From: Xanthobacteraceae bacterium
GTDB lineage: Bacteria; Pseudomonadota; Alphaproteobacteria; Rhizobiales; Xanthobacteraceae
Direction of reading: 5' to 3'
Assembly: GCA_024508855.1 (NCBI GenBank)
Contig: JANINJ010000082.1
Location: 62,001 to 126,000 of the forward strand
Length of the DNA: 64,000 nt
Positions within the stretch are counted from its first letter, which is position 1. Each line of letters begins with the position of its first letter. A program made the position numbers and the translations under genes. The notes beneath the pieces are model-generated. The model was not told the DNA's origin. It made no database searches and saw only the letters and a list, made by a program, of their open reading frames with translations. Shown one piece after another: positions 1-64,000 of this stretch.

Positions 1-573
1 GTTGGCCGCCATGTCGAGCGCGACCTTCATGGCCTGCGAGAATTTCTGGAATCCGCCGTCGTAGCGTCCGGCTTCGGCCAGCTCGTACAGCCTGCGCTCG
101 GCGTCTTCGATCTGTGCCCGCGGCGCGAAATCCACCGGTGCGTCGTAGGCGACGTTGACCATGTCCTCGCCGATGTGGATCAGGTCGCGGCGCAACGACA
201 GTTCATAGATGGTGCGGCCGTAGTCGGCGGCGTTGATGATCGTCGTGGCTTCGGCGGCGAGGCGGGCGAGGTATTGGGCAACGGTCATGCCGCCGATATC
301 GGTTTCGGCCGGCAAGAAGGTCTTGAGCGTCACCGGCGTCGCGACCTTGCCGACGCGGATCAGGCTGCCGGCGGTCTCGTAGATCGTCTGGTGGATCGGC
401 TCGAAGAAATGCTTGGTTTCGAGGAAGTCCGACACGCGATAGAACGCATCGTTATTGACCAGAATGGCGCCCAGAACGCTCTGCTCGGCCTCGATATTGT
501 GGGGCGCCGTCCGATAGCTCGGGTTCGCCGCGTCGGGAGCAAGCTTGAGAACGTTCGAATCAAGAGGAGCCAT
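1..573 (-). CDS. dnaB: Replicative DNA helicase DnaB, N-terminal part (cut by window edge)
   Basis: This is the first 191 codons of the hexameric helicase that unwinds DNA at the replication fork. The frame is open from an ATG at 573 through base 1, so the RecA-like ATPase half lies outside the window. The visible part is the DnaB N-terminal primase-interacting domain: it contains the family phrase PHNIEAEQSVLGAIL near residue 25, then NNDAFYRV and HQTIYE. In many alphaproteobacteria dnaB directly follows rplI; here rplI is about 3.2 kb away with a methyltransferase and a heme protein between them. Start choice follows the usual family beginning and is preceded by GAGG-poor sequence, so the exact start is slightly uncertain. 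Confidence 0.95.
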   Translation of the reverse strand, partial: MAPLDSNVLKLAPDAANPSYRTAPHNIEAEQSVLGAILVNNDAFYRVSDFLETKHFFEPIHQTIYETAGSLIRVGKVATPVTLKTFLPAETDIGGMTVAQYLARLAAEATTIINAADYGRTIYELSLRRDLIHIGEDMVNVAYDAPVDFAPRAQIEDAERRLYELAEAGRYDGGFQKFSQAMKVALDMAAN

Positions 574-847
574 GGCCGCGGATAATTTCTCTCAAATTTG
601 TCGGAAGCGGGTTGCATAGAAGCACCGCGTTCACGCGCAGAGAAAGCGGCCAGTGGCCTTATTCCCGTTACACACAGCGCGACACCCGGAACGATTCCAC
701 GCCCTCTTATAGCACTTGACCATGGCATCGGGGCATCGCTCGCAACGAAAATGACTTCGCGAAGAAGCTGCAGCAGGGAAAGGTAAGCACGACCTGAACC
801 TTCGCCGCGGTTCCTTCGACATACCATTATGCCGGACGTCGCTGCGA

Positions 848-967
848 TCACCCGATGACGAGGAGAATCAGGGCGGCGAGGCTCATGGCGGTGGAGGCCG
901 CAGCCAGAGCCAGGTCGGTCCGCAGGCCATGCGGCAGTTCGTCGGGTGTGGAGAGCTTGTCGGTCAT
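848..967 (-). CDS. Possible 39-residue single-helix membrane protein
   Basis: A short open frame between dnaB and the small plus-strand gene. It begins MTDKLSTPDELPHGLRTDLA and ends in a hydrophobic stretch of about 20 residues rich in Ala, Leu, Ile and Val, finishing LILLVIG. The pattern (charged soluble head, one C-terminal helix) suits a small tail-anchored membrane protein. No convincing ribosome binding site precedes the ATG, and no function can be assigned. It may be a chance frame. Confidence 0.35.
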   Translation of the reverse strand: MTDKLSTPDELPHGLRTDLALAAASTAMSLAALILLVIG

Positions 968-1087
968 GCCCGGTATTTACGGCCGGGAAATCCATCCCTC
1001 AGTGATCTGGATCACGCTTGGCGCCGGATAATTGAAGGAAACTTTGTGGCGGGTACCGCGTTAACCTTGGCGCAGAAGGAGCGAACG

Positions 1088-1372
1088 ATGATCCGGCACG
1101 GTCAGTTGCAAACTCCGCAACAGGATATGGACGCTTGGTTGCGTTCGCTCATCGTTGCTTTCGAGGAAACGTCTGTCGCTGACGCCGGCATTGTCCCCTG
1201 CATGCCGACGCTGTCCGATAATGCGTTGAAGGGCGTCGTTGCGCAGTTGTCGAAACCTGCCGAGGCCCATCGTCAGGCCGCGCCGTGGACGCCGTCGATT
1301 GCAGTTCACTCGCCGGCGATCTGCAGCCGCGGCTGGTTGCCACGCTCGAGCCCGCGCAGCTTGGCTTCCTGA
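1088..1372 (+). CDS. Small hypothetical protein overlapping the 3' end of cfa
   Basis: A 94-residue frame whose ATG is preceded by a perfect AAGGAG six bases upstream, the best reason to call it a gene. The N-terminal two thirds look like a small soluble alpha-helical protein (MIRHGQLQTPQQDMDAW, then VADAGIVPCMPTLSD and ALKGVVAQL). The last 22 codons (1306-1372) run antisense over the end of the convergent methyltransferase gene and are Arg/Ser-rich, which suggests that the original stop was lost or that the end is simply non-conserved. No known domain recognised. Confidence 0.5.
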   Translation: MIRHGQLQTPQQDMDAWLRSLIVAFEETSVADAGIVPCMPTLSDNALKGVVAQLSKPAEAHRQAAPWTPSIAVHSPAICSRGWLPRSSPRSLAS

Positions 1373-2556
1373 CGCTGGATGTAATCGCGGGTGATCGGGA
1401 CGATACCCTGCCGCTTGGTGATCTGAATCTGGAAATTCATCACCGCCTGCTTGCGGAACGACATTTCCGACGCCGCCAGATAGAACTCCCACATGCGAAC
1501 GAAACGCTCGTCATAGAGCGCGGCAGCTTCCTCGCGCCGCGCCATGAAGCGCTCGCGCCAGGCCTTCAGGGTCTCTGCGTAGTGCAGGCGGAGGATTTCG
1601 ATATCGCAAACCAGCAGGCCGGCCCGTTCGATGGATGGCAGCACTTCGGAGAGGGCCGGGATGTAGCCGCCGGGGAAGATGTACTTGGCGATCCATGGAT
1701 TGGTGATGCCCGGCCCTTCGGAGCGGCCGATCGAATGCAGCATCATCACGCCATCGTCCGTCAGGAGTTCGGCGCAACGCTTGAAAAAGGTATCGTAGTG
1801 GTCGACGCCGACGTGCTCGAACATGCCGACCGAGATGATGCGCTCGAACGGGCCGGGGACGTCGCGATAATCCTGAAGCAGGAATGCGGGAGCAGGCTTG
1901 GCGTTCGACTCGGCTGCGCGCGCCCGCGACACTTCGAACTGCTCTTGCGACAGGGTGATGCCAGTGACGTTGGCTCCGGCGATCTCCGCAAGATAAAGTC
2001 CCAGTCCGCCCCAGCCCGAGCCGATATCAAGTGTGCGCTGTCCGCGTTCGACCAGCAGCTTGGCGGCGAGATGGCGCTTCTTGGCAAGCTGGGCATCGTC
2101 CAGCGATGCATCCGGCGTTTCGAAATAGGCGCAGCTGTATTGCTTGTCGGCGTCGAGAAAGAGCGAATAGAGGCGGCCGTCGAGGTCGTAGTGCCGGGCC
2201 ACGTTGTCCTTGGACCGGCTGCGCGGATTGAATTGCTGGATGTTGCGGATCAGGTAGCGGAGCCACCATTGCAGCTTGGCCCAGCGCGGCGCCATGTCCG
2301 GCTGATCGAGCGCCACGGCCAGCACATCGGCGATCGTTCCCCGTTCGACCACCAGCGTGCCATCGGTATAGATCTCGCCGAATGCAAGCTCTGGATCGAG
2401 CAGCACGCGCCGCTCCGCGGCCCGGGTCAGGAATCTCATCGCGACCGGCTCGCCGGTACCATCGCCAAAGGTAAAACGAGTCCCGCTGGCGGTCGTGACA
2501 ATCATCGAACCGCGCCGAATGAATCGGCTCAGGAAGAATTTTATCAATCGGTCCAT
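1306..2556 (-). CDS. cfa: Cyclopropane-fatty-acyl-phospholipid synthase family methyltransferase
   Basis: A 416-residue SAM-dependent methyltransferase of the CFA synthase (Mycolic acid cyclopropane synthase) family, which transfers a methylene group from SAM to double bonds of membrane phospholipid acyl chains. The family signatures are visible: HYDLDGRLYSLFLD around residues 122-135 with YSCAYF just after, the SAM-binding LDIGSGWGG at 176-184, the ISVGMFEHVG segment, and PWIAKYIFPGGYIP. The N-terminal ~110 residues are the usual CFAS accessory domain. Length is normal. It stands alone on the minus strand between dnaB and a plus-strand heme protein. It could equally be one of the CFA-like paralogues with a different lipid substrate; several occur per genome in this group. 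Confidence 0.9.
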   Translation of the reverse strand: MDRLIKFFLSRFIRRGSMIVTTASGTRFTFGDGTGEPVAMRFLTRAAERRVLLDPELAFGEIYTDGTLVVERGTIADVLAVALDQPDMAPRWAKLQWWLRYLIRNIQQFNPRSRSKDNVARHYDLDGRLYSLFLDADKQYSCAYFETPDASLDDAQLAKKRHLAAKLLVERGQRTLDIGSGWGGLGLYLAEIAGANVTGITLSQEQFEVSRARAAESNAKPAPAFLLQDYRDVPGPFERIISVGMFEHVGVDHYDTFFKRCAELLTDDGVMMLHSIGRSEGPGITNPWIAKYIFPGGYIPALSEVLPSIERAGLLVCDIEILRLHYAETLKAWRERFMARREEAAALYDERFVRMWEFYLAASEMSFRKQAVMNFQIQITKRQGIVPITRDYIQRQEAKLRGLERGNQPRLQIAGE

Positions 2557-2912
2557 CGCGCACCCAACGACCGGATATCACTCTACAAAAAAGATAGTGC
2601 CGGCGGGGGGTAAGTTCCAGTGCGCTGGCTGCAACACCGATATCTAAAAATCATGGCAGTTGGACGATTGCGGCAACTGCACACTTCCATTCGCAACGCA
2701 ATAAGCTAAAGATGACAGCGTCGGCCGGTGCCCAAATGAGACGATCCGCCCCCCGGATTGTCCTTCACGAGAAATTTGGTCGAAAATTAAGTTGGAATCA
2801 TCGTTTCTGCTCTCCTTGATGCTGGACTGTGGCGTTTCATGTGCCGTAGTCCGTCAACTGGAGTTCTGCGGTACTGGCTGTTTGGAATTCTGTGCGATTT
2901 CTGGAGGATGGC
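2557..2912. other. Intergenic region between divergent cfa and heme protein genes
   Basis: About 356 bases that must hold the promoters of both divergent genes. It is somewhat more AT-rich than its surroundings, with A-runs near 2587-2593 and 2645-2650 and an AT-rich patch near 2770-2792. I see no gene, RNA or clear paired -35/-10 boxes. Confidence 0.5.
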
Positions 2913-3701
2913 ATGTTCGGCCGAGGGCTCGGTTTAGCGGCAGCGTCGATACTGGTCGGTTGTCTCGCGGCGCTGCCGGCGAGGGCGCAAAATCTTGAAG
3001 CGGGCAAGAGCCCGTCGCAGATCTTTGCGGGCGCCTGCACGGTTTGTCACAAGAGCCCGCGCGGGTTGCTCAAAACCGTTCCGCCCGGATCGCTGCCCGG
3101 CTTTCTCCGTCAGCACTACACCACCAGCGGCGACATGGCCTCGGCCCTCAGTGCCTACCTGATTTCAAATGGCGCGGTAGACAGGCGACCCAGCGCTCCG
3201 CCGCCTCGTGGCGCAGAGGCGCGGCCTCAACCCCAGCCACAGTCGTCCGGTCCGTCGCTGTTCTTCTGGAATCGTCCCGCGGCACCGCCGCCTCAGGCAG
3301 CGCCGGAGGAGGCCGCTCCGCATCGGCATGGGCGCAAGGCAAAACGCCATCGCCGCAACGAGCCGGCGGCGGGCAATCCAGCTGAAGCAGGCCAGGAGCC
3401 GGCGGGACATAAGCACGGCCGCAAGTCCAGCCACGGCAAGCGCGGCAAGCACGCGCAGGAGAAGCCTGACGCTGCGGCTCCAGCGGGCGCAGCCGCATCC
3501 CCTGAACCGGCCAAGCCCGAAGGAGCGAAGGCCGACGAACCGGCGAAAACAACGGCTCCGGTTCGCGCCGATCCTGTCCCCGCGGTGACGCCCGCACCGA
3601 AGGCAAGCGAATCGGCTCCCGCCGAGTCCAAACCTTCCGAATCGAAGCCGGCCGAATCCAAACCCGCAGAAGCGCCGGCAACCGAAGGCGGTTCGAAATA
3701 G
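2913..3701 (+). CDS. Secreted single-heme c-type cytochrome-like protein with long basic, Pro/Ala-rich tail
   Basis: A 262-residue protein with a Sec signal peptide (MFGRGLGLAAASILVG... ending ARAQ near residue 26) and one CTVCH heme-attachment motif at residues 42-46. The heme domain is minimal, about 60 residues; Met75 could be the axial ligand. Everything after about residue 95 is low complexity: Pro/Ala stretches, clusters of His, Arg and Lys (HRHGRKAKRHRR, HKHGRKSSHGKRGKH) and a C-terminal repeat of the type SKPAE. The start is set by GGAGG at 2903-2907, five bases before the ATG; a GTG 21 bases upstream is less likely. The basic tail could bind the cell wall or LPS; that is inference. 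Redox partner unknown. Confidence 0.75.
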   Translation: MFGRGLGLAAASILVGCLAALPARAQNLEAGKSPSQIFAGACTVCHKSPRGLLKTVPPGSLPGFLRQHYTTSGDMASALSAYLISNGAVDRRPSAPPPRGAEARPQPQPQSSGPSLFFWNRPAAPPPQAAPEEAAPHRHGRKAKRHRRNEPAAGNPAEAGQEPAGHKHGRKSSHGKRGKHAQEKPDAAAPAGAAASPEPAKPEGAKADEPAKTTAPVRADPVPAVTPAPKASESAPAESKPSESKPAESKPAEAPATEGGSK

Positions 3702-3738
3702 CCGCATCCGTTCGACAGCGAGATCACTTCACCCAATA

Positions 3739-3767
3739 AAAAGCCCGGCTCGATGAGCCGGGCTTTT
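3739..3767. terminator. Bidirectional intrinsic terminator
   Basis: A perfect 13-base stem (AAAAGCCCGGCTC and its complement) with a GAT loop, flanked by A-runs on the left and T-runs on the right. It lies between the convergent ends of the heme protein gene and rplI and can serve both. Confidence 0.85.
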
Positions 3768-3790
3768 CGTATTTGGCGATGTAGCGAGGC

Positions 3791-4393
3791 TTACTTCTCG
3801 GAAGCCGCTTCGTCCTGAGCGGGTTCGTCGTCGTGCTGCGCTTCCGGATCGAAGAACTCGCCGGCCGCGGCAATCGCTTCGGCAGCGGCGTCGATATCGT
3901 CCTGACGGGTGCTGATGTCCTCGCCGCGGTTGATGCGCTCGGCTTCATCGGCGCTGCGCGCGACGGTGACGGTGACGCCGACTTCGACCTCCGGGTGAAC
4001 GGCGATCGACACGCCGTGCTGACCGATGGTCTTGATCGGGTGATCGAGCAGAACCTGGTTGCGGCTGATAGCGACACCGTCGCTTTCGAACGACGTGATG
4101 ATGTCGCGGACCGACACCGACCCGAACAGCTGGCCGGTCTCCGAAGCCTGACGCAGGATGACGACGTTGCGGCCGTTGATCTTCTCGGCGACCTGGGTGG
4201 CTTCGCCCTTGGCCTTGAGGTTGCGGGCCTCGAGGTCGGCCTTCATACCCTCATACTTGGTACGGTTGTCTGCGGTCGCGCGGAGCGCCTTGTTGCGCGG
4301 CAGCAGGAAATTGCGGGCGAACCCGTCCTTGACGCGGACGATGTCGCCCATCTGGCCGAGCTTCGCGACGCGTTCGAGCAAAATAACTTCCAT
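3791..4393 (-). CDS. rplI: Large ribosomal subunit protein bL9
   Basis: Binds 23S rRNA and forms part of the L1-stalk side of the 50S subunit. The protein starts [17 protein letters not shown], which is the bL9 signature ([22 protein letters not shown]) and fixes the start at 4393 rather than at upstream in-frame codons. The 200-residue length includes the C-terminal domain ([11 protein letters not shown], with the VTV strand) and an acidic Glu/Asp/Ala-rich tail after about residue 160, common in this group. It is the last gene of the rpsF-rpsR-DUF2232-rplI cluster and ends at the terminator at 3739-3767. Confidence 0.97.
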
Positions 4394-4460
4394 CTTAGGT
4401 CTCCTTGATGTGTTGGATTTGGTTTTGACTGTAGTGAATTGAAGTAGCTGTAGAATAGAT

Positions 4461-5438
4461 TCAGGTTGCGGGGGTCGGCGGCGGCCTCCGTTGCAGATAG
4501 CGCTGGCGTATTCCAAGGAACGCGTCGGCCAGTCCGAGGCCGACCATCGCGATCATCGGCCAGCCAAAGACAAAGACGGCGGCATAGGCCGAACTGAGCA
4601 GCAGCGTTCGCGCCTTCATTGCCAGCGTGACGGTATGGAGCACGGCAAAGCCGGTCAGCGCATAGGCCAGCAGCAGGGCCGCGGCGACGATCTGGGCGAC
4701 GATCGCCAGCAGGCCGCCGGTAAAACAGAAGGCCAGCGCGACCGACAGCGCCGCCAGTGTCATCGGCGGCAGCGTGACGTTGCGCAGCAGGGGCCACGGG
4801 CGGCGGAGACGTCCCGAAGCCGCGGTGACATAGGCTGCGAGCCAGAGATTGAGCGTCAGGGTCACCGTGGCGATGACCGCCGCTGCGGCGGGAGCCGCCA
4901 CGGCCAGTGCCGAGACCACCTGGGTCGCTTCCTTGCTGGGCGCATCGCTGCCCGGCGCGAGCATGATGCGGGTCAGGCCATGGCGCAGCGCCTCGATGAT
5001 GGTGGCGCCGTCGGTCCCGAGTGTAAGCAGCGCGCCGGTCGTGGTCACCGTGGCGAAGCCGACGATCCACAGCAGCAGGCGTCCGAGCGGATACCATTCC
5101 ATCGCAGCTGCGGGCGCCGCCGTGCCGTTCTGAACTGCGGCGTCGGTCGCGACCGAGCGGCCGAGCATGACCAGCCGGCCCAGCCACCAGGCCGGGATTG
5201 CGACGGTGAGGACATAGGCTGCGAGATAAGGGATGCCGAAAACGGCGCCGAGACCGAGGGCCGCAGCAATGCCGCCGATCGCGGCGGTGGCTGGACCCCA
5301 GCCGATCGCGGCAAGCATCAGCGGCAAAGGCGCCAGATAGAACAGCAGCAGTGCGATGAGCGCGCCCGAGCTGATCGAGGCGAACATCAGCGCCGACGCA
5401 CAGCCGGCAGCAACTGCAATGAGAAGTCCCGTTATCAT
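4461..5438 (-). CDS. DUF2232 family integral membrane protein
   Basis: A 325-residue, very hydrophobic protein with about eight predicted transmembrane segments (for example [18 protein letters not shown] at the N-terminus, then [20 protein letters not shown]). DUF2232 proteins lie between rpsR and rplI in many alphaproteobacteria and are related to YybS-type membrane proteins of Firmicutes; the function is unknown. The start at 5438 is chosen because the next upstream in-frame residues are polar and a Shine-Dalgarno-like AAAGGAG lies 11 bases upstream; an ATG at 5489 is the alternative. The gap to rplI is 67 bases, so both are probably cotranscribed. Confidence 0.85.
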
Positions 5439-5529
5439 CAGCTGTCCCGCTCCTTTCGAGCGGTTAGAGGTTTCTTGAACCCCAACCATCGGCGACCGGA
5501 TCGCCCGGAAGCCTTATGAACATAAAACC

Positions 5530-5559
5530 GATGGCCGCGGCGCGCACGCCGCGGCCATC
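5530..5559 (-). terminator. Strong hairpin after rpsR
   Basis: A perfect 13-base-pair GC-rich stem (GATGGCCGCGGCG and complement) with a four-base loop. Read on the minus strand it is followed by CGGTTTTATG, so it looks like a terminator or attenuator that lowers expression of DUF2232-rplI relative to rpsF-rpsR. Confidence 0.7.
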
Positions 5560-5566
5560 GAAAACC

Positions 5567-5806
5567 TTAGCGGATCACGTAGGGAAGCAGGCCGAGGAAA
5601 CGCGCGCGCTTGATGGCACGGGCGAGTTCACGCTGCTTCTTGGCGGATACGGCGGTGATGCGGCTCGGCACGATCTTGCCGCGCTCGGACACGTAACGCA
5701 TCAGCAGCTTCGAATCCTTGTAGTCGATCTTCGGCGCATTTGCGCCCGTGAACGGGCAGGATTTGCGACGGCGGAAAAACGGACGGCGGGCGCCAGCGTC
5801 AGCCAT
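5567..5806 (-). CDS. rpsR: Small ribosomal subunit protein bS18
   Basis: A 79-residue basic protein that pairs with bS6 on the 30S platform. The family core is plain: [13 protein letters not shown] near the N-terminus, [19 protein letters not shown] in the middle and [20 protein letters not shown] at the end. Length is normal. It lies five bases after rpsF, the classic bS6-bS18 operon, which is usually controlled by feedback of the S6:S18 complex on its own mRNA. Confidence 0.98.
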
Positions 5807-5811
5807 GATGA

Positions 5812-6273
5812 TTACTCCTCGGTCGCTGCTGCGGTTGCGTCGGCGTCTTCACGCGGGCGGCGCGGACCACGATCGCGGTCGCCACGGAAGCCACCGCCTT
5901 CGCGGTCGCCACGGAAACCGCCGCCACGGTCGTCGCGCTCACGATCGCGATCGGCCTTGCGCATCATCGCGGACGGGCCCTCCTCGTGCTCTTCGACGCG
6001 GACGGTGAGATAACGGATGACGTCTTCGTTGATGCGCTCCTGACGCTCGATCTCGGCAACCACTGCCGAGGGACCGTCGATGTTGAGCATCACGAAGTGC
6101 GCCTTGCGATTCTTGTTCATGCGGTAGGTGAGGGAGCGCACGCCCCAGTTCTCGGTCTTGGTGACCTTGCCGCCGAGGCCGGTAATGACACCGGTGATCT
6201 GGTTGGTGAGGTCTTCGACCTGCTGGGCGCTCGCATCCTGACGCGCGAGAAAAACATGCTCGTAAAGAGGCAT
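5812..6273 (-). CDS. rpsF: Small ribosomal subunit protein bS6
   Basis: A 153-residue protein; the first ~100 residues are the bS6 fold ([13 protein letters not shown], then the [20 protein letters not shown] strand). The C-terminal 50 residues are an Arg/Gly/Asp-rich tail with a tandem repeat around GGGFRGDR, encoded by near-identical 27-30 base DNA units, and an acidic Ala/Glu end; such tails are usual in this group. The start at 6273 is supported by AAGGA five bases upstream and by the family N-terminus; a codon 39 bases upstream is not needed. First gene of the ribosomal operon. Confidence 0.97.
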
Positions 6274-6463
6274 GGGTGTCCTTTCCTGTGTTGGCGCGGT
6301 TCCCGGCGACAAGCCCCTCGAACCCTCCGGAAAGGACTCGAACGCTCAGAAGGCGGAAGCACGGGACGACGGACCAATTGGCCCTGTCGCATCAATTCGC
6401 CGATAAGGATGAATTGCTGAGACCGTCCGTTCAGCTCCCGGCCGGGATCCACGGATGGCGCGG

Positions 6464-6491
6464 GTTATACGGATTTTGGCCGGCTTTGCAA
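6464..6491 (-). promoter_or_regulatory. Candidate sigma-70 promoter for rpsF operon
   Basis: Read on the minus strand: TTGCAA, a 16-base spacer, then TATAAC. Both boxes are close to the housekeeping consensus and the spacing is near ideal. It lies about 190 bases upstream of rpsF. Confidence 0.5.
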
Positions 6492-6554
6492 GGGAAAGCC
6501 GTGCAGAATGCGGCCTTTGCGGCGGGATTGGGGCGTCTTCGCAAGGTGAACTGC

Positions 6555-6583
6555 TTGACATAAAGCCCGGCTGCGGTGTCTTA
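6555..6583 (+). promoter_or_regulatory. Candidate promoter for fabD
   Basis: A perfect TTGACA -35 box, 17-base spacer, then GTCTTA as a weak -10. It ends about 31 bases before the fabD ATG, a typical distance. Confidence 0.45.
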
Positions 6584-6614
6584 CGGCCGAACTTCAGGAT
6601 TTTCAGGGGCGCAA

Positions 6615-7568
6615 ATGACCGCAGCATTCACCTTTCCGGGGCAGGGTTCCCAAACGGTCGGCATGGGCAAGGCATTGGCCGATACCTTTCCGGCCGCGCG
6701 TGCGGTGTTCGACGAAGTTGATTCCGCGCTCGGGGAAAAGCTCAGCGCCACCATCTGGGAGGGGCCGGCGGAAACCCTGCAACTGACGGAAAACGCCCAG
6801 CCCGCGTTGATGGCGGTGTCGCTGGCGACGCTACGGGTGCTGGAAGCCGAGGCCGGCGTTTCGGTGGCGCGCGACGCGGCGTTCGTCGCCGGTCATTCGC
6901 TCGGCGAATATTCGGCGCTGGCGGCGGCGGGCAGCTTCACCATCAGCGATACGGCCCGGCTGCTGCGCACCCGCGGTCTGGCGATGCAGAAGGCGGTTCC
7001 TGTGGGCGTCGGCGCCATGGCCGCGCTGCTGGGCCTCGATTACGACGCGGCGGTTGCCGTGGCCGAGGAAGCCGCCCAGGGGCAGGTTTGCCAGGCCGCC
7101 AACGACAACGGCGGCGGACAGGTGGTCGTCTCCGGCGACAAGGCGGCGGTCGAACGCGCCATCGAGATCGCCAAGGGCAAGGGCGCCAAGCGGGCGATGC
7201 TGCTACCGGTCTCCGCGCCGTTCCATTGCCGCCTGATGCAGCCTGCGGCCGATGCCATGGCCCAGGCGCTGGCTGAAGTGACGATCAAGGCTCCGGCGTC
7301 GCCGCTGGTTTCCAATGTGCTCGCCGCGCCGATTACCGATCCCGACGAGATTCGCCGCCGCCTGGTCGAACAGGTGACCGGAACCGTTCGCTGGCGTGAA
7401 TCCGTGGCCTATATGGCAGGCCAGGGCGTAACCCGCTTTCTCGAGATCGGCGCAGGCAAGGTACTGAGCGGTCTGGTCAAGCGAATCGCCGATGGCGCCG
7501 TCGGCGTATCGGTAGGCGGTCCGAACGATATCGCTGCGGCCAAGGATGCAATTGCGGCCGCGAAGTAA
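6615..7568 (+). CDS. fabD: Malonyl-CoA:ACP transacylase
   Basis: Transfers malonyl groups from CoA to acyl carrier protein, supplying the extender unit for type II fatty acid synthesis in the cytoplasm. At 317 residues it has normal length. The acyl transferase signature is complete: FPGQGSQ at 7-13, the nucleophile elbow GHSLG at 93-97 (Ser95), the PVSAPFHC segment with the second catalytic His, and the C-terminal FLEIGAGKVLSGL. The start at 6615 agrees with the family N-terminus (MTAAFTFPGQG) and with a GGGGC-type ribosome site; an in-frame ATG 39 bases upstream would add a non-conserved leader. The rest of the fab cluster follows after the eutCB insertion. Confidence 0.97.
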   Translation: MTAAFTFPGQGSQTVGMGKALADTFPAARAVFDEVDSALGEKLSATIWEGPAETLQLTENAQPALMAVSLATLRVLEAEAGVSVARDAAFVAGHSLGEYSALAAAGSFTISDTARLLRTRGLAMQKAVPVGVGAMAALLGLDYDAAVAVAEEAAQGQVCQAANDNGGGQVVVSGDKAAVERAIEIAKGKGAKRAMLLPVSAPFHCRLMQPAADAMAQALAEVTIKAPASPLVSNVLAAPITDPDEIRRRLVEQVTGTVRWRESVAYMAGQGVTRFLEIGAGKVLSGLVKRIADGAVGVSVGGPNDIAAAKDAIAAAK

Positions 7569-7597
7569 GCATCGCCGCGACTTGGATCCGACCTGGG

Positions 7598-8422
7598 CTA
7601 TTTCTCGTCTGGCCCGGACAGGCGCGCACTGTTGCCGCCTCCCACCAGCGCCAGATCACTCTCGTCTTTCAGGTCTACGCCGGTCAGGCCGCGTTGCAGC
7701 GCCTCACGCGCCAGCCAAGCCAGCCTGAACGCCGCGGCGGGGTAGCTCAGCCCTTCGGGCCGCACATTGGAAATGCAATTGCGTTCGGCGTCGCTGCGTC
7801 CCTTGAATGGCCCGTGCGTGATATAAATGCCGAGGCTGTCGGGCGAACTCAAACCCGGACGTTCGCCGATCAGCATGATCGAAAGCCTGGCATTCAATAG
7901 CTCGGCCACTTCATCGGCGAGCGCGACCCGGGCCTGCGTGGCGATGATTAAAGGCGAGCCGGCGAGTTCGTCTTTCATCAGTGGCCTGAGCGCCGCGAGT
8001 AAGGGGACCGCGTGGCGATCGATCGCGAGCGACGACAGTCCATCGCCGACCACGATGCAGATTCCGCTCGCCGCGACATCCAGCGATCGCAGCTTCGCGC
8101 CTTCATGCGGATCGAGTGCCCGGCCTAGATCGGGCCGCTGCAGATAGGTGATGCGATCCTGCGCGCGGCTGCGGGTCTGCGCGACGGACCATCCCTGTCC
8201 GAGCAGCGCAGCTTCCAGCTTGGGCACATCGAGCGCCGCATGAACTGCATCGCGGGCCATCGCGTGCGCCCAGCCGAAGCGCAAAACTTCGTCGGTAGGC
8301 ATGCCCGCGCCGGTGCGGCCGAGCGCTACCCGCGCTGGCGTCACACGACGCCACTCGGTCCAAACACTCTCTGTGACTGGCGGGCTTTCTGTGACAGGCG
8401 CGGTGACAACTTTGTGTATCAT
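7598..8422 (-). CDS. eutC: Ethanolamine ammonia-lyase small (light) subunit
   Basis: The small subunit of the adenosylcobalamin-dependent lyase that converts ethanolamine to acetaldehyde and ammonia. The 274-residue protein shows the EutC core: TPARVALGRTGAGMPT, LRFGWAHAMARDAVH, the QDRITYLQRPDLGR segment, GICIVVGDGLSS, and IGERPGLSSPDSLGIYITHGP, with RNCISNVRPEGLSY near the end. Its ATG overlaps the eutB stop by four bases (ATGA), indicating translational coupling. It sits opposite the fab genes; no EutA reactivase, transporter, aldehyde dehydrogenase or microcompartment gene is visible nearby. Confidence 0.95.
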   Translation of the reverse strand: MIHKVVTAPVTESPPVTESVWTEWRRVTPARVALGRTGAGMPTDEVLRFGWAHAMARDAVHAALDVPKLEAALLGQGWSVAQTRSRAQDRITYLQRPDLGRALDPHEGAKLRSLDVAASGICIVVGDGLSSLAIDRHAVPLLAALRPLMKDELAGSPLIIATQARVALADEVAELLNARLSIMLIGERPGLSSPDSLGIYITHGPFKGRSDAERNCISNVRPEGLSYPAAAFRLAWLAREALQRGLTGVDLKDESDLALVGGGNSARLSGPDEK

Positions 8423-9813
8423 GCGACCAGCGATTTGAGCTCGCTCATGCCGCCGAGCAGCGTGTTGGGCGAGGGCGGACGCAACCGTCCGTCCGCGTCA
8501 GTGATCTGCATGCGTTGCAGCCACTCCTCGAATTCCGGTGCGCGTTTCAGGCCGAATGTTTCGCGCAGGAAGAGGGCATCGTGGAATGATGTACTCTGGT
8601 AGTTGAGCATCACGTCATCTGCGCCGGGAACGCCCATAATGAAGCTGATGCCGGCAGCTGCAAGCAGCACCAGCAACGTGTCCATGTCGTCCTGATCGGC
8701 TTCGGCATGGTTGGTGTAGCAGATGTCGCAGCCGAGCGGCAGGCCGAGCAGCTTGCCGCAGAAATGATCCTCCAGCCCCGCACGGACAATCTGCTTGCCG
8801 TCGTAGAGATATTCCGGACCGATGAAGCCGACCACGGTGTTCACCAGCAGCGGCTTGTAGCGGCGCGCCAGCGCATAAGCGCGTGCCTCGCAGGTTTGCT
8901 GATCGACGCCGAAATTCGCGTCGGCGGAGAGCGCGCTGCCTTGCCCGGTTTCGAAATACATCACGTTGTCGCCGATCGTGCCACGCTTCAGCGAGAGCGC
9001 CGCCTCCCGCGCCTCGTCCAAAATCTCCGGCGTGACGCCGAAGGAACGGTTGGTTTTCTCGGTACCGCCGATCGACTGGAAGACAAGATCGACCGGTGCC
9101 CCGGTCTCAGCCAGTTTGATGGTGTTGGTCACATGGGTCAGCACGCAGCTTTGCGTCGGAATTTCAAATCGCTGGATCACCTCGTCGAGCATACGCAGGA
9201 GATTGCCCAGGACGGGCATGCTATCCGACGCGGGATTGACGCCGATCACGGCGTCGCCGGAGCCCATCAGCAGGCCGTCGAGCGTCGATGCGGCCACCCC
9301 TCGCAGATCGTCGGTGGGATGATTAGGCTGCAGCCGCACCGACAGATGATTTTCAAGCCCAACGGTGTCGCGGAAACGGGTGATGACGCGGACTTTACCT
9401 GCCACCGCAATCAGATCCTGATTGCGCATGATCTTGGAAACCGCCGCGACCATTTCCGGCGTGAGGCCCGCCGCCAGCGCGGCAAGCGCCTCGCTGGTCG
9501 CCTGCTCGGACAGCAGCCAGTTGCGGAAATCGCCAACGGTCATGTGTGCTACCGGCGCGAACGCTTTGGCGTCGTGGCCGTCGATGACGAGCCGGGTGAT
9601 GTTGTCGTCCTCATACGGGATCAGTGCCTCGGTGAGGAACTGCTTGAGCGGCACCTCGGCCAGCACATGACGTGCTGCCATCCGTTCTTGAGCGGTGGCG
9701 GCGCCGATACCCGCGAGATAATCCCCTGAACGCGCGGGACTGGCAAAGGCCATCACCTGCTTCAGGTCATCAAAGACGAATAGTTGCTGATCGATGGCGG
9801 TGCGATAGCGCAA
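8419..9813 (-). CDS. eutB: Ethanolamine ammonia-lyase large (heavy) subunit
   Basis: The catalytic TIM-barrel subunit, 464 residues, close to the usual length. Visible family blocks are FDDLKQVMAFASPARSGD near the N-terminus, VPLKQFLTEALIPYEDD, VRLQPNHPTDD, IGVNPASDS, VLTHVTNTIK, FQSIGGTEKTN, MYFETGQGSALSA and the C-terminal GVPGADDVMLNYQSTSFHD. Alignment with family N-termini places the start at a TTG codon (9813), with an AGGAG motif 11 bases upstream; this non-ATG start is a hint of weak translation. First gene of a two-gene operon with eutC. The enzyme needs coenzyme B12; a B12-binding-protein-like gene lies far downstream at 56578. Confidence 0.95.
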   Translation of the reverse strand: MRYRTAIDQQLFVFDDLKQVMAFASPARSGDYLAGIGAATAQERMAARHVLAEVPLKQFLTEALIPYEDDNITRLVIDGHDAKAFAPVAHMTVGDFRNWLLSEQATSEALAALAAGLTPEMVAAVSKIMRNQDLIAVAGKVRVITRFRDTVGLENHLSVRLQPNHPTDDLRGVAASTLDGLLMGSGDAVIGVNPASDSMPVLGNLLRMLDEVIQRFEIPTQSCVLTHVTNTIKLAETGAPVDLVFQSIGGTEKTNRSFGVTPEILDEAREAALSLKRGTIGDNVMYFETGQGSALSADANFGVDQQTCEARAYALARRYKPLLVNTVVGFIGPEYLYDGKQIVRAGLEDHFCGKLLGLPLGCDICYTNHAEADQDDMDTLLVLLAAAGISFIMGVPGADDVMLNYQSTSFHDALFLRETFGLKRAPEFEEWLQRMQITDADGRLRPPSPNTLLGGMSELKSLVA

Positions 9814-10098
9814 CGGCAGATCGTCTCCTCAGGGGCCATCACCTTAGGATCATATTTTCCCGGTGTCCTTCCGAAATTCCGTCGGCGGGATGGACCGGGA
9901 CTTGATCCTCCGCCGTAATACGGGCCATGCAAGTGACGTGCCATGGGCCTGGGCCGTGGGGTCGCCTAAACCCGGTTGGCCGGGATTGTTTTGTGACAAG
10001 AGATTGGGCCGGGTCATTGACGCGGGACGTTTTCTTGCGGCAAACGGTGCACTAATTCCGATTTGAACTCAGACTTGGGGTTGTTCCAAGGGGGCGAT

Positions 10099-10836
10099 AT
10101 GTTCGATTTGACTGGTAGAACCGCACTGGTGACCGGCGCGAGCGGAGGCATCGGCGGTGCCATCGCCAAGGCGCTCCATGCGCAGGGCGCCACCGTGGCG
10201 ATTTCGGGAACGCGCCGGGAATCCCTGGATGCATTGGCCGCCTCGCTTGGCGAGCGGACCCATGTGCTGCCGTGCAATCTCGGCGATTCCGCCGAGGTCG
10301 AGGCGCTGGTACCGTCTGCCGAAGCGGCCATGGGACAGGTCGACATTCTCGTCGCCAATGCCGGCATCACGCGCGACAATCTGTTTGTGCAGTTGCGTGA
10401 CGAAGACTGGGACGAAGTCATCAGGATCAATCTGACATCGACGTTTCGTCTCGCGCGTGCCGCAACCAAATTGATGATGCGCAAACGCTTCGGGCGCATC
10501 ATCGCCATTACCTCGGTGGTCGGCGTTACCGGTAACCCGGGACAGGGCAACTACACGGCTTCGAAGGCGGGATTGATTGGCATGATCAAGACGCTCGGCG
10601 CCGAATATGCCAAGCGCGGCGTTACCGCGAACTGTATCGCTCCGGGATTCATTGCAACCCCGATGACCGATGCCCTGAATGAAAAGCAGCGCGCAGCGAT
10701 TCTGGAAAAGGTTCCCGCAGCCCGGCTGGGAACGCCCGATGACATCGCCGCGGCGGCAGTCTATCTGAGTTCGAACGAGGCGGCTTACGTCACCGGTCAA
10801 ACGATTCACGTCAATGGCGGAATGGCCATGATTTGA
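10099..10836 (+). CDS. fabG: 3-oxoacyl-ACP reductase
   Basis: NADPH-dependent reduction of 3-oxoacyl-ACP in fatty acid elongation. This classical short-chain dehydrogenase is 245 residues. The cofactor loop TGASGGIG is at 12-19, NAG at 87-89, and the catalytic Ser139, Tyr152 and Lys156 (NYTASK) are all present; PGFIATPMT and the C-terminal VTGQTIHVNGGMAM are FabG hallmarks. The start at 10099 follows AAGGGGG at a good distance and matches FabG N-termini; a codon 36 bases upstream is rejected. It precedes acpP and fabF in the standard order. Confidence 0.96.
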   Translation: MFDLTGRTALVTGASGGIGGAIAKALHAQGATVAISGTRRESLDALAASLGERTHVLPCNLGDSAEVEALVPSAEAAMGQVDILVANAGITRDNLFVQLRDEDWDEVIRINLTSTFRLARAATKLMMRKRFGRIIAITSVVGVTGNPGQGNYTASKAGLIGMIKTLGAEYAKRGVTANCIAPGFIATPMTDALNEKQRAAILEKVPAARLGTPDDIAAAAVYLSSNEAAYVTGQTIHVNGGMAMI

Positions 10837-11141
10837 AGCAACTGCGGTGTCTTTGGCGAAAGCCGAAGGGGCGCGCAGGGACCCTGTCTTGGCTTATAGT
10901 CAAGGCTGGGGAAGTATGGTAACCGAACCTCGGCCCGGTGGGCAAAGAACGCCATTGCAGGAATTTGAATCCCTGTATATTGGCGTTGCCAAGCCTGCCG
11001 CCGTTGTGCGGGTCATTCGTTAGTCGCGGGGGCGATCAACACAGCTCGCAACTGCGACGGGGATATAACAGGTTTTACGCATCACGACGGCTCGTATCAT
11101 CTTGCGGTCGAGTCCAAACTGAACAAGCACGAGGTTTAACG
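10837..11141. other. Upstream region of acpP
   Basis: About 305 bases without a gene, presumably the acpP promoter and leader. Several AT-rich patches exist (for example near 10970-10982), but I could not settle on one promoter with good spacing. Confidence 0.5.
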
Positions 11142-11381
11142 ATGAGCGAGATTGGCGAGCGGGTTAAGAAGATCGTTGTGGAGCACCTTGGTGTTGAGCC
11201 GGAGAAGGTGGTCGACAACGCCAGCTTCATCGATGACCTCGGCGCTGACAGCCTTGACACCGTCGAACTCGTGATGGCGTTCGAGGAAGAATTCGGCTGC
11301 GAAATTCCGGACGATGCCGCGGAAACGATTCTGACCGTCGGCGATGCCACCAAGTTTCTTGAAAAGAACGCGAAAAGCTGA
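11142..11381 (+). CDS. acpP: Acyl carrier protein
   Basis: A 79-residue acidic four-helix protein that carries growing acyl chains on a 4'-phosphopantetheine arm. The attachment motif [10 protein letters not shown] is present, with the modified serine at residue 37. The sequence [20 protein letters not shown] is typical of the Bradyrhizobium/Rhodopseudomonas group. The start is set by the family N-terminus and a GAGG eight bases upstream. Followed by a strong terminator, as expected for a gene expressed at much higher level than its neighbours. Confidence 0.98.
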
Positions 11382-11402
11382 CGCCCCTGCGCGGACGTGA
11401 CA

Positions 11403-11438
11403 AAGCCGGCGGGCCACCATTCGGTGGTCCTCCGGCTT
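11403..11438 (+). terminator. Hairpin after acpP
   Basis: Stem AAGCCGG...GGCCACC / GGTGG-CC...CCGGCTT with an ATTC loop, followed by TCTTGTTGTT. It separates acpP from fabF and probably allows only partial read-through. Confidence 0.7.
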
Positions 11439-11476
11439 CTTGTTGTTGATCGCGGAAACGGGCCGGAGGAATAGAC

Positions 11477-12742
11477 ATGAGGCGTGTTGTCGTCACAGGC
11501 CTTGGCATGGTTTCGCCGCTCGGCTGTGGCGTCGAACCGACCTGGAAGCGCATTCTCAACGGTGAGAGCGGCGCCAGGAGGATCGACACGTTCGACGTTT
11601 CCGATCTGCCGAGCCAGATCGCCTGCCTGATTCCGCGCGGCGATGGCAGCAACGGCACCTACAATCCCGATCAATGGATGGAGCCGAAAGACCAGCGCAA
11701 GGTCGATGACTTCATCGTTTATGCGATGTGCGCCGCGCGTCAGGCGCTGGACGACGCCAACTGGCATCCTTCCACCGAAGAAGAGCGTTGTGCCACCGGA
11801 ACCATGATCGGTTCGGGTATCGGCGGCCTGTCGGGTATCGCAGATGCGGCTGTGCTGGTGAAGGAGCGGGGGCCACGCAAGCTGTCGCCGTTCTTCATTC
11901 CGGGACGCCTGATCAATCTGGCTTCGGGATATGTTTCGATCGAGCACGGCCTCAAGGGACCCAACCATGCGGTGGTCACGGCCTGTTCAACCGGTGCGCA
12001 TGCCATCGGCGACGCAAGCCGCCTGATTGCGCTCGGCGATGCCGACGTGATGGTTGCCGGCGGCTCCGAATCTCCCGTCAGCCGGCTGGGAATGGCCGGC
12101 TTCTGCGCGCTGCGCGCGCTTTCCAGCGGCTTCAACGACACGCCCGAGAAGGCGTCGCGTCCTTACGACAAGGACCGTGATGGTTTCGTGATGGGCGAGG
12201 GCGCCGGCGTCGTGGTGCTGGAAGAATACGAACACGCCAAAAAACGCGGCGCGAAGATCTATGCGGAAGTGATCGGCTACGGCATGTCCGGCGATGCCAA
12301 TCACATCACCGCCCCTTCGCCCGATGGCGACGGCGCCTATCGCTGCATGTCGGCCGCCATGAAGCGGGCCGGAATCAGTGCGTCCGATATCGACTACATC
12401 AATGCGCACGGCACCTCGACGCCGCTGGGCGACGAGATCGAACTCGGTGCGGCGCAGCGCCTGCTGGGCAACGCGGCCTCCAAGGCAGCGATGTCGTCGA
12501 CAAAATCGTCGATCGGCCATTTGCTCGGTGCGGCCGGCGCGGTCGAGGCAATCTTCTGCGTGCTGGCGATTCGCGACAATGTTGCGCCGCCCACGATCAA
12601 TCTCGATTCACCGTCGGTGGAAACGTCGATCGATCTCGTTCCCTGGAAGGCCAAGGCTCGTCAGATCGATGTTGCGTTGTCCAATTCGTTTGGATTCGGC
12701 GGCACCAACGCTTCCGTGATCATGCGGCGTGTGACCAATTAG
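11477..12742 (+). CDS. fabF: 3-oxoacyl-ACP synthase II
   Basis: Condensing enzyme (KAS II) that extends acyl-ACP with malonyl-ACP. The 421 residues have the thiolase fold with the complete Cys-His-His triad: Cys170 in VTACSTGAH, His311 in INAHGTSTP and His348 in SSIGHLLGA. The C-terminal SNSFGFGGTNAS is the KAS signature. Preceded by GGAGGAA nine bases from the ATG. Immediately downstream of acpP; mltG follows, as in relatives. Confidence 0.97.
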   Translation: MRRVVVTGLGMVSPLGCGVEPTWKRILNGESGARRIDTFDVSDLPSQIACLIPRGDGSNGTYNPDQWMEPKDQRKVDDFIVYAMCAARQALDDANWHPSTEEERCATGTMIGSGIGGLSGIADAAVLVKERGPRKLSPFFIPGRLINLASGYVSIEHGLKGPNHAVVTACSTGAHAIGDASRLIALGDADVMVAGGSESPVSRLGMAGFCALRALSSGFNDTPEKASRPYDKDRDGFVMGEGAGVVVLEEYEHAKKRGAKIYAEVIGYGMSGDANHITAPSPDGDGAYRCMSAAMKRAGISASDIDYINAHGTSTPLGDEIELGAAQRLLGNAASKAAMSSTKSSIGHLLGAAGAVEAIFCVLAIRDNVAPPTINLDSPSVETSIDLVPWKAKARQIDVALSNSFGFGGTNASVIMRRVTN

Positions 12743-12945
12743 CTGTTCGTGCTATTGCTCCACCGTTTCGCCGCATTCGCTGTCGAAATCTGTTAATGTG
12801 ATGGTTTCGAAAGCAATTTTGGTTTGGCCGCAAGAACGCCGCAAGCCAGAATAAAGATCGCTTTTAATCCATGGGTGGGCGAGCCCGATAGGAATGCGGT
12901 AGACCGCATTCAAGCGATGATCGAACTGACAGGATCTCAGTCTGA

Positions 12946-14235
12946 ATGAGCGAGAGACCGCCCATTGCTCCCCGAAGTCCCCGTGCTGCGCTTGAGCCCG
13001 AACAGGTTCCGCCGCCGCCGAAACGGTCGGAGCGTGCGCGCAATCCGTTCGTCGTCGTAGGCAATGCGATCATCACGCTGCTGCTGGTCGGCATGATCGG
13101 TGCTGGTAGCATCTACGTCTACGGCAAGCAGAAGCTTGAGGCGCCGGGACCGTTGGAGCAGGACAAGGTCGTCAACATCCCGGCACGGTCCGGCATGTCG
13201 GACATTGCCGACATCCTGCAACGCGAGGGCGTGATCGATAATAACCGCTGGGCCTTCATCGGCAGCGTGTTCGCGCTAAAGGCGCGTTCGGAGATGAAGC
13301 CGGGCGAATACGCGTTCACGAAGAACGCGAGCCTGCGCGACGTCATCGGCACCATCGTCGAAGGCAAGGTGGTGCAGCACTCCGTGACGATTCCCGAAGG
13401 GCTGACCTCCGAACAGATCGTTGCACGTCTGTCGGAGAACGACATTTTCACCGGCAGCATTCGCGAGATTCCCAGCGAGGGCTCGCTATTGCCGGAAACC
13501 TACAAGTTTCCGCGGGGCACGCCGCGCGCCCAGGTGATCGCGCGGATGCAGCAGGCGCAGCGCCGTGCGCTCGCCGAGATATGGGAACGCCGCAGCACCG
13601 ATATTCCGCTCAAGACTCCCGAACAGCTCGTGACGCTGGCCTCCATCGTCGAGAAAGAAACCGGCAAGGCCAACGAGCGCAGCAGGGTCGCAGCGGTCTT
13701 CATGAATCGCCTGCAGAAGAAGATGAAGCTGCAATCCGATCCGACCATCATCTACGGTCTGGTCGGCGGCAAGGGGACGTTGGGCCGCCCGATCAAGCGC
13801 AGCGAAATCACCCAGCCGTCGCCATACAACACCTACGTCGTGGAAGGTCTGCCGCCCGGACCGATCGCCAATCCGGGGCGCGCCTCGCTGGAGGCGACCG
13901 CCAATCCGGCGCGCACGCGCGATCTCTATTTCGTCGCGGACGGCACCGGCGGCCATACGTTCACCGAAACCTACAACGAGCATCAGAAGAACGTCGCCAA
14001 ACTGCGGACGATGGAAAAGCAGATCCAGAACGATACCGTTGAGCCCGCGGATGAGCCGCCGACCGGCGCCGCCGCAACACCCGGCGCACCCGCCGCCAGC
14101 GCTCCGGAAGACAAGCCCGACGCGCCCGCCGCTACGCCGGCGCCGCAGCCGCAGAAGCGCGGCCGCAAGGCTTCGCACCGCGCCCGGGAAGGTGCCGTGC
14201 AATCGACCACATCGCCGCCGGTGGTGCAGCGCTAA
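12946..14235 (+). CDS. mltG: Endolytic peptidoglycan transglycosylase MltG (YceG)
   Basis: Inner-membrane enzyme that cleaves nascent glycan strands and helps set their length. The layout is a cytoplasmic Pro/Arg-rich N-terminus, one transmembrane helix at about 35-58, a LysM-like region (VNIPARSGMSDIADIL), then the YceG catalytic domain with the essential glutamate in IVEKETG (234-240) and the SDPTIIYGL and SPYNTYVVEGLPPGPI motifs. The C-terminal 70 residues are an Ala/Pro-rich, partly basic extension beyond the usual family end, giving 429 residues in total. In a fab-mltG-yicC-gmk order usual for the group. Confidence 0.94.
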   Translation: MSERPPIAPRSPRAALEPEQVPPPPKRSERARNPFVVVGNAIITLLLVGMIGAGSIYVYGKQKLEAPGPLEQDKVVNIPARSGMSDIADILQREGVIDNNRWAFIGSVFALKARSEMKPGEYAFTKNASLRDVIGTIVEGKVVQHSVTIPEGLTSEQIVARLSENDIFTGSIREIPSEGSLLPETYKFPRGTPRAQVIARMQQAQRRALAEIWERRSTDIPLKTPEQLVTLASIVEKETGKANERSRVAAVFMNRLQKKMKLQSDPTIIYGLVGGKGTLGRPIKRSEITQPSPYNTYVVEGLPPGPIANPGRASLEATANPARTRDLYFVADGTGGHTFTETYNEHQKNVAKLRTMEKQIQNDTVEPADEPPTGAAATPGAPAASAPEDKPDAPAATPAPQPQKRGRKASHRAREGAVQSTTSPPVVQR

Positions 14236-14285
14236 CGCGTGCGAAATCTGCGGCCAGCGCATTTCATGTCGCTGCAAAAGAGGCT

Positions 14286-14307
14286 AGGTTCCGCGAGCAC
14301 GGAACCT
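14286..14307 (+). terminator. Hairpin between mltG and yicC
   Basis: Perfect 8-base stem AGGTTCCG / CGGAACCT with a six-base loop. No clear T-run follows, so it could be a weak terminator or an mRNA processing or stabilising element. Confidence 0.45.
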
Positions 14308-14380
14308 TGCGGTGGCGAAAGCAACCCGGGCTTTGTTGCAATCCGCGAGTCCCTCATCCTGATCTGGAGATTATGACGCG

Positions 14381-15268
14381 ATGGCGCTGTCGAGTATGAC
14401 CGGCTTTGCGCGAAGCCATGGCACCAGCGGACCATATGCGTTCGAATGGGAATTGAAATCAGTCAATGCCAAGGGCTTTGACTTCCGGATGCGGCTGCCG
14501 GCCGGCTGGGACGATGTCGAACTGGCCGCGCGCAAGCGCGCAACGGAATTGCTCTCGCGCGGGACGGTCTATGCGAACCTGACCGTCAAGCGTAGCAACA
14601 CCGCGTCCGTCATTCGGATCAATCCGGATGTGCTCAATGCGGTGTTGAAGATCGCGGCGGAATTGGCTGGCCGCATCGATGCGGTTGCGCCAAGCATCGA
14701 TGGCCTGATGGGGATCAAGGGGGTCGTGGAAGTCGCGGAGCCGGAAGCCGACGAAGCCGAGGAACAGGCCGCGCGCATCGCGGTGTCTGCGGCATTCGAG
14801 GAAGCGCTGCGCAGTCTGGTCGAGATGCGCAAACGCGAAGGTGCCACGCTGGGCGATATCCTGACCCAGCGGCTGAATGAAATCGAAAAGCTCGCAGGCA
14901 AGGCCGAGGCGGCGCCCGGACGTAAACCGGAAGCGATCCGCGCGCGGCTGGCCGAGCAGATCGCAACGCTGCTGGAAGCCTCCGATCGTTTCGATTCCGA
15001 CCGGCTGACGCAGGAAGCGCTGATGATCGCCACCAGGGCCGACATTCGCGAGGAGCTCGATCGTATCGCCTCGCACGTCTCGCAGGCGCGCGACCTGATC
15101 GGGAAAGGCGGTCCGGTCGGACGCCGGCTCGACTTCCTCGCGCAGGAATTCAATCGCGAGGTCAACACCTGCTGTTCGAAATCCAACGATCTCGAATTGA
15201 CCAATACCGGACTGGAGTTGAAGAACGTCGTCGAACAGTTTCGCGAACAGGTCCAGAATCTGGAGTGA
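14381..15268 (+). CDS. yicC: YicC/YloC family endoribonuclease
   Basis: A 295-residue protein of the YicC family, reported in E. coli and Bacillus as an RNase involved in small RNA turnover. The N-terminus MALSSMTGFARS and the block ELKSVNAKGFDFRMRLP are the family signature; the C-terminal DUF1732 region shows RLDFLAQEFNREVNTCCSK and LKNVVEQFREQVQN. It ends four bases before gmk, so both are likely cotranslated. Confidence 0.93.
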   Translation: MALSSMTGFARSHGTSGPYAFEWELKSVNAKGFDFRMRLPAGWDDVELAARKRATELLSRGTVYANLTVKRSNTASVIRINPDVLNAVLKIAAELAGRIDAVAPSIDGLMGIKGVVEVAEPEADEAEEQAARIAVSAAFEEALRSLVEMRKREGATLGDILTQRLNEIEKLAGKAEAAPGRKPEAIRARLAEQIATLLEASDRFDSDRLTQEALMIATRADIREELDRIASHVSQARDLIGKGGPVGRRLDFLAQEFNREVNTCCSKSNDLELTNTGLELKNVVEQFREQVQNLE

Positions 15269-15271
15269 TCG

Positions 15272-15934
15272 ATGGCGGGGGCGAGCGAGCACGGTTCTGA
15301 CGGAGTAGAACGGCGCGGGCTGATGTTCGTGCTGTCGTCGCCATCCGGCGCAGGCAAGACGACGCTGTCGCGCCTGTTGATCGAGCGCATGTCCGGCCTG
15401 CGCATGTCGGTGTCGGTGACGACGCGGCAAATGCGGCCGGGTGAGATCGATGGGCGCGATTATTTCTTCGTCGATCACGCCAAGTTTCAGGCGATGGCCG
15501 GCAGCGGCGAATTGCTCGAATGGGCGACGGTGTTCGACAATGGCTACGGCACGCCGCGCGCGGCCGTCGAGGATGCGCTGAGCGCGGGGCAGGACGTGCT
15601 GTTCGACATCGACTGGCAAGGCACGCAGCAACTGCGCGAGAAGGCCGGCAAGGACGTCGTCAGCGTATTCATCCTGCCGCCGTCGGTCGCCGATCTGGAA
15701 AAGCGCTTACATACGCGCGCACAGGATTCCGATGAGGTTATCCGCGGCCGCATGAGCCGCGCCAGCCATGAGCTGAGCCATTGGGCGGAGTACGATTACA
15801 TCGTCGTCAATCACTCGATCGAAGAAGCCTTCGCCGAGGTGCAATCGATCCTCAAGGCCGAACGTTTGAAACGCGAGCGCCGCATCGGCCTGACTGAATT
15901 CGTGCGCGGCTTGCAGCGGCAGCTCGAACGCTAG
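15272..15934 (+). CDS. gmk: Guanylate kinase
   Basis: Phosphorylates GMP to GDP using ATP. At 220 residues it has normal length. The P-loop SSPSGAGKT lies at 22-30, followed by the GMP-binding signature SVSVTTRQMRPGEIDGRDYFF and the VLFDIDWQGTQQL segment. Three bases after yicC, so same operon. Confidence 0.97.
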   Translation: MAGASEHGSDGVERRGLMFVLSSPSGAGKTTLSRLLIERMSGLRMSVSVTTRQMRPGEIDGRDYFFVDHAKFQAMAGSGELLEWATVFDNGYGTPRAAVEDALSAGQDVLFDIDWQGTQQLREKAGKDVVSVFILPPSVADLEKRLHTRAQDSDEVIRGRMSRASHELSHWAEYDYIVVNHSIEEAFAEVQSILKAERLKRERRIGLTEFVRGLQRQLER

Positions 15935-15939
15935 CACGT

Positions 15940-15968
15940 CCAGGCGAAGCGGTATCCACTTCGCCTGG
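15940..15968. terminator. Hairpin between convergent gmk and the next gene
   Basis: Perfect 10-base stem CCAGGCGAAG / CTTCGCCTGG with a nine-base loop in the short gap between two convergent genes. No strong T-run, but the location fits a terminator. Confidence 0.55.
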
Positions 15969-15992
15969 AGCGTCGGTATCTCTCGGCTTCGA

Positions 15993-17006
15993 TCAGGCGG
16001 CCCTGCGCCGCGACGCCTTGTTTGATGCCTTGGCGAGCAACTGCTCGATTTCCTGATCGGGATCGTCGAGCCCCTGGGGCGCTGACGATGCCACATCGTC
16101 CAGATCCATCGGCTTCGGCATCGCCGGATAAGCCTGCGGCATCGGTTCCGTTGCGACTCCACTCCAGATGTCACGACGGCGGATACGGCCGTCCACCGGA
16201 ATCCTGACTGCGCGTCGCCGGTCGAAAATCTTCATCGCGATGCTTCCGAGGATCGCGGCGAGGCCGAGGGCGCAGGCCAGCGCGGCGAACAGAGTCGGCA
16301 TCAAACTGGTGGAGGAATCTGCCGGCACGGCCGCAGTCGCCTGCGCAGTTGTGGCCGCGGTCTGAGAAGGCGCCGGTTGCACCGCTGCTGCCGGTGCCGC
16401 GGGAGCGTCGCTCCGCGTCGGTTTGAATTCCGGAGCAGGCGACGCAGCAGGCTGGGGCGACGACAGGTTTGTGGAAGAGAGGTTCGTATCGGCCGACGGT
16501 TGCTGCTGCGGCGTGACGTCCTGCGGCATCGCCGACTGCGCGGTCTGGAGCGGTGCGGTTGCGTCGTTCTGCTTTGTGTCTGCGTTTTGTGTGTCAGCTT
16601 GAGACACATCGGCCGCGGCCTTATCCGGCATCGCGGGCCAGACCGAGTCCTGCAGCCTTTCGTCATCGGGCGCCGCGTTGGCGGTTTCCATTTCGGCACG
16701 GGCATTGCCGACGGCTGGAGAGGGCGTCTCTGCTGCTGCGGGTTTCGCTGGCGCCGTATGCGATGGTTTCGCGGCGGCGGTCTTCACGGTTTTTGTTGAG
16801 GCGTCGGCCAGATACCAGCACTTGCGCTTGTTGACGCGATCGGTGCGATAAAACCAGTGGCTGCCGGCAGGTGCGGTGTGCTTGGGGGAGGCGAGGCATT
16901 CAGGGGCTGCTGCAGGGGCGGCATTATCGGGTGCCGCGAATGCGATGCCGCTTGCGACGACACTGAGGACCATGGCCCCCGCGATGGTGATGGTCTGATG
17001 TCGCAT
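15993..17006 (-). CDS. Secreted, membrane-anchored Ala/Pro-rich protein of unknown function
   Basis: 337 residues. An N-terminal signal peptide (MRHQTITIAGAMVLSVVASG, cleavage near AFA) is followed by a short conserved-looking module, GSHWFYRTDRVNKRKCWYLAD, with two cysteines. Next comes about 150 residues of low-complexity Ala/Pro/Gln/Ser linker, one transmembrane helix (about 245-265) and a C-terminal part containing DRRRAVRIPVDGRIRRRDIW and an acidic/Leu-rich end (DDPDQEIEQLLAKASNKA). The layout suggests a periplasmic sensor head joined through a membrane helix to a short cytoplasmic tail. Similar proteins are common in Bradyrhizobium relatives, but I know no function. Confidence 0.75.
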   Translation of the reverse strand: MRHQTITIAGAMVLSVVASGIAFAAPDNAAPAAAPECLASPKHTAPAGSHWFYRTDRVNKRKCWYLADASTKTVKTAAAKPSHTAPAKPAAAETPSPAVGNARAEMETANAAPDDERLQDSVWPAMPDKAAADVSQADTQNADTKQNDATAPLQTAQSAMPQDVTPQQQPSADTNLSSTNLSSPQPAASPAPEFKPTRSDAPAAPAAAVQPAPSQTAATTAQATAAVPADSSTSLMPTLFAALACALGLAAILGSIAMKIFDRRRAVRIPVDGRIRRRDIWSGVATEPMPQAYPAMPKPMDLDDVASSAPQGLDDPDQEIEQLLAKASNKASRRRAA

Positions 17007-17183
17007 AGTCCCCTCCGTATCACGCGAAAGCTCACAAGCACTGGCTTTAAGTTTTCGGTGACAAGTTGGGTCGCAATGCGCTGCAAATCCGGACCCGATG
17101 GGGCTTAATTAAGGCCGTCCCGTGCACGAGGAACGTTTAGCAGGCGAGGTCGGTGCAGCGTAGAAAAACAGCAGGCAGATCAC

Positions 17184-17210
17184 GGGCCGGAAGCGTTGTG
17201 CCTCCGGCCC
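17184..17210 (-). terminator. Possible terminator after the alcohol dehydrogenase gene
   Basis: Stem GGGCCGGA / TCCGGCCC with an 11-base loop, 12 bases past the stop codon of the minus-strand dehydrogenase. On the minus strand it is followed by CGTGATCTGCC, so no T-run. Confidence 0.4.
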
Positions 17211-17222
17211 GGAAGTCCGAAA

Positions 17223-18281
17223 TCAATTTCGCAGCATGATGCGGCCGACGACCTTGCCGGCGCGCAGCTCATCGATCCATTTCTGGACATCGCCCATCGG
17301 CTCTTCCTTCATGGGCGTCGGCTTGATCTTGCCGGCGCGTGCGAGGGCCATCAGTTCGCGGCCTTCCTCCAGCGTCCCCGTCATGAATCCTTCGACGGTC
17401 ATGCGCTTGTAGATCCACTGCACCATCGGCAGGTTGAAGTTGCCGCCCATCAGACCCGAGACGACGATCTTGCCGCCGCGCGCAACCACGGACGTCGCGA
17501 ACGCCATCGATTTTTCGTTGCCTGCGAAATCGACGATTTCGTCGAAGCCGCCGTCGGTCTCCTTCAAAATGCGCTTGACGATATCCGCTTCGGTCGGATC
17601 GTAAGCCACCGACGCGCCGCTCTTCAGCGCGGTATCGCGCGCCGACGCGCTGAGGTCGGCGACCGAAACCGGTTGCTTGAACATCGCCTGAGCGAGCGAC
17701 ACACCCATCATGCCGACGCCGCCAAGGCCGATCAGTAGCAGGTTGCGCTGACGCGGCCGGTCCACCAACCGCTTGAGCGCGCCATAGGCCGTGATGCCGG
17801 AGCACATCAGCGTCGCCGCCATGTCGATCGGCACTGGATCGTAGTCGAGCAGGTACTTCGCATCCGGCACGAGGACGTGGGTCGCGAAGCCGCCGTCGAT
17901 CGACACGCCGATGAAGCGATTGCGAACGCAAAGATTCTCGTCGCCGTTGAGGCAATCGCGGCACTTGCCGCAGCCGATCCAGGGGAAGACGGCTTTCTTC
18001 TTGCCGATCAAATCCTTCGGAGCGTCGGGGCCGACCTCGTCGACGACGCCGGCGATTTCATGACCCAGCGTAAACGGCAGCGTCATGCCGCGCGTGGTAT
18101 CGAGGCGCTTGCCGTTGCCGAGATCGGCATAGCCGTCCTGGATGTGCAGGTCGGAGTGACACAGACCGCAGCGCTCGATCCGTACCAGCACTTCGCTGCC
18201 TTGCGGCTTTGGAGTCTCGATGATGGTTTCGCACAGCGGTGCATCGAATTTGACCAGCGATTGTCGACGCATCTGCGCCAT
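17223..18281 (-). CDS. Zinc-dependent alcohol dehydrogenase (MDR family)
   Basis: A 352-residue medium-chain dehydrogenase. Catalytic zinc ligands are visible as Cys41 (CGLCHSD) and the GHE pair at 73-75; the structural zinc site is the four-cysteine cluster Cys104, 107, 110 and 118 (CGKCRDCLNGDENLC). The Rossmann loop GLGGVGMMG is in the middle. The sequence is close to a group often annotated as alcohol dehydrogenase in rhizobia; the substrate cannot be read from sequence. It is 12 bases downstream of rsmA but probably has its own promoter, as its function is unrelated. Confidence 0.9.
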   Translation of the reverse strand: MAQMRRQSLVKFDAPLCETIIETPKPQGSEVLVRIERCGLCHSDLHIQDGYADLGNGKRLDTTRGMTLPFTLGHEIAGVVDEVGPDAPKDLIGKKKAVFPWIGCGKCRDCLNGDENLCVRNRFIGVSIDGGFATHVLVPDAKYLLDYDPVPIDMAATLMCSGITAYGALKRLVDRPRQRNLLLIGLGGVGMMGVSLAQAMFKQPVSVADLSASARDTALKSGASVAYDPTEADIVKRILKETDGGFDEIVDFAGNEKSMAFATSVVARGGKIVVSGLMGGNFNLPMVQWIYKRMTVEGFMTGTLEEGRELMALARAGKIKPTPMKEEPMGDVQKWIDELRAGKVVGRIMLRN

Positions 18282-18293
18282 GGCGGTTCTCCC

Positions 18294-19160
18294 TCACGTC
18301 GATTGCAAATTTTCGGTGCGTATATTGGCCAATTCGCGCGCCATGGCAACAAAGCCCGCGAGCGGAATCGTCTCGGCGCGCCGTGTTGGCTCAATGTCGG
18401 CGGCAGCGGCCAGCCGCGCGGGATCGACGCCGAGCGATTTGAGGCTCTGCCGCAGCATCTTCCGGCGTTGGCCGAATGCGGCCGCAGCAACTTGCTCCAG
18501 CGATTTCCGGTCGCATGGCATTGGTGCCATGCGTGGCAGGAGGCGCACGACGGACGAGGTGACCTTCGGCGGCGGCACGAAGGCGGCGGGCGAAATGTCG
18601 AACAGGATTTTGGTTTCGGCACGCCAGTTGGCGAGAACGGCGAGGCGGCCATACGCTTCATCGCCGTCGTGGGCGACGATGCGCTCGGCAACCTCGCGCT
18701 GAAACATCAGCACCATCGTGTCGAACCACGGCGGCCACGGTTCGATGGAGAGCCAGCCGATCAGAAGCGCGGTCGCAATATTGTAGGGCAGGTTGGCGAC
18801 GATCTTGGCGCGCTCGGAGCCCAGCAACGGGCGCGGATCGAAATGCATGGCGTCTGCATTGACGATGTCCAGCCGCCCCGGATAGCGCACGGAAATCTCC
18901 TCGAGTGCGGCGACGGCGCGGTCGTCGCGTTCGATGGCGATGACGCGCTTGGCTCCAAGTGCGAGCAAGGCGCGAGTCAATCCGCCGGGACCCGGACCGA
19001 TCTCGATCACCGTTGCGTCTTCCAGGGGTCCCGCAGCGCGCGCGATTCGCGTGGTGAGGTTGAGGTCGAGCAGGAAGTTCTGACCGAGCGATTTGCGCGC
19101 CGATAGCTGGTGACGTTTGATGACGTCGCGTAGCGGCGGCAGATCGTCGATCGCACTCAT
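18294..19160 (-). CDS. rsmA: 16S rRNA (adenine1518-N6/adenine1519-N6)-dimethyltransferase
   Basis: Methylates two adjacent adenines in the 3' hairpin of 16S rRNA late in 30S assembly; loss gives kasugamycin resistance. The 288 residues include [10 protein letters not shown] (23-32), the SAM motif [10 protein letters not shown] (53-62), the catalytic NLPYNI (123-128) and FVPPPKV. Overlaps pdxA by four bases (ATGA), in the conserved surA-pdxA-rsmA order also seen in enterobacteria. Confidence 0.97.
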
Positions 19161-20158
19161 GCGCGCGGTGCCGCCATGCGCGCCGCCAGCTTCAGCGCGG
19201 CGATCAGGCTCGACGGATTGGCCTGTCCGGTGCCGGCGATATCAAAAGCCGTGCCGTGGTCAGGCGACGTGCGGATAAAGGGCAGGCCGAGTGTGACGTT
19301 AACGCCATCGTCAAACGCCAGCGTCTTGATCGGGATCAGGGCCTGATCGTGATACATGCAGATCGCGCAGTCATATCGTTGACGTGCGGCAGCGTGGAAC
19401 ATGGTGTCGGCAGGCAGCGGTCCTTTGGCGTCGATACCTTCGCTGCGCAACGTCGCGACGGCGGGAGCGACGATCGTCCGGTCCTCGGTGCCCAACGAGC
19501 CGTCCTCGCCGGCATGGGGATTCAAGCCGGCGATAGCGAGGCGAGGGCGCGCGATGCCGAAGCGCGCGATCATATCCGCGACCAGGATGCGTGCCGTCGT
19601 TACGATCAGGTCGCTTGTCAGTTGCGCGATGGCGTCGCGAAGCGAAACGTGAATCGTCACCGGCACGACCGCGAGCGTGGGCGACCACAGCATCATCACC
19701 GGGAGCGGCACCTTGCCATTGTATGCAGCGAGTTCTGCGAGGAATTCAGTGTGGCCGGGATGATTGAAGCCTGCGCGATAGAGCACGCTCTTGGCAATGG
19801 GATTGGTCACGACGGCGGCGGCGCTGCCCGCCTTCACATCTTCAACCGCCTGGCGGATCGCCGCGATGGCAACTTTCGCGCTGCTGTCATCGGGCTGGCC
19901 TGGCGCAGCGGTCGGCACATGCCCGACTGAAACGATGGGCAGTGCGTCGGAGAATATGTCGATTGCGTCGGAGGGGGTGGCCTTGGCGAGGGCAATTTCG
20001 ACACCGAGGCGCTTGGCTCGATCTCCGATGAAGCCGGGATCACCCAGCAGGTAGAACGGTGGTACGCCGAGGTCTGCGCGGCGGCGCCACGCCTCGATGG
20101 CGATGTCGGGGCCGATGCCCGCAGGTTCACCGATCGTCAGCGCAAGAGGCTTCAACAT
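19157..20158 (-). CDS. pdxA: 4-hydroxythreonine-4-phosphate dehydrogenase
   Basis: NAD-dependent step of pyridoxal phosphate synthesis by the DXP-dependent pathway. The 333 residues begin [19 protein letters not shown], the family N-terminus; later blocks are [20 protein letters not shown], the zinc-binding [23 protein letters not shown] and [18 protein letters not shown]. An ATG 39 bases upstream (20197) is possible but would add residues not found in relatives; an AGGAAG stretch directly precedes the chosen ATG. Confidence 0.95.
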
Positions 20159-20248
20159 CTTCCTGCCTTGGAATATCTCGCCGACGGGCGGCGTCATGTC
20201 GTCATGCCATGAATTGGCGGCATGTGCGAGCCCAAGACAGGGATCGAG

Positions 20249-21184
20249 TCAGTGCTGACGATACTCGATCATGGCAGCCTTGCGGAGATCCTGCAGATAG
20301 GATTTCGACTTCTCTTCATATCGCTGCGAGTAGATCTTTTCCCGAATCTCACGCCTCTGCGGCGTGTCCGCAGTTGAAACCTTGCGGTCGCAGAGGGCTA
20401 CCATCTCGATGCCCTGCCGCGTCACTTCCGGTGCGGTCAAATGACCCACCGGAGTCTTGTCCAGAATCTCGCGAAGCGCAGCCGGAAGGTCAGCAGAGGT
20501 CTTGATAACCGGATCGCGGATCGTCGCGTTTTGGATGGAGCTAAATATCTGCTTGGCCTCGTCGCAGGTCTGCACGCGGCTGCGCAGCGCCTCCGCTTCC
20601 CGCTTTCGCGATTCCAGCGCGGAACTGGGCGAACCACGGGGAACGATCAGCACGATCGGCCGCATGCGGTATTCGAAACTGCTGCCCTCCTTGCTGTCGC
20701 CCTGTTCGCCGGCGGCCGCGCGGATGGTTTGTTCGCCGACCTGGAGGCTTTCCTTGAACCGTCCCCGGATCAGGCTGCCCCAGACGATCTCCGCCTTGAT
20801 GCGAGCCTTCAGGGTTGCCGGCCGGATACCTTTGCTCGCGAGCATTTTGGTCAGCTGATCCGAATTCAGGCGCATGCGCTGCGCCATCTGGCCGAACGAG
20901 GAATCGACATCCCCACCGCTGGGATCGACGCCGTACTTCTTGCCTTCCTTGATCTTGAGTTTCTCGTCGATCAATTCGTTCATGACTTCCTGCCGGCTGC
21001 TTTTTTTTCCGGAGAGCGCCGCCAGGCGGGTACGTTGATCGATATCGTAATTGGTAATGGGCTCGCCGTTGACCATTACAACGACGTTTTGCGCGCGCGC
21101 AGGCGAGGTCCCCGCCATCATGGCAAAGCCTGCAGTGAGGGCCAGAACCATGGAAAATATGCGGGGGAGGAATGTATTCGTCAT
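20249..21184 (-). CDS. surA: Periplasmic peptidyl-prolyl isomerase / chaperone of the SurA type
   Basis: Helps outer membrane proteins, including LptD, to fold. 311 residues with a Sec signal peptide ending at ARAQ (about residue 32), then the SurA N-terminal chaperone domain (NVVVMVNGEPITNYDIDQR, MNELIDEKLKIKEGK), and a single parvulin-like region near the end. The parvulin part is divergent, so activity as an isomerase is uncertain. The start at 21184 gives a normal signal peptide; a TTG further upstream is less likely. Lies between lptD and pdxA, the order lptD-surA-pdxA-rsmA known from E. coli. Confidence 0.9.
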   Translation of the reverse strand: MTNTFLPRIFSMVLALTAGFAMMAGTSPARAQNVVVMVNGEPITNYDIDQRTRLAALSGKKSSRQEVMNELIDEKLKIKEGKKYGVDPSGGDVDSSFGQMAQRMRLNSDQLTKMLASKGIRPATLKARIKAEIVWGSLIRGRFKESLQVGEQTIRAAAGEQGDSKEGSSFEYRMRPIVLIVPRGSPSSALESRKREAEALRSRVQTCDEAKQIFSSIQNATIRDPVIKTSADLPAALREILDKTPVGHLTAPEVTRQGIEMVALCDRKVSTADTPQRREIREKIYSQRYEEKSKSYLQDLRKAAMIEYRQH

Positions 21185-21265
21185 CGTCAAATTATGTCGC
21201 GATACCTGGGAGAGAAGACAAGCCGGATGCGAGGCGATCAAGCGCCTCGTCGGTCCTATGTCGGA

Positions 21266-23743
21266 TCACTGGGTTCCGTTGCTGCCCGCACCGGCGGAAG
21301 TACTCCCGAGCGTGCGCAACCCGAGTTGCAGCATGACAGCATGGCTAAGCTGTGGCGGCGCACCGGTGTTGGTGTAGGACGTGTATGAGTAGTTGGTGAT
21401 GTAGTTGACACCGAGCACGAAGCAATCGTCGACATAGCCAAAGCCGAGGGCGTAGGTGTCGATCGAGTTGCTTTCGAGATTATAACGCGCCGCACCGGTG
21501 GCGACCCAGTTCGACGCCACCTTGAACGACGCGGTGCCCAGGATGCCGGATCGCCGGGTCAGGTAGCCGAGGTCCGGCTGCGCTGCATAGTCGCCGTACA
21601 GCAGGCTAACGTTCCAGCGATTGAAGTTCGCCTTGCCTTCGACCTCGAACCGCTGGACGTCGCCGGTGGCCTGGTCGAACCGCGCACGCGAACTGAAGGT
21701 GAAGGTGCTGTTGGGCGCGTAGGCAATGCTGGCGACGTAATCCGAAACCGGCGTCTGAAGGCCCGAGTCCACGGCGGTATTGGTCGCGTCGGCGACGGCA
21801 AACGAGTTCATTCCGAACAGCTGATAGGACTGTCCGAACATCACCTTGACTGAGCCGCCCTGGTCGAACTGGGTGGTGGCCTGCACGCCGACATTGGCGC
21901 GGCTGCCGCCCTCGATGCGATCGTAGCCCGAGAACTTGTCGACGCTGAACAGGTTGCTGGTGTCGAACGTCATGCTCTGCGAGTCTTCGTTCGGCAACTT
22001 GCCGGCATATTGTTCGTTCGGGCGAATGATGACCTGAGCGATCGGCTCAATGGTCGTGGTTCCCCACGGCTGCACGTTGATGAACGGATAGCGATACTCG
22101 AAGCCGACCGTCGGCATCACGCGGAAGGCGTCGGTGTTGCCGACCGGCAGATAATTGGACACGCCGGGCTGATTGGAAACCGAGGCGTTGATGGCGTCAG
22201 CGCGGATCGAGGCGAACGGCGTCCAGATTTCGCCGATGGAGTCGGTAAACGACCGGCGCCACTGTGCCTCGGCCGACAGCCGGGTATAGGTGCCGGGAAA
22301 GCCGCGCAACAGGCAATTCCCGGGCGTACGGGCCAGCGGATCGGCCGATGTCAGACTGCACAGACCGTTATTTTGAGCGTTTGCCGAAATCGCGTCGAAT
22401 GCCGCCTGATCTCGCGTCAGGTTGGTGAAGTTCGTTTTGTAGCTGACCTCACCGCCGAGAATCGAATGATTGAACACGTTCGAATAGTCGATGACCGGCG
22501 CAACGACCGGAACCTGCGACTGGTTTCCGGAATAGCTCAGATAATAGATCGAACGGGCATCGAAATAGCTGCGATTGCCAACGCCGGTCAGATAGAGCTG
22601 CGACGTTGCTTCGGTGGGAAGATTGAGGAACGAGGTGTAGGGGTCGCGATACTGCGACAGGCGATAGTCCTGCAGGAACGCATAATCGGAGAGCGCAACG
22701 CCTTCCCAGCCCCAGACCCATCGATCGTTCAGCGCGAACTGGCCCTTGGTCTCGACGCCCCCGCGCAACTCGCGGTCGCCGGCCAGCGGTATACCGTTAT
22801 AATTGAAGGCGCCGGGATCCTGCTGGACGATCCCGTAGGCACGGATCTGGTACGCGCCATCCAGCAACCGCTGCCGGAATTCACCCTGCATCAGCACGCC
22901 CTGGCGCGTCGTGATGCGCGGCGTGAGGGTCAGGTCATAATCGGGGGCGAGCGCCCAGTAGAACGGGATGTCCATCCCGATGCCGGTCTGGCTCGTCTGT
23001 GAGAAGCCGGGCATCAGGAAGCCGGTCTTGCGCTTGACGGTCGGATCGGGGGTCGAGAAGTACGGCATATACGCCAAAGGCGTGCCGAAGAACTCAAGAC
23101 GCGCATCTTCGAAGTAGAGCATCTTCTCGTTCTGATCGTGAATGATGCGGGCACCCTTCACCTGCCAGAGCGGCGGCTTCTTCGGATCGTCGCGGCACGG
23201 TGCGCAGGCGGTGTAGACGCCGTTCTGGAACACCGTGTATCGGCCCTCGGTACGATCGGCGCGTGAGGCGGCCATTCGGGTCTGATCGGCAGTGTCGACG
23301 CGCAGCGAGTCCACGAATCCATCGCGATAGTCGTCGCTCAGATCCATGATGTTGGCATAGGTGATCTTGCCGTCCGCATCCTCCAGACGAACGTTGCCTT
23401 CGGCATGGAGGCGCTTGGTCTTCTGGTCGTAGATGACCTTGTCGGCCTGCAGCGACGTGCCGTTATAGAACAGCTGAACGCTGCCGACGGCCGAGACGCG
23501 CGAGTTGTTGTAGTCGTAATCGACCTCGTTCGCCTGCACCAGCATCTGGCCATTGGTGCCAGGCGGCGGGGGCGGCGGTTTAGGTCGCGTATGGGGCGGG
23601 TTGTAGGTAAAGCTCTGGGCCATCGCAGGAGCGGCCGGCAGGCACAGCCATGCCATCCCCAGAACCAGCCCGAGAATCGGAGCCAGGGTCGGAATGAGGG
23701 CGGACATGCGGCTGCGTTCGCGGCGCGGGTCCGCGCGTCGCAT
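21266..23743 (-). CDS. lptD: LPS assembly protein LptD (OstA/Imp)
   Basis: The outer membrane beta-barrel that inserts LPS into the outer leaflet with LptE. 825 residues: signal peptide ending at AMAQ, a Pro-rich spacer, the OstA beta-jellyroll (MLVQANEVDYDYNNSRVSA, YDQKTKRLHAEGNVRLED), then a long beta-barrel of alternating aromatic strands. Cysteines near 'ACAPC' and others later could form the disulfides needed for function. The start at 23743 is chosen to give one signal peptide; an internal ATG 12 codons later is possible. Cotranscribed with lptG and lptF upstream. Confidence 0.95.
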   Translation of the reverse strand: MRRADPRRERSRMSALIPTLAPILGLVLGMAWLCLPAAPAMAQSFTYNPPHTRPKPPPPPPGTNGQMLVQANEVDYDYNNSRVSAVGSVQLFYNGTSLQADKVIYDQKTKRLHAEGNVRLEDADGKITYANIMDLSDDYRDGFVDSLRVDTADQTRMAASRADRTEGRYTVFQNGVYTACAPCRDDPKKPPLWQVKGARIIHDQNEKMLYFEDARLEFFGTPLAYMPYFSTPDPTVKRKTGFLMPGFSQTSQTGIGMDIPFYWALAPDYDLTLTPRITTRQGVLMQGEFRQRLLDGAYQIRAYGIVQQDPGAFNYNGIPLAGDRELRGGVETKGQFALNDRWVWGWEGVALSDYAFLQDYRLSQYRDPYTSFLNLPTEATSQLYLTGVGNRSYFDARSIYYLSYSGNQSQVPVVAPVIDYSNVFNHSILGGEVSYKTNFTNLTRDQAAFDAISANAQNNGLCSLTSADPLARTPGNCLLRGFPGTYTRLSAEAQWRRSFTDSIGEIWTPFASIRADAINASVSNQPGVSNYLPVGNTDAFRVMPTVGFEYRYPFINVQPWGTTTIEPIAQVIIRPNEQYAGKLPNEDSQSMTFDTSNLFSVDKFSGYDRIEGGSRANVGVQATTQFDQGGSVKVMFGQSYQLFGMNSFAVADATNTAVDSGLQTPVSDYVASIAYAPNSTFTFSSRARFDQATGDVQRFEVEGKANFNRWNVSLLYGDYAAQPDLGYLTRRSGILGTASFKVASNWVATGAARYNLESNSIDTYALGFGYVDDCFVLGVNYITNYSYTSYTNTGAPPQLSHAVMLQLGLRTLGSTSAGAGSNGTQ

Positions 23744-23784
23744 CAACACAGCCGACGGCCTATGTCGGGTGGCGACAACAGTCA

Positions 23785-24882
23785 CTACCCGTCCTCCTGA
23801 TACAGCAGGGCCAGGAAACCGGTGAGGCCACCTACACAGACAGGTAGCCACGCCGCAGCGATTGGATGCATCAACTCGGCCTTGCTCAAATCTTCGGTCA
23901 CTTTGGATAGAACATAGAGCAGAAACCCCGCACCCACGCCACTTAAAACCATCTTCTGGACGCCCCCGAAACGGAAGAACCGCAGGCTCACCGCGGCCGC
24001 CAGCATCACCATAGCAATCAACAGAAATGGCTGTGCGACAAGCTTCTGATACTGCAATCGATAGCCGGCGCTGGCGACGCCCGAATTCTCGGACGACCGG
24101 ATGTAGGTCGGAAGTTGCCAAAAAGACACAGTTTCCGGGGTGGAGAAGCTGTTCTGGACCTGCACCGGAGTGAGATTCGTGGCCAGCCGGAAGCTGTCTT
24201 GATTCACCGCTGGCGCGTCCAGGGAGTATCTACGTACCGATTTAAAGAGCCAATAGCCGTTCTCCAGCGTTGCCTCGCCGGCGTCGATTCGCTCCTTGAA
24301 TTGATAGCTCGGGTCGAACAGGAAAACGGTCAGCCCGGTCAGCCTCTTGCCCTGCTGCTCGCTGCGGGCGGCGTTGATGATGGCGTTGCCTTCGCTCGTG
24401 GTCTGGCTGACCCAGAAACCGGTGGCATCCTGCAACCCACCGCCCGGATCCCGGCCGAACAATTCGGCCTCCATCTTTTTGGATTGTTCGCGCAATTCGG
24501 CAGAGACCGGGTTGTAGACCGCAGTCGCGAAAACCCCGAGCAGCAGTGCACTGGCCAGCGCCGGGGAGATGAACTGCCACGCCGAGACGCCAGCCGCGCG
24601 CGCCACCACCAGCTCGAGCCGGCGCGAGAGCGCGAGATAACAGGTCATGGCGCCGATCAGGACACAGAACGGCGTCAGCTTTTCGAGCAGTTGAGGGACG
24701 CGGAACAGCGAGGTTTCGGCGACCATGATGGCGGAAGCCGACGCGAGACTCGACGTGCGCCGTACCATCTCGATGTAATCGACCAGCACTAGCAGCACGA
24801 AGATGCTGGCGAACACGCCGAGCGCCGAAATCAGGAAGCGGCCGGCAAAATAGCGGCCCAATGTATTGATGAGCATGCTCAT
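23785..24882 (-). CDS. lptG: LPS export ABC transporter permease LptG
   Basis: 365 residues with six transmembrane helices (three before and three after a periplasmic beta-jellyroll), the YjgP/YjgQ family layout. Forms the LptB2FG complex that extracts LPS from the inner membrane. N-terminus MLINTLGRYFAGRFLIS and the LSRRLELVVARAAGVSAWQF coupling-helix region are diagnostic, as is the C-terminal VQKMVLSGVGAGFLLYVLSK. Overlaps lptF by four bases. Confidence 0.95.
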   Translation of the reverse strand: MSMLINTLGRYFAGRFLISALGVFASIFVLLVLVDYIEMVRRTSSLASASAIMVAETSLFRVPQLLEKLTPFCVLIGAMTCYLALSRRLELVVARAAGVSAWQFISPALASALLLGVFATAVYNPVSAELREQSKKMEAELFGRDPGGGLQDATGFWVSQTTSEGNAIINAARSEQQGKRLTGLTVFLFDPSYQFKERIDAGEATLENGYWLFKSVRRYSLDAPAVNQDSFRLATNLTPVQVQNSFSTPETVSFWQLPTYIRSSENSGVASAGYRLQYQKLVAQPFLLIAMVMLAAAVSLRFFRFGGVQKMVLSGVGAGFLLYVLSKVTEDLSKAELMHPIAAAWLPVCVGGLTGFLALLYQEDG

Positions 24883-26048
24883 GGCGTCACCGGCCGTCCC
24901 ATGAGGCGAAGCAGGCGCGCGTTCGAGCGGTTGATCGCCTCGACCAGGCGGGCTGGCGGCTCGATGACCGTGCCGGTCAGGATGATCCAGACGCCGGCGC
25001 CGGTGGCTACCAGCAGCATCAGATATTGCACCAGAACGGCGAGCGGAGATTTGACCGCCATGACCGAGCAGGCAAAGCCGGCCATGCGCAGTCCGAACAC
25101 AGCGAGGATGGCATTGGTGATCGAGAAGTTGCGGCTTTGCCGGGTGGTCCGCGGCGTCCCCAGAAACGCAAACGTGAGCGCCGCAAAGGCGAACGGGTAG
25201 AGCGGCGCGAGCAGGCGATCGTGCAGGTCGGCGCGGAATTGCCCGGGTAGCTGTTGATACATCGGGTCGTTCGGCGGTGGTGAAATCAGTTCCCAGAGAT
25301 AGCGCTCGCGAATGCCGTAGACCACATCGGTACTGCGATTGGAAAACTTCGACATGTCGAACGCGTAGCGATCGAACGACACCAGTGCGGGATCCTGTTT
25401 GCCGGCTTCGAAGCGTTCGAGATGGCCGTCCTGAAGAACCAGGAACGATCCGCGCTCGTTGTTCAGCACCGTGCCGTGATCGGCGATGATGCTGACATGT
25501 TCCTTCGGATCCCGTCGATCGTCGACGAAGATTCCGGCCAGCACGCCGCCGGGCTGGCGTTCCCGGATGCGAATGGTCAAATTCTGATCGAGCTGGGTGA
25601 ACCGGCCGGGCTGCAGAATGTTGGCCAGCACGTCGGCGGTGATTTCAGCATCCCATCGTTTGATCCGCCGCATTCCGTCGGGAGCGAGGTACGCCGCAAT
25701 GAATGCGACCAGCAGCGCCACGATCAGCGTCGCATAAAGAAACGGAACGAACAGCCGGATCGGCGAGAAGCCGGCGGCATTCATGACGATGATTTCGGAA
25801 TCGGTGGCCAGTTTGTTGAGGGTGTGCGAGATCGCAATCATCAGGGCGATCGGCGCGATGATGAGCACCAGCGCCGGAATCACGAGCCCCGTCACTCCCA
25901 GGAAGGTCAGGATGGTCTGCCCCTGACTCGTCATCAGGTCGATGCCGCGCAATGCCTGCGTAATCCAGATCACGCCCGTCAGGCTGATCAGGACCACTGC
26001 AAACGAAGCCAGCGTCGTCCGGAAAATATACTTGTCGATGGACCCCAT
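24879..26048 (-). CDS. lptF: LPS export ABC transporter permease LptF
   Basis: 389 residues, the first gene of the lptF-lptG-lptD-surA-pdxA-rsmA run. Six transmembrane helices around a periplasmic domain. Family blocks: MGSIDKYIFRTTLASFAVV, LNKLATDSEIIVMNAAGFSPIRLF (the coupling helix to LptB), and ALTFAFLGTPRTTRQ near the second membrane block. The order F then G is the usual one. The ATP-binding partner LptB is not in this window. Confidence 0.95.
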   Translation of the reverse strand: MGSIDKYIFRTTLASFAVVLISLTGVIWITQALRGIDLMTSQGQTILTFLGVTGLVIPALVLIIAPIALMIAISHTLNKLATDSEIIVMNAAGFSPIRLFVPFLYATLIVALLVAFIAAYLAPDGMRRIKRWDAEITADVLANILQPGRFTQLDQNLTIRIRERQPGGVLAGIFVDDRRDPKEHVSIIADHGTVLNNERGSFLVLQDGHLERFEAGKQDPALVSFDRYAFDMSKFSNRSTDVVYGIRERYLWELISPPPNDPMYQQLPGQFRADLHDRLLAPLYPFAFAALTFAFLGTPRTTRQSRNFSITNAILAVFGLRMAGFACSVMAVKSPLAVLVQYLMLLVATGAGVWIILTGTVIEPPARLVEAINRSNARLLRLMGRPVTP

Positions 26049-26361
26049 CGGGCAGAACGATCCCCATCCTCTACTTGGTTCCTGGCGGCAACGCCCGGAT
26101 TCGTCACGAATCCCCCACGGACAATCGCTTAAGGCCTCAAGCCGGCACCCTTAAAGCATACCATTCCGTCGATCGGTCAACAAAATGGCCGAGCCAAGGC
26201 GCTCAGTGGACATCGTTAATGAGGTGTATCGGGTTTTAGCGTCGGTTCCCTGAATGTGTCTTGACGGATCGATCGCAGAAACGAAAGAACAGGGGAGTTG
26301 CGATACCCGCCGAACTCGCCGCTCGCATCCGCGACCGCGGTGGCAATTGGAGGATTAATTT
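26049..26361. other. Divergent promoter region lptF / pepA
   Basis: About 313 bases without a gene. A TTGACG at about 26269 is a possible -35 for pepA but I see no matching -10. No repeats or hairpins stand out. Confidence 0.5.
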
Positions 26362-27864
26362 ATGCCCGACGCCGTGAAGCTCGGCTTCGTACCGTTTTCG
26401 ACTGCCGTCCGCGGCACTCTGGTGGTGTTTTGCGACGACGCTCTGAAGCTGGGCGAGGCGGCTCGCAAAGCGCTGGGGACTGCCGTTGGCGTCGTCAAGC
26501 GCGCGGCAACGGCGAATCAATTCAAGGGCAAGCTCGGTGCGGCGCTGGACATTCTCGCTCCCGACGCGGTCAAGGCCGATCGTCTGCTGGTGATCGGCGT
26601 GGGGAAGGCGTCAACGCTCACGGAGAAGGACTTCCTCAAGCTCGGCGGCGTCGTTGCGGGCAAGGTTGTCGCACGGGGCGGCGCCGTCACGGTGATCGCC
26701 GAACTGCCTGCCGCTGCGATGACGCCGGCTCAGGCGGCTGCAGTCGCTTCCGGCGCGCGGCTGCGTGCCTACAAGTTCGATCGCTACAAGACAAAGAAGA
26801 AGGACGGCGAATCCGACTCCGCACGAGCTGACATCTCGATTGCGGTCGGCGACGTCGCCGCGGCGCGCAAGGCGTTCAGCCCGGAAAGCCATATCGTCGA
26901 CGGCGTCATTCTGGCGCGCGAGCTGGTCAACGAGCCGCCGAACGTTCTTTTTCCTGTCGAATTCGCCCGGCGCGCGACGCAGTTGCGCAAACTTGGCGTC
27001 AATGTCGAAGTGCTCGACGTCAAGGCGATGACCAAGCTCGGCATGGGCGCGCTGCTCGGTGTTGGGCAAGGCTCCACGCAACCGAGCCGTACCGTCATCA
27101 TGCGCTGGAACGGCGGCAAGCGCGGTGAACAGCCGGTTGCGTTCGTCGGCAAAGGTGTCTGCTTCGATACCGGCGGCATTTCGATCAAGCCGGCCGGCAG
27201 CATGGAAGAGATGAAGGGGGATATGGGCGGCGCGGCCTGCGTGGTCGGTCTGATGCACGCGCTCGCCGCACGCAAGGCCAAGGTCAATGCGATCGGCGCC
27301 ATCGGCATCGTCGAGAACATGCCGGACGGCAACGCGCAGCGCCCGGGCGACATCGTTACCTCGATGTCCGGCCAGACCATCGAGATCATCAATACCGACG
27401 CCGAGGGCCGGCTCGTGCTGGCGGACGTGCTTTGGTACGTGGCGCAGAAATTCAAACCGAAGTTCATGGTCGATCTGGCCACTCTGACCGGCGCGATCAT
27501 GGTAGCGTTGGGCACGGAATATGCCGGCATGTTCTCCAACAACGATCAGCTCGCGGAGCGGCTGACCGAGGCCGGGCAGGCGACCGGCGAGCGGGTCTGG
27601 CGCATGCCGCTCGGCCCGGAATATGACAAGCTCATCGACTCCCAGTTCGCCGACATGAAGAACACCGGCGGCCGCCACGGCGGCTCGATCACGGCAGCGC
27701 AATTCCTTCAGCGTTTCGTCGACGGCACGCCATGGGCGCACCTCGATATTGCGGGAACTGCGATGGGTGCACCGAAGACCGACATCAACCAGAGCTGGGG
27801 TTCAGGGTATGGCGTGCGGTTGCTCGATCGGCTCGTAGCGGAGCATTATGAAGTCCGGCGATGA
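26362..27864 (+). CDS. pepA: Leucyl aminopeptidase (M17)
   Basis: A cytoplasmic two-zinc aminopeptidase, 500 residues. Active site residues are all visible: Lys264 and Asp269 in [16 protein letters not shown], Lys276, Asp287 in KGDMGGA, and Asp346 and Glu348 in the family signature NTDAEGRL. Start: ATG preceded by GGAGG. Overlaps holC by four bases; pepA-holC is a common pair in proteobacteria. In E. coli PepA also binds DNA, but nothing in this sequence tests that. Confidence 0.97.
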
Positions 27865-28313
27865 CCGAAGTGCTATTCTACCATATGCAAAACATGAAGC
27901 TTGAAAGTGTTTTGCCACCACTTCTTGAAAAGTCGCTCGAGCGTGGCTGGCGGGTAGTCGTGCAGGCGGGATCGGAGGAGCGTGCCGATGCGCTGGACGC
28001 CCATCTGTGGACTTACAAGGACGATTCATTCCTTCCGCACGGCACATGGCGTGACGGCGACGCGGCCGATCAGCCTGTCGTGCTGGCGGTGACGGAGAAT
28101 AACCCCAACGCCGCCAACGTCCGGTTCCTGGTCGACAGCGGGGCGCTCCCCGCCGACGCGGAGAACTATGAGCGTGTCGTGCTGATGTTCAACGGCGACG
28201 ACACCGAGGCGCTGGAAGGCGCGCGGGCAGCGTGGAAGGATGGCAAGGCGCGCGGCTTTGCCGTGACCTACTGGCAGGCCGACGACCGGGGGCGGTGGCA
28301 GCGCCGCGAATAG
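27861..28313 (+). CDS. holC: DNA polymerase III subunit chi
   Basis: 150 residues of the HolC family, which links the clamp loader to [34 protein letters not shown] and the [12 protein letters not shown] block are typical, as is the C-terminal [10 protein letters not shown]. The start overlaps the pepA stop (ATGA), which fixes it. Confidence 0.95.
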
Positions 28314-28407
28314 TTTTATTAGAATTTTAATGATATCTGCAGGCTGCAATGGCCGGGTCACGGTCATGCCGCAAAGTGATGTTGGACAATGGCTTTCATC
28401 GTGGGGA

Positions 28408-28974
28408 ATGACATTCAACGTGCCGGGACAGAACACGCATCATAAGGCGCTTTTGGTATTGGCTGTGCTCGGCCCGCTGCTGGCCGGCTGCGCAGGGGCC
28501 AGTATGTCGGATGTGTTCTCCTCGGATTTGATGTCGAAGGATGCCGAGTGGTTCCGGCGGTCGGGGCGAGTCTTCACCAAGAACGTCTCGATTGAAACGC
28601 CGCCGCTGACACCCGACAAGCCGATCACGCCGGACGATCTGGTGAGTGCCGACGGGGCATGTCCGGGCATGGCGCCGCCGCCCGATGCGAATGCGTTGTC
28701 GGATGGGCCGGCGGCCGCACCTCCGCAGCCGACCGGGCATGTCGCGCTCGGCCATACCGAATGCGACGTGGTCCGCGGCGCCGGTGCGCCGGACAACGTG
28801 AACCTCTCCAACAACGCCGGCGAACGCGTCGTGGTCCTTACCTATCTGAAAGGGCCGCGCGCGGGCATCTACACGTTCCGCGCCGGCCGGCTGAGTTCGA
28901 TCGAACAAGCACCTGTACCGGTCGCGCCGGCAAAGCCGGCCCGGTCATCCAAGCACAAGCGCCGCACGTCGTAG
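28408..28974 (+). CDS. Lipoprotein with a BamE-like C-terminal domain (inferred)
   Basis: 188 residues. An N-terminal signal with a lipobox LLAGC around residues 24-28 marks an outer-membrane-type lipoprotein (Ala at +2). The middle is Pro-rich. The C-terminal 60 residues (GHTECDVVRGAGAPDNV, VVLTYLKG, IYTFRAGRLSSIE) match the beta-alpha pattern of SmpA/OmlA (BamE) lipoproteins: a 'G-t---V----G-P' helix followed by a hydrophobic strand and a closing 'F--GrL--I'. That assignment is by pattern only. The ATG at 28408 follows GGGG closely; an ATG at 28366 is an alternative. Lies in the same direction as pepA-holC. Confidence 0.65.
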   Translation: MTFNVPGQNTHHKALLVLAVLGPLLAGCAGASMSDVFSSDLMSKDAEWFRRSGRVFTKNVSIETPPLTPDKPITPDDLVSADGACPGMAPPPDANALSDGPAAAPPQPTGHVALGHTECDVVRGAGAPDNVNLSNNAGERVVVLTYLKGPRAGIYTFRAGRLSSIEQAPVPVAPAKPARSSKHKRRTS

Positions 28975-28980
28975 TGCAAT

Positions 28981-30834
28981 TCAGACGGCGATCTCGTCGT
29001 CGGATGAACTCGCGTCCAGCCAATCGTCCTCTGCGCGCTGCAATGCTGCAGCCGCTGCAGATCGCGCCTTGGCGAGTTGAGCGGCCTGCTTGGGATCGCG
29101 CTGAAACAGATCGGGCAGCGCCAGCGCCGCGTCGATCTTGGCGATGATCGCCGTGATGCGGGCGATCTCGGCCTCGGCGTCGGCAATCTTTTGCTTCGAT
29201 GAATTGCGTTTTTCGGTTTTGACCCGGACCGGTTTGGCTCGATCGCTATCGGTGCGCTCGCGCGCGCCGCGCGTCGACAGCACCGTGCGGCGATAGTCGT
29301 CGAGATCGCCGTCATACGGCGTCACGGTGCGGTCGGCGACCACCCACAATTGATCGGCGCAAGCTTCGATCAGATAGCGATCGTGCGAAACCATGATCAC
29401 CGCGCCGGGAAATTCGTTGATGGCTTCCGCGAGCGCGGCGCGGCTGTCGATGTCGAGATGGTTGGTCGGTTCGTCGAGAATGATCATGTTTGGAGCGAAG
29501 AACGTCGCCAATCCAAGCAGCAAACGCGCCTTCTCGCCGCCGGACAGGCTCTTCACCGTCGTATCGCCGGCTTTGCCGGAGAACCCGATGGCGCCGACCC
29601 TGGCGCGAACCTTGGTTTCCGGCGCTTCGGGCATCAGGCGGCGGACGTGGTCGTAAGGCGAACCGTCGAGATCGAGTTCGTCGGTCTGGTGTTGCGCGAA
29701 ATAGCCCACCGACAGCTTGTCGGCGCGCACGATCTTGCCGGAAAACGGTGCCAGCTTGCCGGCCAGCAGCTTCACCAACGTGGATTTGCCGTTGCCGTTG
29801 GATCCGAGCAGGGCGATGCGATCGTCGTTGTCGAGCCGCAGCGTGACGTTTTTCAATACAGGCTTTGCAACGTCGTAGCCCACCGTCACCCCGTCCACGG
29901 CGATGATCGGTGGCGATAGCGTTTTCTCGGGCGTCGGGAACGTTATCTCGCGCACGTCCTGTGTCACCAGTGCGGTGACGGGTTTCATTTTCTCGAGCAT
30001 TTTGACGCGGGACTGCGCCTGGCGCGCCTTCGAGGCCTTGGCCTTGAAGCGATCGACGAAATCCTGCAGCCGCTTGCGCTCTTCTTGCTGACGCTTGGCA
30101 TGCTTGGCATCCAGCATTTCGCGCGTGGCGCGCTGCTCCTCGAACGAGGAGTAGGTGCCCTTGTAGAGCGTCAGCTTGCCGCGATCGAGATGCAGGATCT
30201 GATCGACCGACGTGTCGAGCAGATCGCGGTCATGGCTGATGACGATCACGGTCCGTGGGTAGTTCGCAAGATGATCCTCGAGCCATAGCGTGCCTTCGAG
30301 ATCGAGATAGTTGGTCGGCTCGTCCAGCAGCAGCAGATCAGGGGCCGCGAACAGCGTTGCCGCCAGCGCGACACGCATGCGCCAGCCGCCGGAGAATTCC
30401 TGGCAGGATCGCGCCTGATCGGCGGTGGAAAAACCGAGTCCGCTGAGAATCGCTGCCGCGCGGGCGGGGGCCGAATGTGCATCGATGTCGACGAGCCGGG
30501 TCTGGATATCAGCAATGCGATGCGGATCGTGCGCGGTTTCCGCCTCGCGCAGCAGTGCATCGCGCTCGAGGTCCGCCTTCAGCACGACATTGATCAGGCT
30601 CTCAGGACCGTCCGGTGCTTCCTGAGCCAGGCTGCCGATGCGCCAGCGTGGCGGAATCGATATGGAGCCCATCTCGGTCGGTAATTCGCCCCGAATCGCG
30701 TGGAACAGCGTCGACTTGCCGACGCCGTTGCGGCCAACAAAACCGACCCGCGCGCCGGGTACGATCTGGACCGTGCTTTGGTCGATCAGAAGGCGTCCCG
30801 CAATGCGGACTGATATGTCGTTGATGGAAAGCAT
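28981..30834 (-). CDS. ABC-F family ATPase (Uup/YheS type)
   Basis: 617 residues with two tandem ABC domains and no membrane segment. Walker A motifs are GRNGVGKST (34-42) and GSNGNGKST in the second half; signature motifs are FSGGWRMR and LSGGEKARLL, and both Walker B ends read LLLDEPTNYLDLE / IILDEPTNHLDID. The P-site linker between domains is Lys/Arg/Gln-rich and the C-terminus is a charged coiled coil. ABC-F proteins act on ribosomes. It resembles housekeeping YheS/Uup members rather than antibiotic-resistance ones, but subfamily needs a tree. Confidence 0.92.
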   Translation of the reverse strand: MLSINDISVRIAGRLLIDQSTVQIVPGARVGFVGRNGVGKSTLFHAIRGELPTEMGSISIPPRWRIGSLAQEAPDGPESLINVVLKADLERDALLREAETAHDPHRIADIQTRLVDIDAHSAPARAAAILSGLGFSTADQARSCQEFSGGWRMRVALAATLFAAPDLLLLDEPTNYLDLEGTLWLEDHLANYPRTVIVISHDRDLLDTSVDQILHLDRGKLTLYKGTYSSFEEQRATREMLDAKHAKRQQEERKRLQDFVDRFKAKASKARQAQSRVKMLEKMKPVTALVTQDVREITFPTPEKTLSPPIIAVDGVTVGYDVAKPVLKNVTLRLDNDDRIALLGSNGNGKSTLVKLLAGKLAPFSGKIVRADKLSVGYFAQHQTDELDLDGSPYDHVRRLMPEAPETKVRARVGAIGFSGKAGDTTVKSLSGGEKARLLLGLATFFAPNMIILDEPTNHLDIDSRAALAEAINEFPGAVIMVSHDRYLIEACADQLWVVADRTVTPYDGDLDDYRRTVLSTRGARERTDSDRAKPVRVKTEKRNSSKQKIADAEAEIARITAIIAKIDAALALPDLFQRDPKQAAQLAKARSAAAAALQRAEDDWLDASSSDDEIAV

Positions 30835-30902
30835 GCGGGCTTTTCACCGGAGCGGCCGGCAAACGCAAGCCGTCGGATCAACAAACTGCAGCGATCGGGA
30901 TT

Positions 30903-31106
30903 TTATCGAATGATGGTCTGGCGCCCCGGATGCGAGGCAAGGCCTTCCTGCCGACGCATCTCGTCCAGCAGTTCCTCAAGACGGGATGGCAGGCTGGACG
31001 ACTCGGGCACAAACGATTGGCTCAGCTTGTCGCCAATGGCCCTGCGGATCGAGGCGCTAGTCAGCGGATCGATAAATTGGCCAGCCTTATGTGTTCGATC
31101 CGTCAT
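30903..31106 (-). CDS. Small NepR-like protein (possible anti-sigma factor)
   Basis: A 67-residue protein. Its core ASIRRAIGDKLSQSF then LPSRLEELLDEM fits the NepR pattern 'IG--L---Y/F ... P-R---LL--L', with the two helices that grip the EcfG sigma factor, though the linker before the Pro is one residue shorter than in typical NepR. In alphaproteobacteria NepR is released by phosphorylated PhyR to switch on the general stress response. No phyR, ecfG or histidine kinase gene is nearby, so it may be a divergent paralogue or an unrelated helical protein. A weak GGA precedes the ATG; an upstream start at 31145 is possible. Confidence 0.5.
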   Translation of the reverse strand: MTDRTHKAGQFIDPLTSASIRRAIGDKLSQSFVPESSSLPSRLEELLDEMRRQEGLASHPGRQTIIR

Positions 31107-31237
31107 CGCAGGTTCCGTCCGCGCAATTAAATGACGTAAAACCAATCCAAAACTAGCAAAATAGTTTCTGAAATTCAGCGCTCGGGTGTCGTTTTAGTAA
31201 AAATTGAATGAATCGCAAAGCGTTTGTGGAAAACGGA

Positions 31238-31269
31238 AAGCCCCGACCGTCAGGGAACGGTCGGGGCTT
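31238..31269. terminator. Terminator after the Gly/His-rich protein gene
   Basis: Perfect 13-base stem AAGCCCCGACCGT with a six-base loop; T-rich on the right side, and TTTCCGTTTTCC on the minus-strand exit. It ends the minus-strand gene at 31295. Confidence 0.8.
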
Positions 31270-31294
31270 CTCTTTTGCGATCGTCAGTTCGGGA

Positions 31295-31597
31295 TCAATA
31301 GCAGCGGTTCACCCAACGCCAACGGGGACCCCACGGGGTCGGAACCAGACGGCGAACCGTGCAGCCGCCATAGGCATATGGACCGCCGACATAGAAACGG
31401 GGACCACCCCAGCCGCGGTGATAGCCACCATGCCAACCGCCGTGGCCGCCGTGCCAGCCACCGTGACCGCCGCCATGCCAGCCACCATGGCCACCACCGT
31501 GTCCGCCGTGACCGGCGGCGGAAGCGATCGTCGGGGACAGTGCGACGGCGCCCAGCGACGCTGCAGCAACGAAAGCAAGTGCGAGTTTGCGTAACAT
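31295..31597 (-). CDS. Small secreted Gly/His/Trp-rich repeat protein
   Basis: 100 residues. A clear signal peptide (MLRKLALAFVAAASLGAVAL, cleavage after IASA) is followed by eight or so units around GGHGGWHGG and then a conserved-looking end with two cysteines (YGGCTVRRLVPTPWGPRWRWVNRC). The start at 31597 is chosen because GAGGAG lies exactly six bases upstream; another ATG at 31603 touches that site. Such envelope proteins are common in Rhizobiales; the His-rich repeat could bind metals, but that is inference. Confidence 0.8.
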   Translation of the reverse strand: MLRKLALAFVAAASLGAVALSPTIASAAGHGGHGGGHGGWHGGGHGGWHGGHGGWHGGYHRGWGGPRFYVGGPYAYGGCTVRRLVPTPWGPRWRWVNRCY

Positions 31598-31919
31598 GGT
31601 CATCTCCTCAAGGTTAGGCGCGGGAGCGCCGAATTGGGTCTGGCGCAGAGCGCCGTTGATCACGTTGTTGTCGTGTACCGGTTCGTCGCATCGTGCGCGA
31701 ACGTGGTTCATGCCCGACGACATTATCCGGCGAAAGCTGAATGGAGCTGCGATCTCGTGTTCAGGATGCGTTCATCTGCGTGAATTCTCCGCAATCCCGT
31801 CCGGCGATGGAAAGGGCCGTCGCGGCTCCCATACCAACGGCCATGCACCTTGCCCATCCGGCAGGGCGCCGATATAAGCGCCACATCTCCCACCATCGTT
31901 GTTTGCAAGGACTAAGATT
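31598..31919. other. Divergent promoter region upstream of ndk
   Basis: About 322 bases with no gene. It contains the ndk promoter candidate at 31850-31878 and, presumably on the left, the promoter of the Gly/His-rich protein gene, which I could not pinpoint. Confidence 0.5.
31850..31878 (+). promoter_or_regulatory. Candidate sigma-70 promoter for ndk
   Basis: TTGCCC, a 17-base spacer, then TATAAG, about 42 bases before the ndk start. Spacing is ideal and the -10 is strong. Confidence 0.55.
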
Positions 31920-32342
<423 letters not shown>

Positions 32343-32351
32343 TGAAAGAGG

Positions 32352-32371
32352 CGGCCCCCGTAAAGGGGCCG
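32352..32371 (+). terminator. Hairpin after ndk
   Basis: Stem CGGCCCC / GGGGCCG with loop CGTAAA, 10 bases after the ndk stop. No long T-run, so possibly a weak terminator or attenuator before terC. Confidence 0.5.
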
Positions 32372-32422
32372 TCCTGACGGCTATACTGACAACGGCGGAG
32401 ATTCGGCCGGAAGGAACGGGCT

Positions 32423-33283
32423 TTGGATTGGGTGCTGCACATTTTCGACCCGACAACCATCGGAACGGTTGTCGCCGAATTTCAGCGCGATCTGCATGAG
32501 CCTTCCTTCTGGGTCGCCGTCGGTCAGATCATCTGGATCAATGTTCTGCTCTCCGGCGACAATGCGCTGGTGATCGCGCTGGCCTGTCGCGGGCTGCAAC
32601 CGCGTCAACGCCTGTGGGGCATGATCCTCGGTGCCGGCGCCGCCGTGATCCTGCGCATCATCTTCACCGGCATCGTCGCGACGCTGATGGAGCTGCCGTA
32701 CCTGAAACTGGTCGGCGGCCTGGCGTTGCTGGTAATTGCCGCCAAGCTGCTGGTCCCCGATAGCGAGGAAGGCGAGGAGGGCGTCAAGGCCGCCGCGCAT
32801 CTGATGGCCGCGGTTCAGGTCGTGGTGGTGGCCGACATCGTCATGAGTCTCGACAATGTCATCGCGGTCGCGGCCGCAGCGAATGGCAGCGTCGTGCTGC
32901 TGATCCTGGGTCTCGCCATCAGCATCCCGCTGATCGTTGCCGGTGCGGCGCTGATCATGGCGCTGCTCACCCGCATGCCAGTTCTTGTATGGGCCGGCGC
33001 TACATTGCTGGGCTGGATCGCCGGCGGCGTCATCGCGACCGATCCCGCGGTGCATCCGGTCCTTGAGCGAATTCTCGGCGGAGAGATCGCACTGACGATC
33101 GATGCGATGTCTCCACTATTTGGCGGCGCCTCTCACCTGAAATTTGGCGGCAGCCTCGGAGAGATTGCCTGCGCCATTCTGGGGGCCGCCATCGTGCTGA
33201 TCGCGGGTGCGTGGTGGCGCAATGCCAAGCTGCGGCGGATCGAACAGCTTCGCCTCGCAAACCATGGCAGTGCCAACGACTGA
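32423..33283 (+). CDS. TerC family integral membrane protein (YjbE type)
   Basis: 286 residues, about seven transmembrane helices. TerC-family proteins export or handle metal ions, in several bacteria manganese. The two family blocks are present: INVLLSGDNALVIALACRGL near residue 40 and DIVMSLDNVIAVAAAANG in the middle, each with an acidic Asp-Asn pair in the membrane. Translation appears to start at TTG (32423), with AAGGA eight bases upstream. No manganese riboswitch is visible in the short upstream gap. Confidence 0.88.
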   Translation: MDWVLHIFDPTTIGTVVAEFQRDLHEPSFWVAVGQIIWINVLLSGDNALVIALACRGLQPRQRLWGMILGAGAAVILRIIFTGIVATLMELPYLKLVGGLALLVIAAKLLVPDSEEGEEGVKAAAHLMAAVQVVVVADIVMSLDNVIAVAAAANGSVVLLILGLAISIPLIVAGAALIMALLTRMPVLVWAGATLLGWIAGGVIATDPAVHPVLERILGGEIALTIDAMSPLFGGASHLKFGGSLGEIACAILGAAIVLIAGAWWRNAKLRRIEQLRLANHGSAND

Positions 33284-33307
33284 CCGCGGTCTGCGTTGCG
33301 CTGTCGC

Positions 33308-34231
33308 CTAAACGTACGTCCGTTCGCGCGCCCGGATGATGCCGACCACCGTATCGTTGACCGGCGTCGGCACGCCGAGTTGCTTACCGAGCCTCGGGAT
33401 CGATCCATTGATCGCGTCGACTTCGCCGCGGCGCTCGGCCATGTAGTCCAGCAGCATCGATGGCCGGGCGTGTGGAATCTTGCCGCCGAGTTTGCGGATG
33501 TGCTCGATCGGATCGCCGACGTCGAGTTTGATGCCGGCTGCGTGCGCCACAGCGATAGCTTCCTCGGCGCATCCCCGCGCGACGCGCCAGGCATCGGGGT
33601 CGTCCATGATCTCGCCGATGGTCAGGCCGGTGGTGCACGACGTGCCCGAGAAGGTGACGTTCATGATCAGCTTTTCCCAGACCATCTGCTTGATGTCGTC
33701 GAACAGCGCGACCTTGAAGCCGGCGGACTCCCAGATTTTGGCGGAGGCTTGCAGAAGCTGTTTAGGCAAGCCGTCGAACACACCGAAGCGGATCATCTCC
33801 ATGCCATTGTGATGGACGTGGCCGGGGGCCTTGATCGACGCACCGAAGCCGCCAACGACGCCGACCGCCAGACGGTCAGCACCCACGATGGGTGCCGCAA
33901 CCTCAGGCGATCCAAGGCCATTCTGGATCGACTGCACGACGGTCTCGGGACCCAGCAGCGGAACGCTTGCATTTGCGGCTGTCTCGACGTCGAACGCCTT
34001 GGTCGCGATGATGACGAGGTCGCAGATGCCGATGCCGTCGGTCGTGGTCGAGGCATGAACGCGAACCGTGCGGTCGCCGCTGACGCCTTCGCAGCGCAGA
34101 CCATTCGCAGCCATGGCGGCGGCGTGATCGGGCCAGAGTGTGACTGCGTAAACCTCGTGTCCCGCGTCGGCCATCAATGCCGCATACACCGAGCCCATGG
34201 CCCCACAACCGACTATCGCGACTTTCGCCAT
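33308..34231 (-). CDS. panE: 2-dehydropantoate 2-reductase (ketopantoate reductase family)
   Basis: 307 residues. The NADPH-binding loop VAIVGCGAMGSVYAA begins at residue 4; ATKAFDVE, IQNGLGSPE and the catalytic-lysine region WEKLIMNVTFSGTSCTTGLTIGEI follow, and the C-terminal RPSMLLDYMAERRGEVDAINGS is the family's dimer helix. In vitamin B5 synthesis the enzyme makes pantoate; several paralogues of unknown substrate exist in this group, so the symbol is tentative. Start at 34231 with AGGAAG six bases upstream. Confidence 0.85.
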   Translation of the reverse strand: MAKVAIVGCGAMGSVYAALMADAGHEVYAVTLWPDHAAAMAANGLRCEGVSGDRTVRVHASTTTDGIGICDLVIIATKAFDVETAANASVPLLGPETVVQSIQNGLGSPEVAAPIVGADRLAVGVVGGFGASIKAPGHVHHNGMEMIRFGVFDGLPKQLLQASAKIWESAGFKVALFDDIKQMVWEKLIMNVTFSGTSCTTGLTIGEIMDDPDAWRVARGCAEEAIAVAHAAGIKLDVGDPIEHIRKLGGKIPHARPSMLLDYMAERRGEVDAINGSIPRLGKQLGVPTPVNDTVVGIIRARERTYV

Positions 34232-34382
34232 CTTATTCTTCCTCACATACCTCGGTGTTGAATTGGGAATAGGTCCGCAGCAACTGGACGCAAGTGTGAA
34301 CGGTCTTTTGTTTCATACTCGACGCGTCTCGAATGCCGACAACAAACACTCACAAGAGTGAGAACAATAACGGAGGAATTCA

Positions 34383-35600
34383 ATGTCTCGCAACGTTCAT
34401 TCAATCAGCCGCAGAGACCTGCTCGCCGGAACAGCGTCGTCGGTCGGTCTGGCGGCTCTGGGTGGACGCGCGATCGCTGCGACCTCCGATGAAATCAAGA
34501 TCGGCAACATCTGCGCCTATAGCGGTCCGGCCGGCATCTACGCCATTCTCGGCAAGTTGGCCGATGCCTATTTCCGAATGATCAACGATCAGGGCGGAAT
34601 CAACGGCCGCAAGATCAAGTTCATCAGCTACGACGACGCCTATAGCCCGCCGAAGACGGTGGAACAGGCGCGCAAACTGGTCGAAGGGGACGAGGTCGAT
34701 CTGATCTTCTTTCCGCTCGGCGCGCCGACCAATTCGGCGATCATGAAGTACATGAACATCAAGAAGGTGCCGCAGTTGTTCATCGCGTCCGGCGCGACGA
34801 AGTTCGGCGATCCCAAGAACTTCCCATGGACGATGGGATTCATGCCGCGCTACCAGGGCGAGGGGCGGGCCTTCGCCAAGAATATTCTAGCCACGCAGCC
34901 CGACGCGAAGATCGGCATTCTCTACCAGAACGACGATTTCGGTCGCGATGTGCTGAAGGGTTTCAAGGACCAACTGGGCGAAAAAGCGTCGATGATCGTC
35001 AAGGAGATTCCCTACGAATCCACCGATCCGACCATCGACGGTCAAATTCTCCAGATTCACTCCGCCGGCGCCAACGTGTTCATGAGCATGACGACGCCGA
35101 AGTTCGCCGCGCAGGCGATCCGCAAGATCACCGAACTCGGCTGGAAGCCGACGCACTATCTCGGCAGCAATGCCTCGTCGGTCGCATCGCTGAAACCGGC
35201 CGGACTCGAGAACGCAAAAGGAATCATCTCCAGCGCCTACATGAAGGATTCCAACGATCCGATGTGGAAAGACGATCCGGCGTTCAAGACGCTGAATGCT
35301 TTCCTCGATAAATACTACCCTTCCGCCGATCGCTCCGATTCCTACGGGGTGAACGCCTTCATCGTCTGTCAGACAATGACGCAGGTTCTGAAACAGTGCG
35401 GCAGCGACGTATCGCGCGCCAACATCATGAAGCAGGCCGCCAACCTGAAGGATTTTGCACCCGACCTTCTGCTGCCGGGCATCAAGGTCAACACCAGCCC
35501 GACGGACTATTATCCGATCGAACAGCTGCAATTGATCCGGTTCAACGGCGAGGGCTACGAGAAGTTCGGACCGGTGATCGACTTTTCGCAACCGGCATAA
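34383..35600 (+). CDS. Tat-exported substrate-binding protein of the LivK type (orphan)
   Basis: 405 residues of the branched-chain amino acid / amide ABC transporter binding-protein family (periplasmic binding fold I). A twin-arginine signal SISRRDLLAGTASSVG replaces the usual Sec signal. Mature protein starts near EIKIGNICAYSGPAGIYA; the NDQGGINGRKIKFISYDDAYSPPKTVEQARKLVE block is diagnostic. Preceded by GGAGG. There are no livHMGF permease or ATPase genes near it, so it is either served by a distant transporter or works as a ligand sensor. Substrate unknown. Confidence 0.88.
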   Translation: MSRNVHSISRRDLLAGTASSVGLAALGGRAIAATSDEIKIGNICAYSGPAGIYAILGKLADAYFRMINDQGGINGRKIKFISYDDAYSPPKTVEQARKLVEGDEVDLIFFPLGAPTNSAIMKYMNIKKVPQLFIASGATKFGDPKNFPWTMGFMPRYQGEGRAFAKNILATQPDAKIGILYQNDDFGRDVLKGFKDQLGEKASMIVKEIPYESTDPTIDGQILQIHSAGANVFMSMTTPKFAAQAIRKITELGWKPTHYLGSNASSVASLKPAGLENAKGIISSAYMKDSNDPMWKDDPAFKTLNAFLDKYYPSADRSDSYGVNAFIVCQTMTQVLKQCGSDVSRANIMKQAANLKDFAPDLLLPGIKVNTSPTDYYPIEQLQLIRFNGEGYEKFGPVIDFSQPA

Positions 35601-35607
35601 GCATCGC

Positions 35608-35641
35608 GCCGGCAGCGACGCGTGTTCAGACTGCTGCCGGC
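35608..35641 (+). terminator. Possible terminator between convergent binding-protein gene and purN
   Basis: Stem GCCGGCAGC / GCTGCCGGC with a 16-base loop; the right arm overlaps the last codons of purN. Confidence 0.4.
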
Positions 35642-36279
35642 ACGATCAGGGTGTCGCTGACGTTGTCGGCATTCGTGGTGACGCAAACGTCGCCGTCGAT
35701 CCGAATTCCGCCGCTTGCAACCAGCTTGAGCGCTGCCGGATAGATACGGTGTTCGATATCGAGAACTCGCGCAGCGAGCGTCTCCGCCGTATCGCCGTCC
35801 TGTACCGCTACGGCGCCTTGCATCACGATAGGGCCGGCATCCATTTCAGGCGTCACGAAATGCACCGTCGCGCCGGAAATTTTTACGCCCGCCCGCAGCG
35901 CCTGACCGTGAGGATCGAGGCCGCGGAACGAGGGCAGCAGGGAAGGGTGGATGTTGAGCATCCGGCCTGTCCAGCGGTTGACGAAATCATCCGTCAACAG
36001 CCGCATGAAGCCGCCGAGGCAGATCAGATCGATCCGATGTTCGTCGAGTGCGGATTGCATGACGGCTTCGAAGGCGGCGCGATCCTTGCCGAACGGCTTG
36101 CTGTCGATCGCGAGTGTCGTGATGCCGTTACTCTTTGCCAACGCGAGGCCGGCGGCATCCGGCTTGTTGGAAATGACCAGTGCGATTTCGGCTGGAAAAC
36201 TATTTGCGCGGGCGCCCTCGATCAACGCGGCCATGTTCGAGCCGCGCCCGGAGATCAGAATGGCTACGCGGCGTTTCAT
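35626..36279 (-). CDS. purN: Phosphoribosylglycinamide formyltransferase
   Basis: Third step of purine synthesis: formylates GAR using 10-formyl-THF. 217 residues. VAILISGRGSNMAALI at the N-terminus binds phosphate; the catalytic Asn109, His111 and Asp147 lie in LNIHPSLLPSFRG and VTPEMDAGPI. Four bases after purM, so a purM-purN operon. Confidence 0.96.
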   Translation of the reverse strand: MKRRVAILISGRGSNMAALIEGARANSFPAEIALVISNKPDAAGLALAKSNGITTLAIDSKPFGKDRAAFEAVMQSALDEHRIDLICLGGFMRLLTDDFVNRWTGRMLNIHPSLLPSFRGLDPHGQALRAGVKISGATVHFVTPEMDAGPIVMQGAVAVQDGDTAETLAARVLDIEHRIYPAALKLVASGGIRIDGDVCVTTNADNVSDTLIVPAAV

Positions 36280-36283
36280 GCGC

Positions 36284-37357
36284 TCACCATGTCAGATCGA
36301 GATGTCCGTCATAGATGACGCGTTCGTCGCCATTCGCGGCGACTACTTCGCCGAGATGCGCGACTGTTTCCCCACTCTCGCGCAACACGTCGGATACCTG
36401 CTGAACCGCATCGGATCGTACGATGGCAATCATGCCGATCCCGCAATTGAAGGTTCGCAGCAATTCCAACTCGGCGATGTTACCTTGCTGCGCCAGCCAT
36501 TTGAATACCGGCAGTACCTGCAGCTTGCCGAGGTCGATGCGAACGCCGAGATTCTTCGGCAGCACGCGCGGAATGTTGTCGGTGAATCCGCCGCCGGTGA
36601 TATGGGCGAGGCCTTTCACGGCGCCGGTCTCGCGGATCGTACGCAGGCAGGATTTGACGTAAAGCCGCGTGGGAGCGAGCAGGGCGCCGCCGAGCGTCAT
36701 CACCGGCGCGAACGGCGCCGGCGCATCGAAGGCGAGTCCGGAGCGTTCGACGATCTTGCGCACCAGCGAAAAGCCGTTCGAGTGCACGCCGGACGAGGCC
36801 AGCCCGATCACTGCGTCGCCGGCGGTGATGTCGCGGCCGGGCAGCAGGGTCCCGCGCTCAGCCGCGCCGACGGCAAAACCGGCGAGGTCGTAGTCGCCGT
36901 CCTTGTAAAGGCCCGGCATTTCCGCGGTCTCGCCGCCGATCAATGCACAGCCGGATTCTCGGCAGCCTTCGGCAATGCCGGCGACGATCGCCGCCGTTGC
37001 TTCCGGGTCGAGCTTGCCGCAGGCGAAGTAGTCGAGGAAGAACAGCGGTTCGGCGCCTTGCACCACGAGGTCGTTGACCGACATGGCGACGAGATCGATC
37101 CCGATGCCGTTGTGGATGCCGGTCTCGATGGCGATCTTGACCTTGGTGCCGACGCCGTCGGTTGCCGCGACTAGGACCGGGTCCTTGAACCCGGCAGCCT
37201 TCAGGTCGAACAGCCCGCCAAACCCGCCGATTTCGGCGTCGGCCCCGGCGCGGGCCGTGGCGCGGACCATCGGCTTGATGAGGTCGACCAGCCGGTTGCC
37301 GGCATCGATATCAACGCCGGCGTCGGCGTAGGTCAGTCCGTCTTTGCGGTCCGTCAT
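36284..37357 (-). CDS. purM: Phosphoribosylformylglycinamidine cyclo-ligase
   Basis: AIR synthetase, the fifth purine step. 357 residues of the PurM/ThiL/SelD ATP-binding fold: [14 protein letters not shown] at the N-terminus, [43 protein letters not shown] and [17 protein letters not shown]. The start at 37357 matches relatives; an upstream codon at 37420 would add an Arg-rich leader. First gene of purMN. Confidence 0.97.
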
Positions 37358-37578
37358 GGTTTCAATCGGTCCTGGCCGGTTCCGTGGCGTCCCGTTGCGG
37401 CGCAAACGGCGCGGCCGCAAGGCGGGAAAACGTGAATTTCAGGGTGGTTACGTCGAATTCCGCCGGCGTGCAATGGTTCGGCAAGCTGCGGCTGCTTATA
37501 CTGTGTACAGACAAGTCGGTTGCGGCCGTGGCGGCCCCAATCCCTTGTTAAGGTCAGGCGGGAAGCCGGGAACGTCGC

Positions 37579-38130
37579 GTGAGCATTCCGAATATCATTA
37601 CTCTTGCTCGTATCCTGCTGGTCCCGTTCATCGTCTGGGCTATCGCCTCCGGCCAGATGGAAGTCGCTTTCGGCATCTTCGTCGTGGCGGGCGTCAGCGA
37701 TGCCATCGACGGCTTCCTTGCCAAGCGGTTCAATATGGCCAGTGAGCTCGGGGCGTTGCTCGACCCGCTGGCGGACAAGGCGTTGCTGGTCTCGATTTAT
37801 GTGGCGCTGGGAATCTGGGGTGCCTTTCCGCGCTGGATCGTCATCCTGGTGGTATCGCGCGACATCATGATCGTCGGCGCCGTGATTGTGTCATGGTTGT
37901 TCGGCAAGCCGATCCCGATGAAGCCCTTGATGGTCTCCAAGCTCAACACGGTGGCGCAGGTCGCGCTGGCGGCGCTGGTGCTGGCGGCCCTCGGTTTTGG
38001 TTTCAGGCCGTGGCCATATGAGGCTATCCTGATGGCCTGCGTGGCGGTGCTGACGCTGCTCTCGGTCGGCCTGTATCTGGTCGAGTGGGTGCGGCACATG
38101 AGCACCATCGAGCCATCCAGCGCAGAGTAA
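37579..38130 (+). CDS. CDP-alcohol phosphatidyltransferase (PgsA-like)
   Basis: 183 residues with about five membrane helices. The catalytic signature DxxDGxxA(K)R...GxxxDxxxD is complete: SDAIDGFLAKRFNMASELGALLDPLADK spans residues 39-66 (quoted in parts: DAIDG, LGALLDPLADK). Most likely makes phosphatidylglycerol phosphate or a related phospholipid. GTG start. Adjacent to the HdaA-like gene, an order conserved in this group (PurM/PurN divergent, then CDP-alcohol transferase, then the DnaA-like protein, then ppk). Confidence 0.88.
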   Translation: MSIPNIITLARILLVPFIVWAIASGQMEVAFGIFVVAGVSDAIDGFLAKRFNMASELGALLDPLADKALLVSIYVALGIWGAFPRWIVILVVSRDIMIVGAVIVSWLFGKPIPMKPLMVSKLNTVAQVALAALVLAALGFGFRPWPYEAILMACVAVLTLLSVGLYLVEWVRHMSTIEPSSAE

Positions 38131-38159
38131 TGCCGGTCGATCCGGGACGGAGTAATCGC

Positions 38160-38852
38160 GTGTCAGCCGGCCAGCCTCGCCAACTCGCATTCGAGCTGTC
38201 GCATGCCGAAAGCCTGACTCGCGACGATTTTCTGGAAGGCCCTGCCAATGCCGCCGGACTGGCGCTGATCGATGCCTGGCCGGACTGGCCGAACCGCGTG
38301 ATGATGCTGGTCGGGCCGGAAGGCTCCGGCAAAAGCCACCTGGCGGCGATATGGGCCGAGGCGGCCGGCGCCCGTTCGATCGCCGCCCATGCCTTGACGG
38401 CGACGGCCGTGCCGGGAGCGCTGGCGACAGGTGCGCTCGTGGTCGAGGACCTCGATCCGGCCAATCTTGACGAACGGGCGCTGTTTCACCTGCTCAACCT
38501 GGCACGCGAGGACGAAGCCTACGTCCTGCTGACCGGGCGGCAATTACCGTCTGTCTTCGAAGTCGGGCTACGCGACCTCAGGTCCCGTCTGCGCGCCATT
38601 CCGGTCGTCACGCTGATGCTGCCGGACGATCACCTTCTGCGGGCGCTGCTCGTCAAATTCTGCGCCGACCGCCAGATGACCGTGGACGAGGCGGTGGTTG
38701 GGTACCTTGCGAGCCGGATCGAGCGCTCGTTCGTGGCGGCGCGGAATACGGTGGAGCGCCTCGACGCAGAAGCCCTCCGATTGGGCCGGCCTGTGACCCG
38801 GGCGCTGGCCGCGGAGCTGCTGCGCGACGCCGCCGCGACCCGCGGCCGCTGA
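38160..38852 (+). CDS. hdaA: DnaA-like regulator, HdaA type
   Basis: 230 residues, a DnaA AAA+ domain without the DNA-binding C-terminus. HdaA promotes hydrolysis of DnaA-bound ATP with the sliding clamp and so limits initiation. QPRQLAFELSHAESL at the N-terminus holds the clamp-binding 'QxxLxF' type motif; the P-loop is VGPEGSGKSHLAA; VVEDLD is the Walker B region. Start chosen at GTG 38160, with CGGAG seven bases upstream; an ATG at 38130 overlapping the previous stop is the alternative. Directly follows the phosphatidyltransferase; acidic phospholipids also act on DnaA. Confidence 0.85.
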   Translation: MSAGQPRQLAFELSHAESLTRDDFLEGPANAAGLALIDAWPDWPNRVMMLVGPEGSGKSHLAAIWAEAAGARSIAAHALTATAVPGALATGALVVEDLDPANLDERALFHLLNLAREDEAYVLLTGRQLPSVFEVGLRDLRSRLRAIPVVTLMLPDDHLLRALLVKFCADRQMTVDEAVVGYLASRIERSFVAARNTVERLDAEALRLGRPVTRALAAELLRDAAATRGR

Positions 38853-38917
38853 GACCCTGTGCCACGGTTCGCGATTTGGAACCCGCCATCGGGCCGCCAC
38901 TTAATCTCGCATCGTCA

Positions 38918-38935
38918 ATGTCATTGAAACGTCAT
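38918..38935 (+). promoter_or_regulatory. Possible PhoB box upstream of ppk
   Basis: Two 7-base direct repeats, ATGTCAT and ACGTCAT, separated by four bases (TGAA), i.e. an 11-base period as in the pho box consensus CTGTCAT-N4-CTGTCAT. It lies 71 bases before the ppk start. Confidence 0.5.
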
Positions 38936-39006
38936 GTCGATAGAAGATGATTTGTGACGGCCGCCGTGGCCGATGCTGTATTTGCGCCGGGATGGACTAG
39001 TTTCTC

Positions 39007-41208
39007 ATGGATTCCGCACAAGCGATTGTTATCGAAGACAAAGTTCCGGAAGCGCTGATCGATTCGGCCGCGGCTTCCAGTCCAGACCGATTCATCAACC
39101 GAGAGCTATCCTGGCTGCATTTCAATCGGCGCGTTCTCGAGGAGTCCGTCAACACCGGCCACCCGTTGCTGGAGCGCGTGCGCTTTCTCTCGATTTCCGC
39201 CAACAATCTTGATGAATTCTTCATGGTGCGCGTTGCCGGTATCAAAGCGCAGGTCCGCGAAGGGATCCTTGAACGCAGCCCCGACGGGCTCACTCCGGCC
39301 GAGCAGCTTGTTGTCATCAATGAAATGGTGTCGCGGCTGGCCACCGATCAGCAGGCGATCTGGCGCGACCTGCGCGGAGACTTGAGAGAAGCCGGGATCG
39401 CCCTGGTTGAGGGCCGCGACGTCTCCAAGTCGGAACGGGCGTGGATCGAGGATCACTTCCTCCACAACATCTTTCCGCTGCTGACGCCGCTGGCGATCGA
39501 TCCGGCGCATCCGTTTCCGTTTATCCCCAGCCTCGGTTTCACCATTGCGCTGCATCTGGTGCGCGTCGCCGACGGCAAGCCGATGAACGCGTTGATCCGC
39601 ATGCCGGGCAAGATCGACCGGTTCATCCGTCTGCCGGCATCCGAGAAGGACAGCACCATCCGCCTGATGACGCTCGAGCACGCCACCGGTCTTTTCATCG
39701 GGCGGCTGTTCCCCGGCTATGTGGTCAAGGGGCAGGGTGCATTTCGCGTAATTCGCGACAGCGAACTGGAAATTGAGGAAGAAGCCGAAGATCTGGTCCG
39801 TCTGTTCGAAACTGCGCTGAAGCGCCGCCGCCGCGGGTCGGTGATCCGGCTTGAGATCGAGGCCACCATGCCGGAGGAACTCCGGGCCTTCGTGCAGCGT
39901 GCATTGGCGACCGCCGACGACGAGGTGCTGCTGGTCGATGGCGTACTGGCCATGAACGAGTTGTCGCAACTGACGCGGATCGACCGGGCCGATCTTGAAT
40001 TCGTGCCCTATGTGCCGCGCCATCCGGAGCGTGTACGCGATCATGGCGGCGATATCTTCGCAGCGATCCGGCAGAAGGATCTGATCGTTCATCATCCTTA
40101 CGAGTCGTTCGACGTCGTCGTGCAGTTCCTGCAGCAGGCGGCGCGCGATCCCGACGTCGTTGCCATCAAACAGACGCTGTATCGGACATCGCGCGATTCC
40201 CCGATCGTGCGCACGCTTGTGGAGGCCGCGGAAGCCGGAAAGTCGGTCACGGCGCTGGTCGAACTCAAGGCGCGCTTCGATGAAGAGGCCAACATCCGCT
40301 GGGCCCGCGATCTTGAGCGCGCGGGCGTGCAGGTGGTCTATGGCTTCCTCGAATTAAAGACGCACGCGAAACTGTCGCTCGTGGTGCGGCGCGAAGGCGG
40401 TAGCCTGACGACCTATGTTCACACCGGCACCGGCAACTATCATCCGGTAACGGCGCGCATCTATACCGACCTGTCCTATTTCACATCGGACCCGATCATC
40501 GGGCGCGACGCGGCGCGCGTGTTCAATTTCATCACCGGCTATGCGGAGCCGAGCGATATCGAAAAGATGGCGGTATCGCCGATCACCTTGCGCAAGCGGA
40601 TCATCTCTCACATTCACGGCGAGATCGCCTTCGCAAAGCAGGGCAAGCCCGCCGCGATCTGGATGAAGATGAATTCGCTGGTCGATCCCGAGATCATCGA
40701 TGCGCTGTATGAAGCATCGCAGGCCGGCGTCTCGATCGAGCTGGTGGTGCGCGGCATCTGCTGCCTGCGACCGGGGGTTCCGGGATTGTCGGAGAACATC
40801 CGCGTCAAATCCGTGATCGGCCGGTTCCTCGAACATGGCCGAATCTACTGCTTCGGCATGGGCCACAGCATGCCGGGACCCAAGGCGGCTGTGTATATCT
40901 CTTCCGCCGATATGATGCCCCGCAACCTCGATCGTCGCGTCGAGGTGTTGTGTCCGTTGCAAAATCCCACGGTGCATCAGCAGGTTCTCGAGCAGATCAT
41001 GGTCGCGAACCTGAAGGATACCGAGCAGAGCTGGCAATTGTTGCCGGATGGATCGTCAACGCGTATGAAGGCGGCGAAAGGCGAGGAGCCTTTCAATCTG
41101 CATAATTACTTCATGACGAATCCGAGTCTGTCTGGCCGTGGAAAGTCGCTCAAGGAATCATCGCCGCGGCGCCTTACGCGCCGGTCCGAACGCCACCCAT
41201 CCTCTTAA
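39007..41208 (+). CDS. ppk: Polyphosphate kinase 1
   Basis: 733 residues, typical PPK1 length. Makes long-chain polyphosphate from ATP. The four domains are recognisable: N-domain starting [19 protein letters not shown]; head domain; catalytic C1 with the autophosphorylated histidine His453 in [10 protein letters not shown] and the preceding VYGFLELK; and C2 with the second histidine in [11 protein letters not shown] and [16 protein letters not shown] possible pho box lies upstream. ppx follows 12 bases later, so synthesis and degradation of polyphosphate are coupled in one operon. Confidence 0.97.
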
Positions 41209-41220
41209 GGATTCTGCCTA

Positions 41221-42726
41221 GTGGCAGTGCGGAGGCGTAGACGCGCGCCCTGCGTAGCCGTGATCGACATCGGGTCGAACTCGGTGCGTCTCGTTGTTTA
41301 CGAGTCGCTTGCACGCAGTCTTGTTACGATTTTCAACGAGAAAGCGTTGTGCGGTCTCGGCCGCGAAGTGCAGAGCACCGGCCTGCTGGCGCCGGATGCG
41401 GTGAAGAAGGCGCTGACGGCGCTGCGCCGTTTCCGTGCACTGTGCCGGGTGATGAGGGTGGGACGCGTTTATGCGATCGCCACCGCGGCGTGCCGCGATG
41501 CAAGCAACGGCCCTGAATTTATCGCGAAGGCTCAACGCATCTGCGGTGTGCCGATCGAGGTGCTTTCCGGAAAGCGGGAAGCCAGGCTGTCGGCGCTCGG
41601 CGTCGCATCGGGTGTTTACAAGCCGAACGGGATCGTCGGCGATCTCGGTGGCGGTTCGCTGGAATTGATCGACGTTCGGGGCAATCGTCTCAGCCGTGGA
41701 GTTACGTTGCCGCTGGGCAGTCTGGCACTGCAAGATGCCTCGCAAAAGTCGATGAAGAAGGCGGAGCGGATCGTCAAGGCCGCACTGACGCCGCTGACCG
41801 AATTGAAGGCAGGAGCCGGCCGCACATTCTATGCGGTTGGTGGGACATGGCGCGCGCTGGCGCGCATCCATATCATCCAGAGCGGCTATCCGCTACATGT
41901 CATGCACGGCTATACGCTGCCGGCTGCCGATGCATTGACGTTCGTGCGCCGGGTGCGTCGTCTGGCTGCGGCCAACACGCTCGCGAATGTCGAGGAGATC
42001 GCCGAGGCCCGACAGCCGTTGCTGGCCTACGCGGCGCTGGTGCTCGAACACGTCATTCGCATCGCGGAGCCCAAGGACATTGTCTTCTCGACCTACGGCG
42101 TGCGCGAAGGTCTGATGCACGAGATGCTGTCGGAAACGGAGCGGACCAAGGATGGTTTGATCTGTGCCGCGCAAACCCTGAATGAATTGCTGTCGCGATC
42201 TTCGCATCACGCTCAGGAATTGATCGCGTGGACCGACCGCTTCGTGCGGATCGCAAAGCTCAAGGAAACACCGGAAGAACGCCGCCTGCGGCACGTCGCC
42301 TGCCTGTTGTCCGATATCGGCTGGCGGGTACATCCGGACTATCGCGGCGAGCAGACGCTCAATCTGATCTGCAACGGCAACTTCGGCGCGATCACCCATC
42401 AGGGCCGGGCATTCGTCGCGCTCTCGGTGTTCTATCGCTACGCGGGACTGCGGGAAGAGAACGAGCCGCCGCCGGCGGTGCGCGCATTGGTGTCGCCAGC
42501 CATGATCGAGCGGGCGCGGGTTCTGGGCGCAGCTTTCCGCGTGGCGCATCTGATCTCGGCGGCGCGGCCGGGAGTCCTGCCGGCGACGCATTTCCGCAGC
42601 GACGGACGCAAGCTGACGCTGGTGTTCGAGCATCGCATGGTGGATCTGGTGGCCGACCGCGTCGGCAGCCGTTTCAAGCAACTGGCGCGGCTTGTCGGTC
42701 GATCCGGTTCGATCGTGCGTCGCTGA
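41221..42726 (+). CDS. ppx: Exopolyphosphatase / Ppx-GppA phosphatase
   Basis: 501 residues. ASKHA fold: CVAVIDIGSNSVRLVVYE is the first phosphate loop (near residue 12) and GIVGDLGGGSLELIDV the second. An HD-like C-terminal domain follows after about residue 310. The GTG start is 12 bases after ppk, with AAGGA upstream. Degrades polyphosphate, or hydrolyses pppGpp if it acts as GppA; the operon with ppk favours the first. Confidence 0.93.
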   Translation: MAVRRRRRAPCVAVIDIGSNSVRLVVYESLARSLVTIFNEKALCGLGREVQSTGLLAPDAVKKALTALRRFRALCRVMRVGRVYAIATAACRDASNGPEFIAKAQRICGVPIEVLSGKREARLSALGVASGVYKPNGIVGDLGGGSLELIDVRGNRLSRGVTLPLGSLALQDASQKSMKKAERIVKAALTPLTELKAGAGRTFYAVGGTWRALARIHIIQSGYPLHVMHGYTLPAADALTFVRRVRRLAAANTLANVEEIAEARQPLLAYAALVLEHVIRIAEPKDIVFSTYGVREGLMHEMLSETERTKDGLICAAQTLNELLSRSSHHAQELIAWTDRFVRIAKLKETPEERRLRHVACLLSDIGWRVHPDYRGEQTLNLICNGNFGAITHQGRAFVALSVFYRYAGLREENEPPPAVRALVSPAMIERARVLGAAFRVAHLISAARPGVLPATHFRSDGRKLTLVFEHRMVDLVADRVGSRFKQLARLVGRSGSIVRR

Positions 42727-42941
42727 TCCTGCGTTAGCGCTGCATCGCCGATGCAAAGCGTCACATCCGGTATTCACCGATGATTGAATGATGCGCTGGG
42801 CTCAAAGCTGCTTCGTGTGCGTTGAATAGCGTGTGCCGTTTCAAACCTGCGCACACGTGCCGAGACTTCGTCGCGGGGGCGGGACCTGGACTCTGCCGAT
42901 ATCTTCACCGCGCATGACGCACCTCGGACGTGGAGCGAACC

Positions 42942-43607
42942 ATGACCCACACTTCATCGTCGTCGCTCACGACAACGTCAAAACCATCTTCGACCGATCC
43001 ATCGCGACGTGACTTCCTCTATGTCGCGACAGCCTGCGCCGGAGCGGTCGGCATCGCCGCGTCGCTCGTGCCGTTCATTTCCCAACTGGAGCCGGATCAG
43101 GCAACGCTTGCCGCAGGCGGGCCTGTCGACCTCGACCTCGCCAAGGTGCAACCCGGCCAGCAGGTCGTGGTGACCTGGCGCGGACGACCAATCTTCGTGA
43201 TCAACCGGCCAGCGAACGCGATGGCCACGCTTCAGGATCCGAAACTGCTGGCGCAACTGGCCGATCCCCAGTCGCAAGAACTGCAGCAACCGCCTTACGC
43301 GGAAAACTGGCACCGGTCGGTGAACCCGACCTATGGCGTGTTCGTCGGTATCTGCACCCATCTCGGCTGCATTCCGATGTACTATCCCGATCCAAATCCT
43401 TCGGAGCCGGTGTCGAACTGGTTGGGTGGCTATTTCTGTCCGTGCCACGGATCGAAATACGATCTCGCCGGCCGGGTGTTTCACGGCGTGCCGGCGCCGT
43501 ACAATCTGCCGGTGCCGCCGTATCGCTACGTCAATGCAACGACACTGCGGGTTGGAGAAAATCCGCCGGATTCTCAGTTCGAATTTTCAAGTATCCGACA
43601 GATCTAG
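42942..43607 (+). CDS. petA: Rieske iron-sulfur protein of a bc1-type complex (orphan)
   Basis: 221 residues. Ubiquinol-cytochrome c reductase Rieske subunit: a Tat signal-anchor ([20 protein letters not shown], 21-40) and the cluster-binding loops CTHLGC (138-143) and CPCHGS (166-171). Ligands are Cys138, His140, Cys166 and His169, with a disulfide Cys143-Cys168. TGGAG lies seven bases before the ATG. Cytochrome b and c1 genes, normally directly downstream, are absent here; the next gene is the convergent rnd, overlapping by four bases. Either petBC is elsewhere or this is a second Rieske copy. Confidence 0.9.
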
Positions 43608-44767
43608 GACTGAGGCTGGCGATCCCGATCCACCCGGACGACGCGGCCTTTCTCGATCGCCAAAGACAGTCGGCCATGCTTGAGGGCCAAGGCGGCGTCG
43701 CCAAATAGTTCGCGTCGCCAGCCGTGCAATGCACCAACGTCGGCGTTGTCATCGGCGGCGATCTGTTCGAGATCGTCGACAGTCGCGATGACTTTGCTTG
43801 CGACGGCGTAGCGTTCCGACGTCATCCGCAGCAGGACTTTCAGCAATTCGACAGTGGCGGAGCCGTTGGAGTTGCCGCGTGGCCTTTCGATCTTCGGTAA
43901 TGTTTGCGGATCGCGCGCTATACCGCGCTGCACGGCGGCGACGATATCGGTGCCCCATTTCGAACGGTCGAAGCCCTTGGGCAGCGAGCGCAGCCCGGCA
44001 AGCCGCTCCAGGCTCGTCGGCGCATGGGTCGCGATATCCCCGACCGCATCGTCCTTGAGGATGCGCGAGCGGGGCACGTCCCGGGTCTGGGCTTCCTTTT
44101 CGCGCCAGGCCGCGACCTCCATCAGCACTGCCAGTTCTTTCGGCTTGCGGACCCGCGATTTCAATCGCTCCCAGGCCCGTTCGGGATCGGCGTCATAGGT
44201 CCGGGGCGAGGTCAGGACTTCCATCTCCTCGCTGACCCAGTCGCTGCGCTTGCGTTTCTTCAGATCGGCGTCCAGCGCGGCAAAGACATCTCGCAGATGG
44301 GTGACGTCGGACACCGCGTAATGGACCTGCTCCTCGGTCAGCGGACGACGCGACCAATCAGTGAAGCGATGAGTCTTGTCGGGGCGATGACCGGTGACCC
44401 GCTCGACCAGTTGGTCGTAGGCAATCGAATCGCCGTAGCCCAGCACCATGGCCGCGACCTGGGTGTCGAATACCGGGTGCGGCACGATGCCGGCGCGGTG
44501 CCAAATGATCTCGATGTCCTGGCGGGCGGCGTGGAATACCTTGAGCACGTTCTCGTTGGCCATCAGGTCGAAAAATGGCTTCAGATCGATGCCGTCGGCG
44601 AGGGTGTCGATCACCACGGCCTCATCGGCGCTGGCCATCTGGACGACGCAGAGCAGCGGATAGTAGGTCGTCTCCCGCAGGAATTCCGTATCGACGGTGA
44701 TGACGGGGAAGCGGGCGAGGCGGGTACAGACGTCGGCGAGTTCGGCGGTCGTGGTAATCAGGTCCAT
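43604..44767 (-). CDS. rnd: Ribonuclease D
   Basis: A 3'-5' exonuclease that trims tRNA precursors. 387 residues: DEDDy domain first (VDTEFLRE carrying the first Asp/Glu pair, [11 protein letters not shown] with the third Asp, YAVSDVTHL with the catalytic Tyr and last Asp) followed by an HRDC domain ([30 protein letters not shown]). The chosen ATG at 44767 gives the family N-terminus [10 protein letters not shown]; the frame extends upstream but overlaps the aspS promoter. Divergent from aspS. Confidence 0.94.
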
Positions 44768-44990
44768 CAGCGCTGCATAATCCTTCTTTTGGCGCTTGTC
44801 GCCATGCTTTCGACGCGGGGCGGCGTTGATTTTACCCCGCTTTTGCGCCCCTGCGGCACCCCCGGCAACCCCGAAATCACCTGCATTCGGTTGCCGCGCT
44901 CCATTGGCTCGGGTAAACCCTGACCTCCTGCGGGGCTTGCGCCAGCAACCTCGCGATTTCCGCTCCCTCTGGCGCCTTTTAGAGAATTCC

Positions 44991-46892
44991 ATGCATCGTT
45001 ACCGGTCCCATACCTGCGGCGCGTTGCGCGAAGCAAACATCGACCAGACCGTTCGCTTGTCGGGCTGGTGCCACCGCATTCGCGACCATGGCGGGTTACT
45101 GTTCATCGATCTCCGCGACCATTACGGGCTGACGCAATGCGTCGCCGATCCGGATTCGCCGGCCTTCAAGGACGCGGAAAAGCTGCGCGCCGAATGGGTG
45201 GTTCGCATCGATGGCAAGGTGCGCCGCCGTCCCGAGGGGACCGACAATCCGGAACTGCCGACTGGCGCGGTCGAGCTGTTCATCACCGAAATCGAGGTGC
45301 TGGGGCCGGCCGGCGAACTACCTCTGCCGGTGTTCGGCGAGCAGGAATACCCTGAAGACATAAGGCTTAAGTACCGTTTCCTCGACCTTCGTCGTGACAA
45401 GCTTCACCAGAACATCATGACCCGCGGCGCGATCGTCGATTCGATGCGCAAGCGCATGAAGGAACAGGGCTTCTTCGAATTCCAGACGCCGATCCTGACG
45501 GCCTCGTCGCCGGAAGGCGCGCGCGACTTCCTGGTGCCCAGCCGTATTCATCCCGGCAAGTTCTACGCGCTGCCGCAAGCGCCGCAGCAATACAAGCAAC
45601 TGCTGATGATGTCGGGTTTCGATCGCTACTTCCAGATCGCGCCGTGCTTTCGCGACGAAGACCCGCGCGCCGATCGGCTGCCCGGTGAGTTCTATCAACT
45701 CGACGTTGAAATGAGCTTCGTGACGCAGGAAGACGTCTTCGAGGCGATGGAGCCGGTGATCACCGGCGTGTTCGAGGATTTCGCCAACAGCAAGCCGGTG
45801 ACGAAGAACTGGCCGCGTATTTCGTACAGCGCTTCCATCCGTGCTTTTGGGACGGACAAACCTGATCTTCGCAATCCGCTAATGGTCCATGATGTCACGG
45901 ATATATTTCGTGGTGCTGGTTTCGGGGTTTTTGCTAGGGCGATTGAGAAAGACGCCCGCACGCGTGTATGGGCGATTCCTGCGCCAAAGGGCGGCTCGCG
46001 GGCATTTTGCGATCGAATTGATGATTGGGCCAAATCAGAGGGACAGCCGGGTCTTGCGTACATTTTCTGGCGAGACGACGGAGAGGGGGCGGGGCCAGTA
46101 GCGAAGAATATTGGGCCAAACCTTACGGGAATGCTTAAGTCTCAACTAAACGGACGATGCGGCTCTCATGTTCGAGTTCCTCTTCCAATTAACGAACAAG
46201 AATCTCTTGGGCAACTTTTTGCCGAAAACTTTCCCGTTGAAGTCGCGAATTTGTATCGAAACTTGCGGCCCAATGGATTGATGGAAGGAGACGCCGTATT
46301 TTTTGTCATGGGCGTGCCAGACAAAATCTATAAGTTCGCGGGTCTTGCCCGCTCTAAGATTGGCGAGGAATTGAACTTGATCGATAAGGATCAGTTCGCC
46401 TTGGCGTGGATCGTCGACTTCCCGATGTACGAGTACAACGAGGAAGACAAGAAGGTCGACTTCTCGCACAACCCCTTCTCGATGCCGCAGGGCGGGCTAG
46501 ATGCGTTGACCACGCAGGATCCGCTGACCATCATGGCATTCCAGTACGACATTACCTGTAACGGCTACGAAATCGCGTCCGGCGGTATTCGAAACCACCG
46601 GCCGGAAGCCATGGTGAAGGCATTCGAGATCGCGGGCTACGGCGAGAAGGACGTGGTCGAGCGCTTCGGCGGCATGTACCGCGCATTCCAGTACGGCGCG
46701 CCGCCGCATGGCGGCATGGCGGCGGGAGTCGATCGTATCGTCATGCTCCTGTGCGGGACCACCAATCTGCGCGAGATTTCGCTGTTCCCGATGAATCAGC
46801 GTGCCGAAGACTTGCTGATGGGTGCACCATCCGACGTCACGCCCAAACAGTTGCGTGAATTGCACATCAGGCTCAATCTCCCGCAGGATTGA
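44991..46892 (+). CDS. aspS: Aspartyl-tRNA synthetase with atypical, enlarged GAD domain
   Basis: Charges tRNA-Asp (and possibly tRNA-Asn). 633 residues; relatives usually have about 590. The N-terminal OB fold ([30 protein letters not shown]) and class II core (RDEDPRADR at 221-229; motif 3 near GVDRIVMLL) are normal. Residues about 284-463, the GAD insertion domain, are coded by DNA of lower GC with different codons, and residues 388-429 have no counterpart in the usual enzyme. The conserved flanks (SRAFCDR, then EGDAVFF and [16 protein letters not shown]) and all class II motifs are intact, and the frame is open. So it is probably functional. Start at 44991; the frame runs further upstream but without conserved residues. 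Confidence 0.95.
45840..46380 (+). other. Low-GC mosaic segment inside aspS
   Basis: By hand count about 276 of 540 bases (51 percent) are G or C, falling to about 42-47 percent around 46141-46260, against about 60 percent just upstream. Codons such as CTA, TCT, CTT, GGA and AAT are frequent, unlike the neighbouring genes. The borders coincide with the GAD domain. No inverted repeats, transposase or stop codon, so it looks like homologous or domain-level recombination rather than an insertion element. The extra 126 bases lie at about 46152-46277. Confidence 0.8.
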
Positions 46893-46947
46893 GCTCCGGT
46901 CGACGGGTGTTGCCGGATCAGGACTGAGTTTGTTGGGGGAGAAGTAC

Positions 46948-49257
46948 GTGTCGTCGAGTTCAGAAGATCTTAAATCCGCGGCGCTGGCCTTTCATCGGTT
47001 GCCGCGGCCCGGCAAGCTTGAGATTCAATCGACCAAGCCGTTAGCCAACCAGCGCGATCTGGCACTGGCCTACACGCCTGGTGTTGCCGCCGCGTGCGAG
47101 GCGATCGCCGCCGATCCGGCACAGGCTGCATCGCTGACGATTCGCAGCAATCTCGTGGCTGTCGTCACCAACGGCACCGCCGTTCTCGGACTTGGCAATA
47201 TCGGACCGCTGGCGTCGAAGCCGGTGATGGAAGGCAAGGCAGTTCTGTTCAAGAAATTTGCCGGCATCGACGTGTTCGATATCGAAATCGCGGCGGACAC
47301 CGTCCAGCGCGTGGTCGACACGGTTGCTGCGCTGGAGCCGACGTTCGGCGGCATCAATCTCGAAGACATTCGTGGTCCGGAATGTTTCGAAATCGAAGCG
47401 CAGCTCAAGGAGCGTATGAAGATCCCGGTGTTCCATGACGATCAGCATGGCACCGCGATCATTGTCGCCGCGGCGATCACCAACGCGTTGCGGTTGAACG
47501 GCAAGAAACTCTCTGACGTCAAGATCGTGACGGCAGGTGCGGGCGCCGCAGCGCTGGCTTGCCTCAATCTGCTGGTATCGATGGGCGCGCAGCGCAAGAA
47601 CATCTGGGTCTGCGATCTCGACGGCGTCGTGCATGAAGGTCGCAACGTCGCGATGGATCGCTGGAAATCGATCTACGCGCAGAAGACCGACAAGCGTACG
47701 CTGGCCGAGGTGATCCCCGGTGCGGATATCTTCCTCGGTTTGTCCGGTCCCAAGGTGCTGACGCCGGAAATGGTCTCGCAAATGGGCCCGCAGCCGCTGG
47801 TGATGGCGCTCGCCAATCCGACGCCGGAAATCATGCCCGACGAGGTTCGGAAGGTGCGGCCGGATGCGATGATCTGCACCGGACGCTCGGACTTCCCGAA
47901 CCAAGTCAATAACGTTCTGTGTTTCCCGTTCATCTTCCGAGGTGCGCTCGACGTCGGCGCTACGGCGATCAACGAGGAGATGAAACGCGCGGCAGTCGAC
48001 GCCATCGCCCAATTGGCACGTGAGGCGCCGTCGGATGCGGCAGCGTTGGGATCTGAAGGCGGCGAGGTGCAAGGGTTCGGTGCTGGCTCGCTGATTCCGC
48101 CGGCATTCGACCCGCGTCTCATTCTGCGTATTGCACCGGCGGTCGCGCGGGCAGCGATGGAGTCCGGCGTTGCGACGCGCCCGATCGTCGATTTCGATCT
48201 CTATCAGGAAAAGCTCGAAGCATTCGCATTCCGCTCCGGTCTGGTGATGAAGCCGGTGTTCCTCAAGGCTCGCACTCAACCAGTTCGCGTCATCTATGCC
48301 GAAGGTGAGGATGAGCGCGTGCTGCGTGCGACGCAGGCGGTGCTGGAAGAAAAGTTGGCGCGGCCGATCCTGGTCGGGCGGCCGTCGGTCGTGGAGACAC
48401 GCATCAAGCGGCTCAGTCTGGTGATTCGGCCCGGCCACGATTTCGATCTCATCAATCCGGAAGACGATCCACGTTATCGCTCCTATGTGCAGAGCTACAT
48501 CGATGCCGCTGGCCGTTATGGTGTGACGCCGGAAGCGGCCCGCACTGTGGTGCGCACCAATGCCACTGTGATCGCGGCGCTGGCGGTCGCCCGCGGTGAA
48601 GCCGACGCCATGCTGTGCGGCGTCGAAGGTCGCTTCATGAGCCATCTACGTCACCTGCGCGAGATCATCGGCTTGCAGCCGGGTGCGATCGACTACGCGG
48701 CGCTGGTGCTGATGGTCACCAGCAAAGGCGCGTTCTTCCTCGCCGACACCCAGGTGCGGCCGAATCCCAACGCCGAGGAATTGGCGGATCTCGCGGCCTG
48801 TGCCGCGCAGCACGTCCAGAGGTTCGGGTTGAAGCCGAAGATCGCATTCGTCTCGCATTCGGATTTCGGCAGTTACGATACCGAGTCTTCGCGCAAGATG
48901 CGCCGTGCCACCGCGATCCTCGCCGAGAAGCGGCCGGACCTCGAAGCCGACGGCGAAATGCAAGGCGGCACCGCGCTGTCGCAGATCAAGCGCGACTACG
49001 TGTTGCCGCAGTCGCGTCTCGAGGGTGTCGCCAACGTCCTCATCATGCCGAGCCTCGATGCGGCCCACGTCGCCTATCAGATGGTCAAGGAACTGGCAGA
49101 CGGACTTCCGGTTGGGCCGATCCTGATCGGTCCGGCGCGCCCGGCGCACATCCTGACACGATCGGTCACTTCGCGTGGCATCCTCAACATGACGGCGGTC
49201 GCGGCGGTTGAAGCACAGGAGCGGGCGGGACGTCAGCAGCCGACACTGTTCGGGTAG
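46948..49257 (+). CDS. maeB: NADP-dependent malic enzyme with phosphotransacetylase-like domain
   Basis: 769 residues. The malic enzyme part (about 1-430) shows [67 protein letters not shown] and the nucleotide loop [13 protein letters not shown]. The C-terminal part (about 440-769) is the PTA/PTB fold seen in MaeB of proteobacteria; there it is regulatory (acetyl-CoA sensing) rather than catalytic. Decarboxylates malate to pyruvate, producing NADPH. Start: GTG at 46948 after GGGGGAG; an alternative TTG lies upstream. Confidence 0.95.
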
Positions 49258-49358
49258 ATACGTGCCATGCCGTATTTGATGGTTTGAAAACCGGACGGGA
49301 AACGCTCATAATCGCCTGAACGGTGCGGGGTGCATCGGCTCATAACGGAGAGGCGAAA

Positions 49359-49826
49359 ATGCCAGCTTTCGTTACGTTCGGCCGCGTCCTCTTTGCGGTG
49401 CTGTTCATCGTATCCGGCGCCTCCAAGCTGTTCGACCTCACGACAACGGCCCAGACCATCACAGACAAGGTGGTGCTCCCGGCAGCGTTCGCGACCTATA
49501 CGGCCCAGATCGAGGGCGCGACGGGAATGCCGATGGCGCAACTGCTGGCGATCGCCGCCGGCAGTCTGGAACTCGTCGGGGGATTGTTGATCGCGCTCAA
49601 TTTCGGGGCGCGTTTTTTTTCGATCCTGCTGATCCTCTTCGTGATCGCAGCGACCTACTATTTCCACGATTTCTGGAACCAGACCGGTCCCGAGGCGAAG
49701 AACAACATGATTCACGCCCTGAAGAACCTGTCGCTGATCGGCGGCTTGTTCATCATCGCCGGGATTGGACGATCGGCTCGCGTAGCCGAGCCGGTCTATA
49801 CCGAGCCGACATCGCAGGCTTATTGA
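49359..49826 (+). CDS. DoxX family membrane protein
   Basis: 155 residues, four transmembrane helices, the DoxX layout: VTFGRVLFAVLFIVSGASKLFD at the N-terminus, then LLAIAAGSLELVGGLLIALN, and FHDFWNQTGPEAKNNMIHALKNLSLIGGLF. Proteins of this family sit in the inner membrane and are often tied to redox or sulfur stress, but the role of this copy is not known. GGAGAGG precedes the ATG. Its last bases overlap the convergent next gene by seven. Confidence 0.85.
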   Translation: MPAFVTFGRVLFAVLFIVSGASKLFDLTTTAQTITDKVVLPAAFATYTAQIEGATGMPMAQLLAIAAGSLELVGGLLIALNFGARFFSILLILFVIAATYYFHDFWNQTGPEAKNNMIHALKNLSLIGGLFIIAGIGRSARVAEPVYTEPTSQAY

Positions 49827-50383
49827 GATCGGCTGCGTCGCCACGCCGTTACGCGGACGTCGTGAGCGGCATCGAGGATTTTGACCTCGGTCGGCTTGAG
49901 GCCATGTGTGGCCAGCACTTCCTGCGGCGTCCGCTCCGGCACTCCGGGAAAGCAGGCCTCGCCGCCGCTTAGCCGGACATGCGGCGCCACCGAAAGCCAG
50001 AACGTGTCGTAGCGATCGAAGAACATGCCGAACACGACCGGACCGCCAATAATGGCTGCGGTACCTTCGCTGACGCCGGCATGCGCACAGGCGTCAGCGA
50101 ACGATGCGCCCAATGGATTCCATAGCGTCGCTTTGGGATTGGATGGATCGCTTGCGGTTGAAGCGATCGAGCGGGTCAGGATGATGCGCGTGCGCTTCGG
50201 TGAGTTCGGTTGATCTTCATAAGAGTTGCGGCCGTGGACGATGACGTCTGCCCGATCAAGTGCCGCCGTGAAAAACGCCTGATCGCCTTTGAACTTCAAT
50301 TCTGGCGGCATCACATGGTTCGCATCCGCGAGCATGCCATTCGCAGAGACGATGACGTAACCCTCGATGTTCAGCGGCGGCAT
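49820..50383 (-). CDS. Dihydrofolate-reductase-fold protein (RibD C-terminal type)
   Basis: 187 residues. N-terminal EGYVIVSANGMLADA and the DVIVHGRNSYED / TAAIIGGPVVFGMF blocks fit the RibD-C / DHFR-like reductase family, NAD(P)H enzymes acting on flavin precursors or unknown substrates. It is not a true FolA, as the folate-binding residues are not recognisable. Start placed at ATG 50383; a TTG six bases upstream is possible. Confidence 0.75.
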   Translation of the reverse strand: MPPLNIEGYVIVSANGMLADANHVMPPELKFKGDQAFFTAALDRADVIVHGRNSYEDQPNSPKRTRIILTRSIASTASDPSNPKATLWNPLGASFADACAHAGVSEGTAAIIGGPVVFGMFFDRYDTFWLSVAPHVRLSGGEACFPGVPERTPQEVLATHGLKPTEVKILDAAHDVRVTAWRRSRSQ

Positions 50384-50422
50384 GAACAATCCAACCGGCC
50401 ACCGGCTGTCGTCTTCCGCCGG

Positions 50423-51349
50423 TTACTCCGAAATGGTTTGCACAACGCTCGAAAGCGGGCGGTTGCTGACGGTCGGCAGTTTGACATTCTTGAGCAACTC
50501 TTCGTCGTATTGGGCGATGGTTTCCACCGGCGCCTTGGCCTGCATCTTCACCACCTTATAGCCGCCGGCTTTCAACCTGCGAAGCAATTCGGGCAATGCC
50601 TCGGCGGTGTGCTTCTGGAAATCGTGCATCAGGATGATGCCTTTGCCCAGCTTGTCGAGCTTCGTCATCACCGTATCGATCACCTGCTGCGAGTTTTTCG
50701 ACTTGAAATCGAAGGAGTCGATGTCGCAGGAAAACATCGCAATGTTTCGCGTTCCAAGGTACGTCACCATGGCTGGCGGATGCTGCAGCGCCGGAAAGCG
50801 GAAGAACGGCGAGGGCGCGGTTCCCAACGCCCATTTCACTGCGCTGAAGCCCTTCTCGATCTCATCCTTGGCCAGCGCCTCGGTCATCTTCTTGCCGTTC
50901 AGATTGGCGTGCGACCAAGTGTGCGCGCCGATGGTGTGGCCCGCAGCGGCAACCTGTTTCAGGATCTCCGGGTGATAGGTGGCGTGCTTGCCGATCGAAA
51001 AGAAGATTCCGGTCGTGCATTGGTCCGCCAGCGCCTTCAGCACCGCCGGCGTGTTGCCCGGCCACGGACCGTCGTCGAACGTCAACACGACTTCCTTGTC
51101 GCGGAGAAAGTCGAGTTGCTTGAAGTGCTCGAAACCAAATCCCGGACCGCCGGTGGTATCGATCTGGACAACGCGGCTGATGCCGAGCGCGTCCGGATTT
51201 GCACAGGTGCTTTTAGCTGGCGAAGGTGTAGCCGATGGGGCGGGTGTCGCTGCAGGAGCGGGGTGCGCTGCCGATTGCGACCATGCTGCGCCGGTCGTGC
51301 CCGCAGAGATTGCGCTTGCCACAATCAAAGCAACTGCCGCGAAGCGCAT
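50423..51349 (-). CDS. Secreted polysaccharide deacetylase (NodB homology domain)
   Basis: 308 residues. Signal peptide (MRFAAVALIVASAISAG), an Ala/Pro-rich spacer, then a carbohydrate esterase family 4 domain: TFDDGPW at 90-96 with the catalytic base and metal Asp, metal ligands His143 and His147 in HTWSHANL, FRFPALQ, and the C-terminal ILMHDF. Likely removes acetyl groups from peptidoglycan or another periplasmic glycan. It is not linked to nod genes, so a symbiotic role is not indicated. Lies next to an L,D-transpeptidase, another cell wall enzyme. Confidence 0.9.
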   Translation of the reverse strand: MRFAAVALIVASAISAGTTGAAWSQSAAHPAPAATPAPSATPSPAKSTCANPDALGISRVVQIDTTGGPGFGFEHFKQLDFLRDKEVVLTFDDGPWPGNTPAVLKALADQCTTGIFFSIGKHATYHPEILKQVAAAGHTIGAHTWSHANLNGKKMTEALAKDEIEKGFSAVKWALGTAPSPFFRFPALQHPPAMVTYLGTRNIAMFSCDIDSFDFKSKNSQQVIDTVMTKLDKLGKGIILMHDFQKHTAEALPELLRRLKAGGYKVVKMQAKAPVETIAQYDEELLKNVKLPTVSNRPLSSVVQTISE

Positions 51350-51509
51350 TGTCGCCCCCTCGGATGTTCAGGCGGCATGTATTCGGCTGGAGGCCGTTTG
51401 TGCCGCACAAGCAACGATGGGGCTTATGAGAGTCAGATTCGCACCGCAACGGCAATGGGGCTTGCCCGCATCACCCGAAGTTATCTGCCGCGATTGTCGT
51501 GACGCGTGC

Positions 51510-52988
51510 TCACCGCAAAGGAACGATGAAGTCGGTGCCTTGGCCGGTTTCGCCGCTGGCAACGCCCTGGTCCGAGACAATCAGCGAACTGCCGGTCGTA
51601 AGTGCCTCGGCAATTCGGGTCATGGCATCTTTGGGGATGGTCAGACGGTCCAGCGCTTCGGTCGCGGAATCGGACTCCAGCGTAGCACCGGTCTCAGCTA
51701 CATCGGAGGCGCGGCCTTGTTTCGATCGGGCGGATAGTTTGTGTTTGGCGCTTGTCGAAACGGGAAGCGTCATCGCCGACCAGCGGAACGTGCCCGGCTG
51801 GCTTTTCTCTTCCTCCGCGGTGAAGACGTGAGTGCCGAGCGGTCGATCCGAAGGCGCGATGCTGACATCGACATCGAACAGCGGCTCGAAGTTCTGGCGG
51901 ACGTAAAGTTTACCGTCCTTGCGGCTGACGAATATGGCGATCGGGCCGGTGCGCCGCGGGGCGGTAACAGCTGGTGCTTCGGCCGGCTTTGCGGCGGCAT
52001 CGGTTGACGGTGCTGAAGACTTGCCGGGCGTGCTGTCGGTCAGCGTTGCCGCAGCCGTCAGCACGTTGCTGGCATCGGCCACCTGCGTTGGCTTGTCGGA
52101 CTTGGCCATGCCGGTGGTTTGACCAGCGGGTGGCGGTGTCTCGGGCGCGATCGAGGGGCGCAACTCGGATGCAACCGGAGCGGTACCCGGCGTTGCGTCG
52201 GCCTTCGTAGCGTCCGCTGCGGCTGTGGGAGCAGGTGCCGCCGGATCGGGTTGCTTCGGTTCAGCGGTTGCGACCGGCGGTGTTGGCGCAGGCTTTTGCG
52301 TTATTAGAAGCGGATGTGAAAACGGCGCGGGCGAAAGCTCGCCGGGGGTAATCACCACCCGCGCGCCCATTCGCGTCCAGTTCCACATTTGCGTGGCGAA
52401 GCTCATCGGCATGCGGATGCAGCCATGGGATGCGGGATAGCCCGGCAACACACCGGCGTGCATCGCGATACCCGACCAGGTGATGCGTTGCATGTACGGC
52501 ATCGGCGCATCGCTGTAGATATTGGACCGATGCCATTTGTGCTTCTGGATGACGCTGAAGATGCCCATCGGGGTGGAATGCCCCTTCATACCGGTTGATA
52601 CTGGCGTCTCGGCAAAGAACCCGTTGGCGTCGTAGATTTTCAGCGACTGATTCTGGATCGAGATTGCGATGACGAGCGGCCCTTGCGGTTTGCGGGAAAC
52701 CTTGGCCGCTTTGGGCAATCTGGCCGCGTTGCGACGAGTTGTCCTCGTATGACGAGGCTCGACGTAGGGCGAAGGGGCTTCTCGATAGATCGGGGCCGGC
52801 TCGTAGATGGCATCGTCATCGTCGGAAAAGCCCTGGGACCAGAATTGCGCATTCGCGCTCGAGATCGACACGACCACGGCGGCCGTCGTCAACAGGGCGA
52901 CACGCAGCAAGGAGTGGGAGAAATCGCCGGCCCGGGATGAAATCGCCTGACGTCGCTTCGCCGAAAGTGCCGTCTGTATCCCGTTCAC
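51510..52988 (-). CDS. L,D-transpeptidase with a second, degenerate YkuD-like domain
   Basis: 492 residues. Signal peptide ending at ANAQ (48), a Arg/Lys/Pro-rich linker, then a YkuD domain at about 103-215 with the catalytic motif HAGVLPGYPASHGCIRM (His177, Cys190). A ~130-residue Ala/Pro/Thr linker leads to a second segment (about 348-410) that resembles the first half of a YkuD domain (PIAIFVSRKDGKLYVRQ, VSIAPSDRPLGTHVFTA) but has no SHGC motif. Ends SLIVSDQGVASGETGQGTDF. Forms 3-3 crosslinks or attaches lipoproteins to peptidoglycan. GTG start with AAGGA eight bases upstream. Confidence 0.88.
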   Translation of the reverse strand: MNGIQTALSAKRRQAISSRAGDFSHSLLRVALLTTAAVVVSISSANAQFWSQGFSDDDDAIYEPAPIYREAPSPYVEPRHTRTTRRNAARLPKAAKVSRKPQGPLVIAISIQNQSLKIYDANGFFAETPVSTGMKGHSTPMGIFSVIQKHKWHRSNIYSDAPMPYMQRITWSGIAMHAGVLPGYPASHGCIRMPMSFATQMWNWTRMGARVVITPGELSPAPFSHPLLITQKPAPTPPVATAEPKQPDPAAPAPTAAADATKADATPGTAPVASELRPSIAPETPPPAGQTTGMAKSDKPTQVADASNVLTAAATLTDSTPGKSSAPSTDAAAKPAEAPAVTAPRRTGPIAIFVSRKDGKLYVRQNFEPLFDVDVSIAPSDRPLGTHVFTAEEEKSQPGTFRWSAMTLPVSTSAKHKLSARSKQGRASDVAETGATLESDSATEALDRLTIPKDAMTRIAEALTTGSSLIVSDQGVASGETGQGTDFIVPLR

Positions 52989-53179
52989 GCCGATATCCTT
53001 ACGCTGGTCCTGACCGTTGGTGTCGCAACGGCCGTATAAGTTCGTATTCACCCGCCGAGGCAGCGAACCCGCGGCGAAAATATCGGGCAAAACCCCTCAC
53101 ATCGCCTTAACGGCCGGTCACTCTACCGTTTTCTGCCCGGCGATCTTACATAGGCAGCGTTGCGCCAACGGAGGGCCTT

Positions 53180-53728
53180 ATGACATTTCGGATACGACGC
53201 CTTGGTGACAGCCGCTGGCGAATGGTGGCGCTGGCTGCGGTCGCGACGGCCTGGCTGGCGGGGACGACTGCCCACGCCGCGGACGAGCCCGATCTGATCT
53301 TCCGGCGCTCGACGGTGTTCAAGTGGGTCAGTCCCAACGACAAGCTCGCAACCTATGGGGTCGACGATCCGGAGATCGAGGGCGTAGCCTGCCATTTCAC
53401 GGTGCCGGAAAAAGGCGGTTTCAAGGGTTGGCTCGGACTGGCCGAACAGGTGTCGGATATTTCATTGTCCTGCCGCCAGATCGCGCCGATCCGCTTCAAG
53501 GACAAGATGGAGCAGGGGGCTGACATGTTCAGCCAGCGCCGATCGCTGTTCTTCAAGAAGATGCAGATCGTGCGCGGCTGCGATGCCAAGCGGAACGTGC
53601 TCGTCTATATGGTCTATTCGGACAAGCTGATTGACGGCTCGCCGAAGAATTCGACGTCGTCGGTGCCGATCATGCCGTGGGGTGCCAGCGATTCGAACGT
53701 GCAGAAGTGCGGAGATTTCTTCAAATAG
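53180..53728 (+). CDS. creA: CreA family periplasmic protein
   Basis: 182 residues. Signal peptide ending near AHA; then the CreA family core: RRSTVFKWVSPNDKL, ATYGVDDPEIEGVACHFT, GWLGLAEQVSDISLSCRQI and FFKKMQIVRGCDAKRNVLVYMVYSDK. Conserved cysteines suggest disulfides. Function unknown despite wide distribution. The gene is preceded by a GAGGG-type ribosome site. Confidence 0.9.
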   Translation: MTFRIRRLGDSRWRMVALAAVATAWLAGTTAHAADEPDLIFRRSTVFKWVSPNDKLATYGVDDPEIEGVACHFTVPEKGGFKGWLGLAEQVSDISLSCRQIAPIRFKDKMEQGADMFSQRRSLFFKKMQIVRGCDAKRNVLVYMVYSDKLIDGSPKNSTSSVPIMPWGASDSNVQKCGDFFK

Positions 53729-53840
53729 CGGCCCTAGGCGGCAGGGACCTAAAGCAGATTTGATCGAAGGCGATCGGCCGGTTTGAACCCGAATGGGGTG
53801 TCGCGCGTCTCATAACCGTATGGTTAATGGAGACACGCCA

Positions 53841-53999
53841 ATGCGCACCCTCAGCTTCGTCGTCGCGGTTGCGTTTTTTCTCGTCGGCCCCTCGATGGCC
53901 GGCTCCGCCGATGGCAGTTTGCCCGGAATCGGAACGTTTTCCTATAACGGTTCGGCGGTCATGCCTGCAGCTCTGCCGCAGCTGGTGGCCGCGCGCTGA
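53841..53999 (+). CDS. Very small secreted protein, paralogue 1
   Basis: 52 residues: signal peptide (MRTLSFVVAVAFFLVGPSMA) and a mature part of about 32 residues containing GIGTFSYNGSAVMPAA. GGAG lies eight bases before the ATG. It is similar to a second small gene 160 bases downstream: both have a MR-x2-S signal, AGS at the cleavage region, GxGTFxYxGS and Ala-rich ends. No known family recognised. Confidence 0.7.
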   Translation: MRTLSFVVAVAFFLVGPSMAGSADGSLPGIGTFSYNGSAVMPAALPQLVAAR

Positions 54000-54159
54000 C
54001 CCGCCCGGGATATGTCGTACGTCCCGCAGGCGACGAAACAATTCTTCCGCGCAACGAAACCATTTCCTCCTGCCGCGCAGACATCCGGAAACAGCGGACG
54101 GCTACTTACCCCGATCACGAAAGGCGGAAACGCCGTGATTTCGAACCCGGAGCCTCCCC

Positions 54160-54297
54160 ATGCGCAGCTTCAGCATTCTCTTGGCATTGGCGCTGGTCTT
54201 GGCCGGTTCTTCTCTCGCGGGCTCGTCGGAGACCGCAGCGGTTGGTGTCGGTACGTTCGCTTACAGCGGATCGCCGATCGCCGTGGCAGCCTACTGA
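54160..54297 (+). CDS. Very small secreted protein, paralogue 2
   Basis: 45 residues: MRSFSILLALALVLAGSSLA signal, then GSSETAAVGVGTFAYSGS and PIAVAAY. GGAG lies seven bases upstream of the ATG, at the same spacing as in paralogue 1. The mature peptide is only about 25 residues. The shared GxGTFxYxGS core in two adjacent genes with good ribosome sites argues that both are real. Function unknown. Confidence 0.68.
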   Translation: MRSFSILLALALVLAGSSLAGSSETAAVGVGTFAYSGSPIAVAAY

Positions 54298-54335
54298 TAA
54301 TCGTCCCGCATCCAGTCAAAGGACTACCGATCTTG

Positions 54336-54704
54336 ATGTCGCCTGGCGGTCGCCTGCTTATCGCATTTCTTCTGATCGTGATCTTTGCCGGCATGGCGCG
54401 GGCGCAGGTTTTGCCTTCGGCGAAGTTGCCGGATGCGCGCGCTGACTTCGTGCGTCAGTGCGCACCACACATGGTTGGACGCTGGGCGCATCCGGATGCG
54501 GTCTGTCAATGTCTGTTCGATCACGCCGCAGCGGCGGTCGAGGATCGCGACTTGCGCAGTGCATTGCTACGAGGCATCACGGAAACAGGAGTGCCGACGA
54601 TCGAAAACGAATGGGTGCCCTTGTCGAAGCGATCCGAGATCGCCGCAACCTTCACCACGATCGCCACGCCGACCCTGCAGTGCATGTTCGAGCCGTCGAC
54701 ATAA
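54336..54704 (+). CDS. Secreted protein of unknown function with several cysteines
   Basis: 122 residues. Signal peptide ending near ARAQ, then a compact mostly helical mature part with four cysteines (FVRQCAPHMVGRW, VCQCLFDH, LQCMFEPST). AAAGGA lies 12 bases upstream of the ATG and nine bases upstream of a TTG one codon earlier. Same direction as the two micro-genes above, with a 38-base gap, so possibly one transcript. No family recognised. Confidence 0.65.
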   Translation: MSPGGRLLIAFLLIVIFAGMARAQVLPSAKLPDARADFVRQCAPHMVGRWAHPDAVCQCLFDHAAAAVEDRDLRSALLRGITETGVPTIENEWVPLSKRSEIAATFTTIATPTLQCMFEPST

Positions 54705-54728
54705 GCTCGCTCGATAGGCTCTCTCGCT

Positions 54729-54983
54729 TCAGCGGTGCGAACCCGGTCGCGCCACGCAAACAATACGACGCACCACGCCTGCGGTGCTGAGTTTGGCGCC
54801 GGTGACCTGCTTGATCTGGCCGGCTGGGCACGAACCATCATCGACGAAGATCCGTTGCCCTAGCCGCAGGTCGGTGATGTCGCTTTCGCGCCTGACCTGT
54901 TCGGCATTGGCTGGCGCTGCGAGCACGACCAAGCAAAGGCCGCCCAAAAGAACCTGCGCCAGGGTGACAGCCGAGCGTTGCAT
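54729..54983 (-). CDS. Small secreted protein (DUF6719-like)
   Basis: 84 residues: signal peptide ending APANA, then a domain DLRLGQRIFVDDGSCPAGQIKQVTGAKLS and a C-terminal IVCVAR with a second cysteine, probably a disulfide. This pattern resembles small envelope proteins of Bradyrhizobium relatives (a DUF6719-type annotation is my recollection, not a search). GAGA precedes the ATG by seven bases. Eight bases downstream of the 48-residue protein gene. Confidence 0.7.
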   Translation of the reverse strand: MQRSAVTLAQVLLGGLCLVVLAAPANAEQVRRESDITDLRLGQRIFVDDGSCPAGQIKQVTGAKLSTAGVVRRIVCVARPGSHR

Positions 54984-54991
54984 CACAGGTC

Positions 54992-55138
54992 TCACTTGTT
55001 CTTGATCTTCAGGCCATCGGGTCCGATGTTGATCTGGACACCATCGGGCTCTTTCTTTTCCTGATAGAGGCTGTAGCCGAGGACGGCGACGCCCACGATG
55101 AGCGCACCGATGATGAGAAAGAGCACATTGCGGGACAT
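54992..55138 (-). CDS. 48-residue membrane protein
   Basis: MSRNVLFLIIGALIVGVAVL forms one N-terminal transmembrane helix; the rest is a short charged tail (YQEKKEPDG, INIGPDGLKIKNK). AGGA lies seven bases before the ATG, and the stop is eight bases before the next gene, so the two form a small operon. Similar micro-proteins are common in this bacterial group. Function unknown. Confidence 0.75.
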   Translation of the reverse strand: MSRNVLFLIIGALIVGVAVLGYSLYQEKKEPDGVQINIGPDGLKIKNK

Positions 55139-55291
55139 CCGGGTTCCTCATTCGAACGGTTGTCTGCCGAGTGTATGGGCCCGATCGCGATTCTCATAGG
55201 CTCAAAGATCGCGACAAACTGCGGCGAGATATGGTTTGATTGCCCCATCGCGGTGGTCCGTGGAATTTGCCGCCGCCGGACAGGGGAAACC

Positions 55292-56572
55292 ATGAGCGCC
55301 AACGAAAATAACAAACGTATTCTCGATGCCGTCGACGCCGGATTCGACGCGCAGCTTGCCACCACCAGGGACTTCGTTGCCATTCCGAGCACGCGGGGCG
55401 CGGAAGGCCCGTGCCAGGACATGATCGGCGATCTGCTGCGCCAGCGCGGTTACGAAGTGGACGACTGGCACATCGATGTGGACGACCTCAAGAACCTGCG
55501 CGGCTTCGGCCCGATCGAGCATGATTTTTCACGGGCCCGCACGGTCGTCGGAACCTATCGGCCGAGCACCAACGCGGGCAAATCGCTGATCCTGCAAGGT
55601 CACTGCGACGTGGTGCCGGTAGGTCCGCTCGATATGTGGGAAACGCCGCCATTCTCGCCGGTCGTGAAGGACGGCAAGATGTATGGCCGCGGCGCCTGCG
55701 ACATGAAGTCCGGAACCATTGGCGCGCTGTATGCCCTCGATGCGATCCGTGCGGCCGGATTGAAGCCCACCGCACGCATCCACTTTCAATCGGTGATCGA
55801 GGAGGAGAGCACTGGCGTCGGCGCGCTTTCGACGTTGCAGCGTGGCTATCGCGCCGATGCGTGTTTCATTCCCGAGCCGACCGACGGCCACATGATCCGT
55901 TCGCAGGTCGGCGTGATCTGGTTCCGTATTCGCGTTCGCGGTTTTCCCGTGCATGTATTCGAGGCCGGGGCTGGCTCCAATGCCATCATGGCCGCGTATC
56001 ATCTCATTCACGCACTTGAGAAACTCGAGGCGGATTGGAATAAGCGCGCGGCGAGCGACAAGCATTTCAAGGACGTGACGCATCCGCTGAACTTTAACCC
56101 AGGAATCATCAAGGGCGGCGACTGGGCGTCGAGCGTGCCGGCATGGTGCGACGTCGATTGCCGTATCGCAGTTCTGCCCGGCTGGTCGGTGAAGGATTGC
56201 CAGCAGGAAATCCTGGCATGCGTCGCAGGCGCGGCGCGCGATCATCGTTTCCTGTCCAACAATCCGCCAACGATCGAGTGGTCCGGCTTTCTGTCGGAGG
56301 GTTACGAATTGACCGATTCCGCGGCGCCGGAGGCCGCATTCGGCAAGGCCTATGCCGCGGTCTATGGCGGGTCGACGCCGGAAAAGGCATTTACTGCGCT
56401 GACCGACACGCGCTTCTATGGATTGAACTACAACATTCCGAGCCTCTGCTTCGGGGCTAGCGGGCAAGCGATGCATGGCTTCAACGAATGGGTGGACATC
56501 GAGTCATTGCGCAAGTCCACCAAGGCGACGGCGCTGTTCATAGCCGAATGGTGCGGCGTAGAGCCGTTGTAG
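55292..56572 (+). CDS. M20 family metallopeptidase / deacylase (ArgE/DapE type)
   Basis: 426 residues. Zinc-binding residues are in place: His104 and Asp106 (LQGHCDVVPVG), Asp137 (GRGACDMKSG), the catalytic Glu170-Glu171 pair (SVIEEES). Acts on N-acyl amino acids or short peptides; the exact substrate is unclear (neither a canonical ArgE nor DapE, since dedicated DapE is shorter). The start at 55292 with a GGGGA ribosome site gives a family-like N-terminus; the frame extends upstream without conservation. Confidence 0.85.
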   Translation: MSANENNKRILDAVDAGFDAQLATTRDFVAIPSTRGAEGPCQDMIGDLLRQRGYEVDDWHIDVDDLKNLRGFGPIEHDFSRARTVVGTYRPSTNAGKSLILQGHCDVVPVGPLDMWETPPFSPVVKDGKMYGRGACDMKSGTIGALYALDAIRAAGLKPTARIHFQSVIEEESTGVGALSTLQRGYRADACFIPEPTDGHMIRSQVGVIWFRIRVRGFPVHVFEAGAGSNAIMAAYHLIHALEKLEADWNKRAASDKHFKDVTHPLNFNPGIIKGGDWASSVPAWCDVDCRIAVLPGWSVKDCQQEILACVAGAARDHRFLSNNPPTIEWSGFLSEGYELTDSAAPEAAFGKAYAAVYGGSTPEKAFTALTDTRFYGLNYNIPSLCFGASGQAMHGFNEWVDIESLRKSTKATALFIAEWCGVEPL

Positions 56573-56577
56573 GAACG

Positions 56578-57357
56578 TCACGGCCACAGCGCTGCAACGA
56601 TGGCATCGAGGCCATCCGTCAGCGCCGCTGGTCCCGGCTGCAGGATCAGCGGCGATTTGATCTCGACGATGCGGTTGTTGCGCACGGCGGGAATGTCGCT
56701 CCAGCCCGGCCGCTGCCGGATTTTTTCCGGTACGACCTTCTTGCCGCACCACGATGCGAGAATGACGTCGGGGGCGGCAGCGCGCACAATGTCGGCGGAG
56801 ATGATACGATTTTTGGCCGCTTTCTGTGCGCGCAACTCCGGCATGATATCCTCACCGCCGGCGATCTCGATCAGTTCGGACACCCATCCGATGCCGCTGA
56901 TGAGCGGATCGTCCCATTCCTCGAAATAGACGCGCGGTCTGTTATTGCTCGCATGACGGGCTGCAATCGTTGTGAGGCGCGCTTCATATCCTTTTGCGAG
57001 CTGATCCGCGCGCGCCGCCGCACCGACGAGCGCGCCGACGGTACGGATCATCGCCAGAATGCCGGCGATGTCGCGCTGGTTGAAGGCGTGAACCGCGACG
57101 CCGGCACGGATCAGTTCGGCGACGATGTCGGCCTGCAGATCCGAGAATGTCAGCACCAGATCAGGCGCAAGCGCGAGGATTTTCGGAACGTCGGCAGAAA
57201 TGAAGGCAGACACGCGCGGTTTCTCCCGGCGCACCTGCGGCGGGCGCACGGCGTAGCCGGAAACGCCGACGATACGGTCTTGCTCGCCGAGAAGATAAAG
57301 CGTTTCCACCGTTTCTTCGGTCAGGCAAACGATGCGGCGGGCAGGGAAGTGCTGCAT
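56578..57357 (-). CDS. Cobalamin-binding-protein-like (BtuF fold) without signal peptide
   Basis: 259 residues of the periplasmic binding protein fold III family: RRIVCLTEETVETLYLLGEQDRIVGVSGYA, KPRVSAFISADVPKILALAPDLVLTFSDLQ, and PRVYFEEWDDPL. BtuF/iron-chelate binding proteins normally carry a signal peptide, but none is visible whether it starts at 57357 or 57393. The relatives I know in this group also lack it, so it may work in the cytoplasm. Substrate (cobalamin, heme, siderophore) unknown. Ends six bases from the convergent peptidase gene. Confidence 0.75.
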   Translation of the reverse strand: MQHFPARRIVCLTEETVETLYLLGEQDRIVGVSGYAVRPPQVRREKPRVSAFISADVPKILALAPDLVLTFSDLQADIVAELIRAGVAVHAFNQRDIAGILAMIRTVGALVGAAARADQLAKGYEARLTTIAARHASNNRPRVYFEEWDDPLISGIGWVSELIEIAGGEDIMPELRAQKAAKNRIISADIVRAAAPDVILASWCGKKVVPEKIRQRPGWSDIPAVRNNRIVEIKSPLILQPGPAALTDGLDAIVAALWP

Positions 57358-57450
57358 GCTCTCAGGTATGCCGAGAAACAAAACGCTTGTCATCGACAGA
57401 TTGGGTGACCAAAAAACCGATAACGAAAACGAACCTCCGGGAGAGATCGC

Positions 57451-57849
57451 ATGACGCTGCTGGCAAAACTCCAGTCCATGAAAATGCCGTTCGCGGAATT
57501 AAAGGGCGTCACCTTTACGGAGGCCGAAAAGGATAAGGTGGTGGCGCGGATGCTGGTGCGGCCGGATCTGTGCACGCTCAACCACACAATCCACGGCGGC
57601 GCGGTGATGGCGTTCGCGGATTCAGTCGGCGCGGCGGCGACCGTCATCAATCTGCCCGAAGACGCCAAAGGCACGACCACCGTCGAGAGCAAAACCAATT
57701 TTGTCGGCGGCGCAAAGGAGGGAACCACGGTCATCGCTACGGCGACGCCGGTTCATCGCGGGCGCCGTACCCAGGTATGGCAGACCCGCCTGGAAACTGA
57801 GGACGGCAAGCTGATTGCGGTCGTTACGCAAACCCAGCTGGTGCTGTGA
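57451..57849 (+). CDS. PaaI-type hotdog thioesterase
   Basis: 132 residues. The hotdog fold with the family core LNHTIHGGAVMAFADSVGAAA (NHxxxHGG-type catalytic region) and TTVESKTNFVGGAKEG. Hydrolyses acyl-CoA thioesters; the exact substrate is not apparent. GGGAGAG lies just before the ATG. Confidence 0.88.
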   Translation: MTLLAKLQSMKMPFAELKGVTFTEAEKDKVVARMLVRPDLCTLNHTIHGGAVMAFADSVGAAATVINLPEDAKGTTTVESKTNFVGGAKEGTTVIATATPVHRGRRTQVWQTRLETEDGKLIAVVTQTQLVL

Positions 57850-57864
57850 TCCCCGATCGGGTTC

Positions 57865-57888
57865 CTTTATTAACCGTTGTTAATAAAG
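57865..57888. repeat. Perfect AT-rich inverted repeat
   Basis: CTTTATTAAC, a four-base loop, then GTTAATAAAG: a perfect 10-base inverted repeat just after the thioesterase stop. Either a terminator (ACGTTTTCC follows) or a protein-binding site in front of the GNAT gene. Confidence 0.55.
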
Positions 57889-57930
57889 ACGTTTTCCACA
57901 CCGATGCGACATTCTGCCTCCAATTGAAGC

Positions 57931-57959
57931 TTGAAAATATGGTGCGACGCACAATATTA
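57931..57959 (+). promoter_or_regulatory. Candidate promoter with palindrome for the GNAT gene
   Basis: TTGAAA, 17-base spacer, ATATTA. The spacer holds the perfect palindrome GTGCGACGCAC (57942-57952), a plausible operator. Confidence 0.4.
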
Positions 57960-58011
57960 AAAGTCTAGGGAATAACGCTTCCTCGAGGGCTACCCAAGAG
58001 GAGTTTGGACG

Positions 58012-58629
58012 ATGTACGACGAACAGATCACGACTGGCTTGCCCGGAAATGGCGTGGTCAGGAAGCTGACGCGGCAGGAGATGCCGATGTTGCGCGAGCA
58101 TCTGTTGCGGCTTGATCCCGAGAGCCGGCGCGATCGCTTCAACGGCTTTGCCGATGAAAGCTTTATTGAACGCTATGCGGACAAATGCAGCGCCGATGGC
58201 ACGGTGATTATTGCCTTCATCGAGAATGGCGTGGTGAGCGCGGCGGCGGAATTGCATCCGCCGGGCGACGAGCCGGGCGCGTTGCCGGAGATCGCGTTCA
58301 GCGTCGAGCGGCACGTGAGGCGCAAGGGTGTCGGTAGCATCCTGTTCAAGAAGCTGATCGCTGAGGCACGGCGAAAGGGCTACGACAGCCTGCGCATCAC
58401 CACCGGCGCGCAGAACGAAGCGATGCGCGCGCTTGCCAACAAGTTCGGCGCGCACCTGACGTTCCGGCATGGCGAGTCGACCGGCAGCATCGATTTGCGC
58501 AAAGGTCCGACCACCGCACCGCAGCCGCTGGTTGCCGTCGGCACGGACGTCGCGCGCGCGATGGTTCACTTCAATCGCGAATGCTGGAAACTGATGCTGG
58601 CAATGTACGGATTGCGGCGCGCGGCGTAG
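58012..58629 (+). CDS. GNAT family N-acetyltransferase
   Basis: 205 residues. N-terminal RKLTRQEMPMLREHLLRLDPESRRDRFNGF, then the acetyl-CoA binding motif A (FSVERHVRRKGVGSILFKKLIAEARRKG) with RxxGxG-type loop. Substrate unknown. It resembles a group often found near stress genes, without known target. Preceded by a candidate promoter and GAGGAG. Confidence 0.82.
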   Translation: MYDEQITTGLPGNGVVRKLTRQEMPMLREHLLRLDPESRRDRFNGFADESFIERYADKCSADGTVIIAFIENGVVSAAAELHPPGDEPGALPEIAFSVERHVRRKGVGSILFKKLIAEARRKGYDSLRITTGAQNEAMRALANKFGAHLTFRHGESTGSIDLRKGPTTAPQPLVAVGTDVARAMVHFNRECWKLMLAMYGLRRAA

Positions 58630-58670
58630 GCGGCTGTTGCACTCGGAAAGATCGGCTTTGAAATGATCGG

Positions 58671-58699
58671 GAGGGCATCGCGTCATGCGCGGTGCCCTC
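58671..58699. terminator. Hairpin between convergent GNAT and next gene
   Basis: Stem GAGGGCATCGCG / (C)GCGG-TGCCCTC with one G-U pair and a short loop, in the gap between two convergent genes. Followed by GTTGCTTT. Confidence 0.5.
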
Positions 58700-58718
58700 G
58701 TTGCTTTGGACCGAAGTT

Positions 58719-59018
58719 CTAGGTCCCCAGCCGCTTGTCGTTGCCGAAACGGCGAACAACGCGGCGCTCGACAACGACCGAGCGTTGTGCGCCCGGTTCA
58801 CCGGCGATCACGCGGGTCGAGCGGACAGCCGCGCGCGCAGCCTTCTTGACTTCGACCTGCACGGTTTCGAGCGGCAGCCCCATCAGGGATGCGGCGATCT
58901 CCGCCTGGGCGTCGAGATCGTCAGTGATCCCGGTTGCGGCAAAGATGGCTTCATCCAGCGTAGGCGGGTCGCGCCTGACGCGGCGGCTGCCATACTTTGT
59001 CATCCAATCTTCGCTCAT
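58719..59018 (-). CDS. Small hypothetical protein
   Basis: 99 residues, no signal or membrane segment. Begins MSEDWMTKYGSRRVRRDPPTLDEAIFAATG; the middle ASLMGLPLETVQVEVKKAAR looks helical; the end is Arg/Val-rich and basic (VVERRVVRRFGNDKRLGT). AGAGG lies six bases before the ATG. A DNA- or RNA-binding role is conceivable from the charge only. Confidence 0.65.
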   Translation of the reverse strand: MSEDWMTKYGSRRVRRDPPTLDEAIFAATGITDDLDAQAEIAASLMGLPLETVQVEVKKAARAAVRSTRVIAGEPGAQRSVVVERRVVRRFGNDKRLGT

Positions 59019-59109
59019 CGTCGCCTCTCGTTTCGATGCGCTTACCTAATCGAGAAAATGCTGCAACGCAATAACGCGAACCGCTTGCCAGCCATGCGAA
59101 GCGCGAGCT

Positions 59110-59409
59110 TCAGAGCTTCTCCAACTGCCTGGCGTCGTAGATTTCGATCGTCGCCGCGGCGGCGGCGAGCGGTTGTAATGCTTTCACGAACTCGCGTGAC
59201 GCAGGGACCGCGAAATGAGCCAGCAGCGCATCGCGATCGGCCCAGCGTTCTACGAAAACCAGCCGCAGCGGATTCTCGCAATCGATGTGAACCGCATGGG
59301 ACAGGCAGCCCGACTCGCTACGCGAGCGATGGACATGTTCGAGACTGAGCCGAAGGATTTCGTCTAGCGTTTCCTGACGTGCAATCACGCTGCCGGTGAC
59401 GACAATCAT
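59110..59409 (-). CDS. Antibiotic biosynthesis monooxygenase (ABM) family protein
   Basis: 99 residues with the ferredoxin-like ABM fold: MIVVTGSVIARQETLDEILRL, then HVHRSRSESGCLSHAVHID, LVFVERWADRDALLAHFAVP. Members act on quinones or other small molecules; this copy is not in a biosynthetic cluster. GGGGGAG lies six bases before the ATG, which rules out the upstream in-frame start. Confidence 0.85.
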   Translation of the reverse strand: MIVVTGSVIARQETLDEILRLSLEHVHRSRSESGCLSHAVHIDCENPLRLVFVERWADRDALLAHFAVPASREFVKALQPLAAAAATIEIYDARQLEKL

Positions 59410-59575
59410 GCGATTCTCCCCCATCCAGACATCGGCCCTCGATGCCAGAGTATACTCGATCATCTATGCACGGAAGCGGGGATGCGGGAGGTCGACGAGG
59501 CGAGGCATCCCGATTAAGTTCGATCGGATCGTGATGCGATAAACGGACAGACGGGCTGAAACAGTACGACCTATT

Positions 59576-59917
59576 ATGAAGAACGGACTCTATTCACTGC
59601 GCATCGAAATGCTGGACGGCGTCAAGGGTATCAATACCGGCATCATCATGCTGCGAGACGGCGTCATCCGTGGCGGAGATTCGATTTTCTATTATGTCGG
59701 CTCGTACAGTTTTGCCGACGGCAAATGGAAGGGTGAACTGCTTAACCGTGAGCATGTGCCAAGCTACGGCGCACGCCCGATGTTTGGTCACCGCGATGTC
59801 GGGATCGGATTTAGCGGCAGCTACGAAGGCGATCTGGCAGAAGCGGAAGCGACGGCGCTAGCCGGCAAGCAAAGCATTCGCTTCAAGGCCGAGTTGCGGA
59901 TGCTGGTCGCGGACTAG
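59576..59917 (+). CDS. GrlR-like regulatory protein
   Basis: 113 residues, all beta by pattern. MKNGLYSLRIEMLDG, GIIMLRDGVIRGGDSIFYYVGSYSF and a C-terminal SIRFKAELRMLV match the GrlR family, whose founding member represses type III secretion in enterohaemorrhagic E. coli by binding a partner protein. Here there is no type III system or GrlA partner. In soil alphaproteobacteria these are stand-alone genes of unknown role. Weak ribosome site. Confidence 0.75.
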   Translation: MKNGLYSLRIEMLDGVKGINTGIIMLRDGVIRGGDSIFYYVGSYSFADGKWKGELLNREHVPSYGARPMFGHRDVGIGFSGSYEGDLAEAEATALAGKQSIRFKAELRMLVAD

Positions 59918-59936
59918 CGGAGAGCAGAGAACGCCA

Positions 59937-59974
59937 ACGGCCAAGGCTCCATCCGGCTGTGGTTCCTTGGCCGT
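59937..59974. terminator. Hairpin between convergent GrlR-like gene and next gene
   Basis: Perfect 10-base stem ACGGCCAAGG / CCTTGGCCGT with an 18-base loop; CATTTC follows on the plus strand. Confidence 0.55.
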
Positions 59975-59984
59975 CATTTCGGCG

Positions 59985-60266
59985 TCACATCCCTGACGGA
60001 TACGCCGGCTTCATCATGCTCATTTTCTCGGCACGGCCCATGTGCATGGCGCAGCCACGCATGTTGCCGTTGCTGAGATCCGTATTGGCCTGACCGATTT
60101 CCTTCTGCATCATCACTTTCTGCGGACCGTCAGCAGAGCCTTCGACTGCGGCTTCGGTCTTTGCCAGACCTTGGCTCGAACATCCCATCATCATCTTCGC
60201 GGAGGCAGGGCCGAAAGCCAGCGCGCTGGCTGCGACCATTGTTGCAGCAAAAATGCCAATTTTCAT
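59985..60266 (-). CDS. Small secreted Met-rich protein
   Basis: 93 residues. Signal peptide MKIGIFAATMVAASALAFG, cleavage near SAK; the mature part has many Met (KMMMGCSSQG, VMMQKEIGQ, MHMGRAEKMSMMK) and two cysteines. Mature Met/His clusters are typical of periplasmic copper binding, but no copper gene is nearby, so this is speculation. An inverted repeat lies 21 bases upstream of the start. Confidence 0.75.
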   Translation of the reverse strand: MKIGIFAATMVAASALAFGPASAKMMMGCSSQGLAKTEAAVEGSADGPQKVMMQKEIGQANTDLSNGNMRGCAMHMGRAEKMSMMKPAYPSGM

Positions 60267-60286
60267 TGTTAAGCTCCGTAAGAAGT

Positions 60287-60306
60287 AACCGGCATAATTG
60301 CCGGTT
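60287..60306. promoter_or_regulatory. Palindrome upstream of the Met-rich protein gene
   Basis: AACCGGCA, TAAT, TGCCGGTT: a perfect 8-base inverted repeat with a four-base centre, in the 5' region of the minus-strand gene. Could be an operator or an mRNA hairpin. Confidence 0.45.
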
Positions 60307-60426
60307 TGCGCAGAACGGATTTTTCACTGCGCGGTTCCGCGGAGCAATTGCTTCTCCCATCACAAACGAAACACCCGCTATCACAAAGATGATATTGCGA
60401 TGAGGCGTCGTATCACGGGGCGTTTA

Positions 60427-61107
60427 TCACACTCGTCCGGTCACCGGCAGCAACGCACCCGTAATCGCGCTGGCTGCGTCGCTTGCCAGAAACAGGATCA
60501 CATCGGCTAGCTCAGTCGGCGTCACCCATTTGCTGAAATCGGCATCCAGCATGCTTGCGCGATTGGCGGACGTATCGATGGTGGAGGGCAGCACCGCATT
60601 GACGGTGACCTTGCCTTTCAGTTCGGCTGCGAGAGCTTCGGTCAAGCGATGCACGCCGCTTTTGGATGCCGCGTAGGGGCCCATACCGGCCGCCGCGTGG
60701 AGGGCACCTAAAGCGCCGATATTGACGATGCGTCCCGCCGACGATTTGCAGAGGTGTGGAATTGCGGCGCGGGAGGCGTTCAGTGCAGTCAGCACGTTGA
60801 TGATGTAGAGCCGCTGCCAGGTCGCCGTAGTGCCGTCGGCGACTGTCTCGTATGCAAAGGCGCCGGCGATGTTGATAAGTGCATCGATGCGTCCCAGCCG
60901 TGTGGCGACAGTGTCGATCGCCGCAGTTGCTTGTGCGGCATCCGCAAGGTCGACGCCGCCAAGCGATATCAGGGAATCCGTATCCGGCGCTTTGCGAACC
61001 GCGTGGTCCACGGCGGCCACCCGCATGCCGTGGGCGAGGGCAGCTTCTACGACAACCCTCCCAAGCGCGCCCGACGCGCCGGTAACGACGATTACCTTTC
61101 GATCCAT
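60427..61107 (-). CDS. Short-chain dehydrogenase/reductase lacking the catalytic serine
   Basis: 226 residues. NAD(P) loop TGASGALG at 9-16, NIAG at 79-82, Asn104, and the YxxxK pair Tyr145/Lys149 (GPYAASK) are present. But the position 13 residues before the Tyr, a Ser in classical SDRs, is Ala132 in NIGALGALHAAAG. It ends LPVTGRV, shorter than most SDRs. It may be inactive or use another residue; substrate unknown. Confidence 0.85.
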   Translation of the reverse strand: MDRKVIVVTGASGALGRVVVEAALAHGMRVAAVDHAVRKAPDTDSLISLGGVDLADAAQATAAIDTVATRLGRIDALINIAGAFAYETVADGTTATWQRLYIINVLTALNASRAAIPHLCKSSAGRIVNIGALGALHAAAGMGPYAASKSGVHRLTEALAAELKGKVTVNAVLPSTIDTSANRASMLDADFSKWVTPTELADVILFLASDAASAITGALLPVTGRV

Positions 61108-61211
61108 CCGATATCTCCCAGGATGAGTAAAATTTGCCGGATATTTATAAGCGGATTGCAGATAAGCTTTGCTAGAGCTGTCTTCCTGTCTTTTCGGAGG
61201 CTAGGAATTCC

Positions 61212-61412
61212 ATGATACAGCATCTTCCGGACCATGGTTTACCGTTGGTCCAGCTCAAGGAATTGCGTCGGGATATGGTGGTAGCGCTGCAGCGGCGCAG
61301 CGGCCCGGTCGTTTTCGAGGACTTGATGCGGATTGCGGCTGTCCAGGCTGCGATCTCGGCCTTTGAAGACGTTATTTCCGACCTCGATGCGGAGCTTGAA
61401 GCGGCGGCGTAG
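61212..61412 (+). CDS. Small hypothetical helical protein
   Basis: 66 residues: MIQHLPDHGLPLVQLKELRRDM, then VFEDLMRIAAVQAAISAFEDVISDLDAELEAAA. Two amphipathic helices with an acidic end; no signal. GGAGG and AGGA lie just upstream of the ATG, so translation is likely. Ends 15 bases from the convergent regulator. Function unknown. Confidence 0.6.
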   Translation: MIQHLPDHGLPLVQLKELRRDMVVALQRRSGPVVFEDLMRIAAVQAAISAFEDVISDLDAELEAAA

Positions 61413-61427
61413 CCGGTTTTACTTTTG

Positions 61428-62291
61428 TTATTGATACTGCCGGAATTTTCCCGGTGCCGTGCCGATTTCGCGGCGGAACATACGGTTGAAATAGCCGGGG
61501 TCCGCATAACCGAGCAGGGCGGCGATCTCCTTGACGCTCAGCGACGAGAACGTCAGGTAGCGTTTGGCCTCGAGCAGCACCCGCCGCTCGATCACTTTCA
61601 GGGCGGACATGCCCAATACCGACCGGCAAATCCGGTTGAGGTGCGGCGGCGTGATGCCGAGTGCGCTGGCATAAAAATCGATCGGCTGGTGATTGCGATA
61701 TTCGCGTTCGACCAATCGGTGAAAAGCCTGCGCATGGCGCAGAGCGCGGTCGCCGGCCTCCACCGAACTCTCTGCGCTCGCCAGCATGGCGCGGTAAATT
61801 CCGACCAGGACCGTACCGATACGCGCGCGCATCGCGACTGCCCTGCCGGGAGTGCGCACATCGGCTTCCGCGATCAATGCCGCGATTTCGCGGCCAAGCT
61901 GCGTCATCTCGTTGCTCTCGCCGCTCAGGATATGCGGGCTGCGGAGTTTGCCGTCGATCTCGGGAGCGGTGGCCAAGGCCTCCCGCACGTCGCGCTCGAA
62001 CAGGGTCAGCACCATGCCCTCGACATCTTCCGAAAAGACGAAGCCATGCACCGGAAGCGCCGGGATGACGATCACCGCCGGCGGCACGATAGCGCGCGTA
62101 ACGTCGTCGATGGTGACGTCGGCCGTTCCGCCCGTGAGGTGCAGGATCTGGAAAAACTGCTCGTGGCGGTGCGGAGCGATACGAAAGCCGTGCAGCCGCG
62201 AGCGTGACAGCACCGTTTCCCAGTGCAGCCAGTCGGGCTCGTTATCGTTCCCCTGCTCGCCATAGAGCATGTAGGTCGGGATGCTGTTCAT
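61428..62291 (-). CDS. pobR: AraC family transcriptional regulator, probably of pobA
   Basis: 287 residues. N-terminal cupin-like ligand domain (RIAPHRHEQFFQILHLTGG, VIPALPVHGF), and a C-terminal double helix-turn-helix (IDFYASALGITPPHLNRICRSVLG; then VKEIAALLGYADPGYFNRMFRREIGTAPGKFR). Divergent from pobA with a 101-base gap, the classic arrangement of an AraC-type PobR that senses 4-hydroxybenzoate. The name rests on context and resemblance, not on a test. Confidence 0.85.
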   Translation of the reverse strand: MNSIPTYMLYGEQGNDNEPDWLHWETVLSRSRLHGFRIAPHRHEQFFQILHLTGGTADVTIDDVTRAIVPPAVIVIPALPVHGFVFSEDVEGMVLTLFERDVREALATAPEIDGKLRSPHILSGESNEMTQLGREIAALIAEADVRTPGRAVAMRARIGTVLVGIYRAMLASAESSVEAGDRALRHAQAFHRLVEREYRNHQPIDFYASALGITPPHLNRICRSVLGMSALKVIERRVLLEAKRYLTFSSLSVKEIAALLGYADPGYFNRMFRREIGTAPGKFRQYQ

Positions 62292-62293
62292 AG

Positions 62294-63565
<1,272 letters not shown>

Positions 63566-63621
63566 TTGTGTCAACGCCTCGGTATGCGGTTACACTGGCT
63601 GCACAGGAGGCCGAAGCGATC

Positions 63622-64000
63622 ATGACCACCGATATTGGAGACTTGCTGCCGCCGCTGTTGCAATCGCTGACGGCGCTGGAGTTCATCGCGCGACATCTGG
63701 ACCCGATGATCTTCGAAGCGGTGATGGAGGGGGTGGGCACGCCGGACAAAGCGCTGCGCCTGGCGCGCGACAAGATCAGCGGTCCATCGAACGGAGCGCA
63801 AGGCGGGGAAGCGCAACTCCTTGCGGCGAGCGACCACGCACTGGCGGCATTCGACGGCATGCGCGCTGCGCTCGCGCAAGGGGACGACCTGTATGCCGTG
63901 TTCCGCGCACTGCGTCACCTGCCGCGGGCATTGGAGGCGCTTTATCCGCTCGCGTCCAATGTGCCGGCTGTGAGCAGTTTCTTTCTGGTGCCGTCATTGC
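63622..64000 (+). CDS. Partial gene, N-terminal part, possibly an alpha/beta hydrolase
   Basis: Open from ATG 63622 to the end of the window, 126 codons. The protein begins MTTDIGDLLPPLLQSLTALE and ends VPAVSSFFLVPSL. This helical N-terminal region resembles the leader of phospholipase/carboxylesterase-type hydrolases that follow pobA in relatives, which is recollection only. GGAGG lies 11 bases upstream. Confidence 0.6.
   Translation, partial: MTTDIGDLLPPLLQSLTALEFIARHLDPMIFEAVMEGVGTPDKALRLARDKISGPSNGAQGGEAQLLAASDHALAAFDGMRAALAQGDDLYAVFRALRHLPRALEALYPLASNVPAVSSFFLVPSL

Follow-up and report, generated by a model that had tools for sequence, protein, structure and literature searches.

Mosaic alleles generated by homologous recombination have been described in bacteria, and among the closest cases are penA in Neisseria and introgression in Campylobacter, in which foreign blocks are likewise reported inside a native gene. 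The aspS mosaic described here differs from both because it affects an essential tRNA synthetase in which one structural domain has been exchanged, and because the long allele concerned is common to several genera with no known selective agent. Exchange of the GAD domain of aspartyl-tRNA synthetase (AspRS) was not described in the literature that we searched, which consisted of titles and abstract openings with subscription journals mostly outside.

AspRS of the bacterial type (NF001750/TIGR00459; solved structures 4WJ3 chain M, 1EFW, and 1C0A) combines an OB-fold with a class II core, into which an insertion domain is set. The enzyme studied here has the same parts in the same place, and differs in that its GAD segment belongs to another allele than its core. 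A review links the absence of this domain from the archaeal Asn-transamidosome to a slower release of Asn-tRNA (PMC9499178, which cites Suzuki et al. 2015).

RESULTS

The aspS gene and its locus. The window, by which we mean the whole stretch of 64,000 nucleotides analyzed from a Xanthobacteraceae genome, carries the single aspS copy of that genome (positions 44991..46892, plus strand), encoding an aspartate--tRNA ligase of 633 amino acids followed by a stop codon. The product scores 803.8 bits against NF001750 (cut-off, 443) and 568.4 bits against TIGR00459 (cut-off, 373.85), and contains an N-terminal OB-fold (PF01336, 65.6 bits) and the class II catalytic domain (PF00152, 360.5 bits). Its GAD region matches the insertion region of the solved AspRS sequences, whose matches to the window end before the insert described below. 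The gene is flanked upstream by an ORF that we take to be RNase D-like (43604..44992, minus strand) and downstream by one that is presumably malic-enzyme-like (47227..49257, plus strand), each of which has a match near aspS in several relatives. Both rnd-like and maeB-like matches accompany aspS in the window, in genomes G1094 and G1067, and in the native loci L032, L034, L044, and L050; no rnd or maeB match was found near aspS in L237 to L240, whose flanks are too short to tell. The window contains no Rfam match at gathering scores.

A foreign GAD segment between native flanks. Identity and third-position profiles, together with the AU test given below, delimit a foreign GAD-domain segment at 45816..46355 (plus strand; residues about 276/278 to 455; GC3, 0.47) between a native N-terminal part, comprising the OB-fold and the first part of the catalytic core (44991..45815, plus strand; GC3, 0.79), and a native C-terminal part (46356..46892, plus strand; GC3, 0.80). 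The left edge lies at about codon 277, and the right edge is fuzzy, at about codons 454 to 467. In 60-codon windows along aspS, GC3 is 0.72 to 0.85 for windows starting at codons 1 to 241, 0.38 to 0.55 for those starting at 261 to 401, 0.68 at 421, and 0.77 to 0.88 thereafter. The original prediction had put the GC content of the GAD region at about 51%, with less than 50% in its middle, and a sliding-window count agrees with this: 45840-46380 has 51.2% GC, and the 200-base windows 46100-46299 and 46200-46399 have 46 to 47%. It had also pointed to rare codons, and those that are rare in the long ORFs of the genome indeed make up 13.3% of the GAD segment versus 2.2% of the rest of aspS, the average over long ORFs being 5.0%.

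This composition is exceptional among AspRS genes and within the genome. The difference in GC3 between GAD segment and flanks is -0.33, corresponding to a z score of -6.9 relative to 181 other AspRS sequences (a set of 204 reduced to 182 by removal of four copies of the window's gene, duplicates, and sequences shorter than 450 amino acids). Among 158 ORFs of at least 500 amino acids, taken from about 1.2 Mb of this genome, aspS has the deepest internal GC3 trough (-0.32). Two further ORFs approach this depth (-0.31 and -0.25); both troughs lie upstream of recognized domains and are therefore probably due to ORF read-through.

Both ends of the protein are close to those of congeners, as predicted. 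Residues 1-270 are 94 to 95% identical to those of the genus mates L008 and L009, and residues 476-633 are 94 to 98% identical to those of L009 and L008. In a codon-by-codon comparison made separately for each segment, the flanking residues 1-271 and 467-633 show an amino acid identity of 84 to 100% and a third-position identity of 0.54 to 0.88 to the genus mates L008, L009, and L011. The corresponding values for residues 272-386 and 432-450 in comparison with ten relatives are 46 to 73% and 0.12 to 0.48. The GAD segment reaches only 12.2 bits (E = 0.22) against PF02938, below the cut-off of 23.4, and the long-GAD carrier L220 gives no match to this model; the native, insert-free L032, taken as a control, scores 24.5, above the cut-off. 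The long GAD has therefore diverged from the curated Pfam domain, yet it can still be aligned at the usual place with 24 native GAD segments, to which the window's segment is 58 to 65% identical.

Conflict between GAD and core trees. Separate trees for the GAD segment and the core, each with 49 hand-picked rows, formally disagree. When the insert columns are left out of the GAD tree, the six long carriers form a single clade (support, 100/97), and forcing the window together with four genus mates lowers the likelihood by 53.7 lnL and is rejected (p-AU = 0.0025). The core tree places the window within its genus (85/84, not starred); here a constraint that unites the six carriers lowers the likelihood by 332.5 lnL and is likewise rejected (p-AU = 1.5e-5). 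The six carriers were chosen by their insert and not from these trees, an earlier GAD tree with the window, L220, and L221 being already known at that time. The placement of G1067 (L221), the carrier with the shortest insert, is unstable: it lies inside the carrier clade in one GAD tree (95/92) and outside it in the 49-row tree. The former tree omitted L152, L155, L141, L138, and L116, which, or whose nearest neighbors, had stood on long branches earlier. GAD and core trees are thus in conflict, and aspS is a mosaic allele, probably a recombinant one. Composition, third-position divergence, and tree topology support the predicted mosaic, with a foreign GAD segment and two native flanks.

The 42-residue insert. 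Within the foreign segment, codons 387-428 (46149..46274, plus strand) encode 42 extra residues between the IGP...QL and EGDA..FF blocks. The length and place given in the original prediction hold, and its coordinates (46152-46277) are one codon off. It had also stated that these residues lack a counterpart in the usual enzyme; this applies to the genus mates of the window, none of which carries the insert (0 of 7), but six other family genomes and the metagenomic contig L349 have homologous inserts. Matches of the genus mates break at about residues 386-390 and 428-429, and their genome coordinates at this point adjoin or overlap by no more than 12 bases; aspS of the genus mate G006 is split over two contigs, and the two pieces that flank the insert site adjoin. 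With a pN of 0.33 versus a pS of 0.85, the insert is constrained and under purifying selection. Two structure prediction runs gave poor models, with mean pLDDT values of 46.8 and 49.1, both below 50. No second copy of the insert was found in the window or in a further 1.14 Mb, which together make up about a quarter of the genome.

We considered a palindromic mobile element of the Rickettsia type as the origin of the window's insert and rejected it, as the inverted repeats present are all short or imperfect, the insert is not bounded by any of them, and the fold z score is -1.0.

Distribution of the long-GAD allele. A search with the insert region (E <= 1e-6) identified 7 carriers among 391 family genomes, distributed over 5 of 47 genera; one carrier was found among the 8 genomes of the window's own genus and one among 9 in g547, the genus of G1094. 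The insert is 42 residues long in the window, G1094, G1411, G1425, and G1463, 37 in G1491, and 28 in G1067. All seven carriers share the motif RAFG or RAYG, and six share IHDV or VHDV. When the family was searched with the GAD segment, the matches listed included G1094, which is 73% identical over the whole segment including the insert, and G1067, which is 58% identical. The best noncarrier, L113, is 69% identical in GAD.

The insert-bearing GAD is found in ordinary-looking cores of g547, g558, and g35, and a shorter form is found in g11. Core identity to ordinary relatives over residues 1-270 is 0.97 to 0.98 for G1463 and 0.97 for G1094; g558 (G1411) had no genus mate in the set. In the six long carriers, GC3 of residues 277-386 is 0.49 to 0.59 versus 0.77 to 0.91 in the flanks, and GC3 within the insert is 0.38 to 0.73. 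G1067, with its insert of 28 residues and a GC3 of 0.96, has a GC3 of 0.94 to 1.00 in every part of aspS. The window, L220, L238, and L239 have their left edge at codon 277/278; in L237 and L240 it is shifted by about ten codons toward the start of the gene. The predicted recombination within one domain of a tRNA synthetase is supported, but it is not a one-off, as the allele occurs in four other genera and in L349.

GAD and core also disagree within g35: L238 and L239 are 0.92 identical in residues 277-386 and 0.86 in residues 1-270, and the values for L239 and L240 are 0.75 and 0.93, respectively. This genus is probably Bradyrhizobium, because in the core tree the core of G1425 is nearest to that of Bradyrhizobium sp. 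STM 3843. Identity at fourfold sites is 0.18 to 0.36 among long GADs and 0.55 to 0.83 among their cores, a gap that is partly an effect of composition, and suggests that the long-GAD alleles may have parted long ago.

Searches for a donor. No genome with a native, nonmosaic long-GAD aspS, and thus no donor, was found. Among the matches listed in protein searches of 385 genomes of the class, 299 of the phylum, 397 of the order, and 149 of family f81, none had this insert; G065, G1031, G1178, and G1135 span the insert place among these matches, but their inserts lie in another loop. Searches of plasmid and phage records yielded no match at or above 60%, and a viral scan with the window sequence alone gave no confirmed carrier.

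A viral profile scan with a seven-row alignment retrieved L350, in which the insert is absent, and L349, in which it is present. L349 is an IMG/VR metagenomic contig whose first 2 kb contain a near-complete aspS with a 42-residue insert and the same kind of composition (GC3, 0.74 in the N part, 0.51 in GAD, and 0.72 in the C part). Its core is nearest to those of G009 and G1054, with an identity of 0.88 in the N part. Positions 2011-6334 of L349, following the long-GAD aspS, contain a CI-like repressor, about 0.6 kb beyond aspS, and other phage-like ORFs, with 4 of 7 tested ORFs matching PHROGs families, and may represent a provirus. No maeB-like match was found in the 6.5 kb of the contig. 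Since this aspS is near complete and has a core with 0.88 identity to those of family members, it is most likely the host flank of a provirus. As L349 comes from another source, it supports the view that the mosaic is real.

The tRNA-Asn context. A non-discriminating AspRS, which charges tRNA-Asn, would be expected in a genome that has GatCAB but no AsnRS. No match over the cut-off for asnS (AsnRS) was found in the genome. A gatB gene was found in 25 of the 26 genomes searched, the exception being the window's assembly, in which neither of two models found it and of which 99 stretches covering 1.14 of the 5.16 Mb were examined further. Contig C74 of this assembly ends at a repeat of roughly 110 bp, about 5 kb before the place that gatB occupies in G005; contigs C8 and C17 have this repeat at their starts. 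An assembly gap with a missing contig is therefore the more likely reason for the absence of gatB, and loss of gatB is the less likely cause.

DISCUSSION

In our judgment the GAD domain has probably been replaced repeatedly by homologous recombination with an old, lower-GC long-GAD allele. The middle domain of a native AspRS would have been exchanged for that of a divergent aspS allele in which 37 to 42 extra residues separate the QL block from GDAxFF. The long-GAD allele is selectively constrained, has a lower GC3, and is probably old; it presumably stems from a lower-GC source. Several genera of one family would have received it in their aspS genes on more than one occasion, and the replacements would start at, or slightly before, the GAD boundary. 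Repeated replacement of this kind accounts for the tree conflict as well as for the composition and the edges of the segment. The enzyme would still charge tRNA normally, and the long GAD might tune the handling of tRNA or GatCAB rather than change amino acid or tRNA identity. This is a guess, made because the absence of GAD is tied to slower Asn-tRNA release and because no AsnRS exceeds the cut-off in this genome. The original prediction had offered altered tRNA choice, a partner-binding site, or insensitivity to an inhibitor as hypotheses for the insert.

An old trans-species polymorphism is an unlikely alternative that nonetheless deserves consideration. Long- and short-GAD alleles would then predate the split of the genera and be kept by balancing or frequency-dependent selection, recombination would re-pair GAD alleles with cores, and the low GC3 would stem not from a foreign source but from the rarity of the allele, which would undergo less of the recombination that raises GC. 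Such a history fits alleles that are rare (7 of 391 genomes), scattered, diverged, and under purifying selection, as well as the lack of this insert among the insert-spanning matches listed for the class (385 genomes), the phylum (299), and the order (397). However, a GC3 near 0.5 in hosts with a core GC3 of 0.72 to 0.91 is easier to obtain by import from a lower-GC source, and the class, order, and family results refer to the matches listed, so that carriers outside the family may have escaped.

Deposition of the GAD module into host genes from phages or mobile elements that carry it is very improbable. L349 does encode a CI-like repressor about 0.6 kb away from its long-GAD aspS, and 4 of 7 ORFs tested there match PHROGs families, but the near-completeness of this aspS and its family-like core (0.88) mark it as most likely host flank, and no match of 60% or more was obtained from plasmid or phage records. 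Rapid evolution in situ after a small insertion in the window's lineage, with no recombination, is less credible still: although no close donor was found among the matches listed, other genera share both the insert and the GAD-specific residues, the AU tests stand against it, and the change at the segment edges is abrupt. The original prediction had named an assembly error as one finding that would undo it, and a chimera or contamination, conceivable in an assembly of 107 contigs that breaks at repeats, can practically be dismissed, because the same kind of in-frame mosaic occurs in other genomes, including large contigs of 7.8 Mb (G1425) and 3.3 Mb (G1094), and in the metagenomic contig L349.

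With repeated replacement as the preferred reading, a single structural domain of an essential tRNA synthetase moves between genera, and the remainder of the enzyme keeps its native sequence. Whole-gene aspS trees can consequently mix two histories, and the long-GAD mosaics are natural chimeras for probing the role of the bacterial GAD domain. A wider scheme, which we regard as a long shot, is a recurrent, order-wide replacement of GAD alleles in which at least two kinds of rare, lower-GC3 variants pass between genera and shield AspRS from a GAD binder such as a phage, a toxin, or an antibiotic, with rare forms being favored. If this were true, AspRS would be an enzyme with a swappable shield domain.

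Other variation in the GAD region. A second kind of GAD insert, defined by its position between the PGLGYI and GPxAKN blocks, where 47 to 60 residues are found, is present in other AspRS of the order (L003, L223, L222, L169, and L083). Like the insert of the window, these are sporadic and lie in the GAD region, but they precede GPxAKN, whereas the window's insert follows the QL block. The second-kind inserts of L003 and L223, which belong to different genera, are 51% identical, and GC3 of the loop is reduced in L003, L083, and L169. In addition, L023 (G009) and L005 (G021) have their best GAD neighbors in other families (identity, 0.77 each), with best core identities of 0.89 and 0.86, respectively, a pattern that may hint at further GAD exchanges. 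Finally, in the distant pair L008 and L123, GAD identity (0.77) exceeds N-core identity (0.66), suggesting that GAD and core may have separate histories there, or may simply evolve at different rates.
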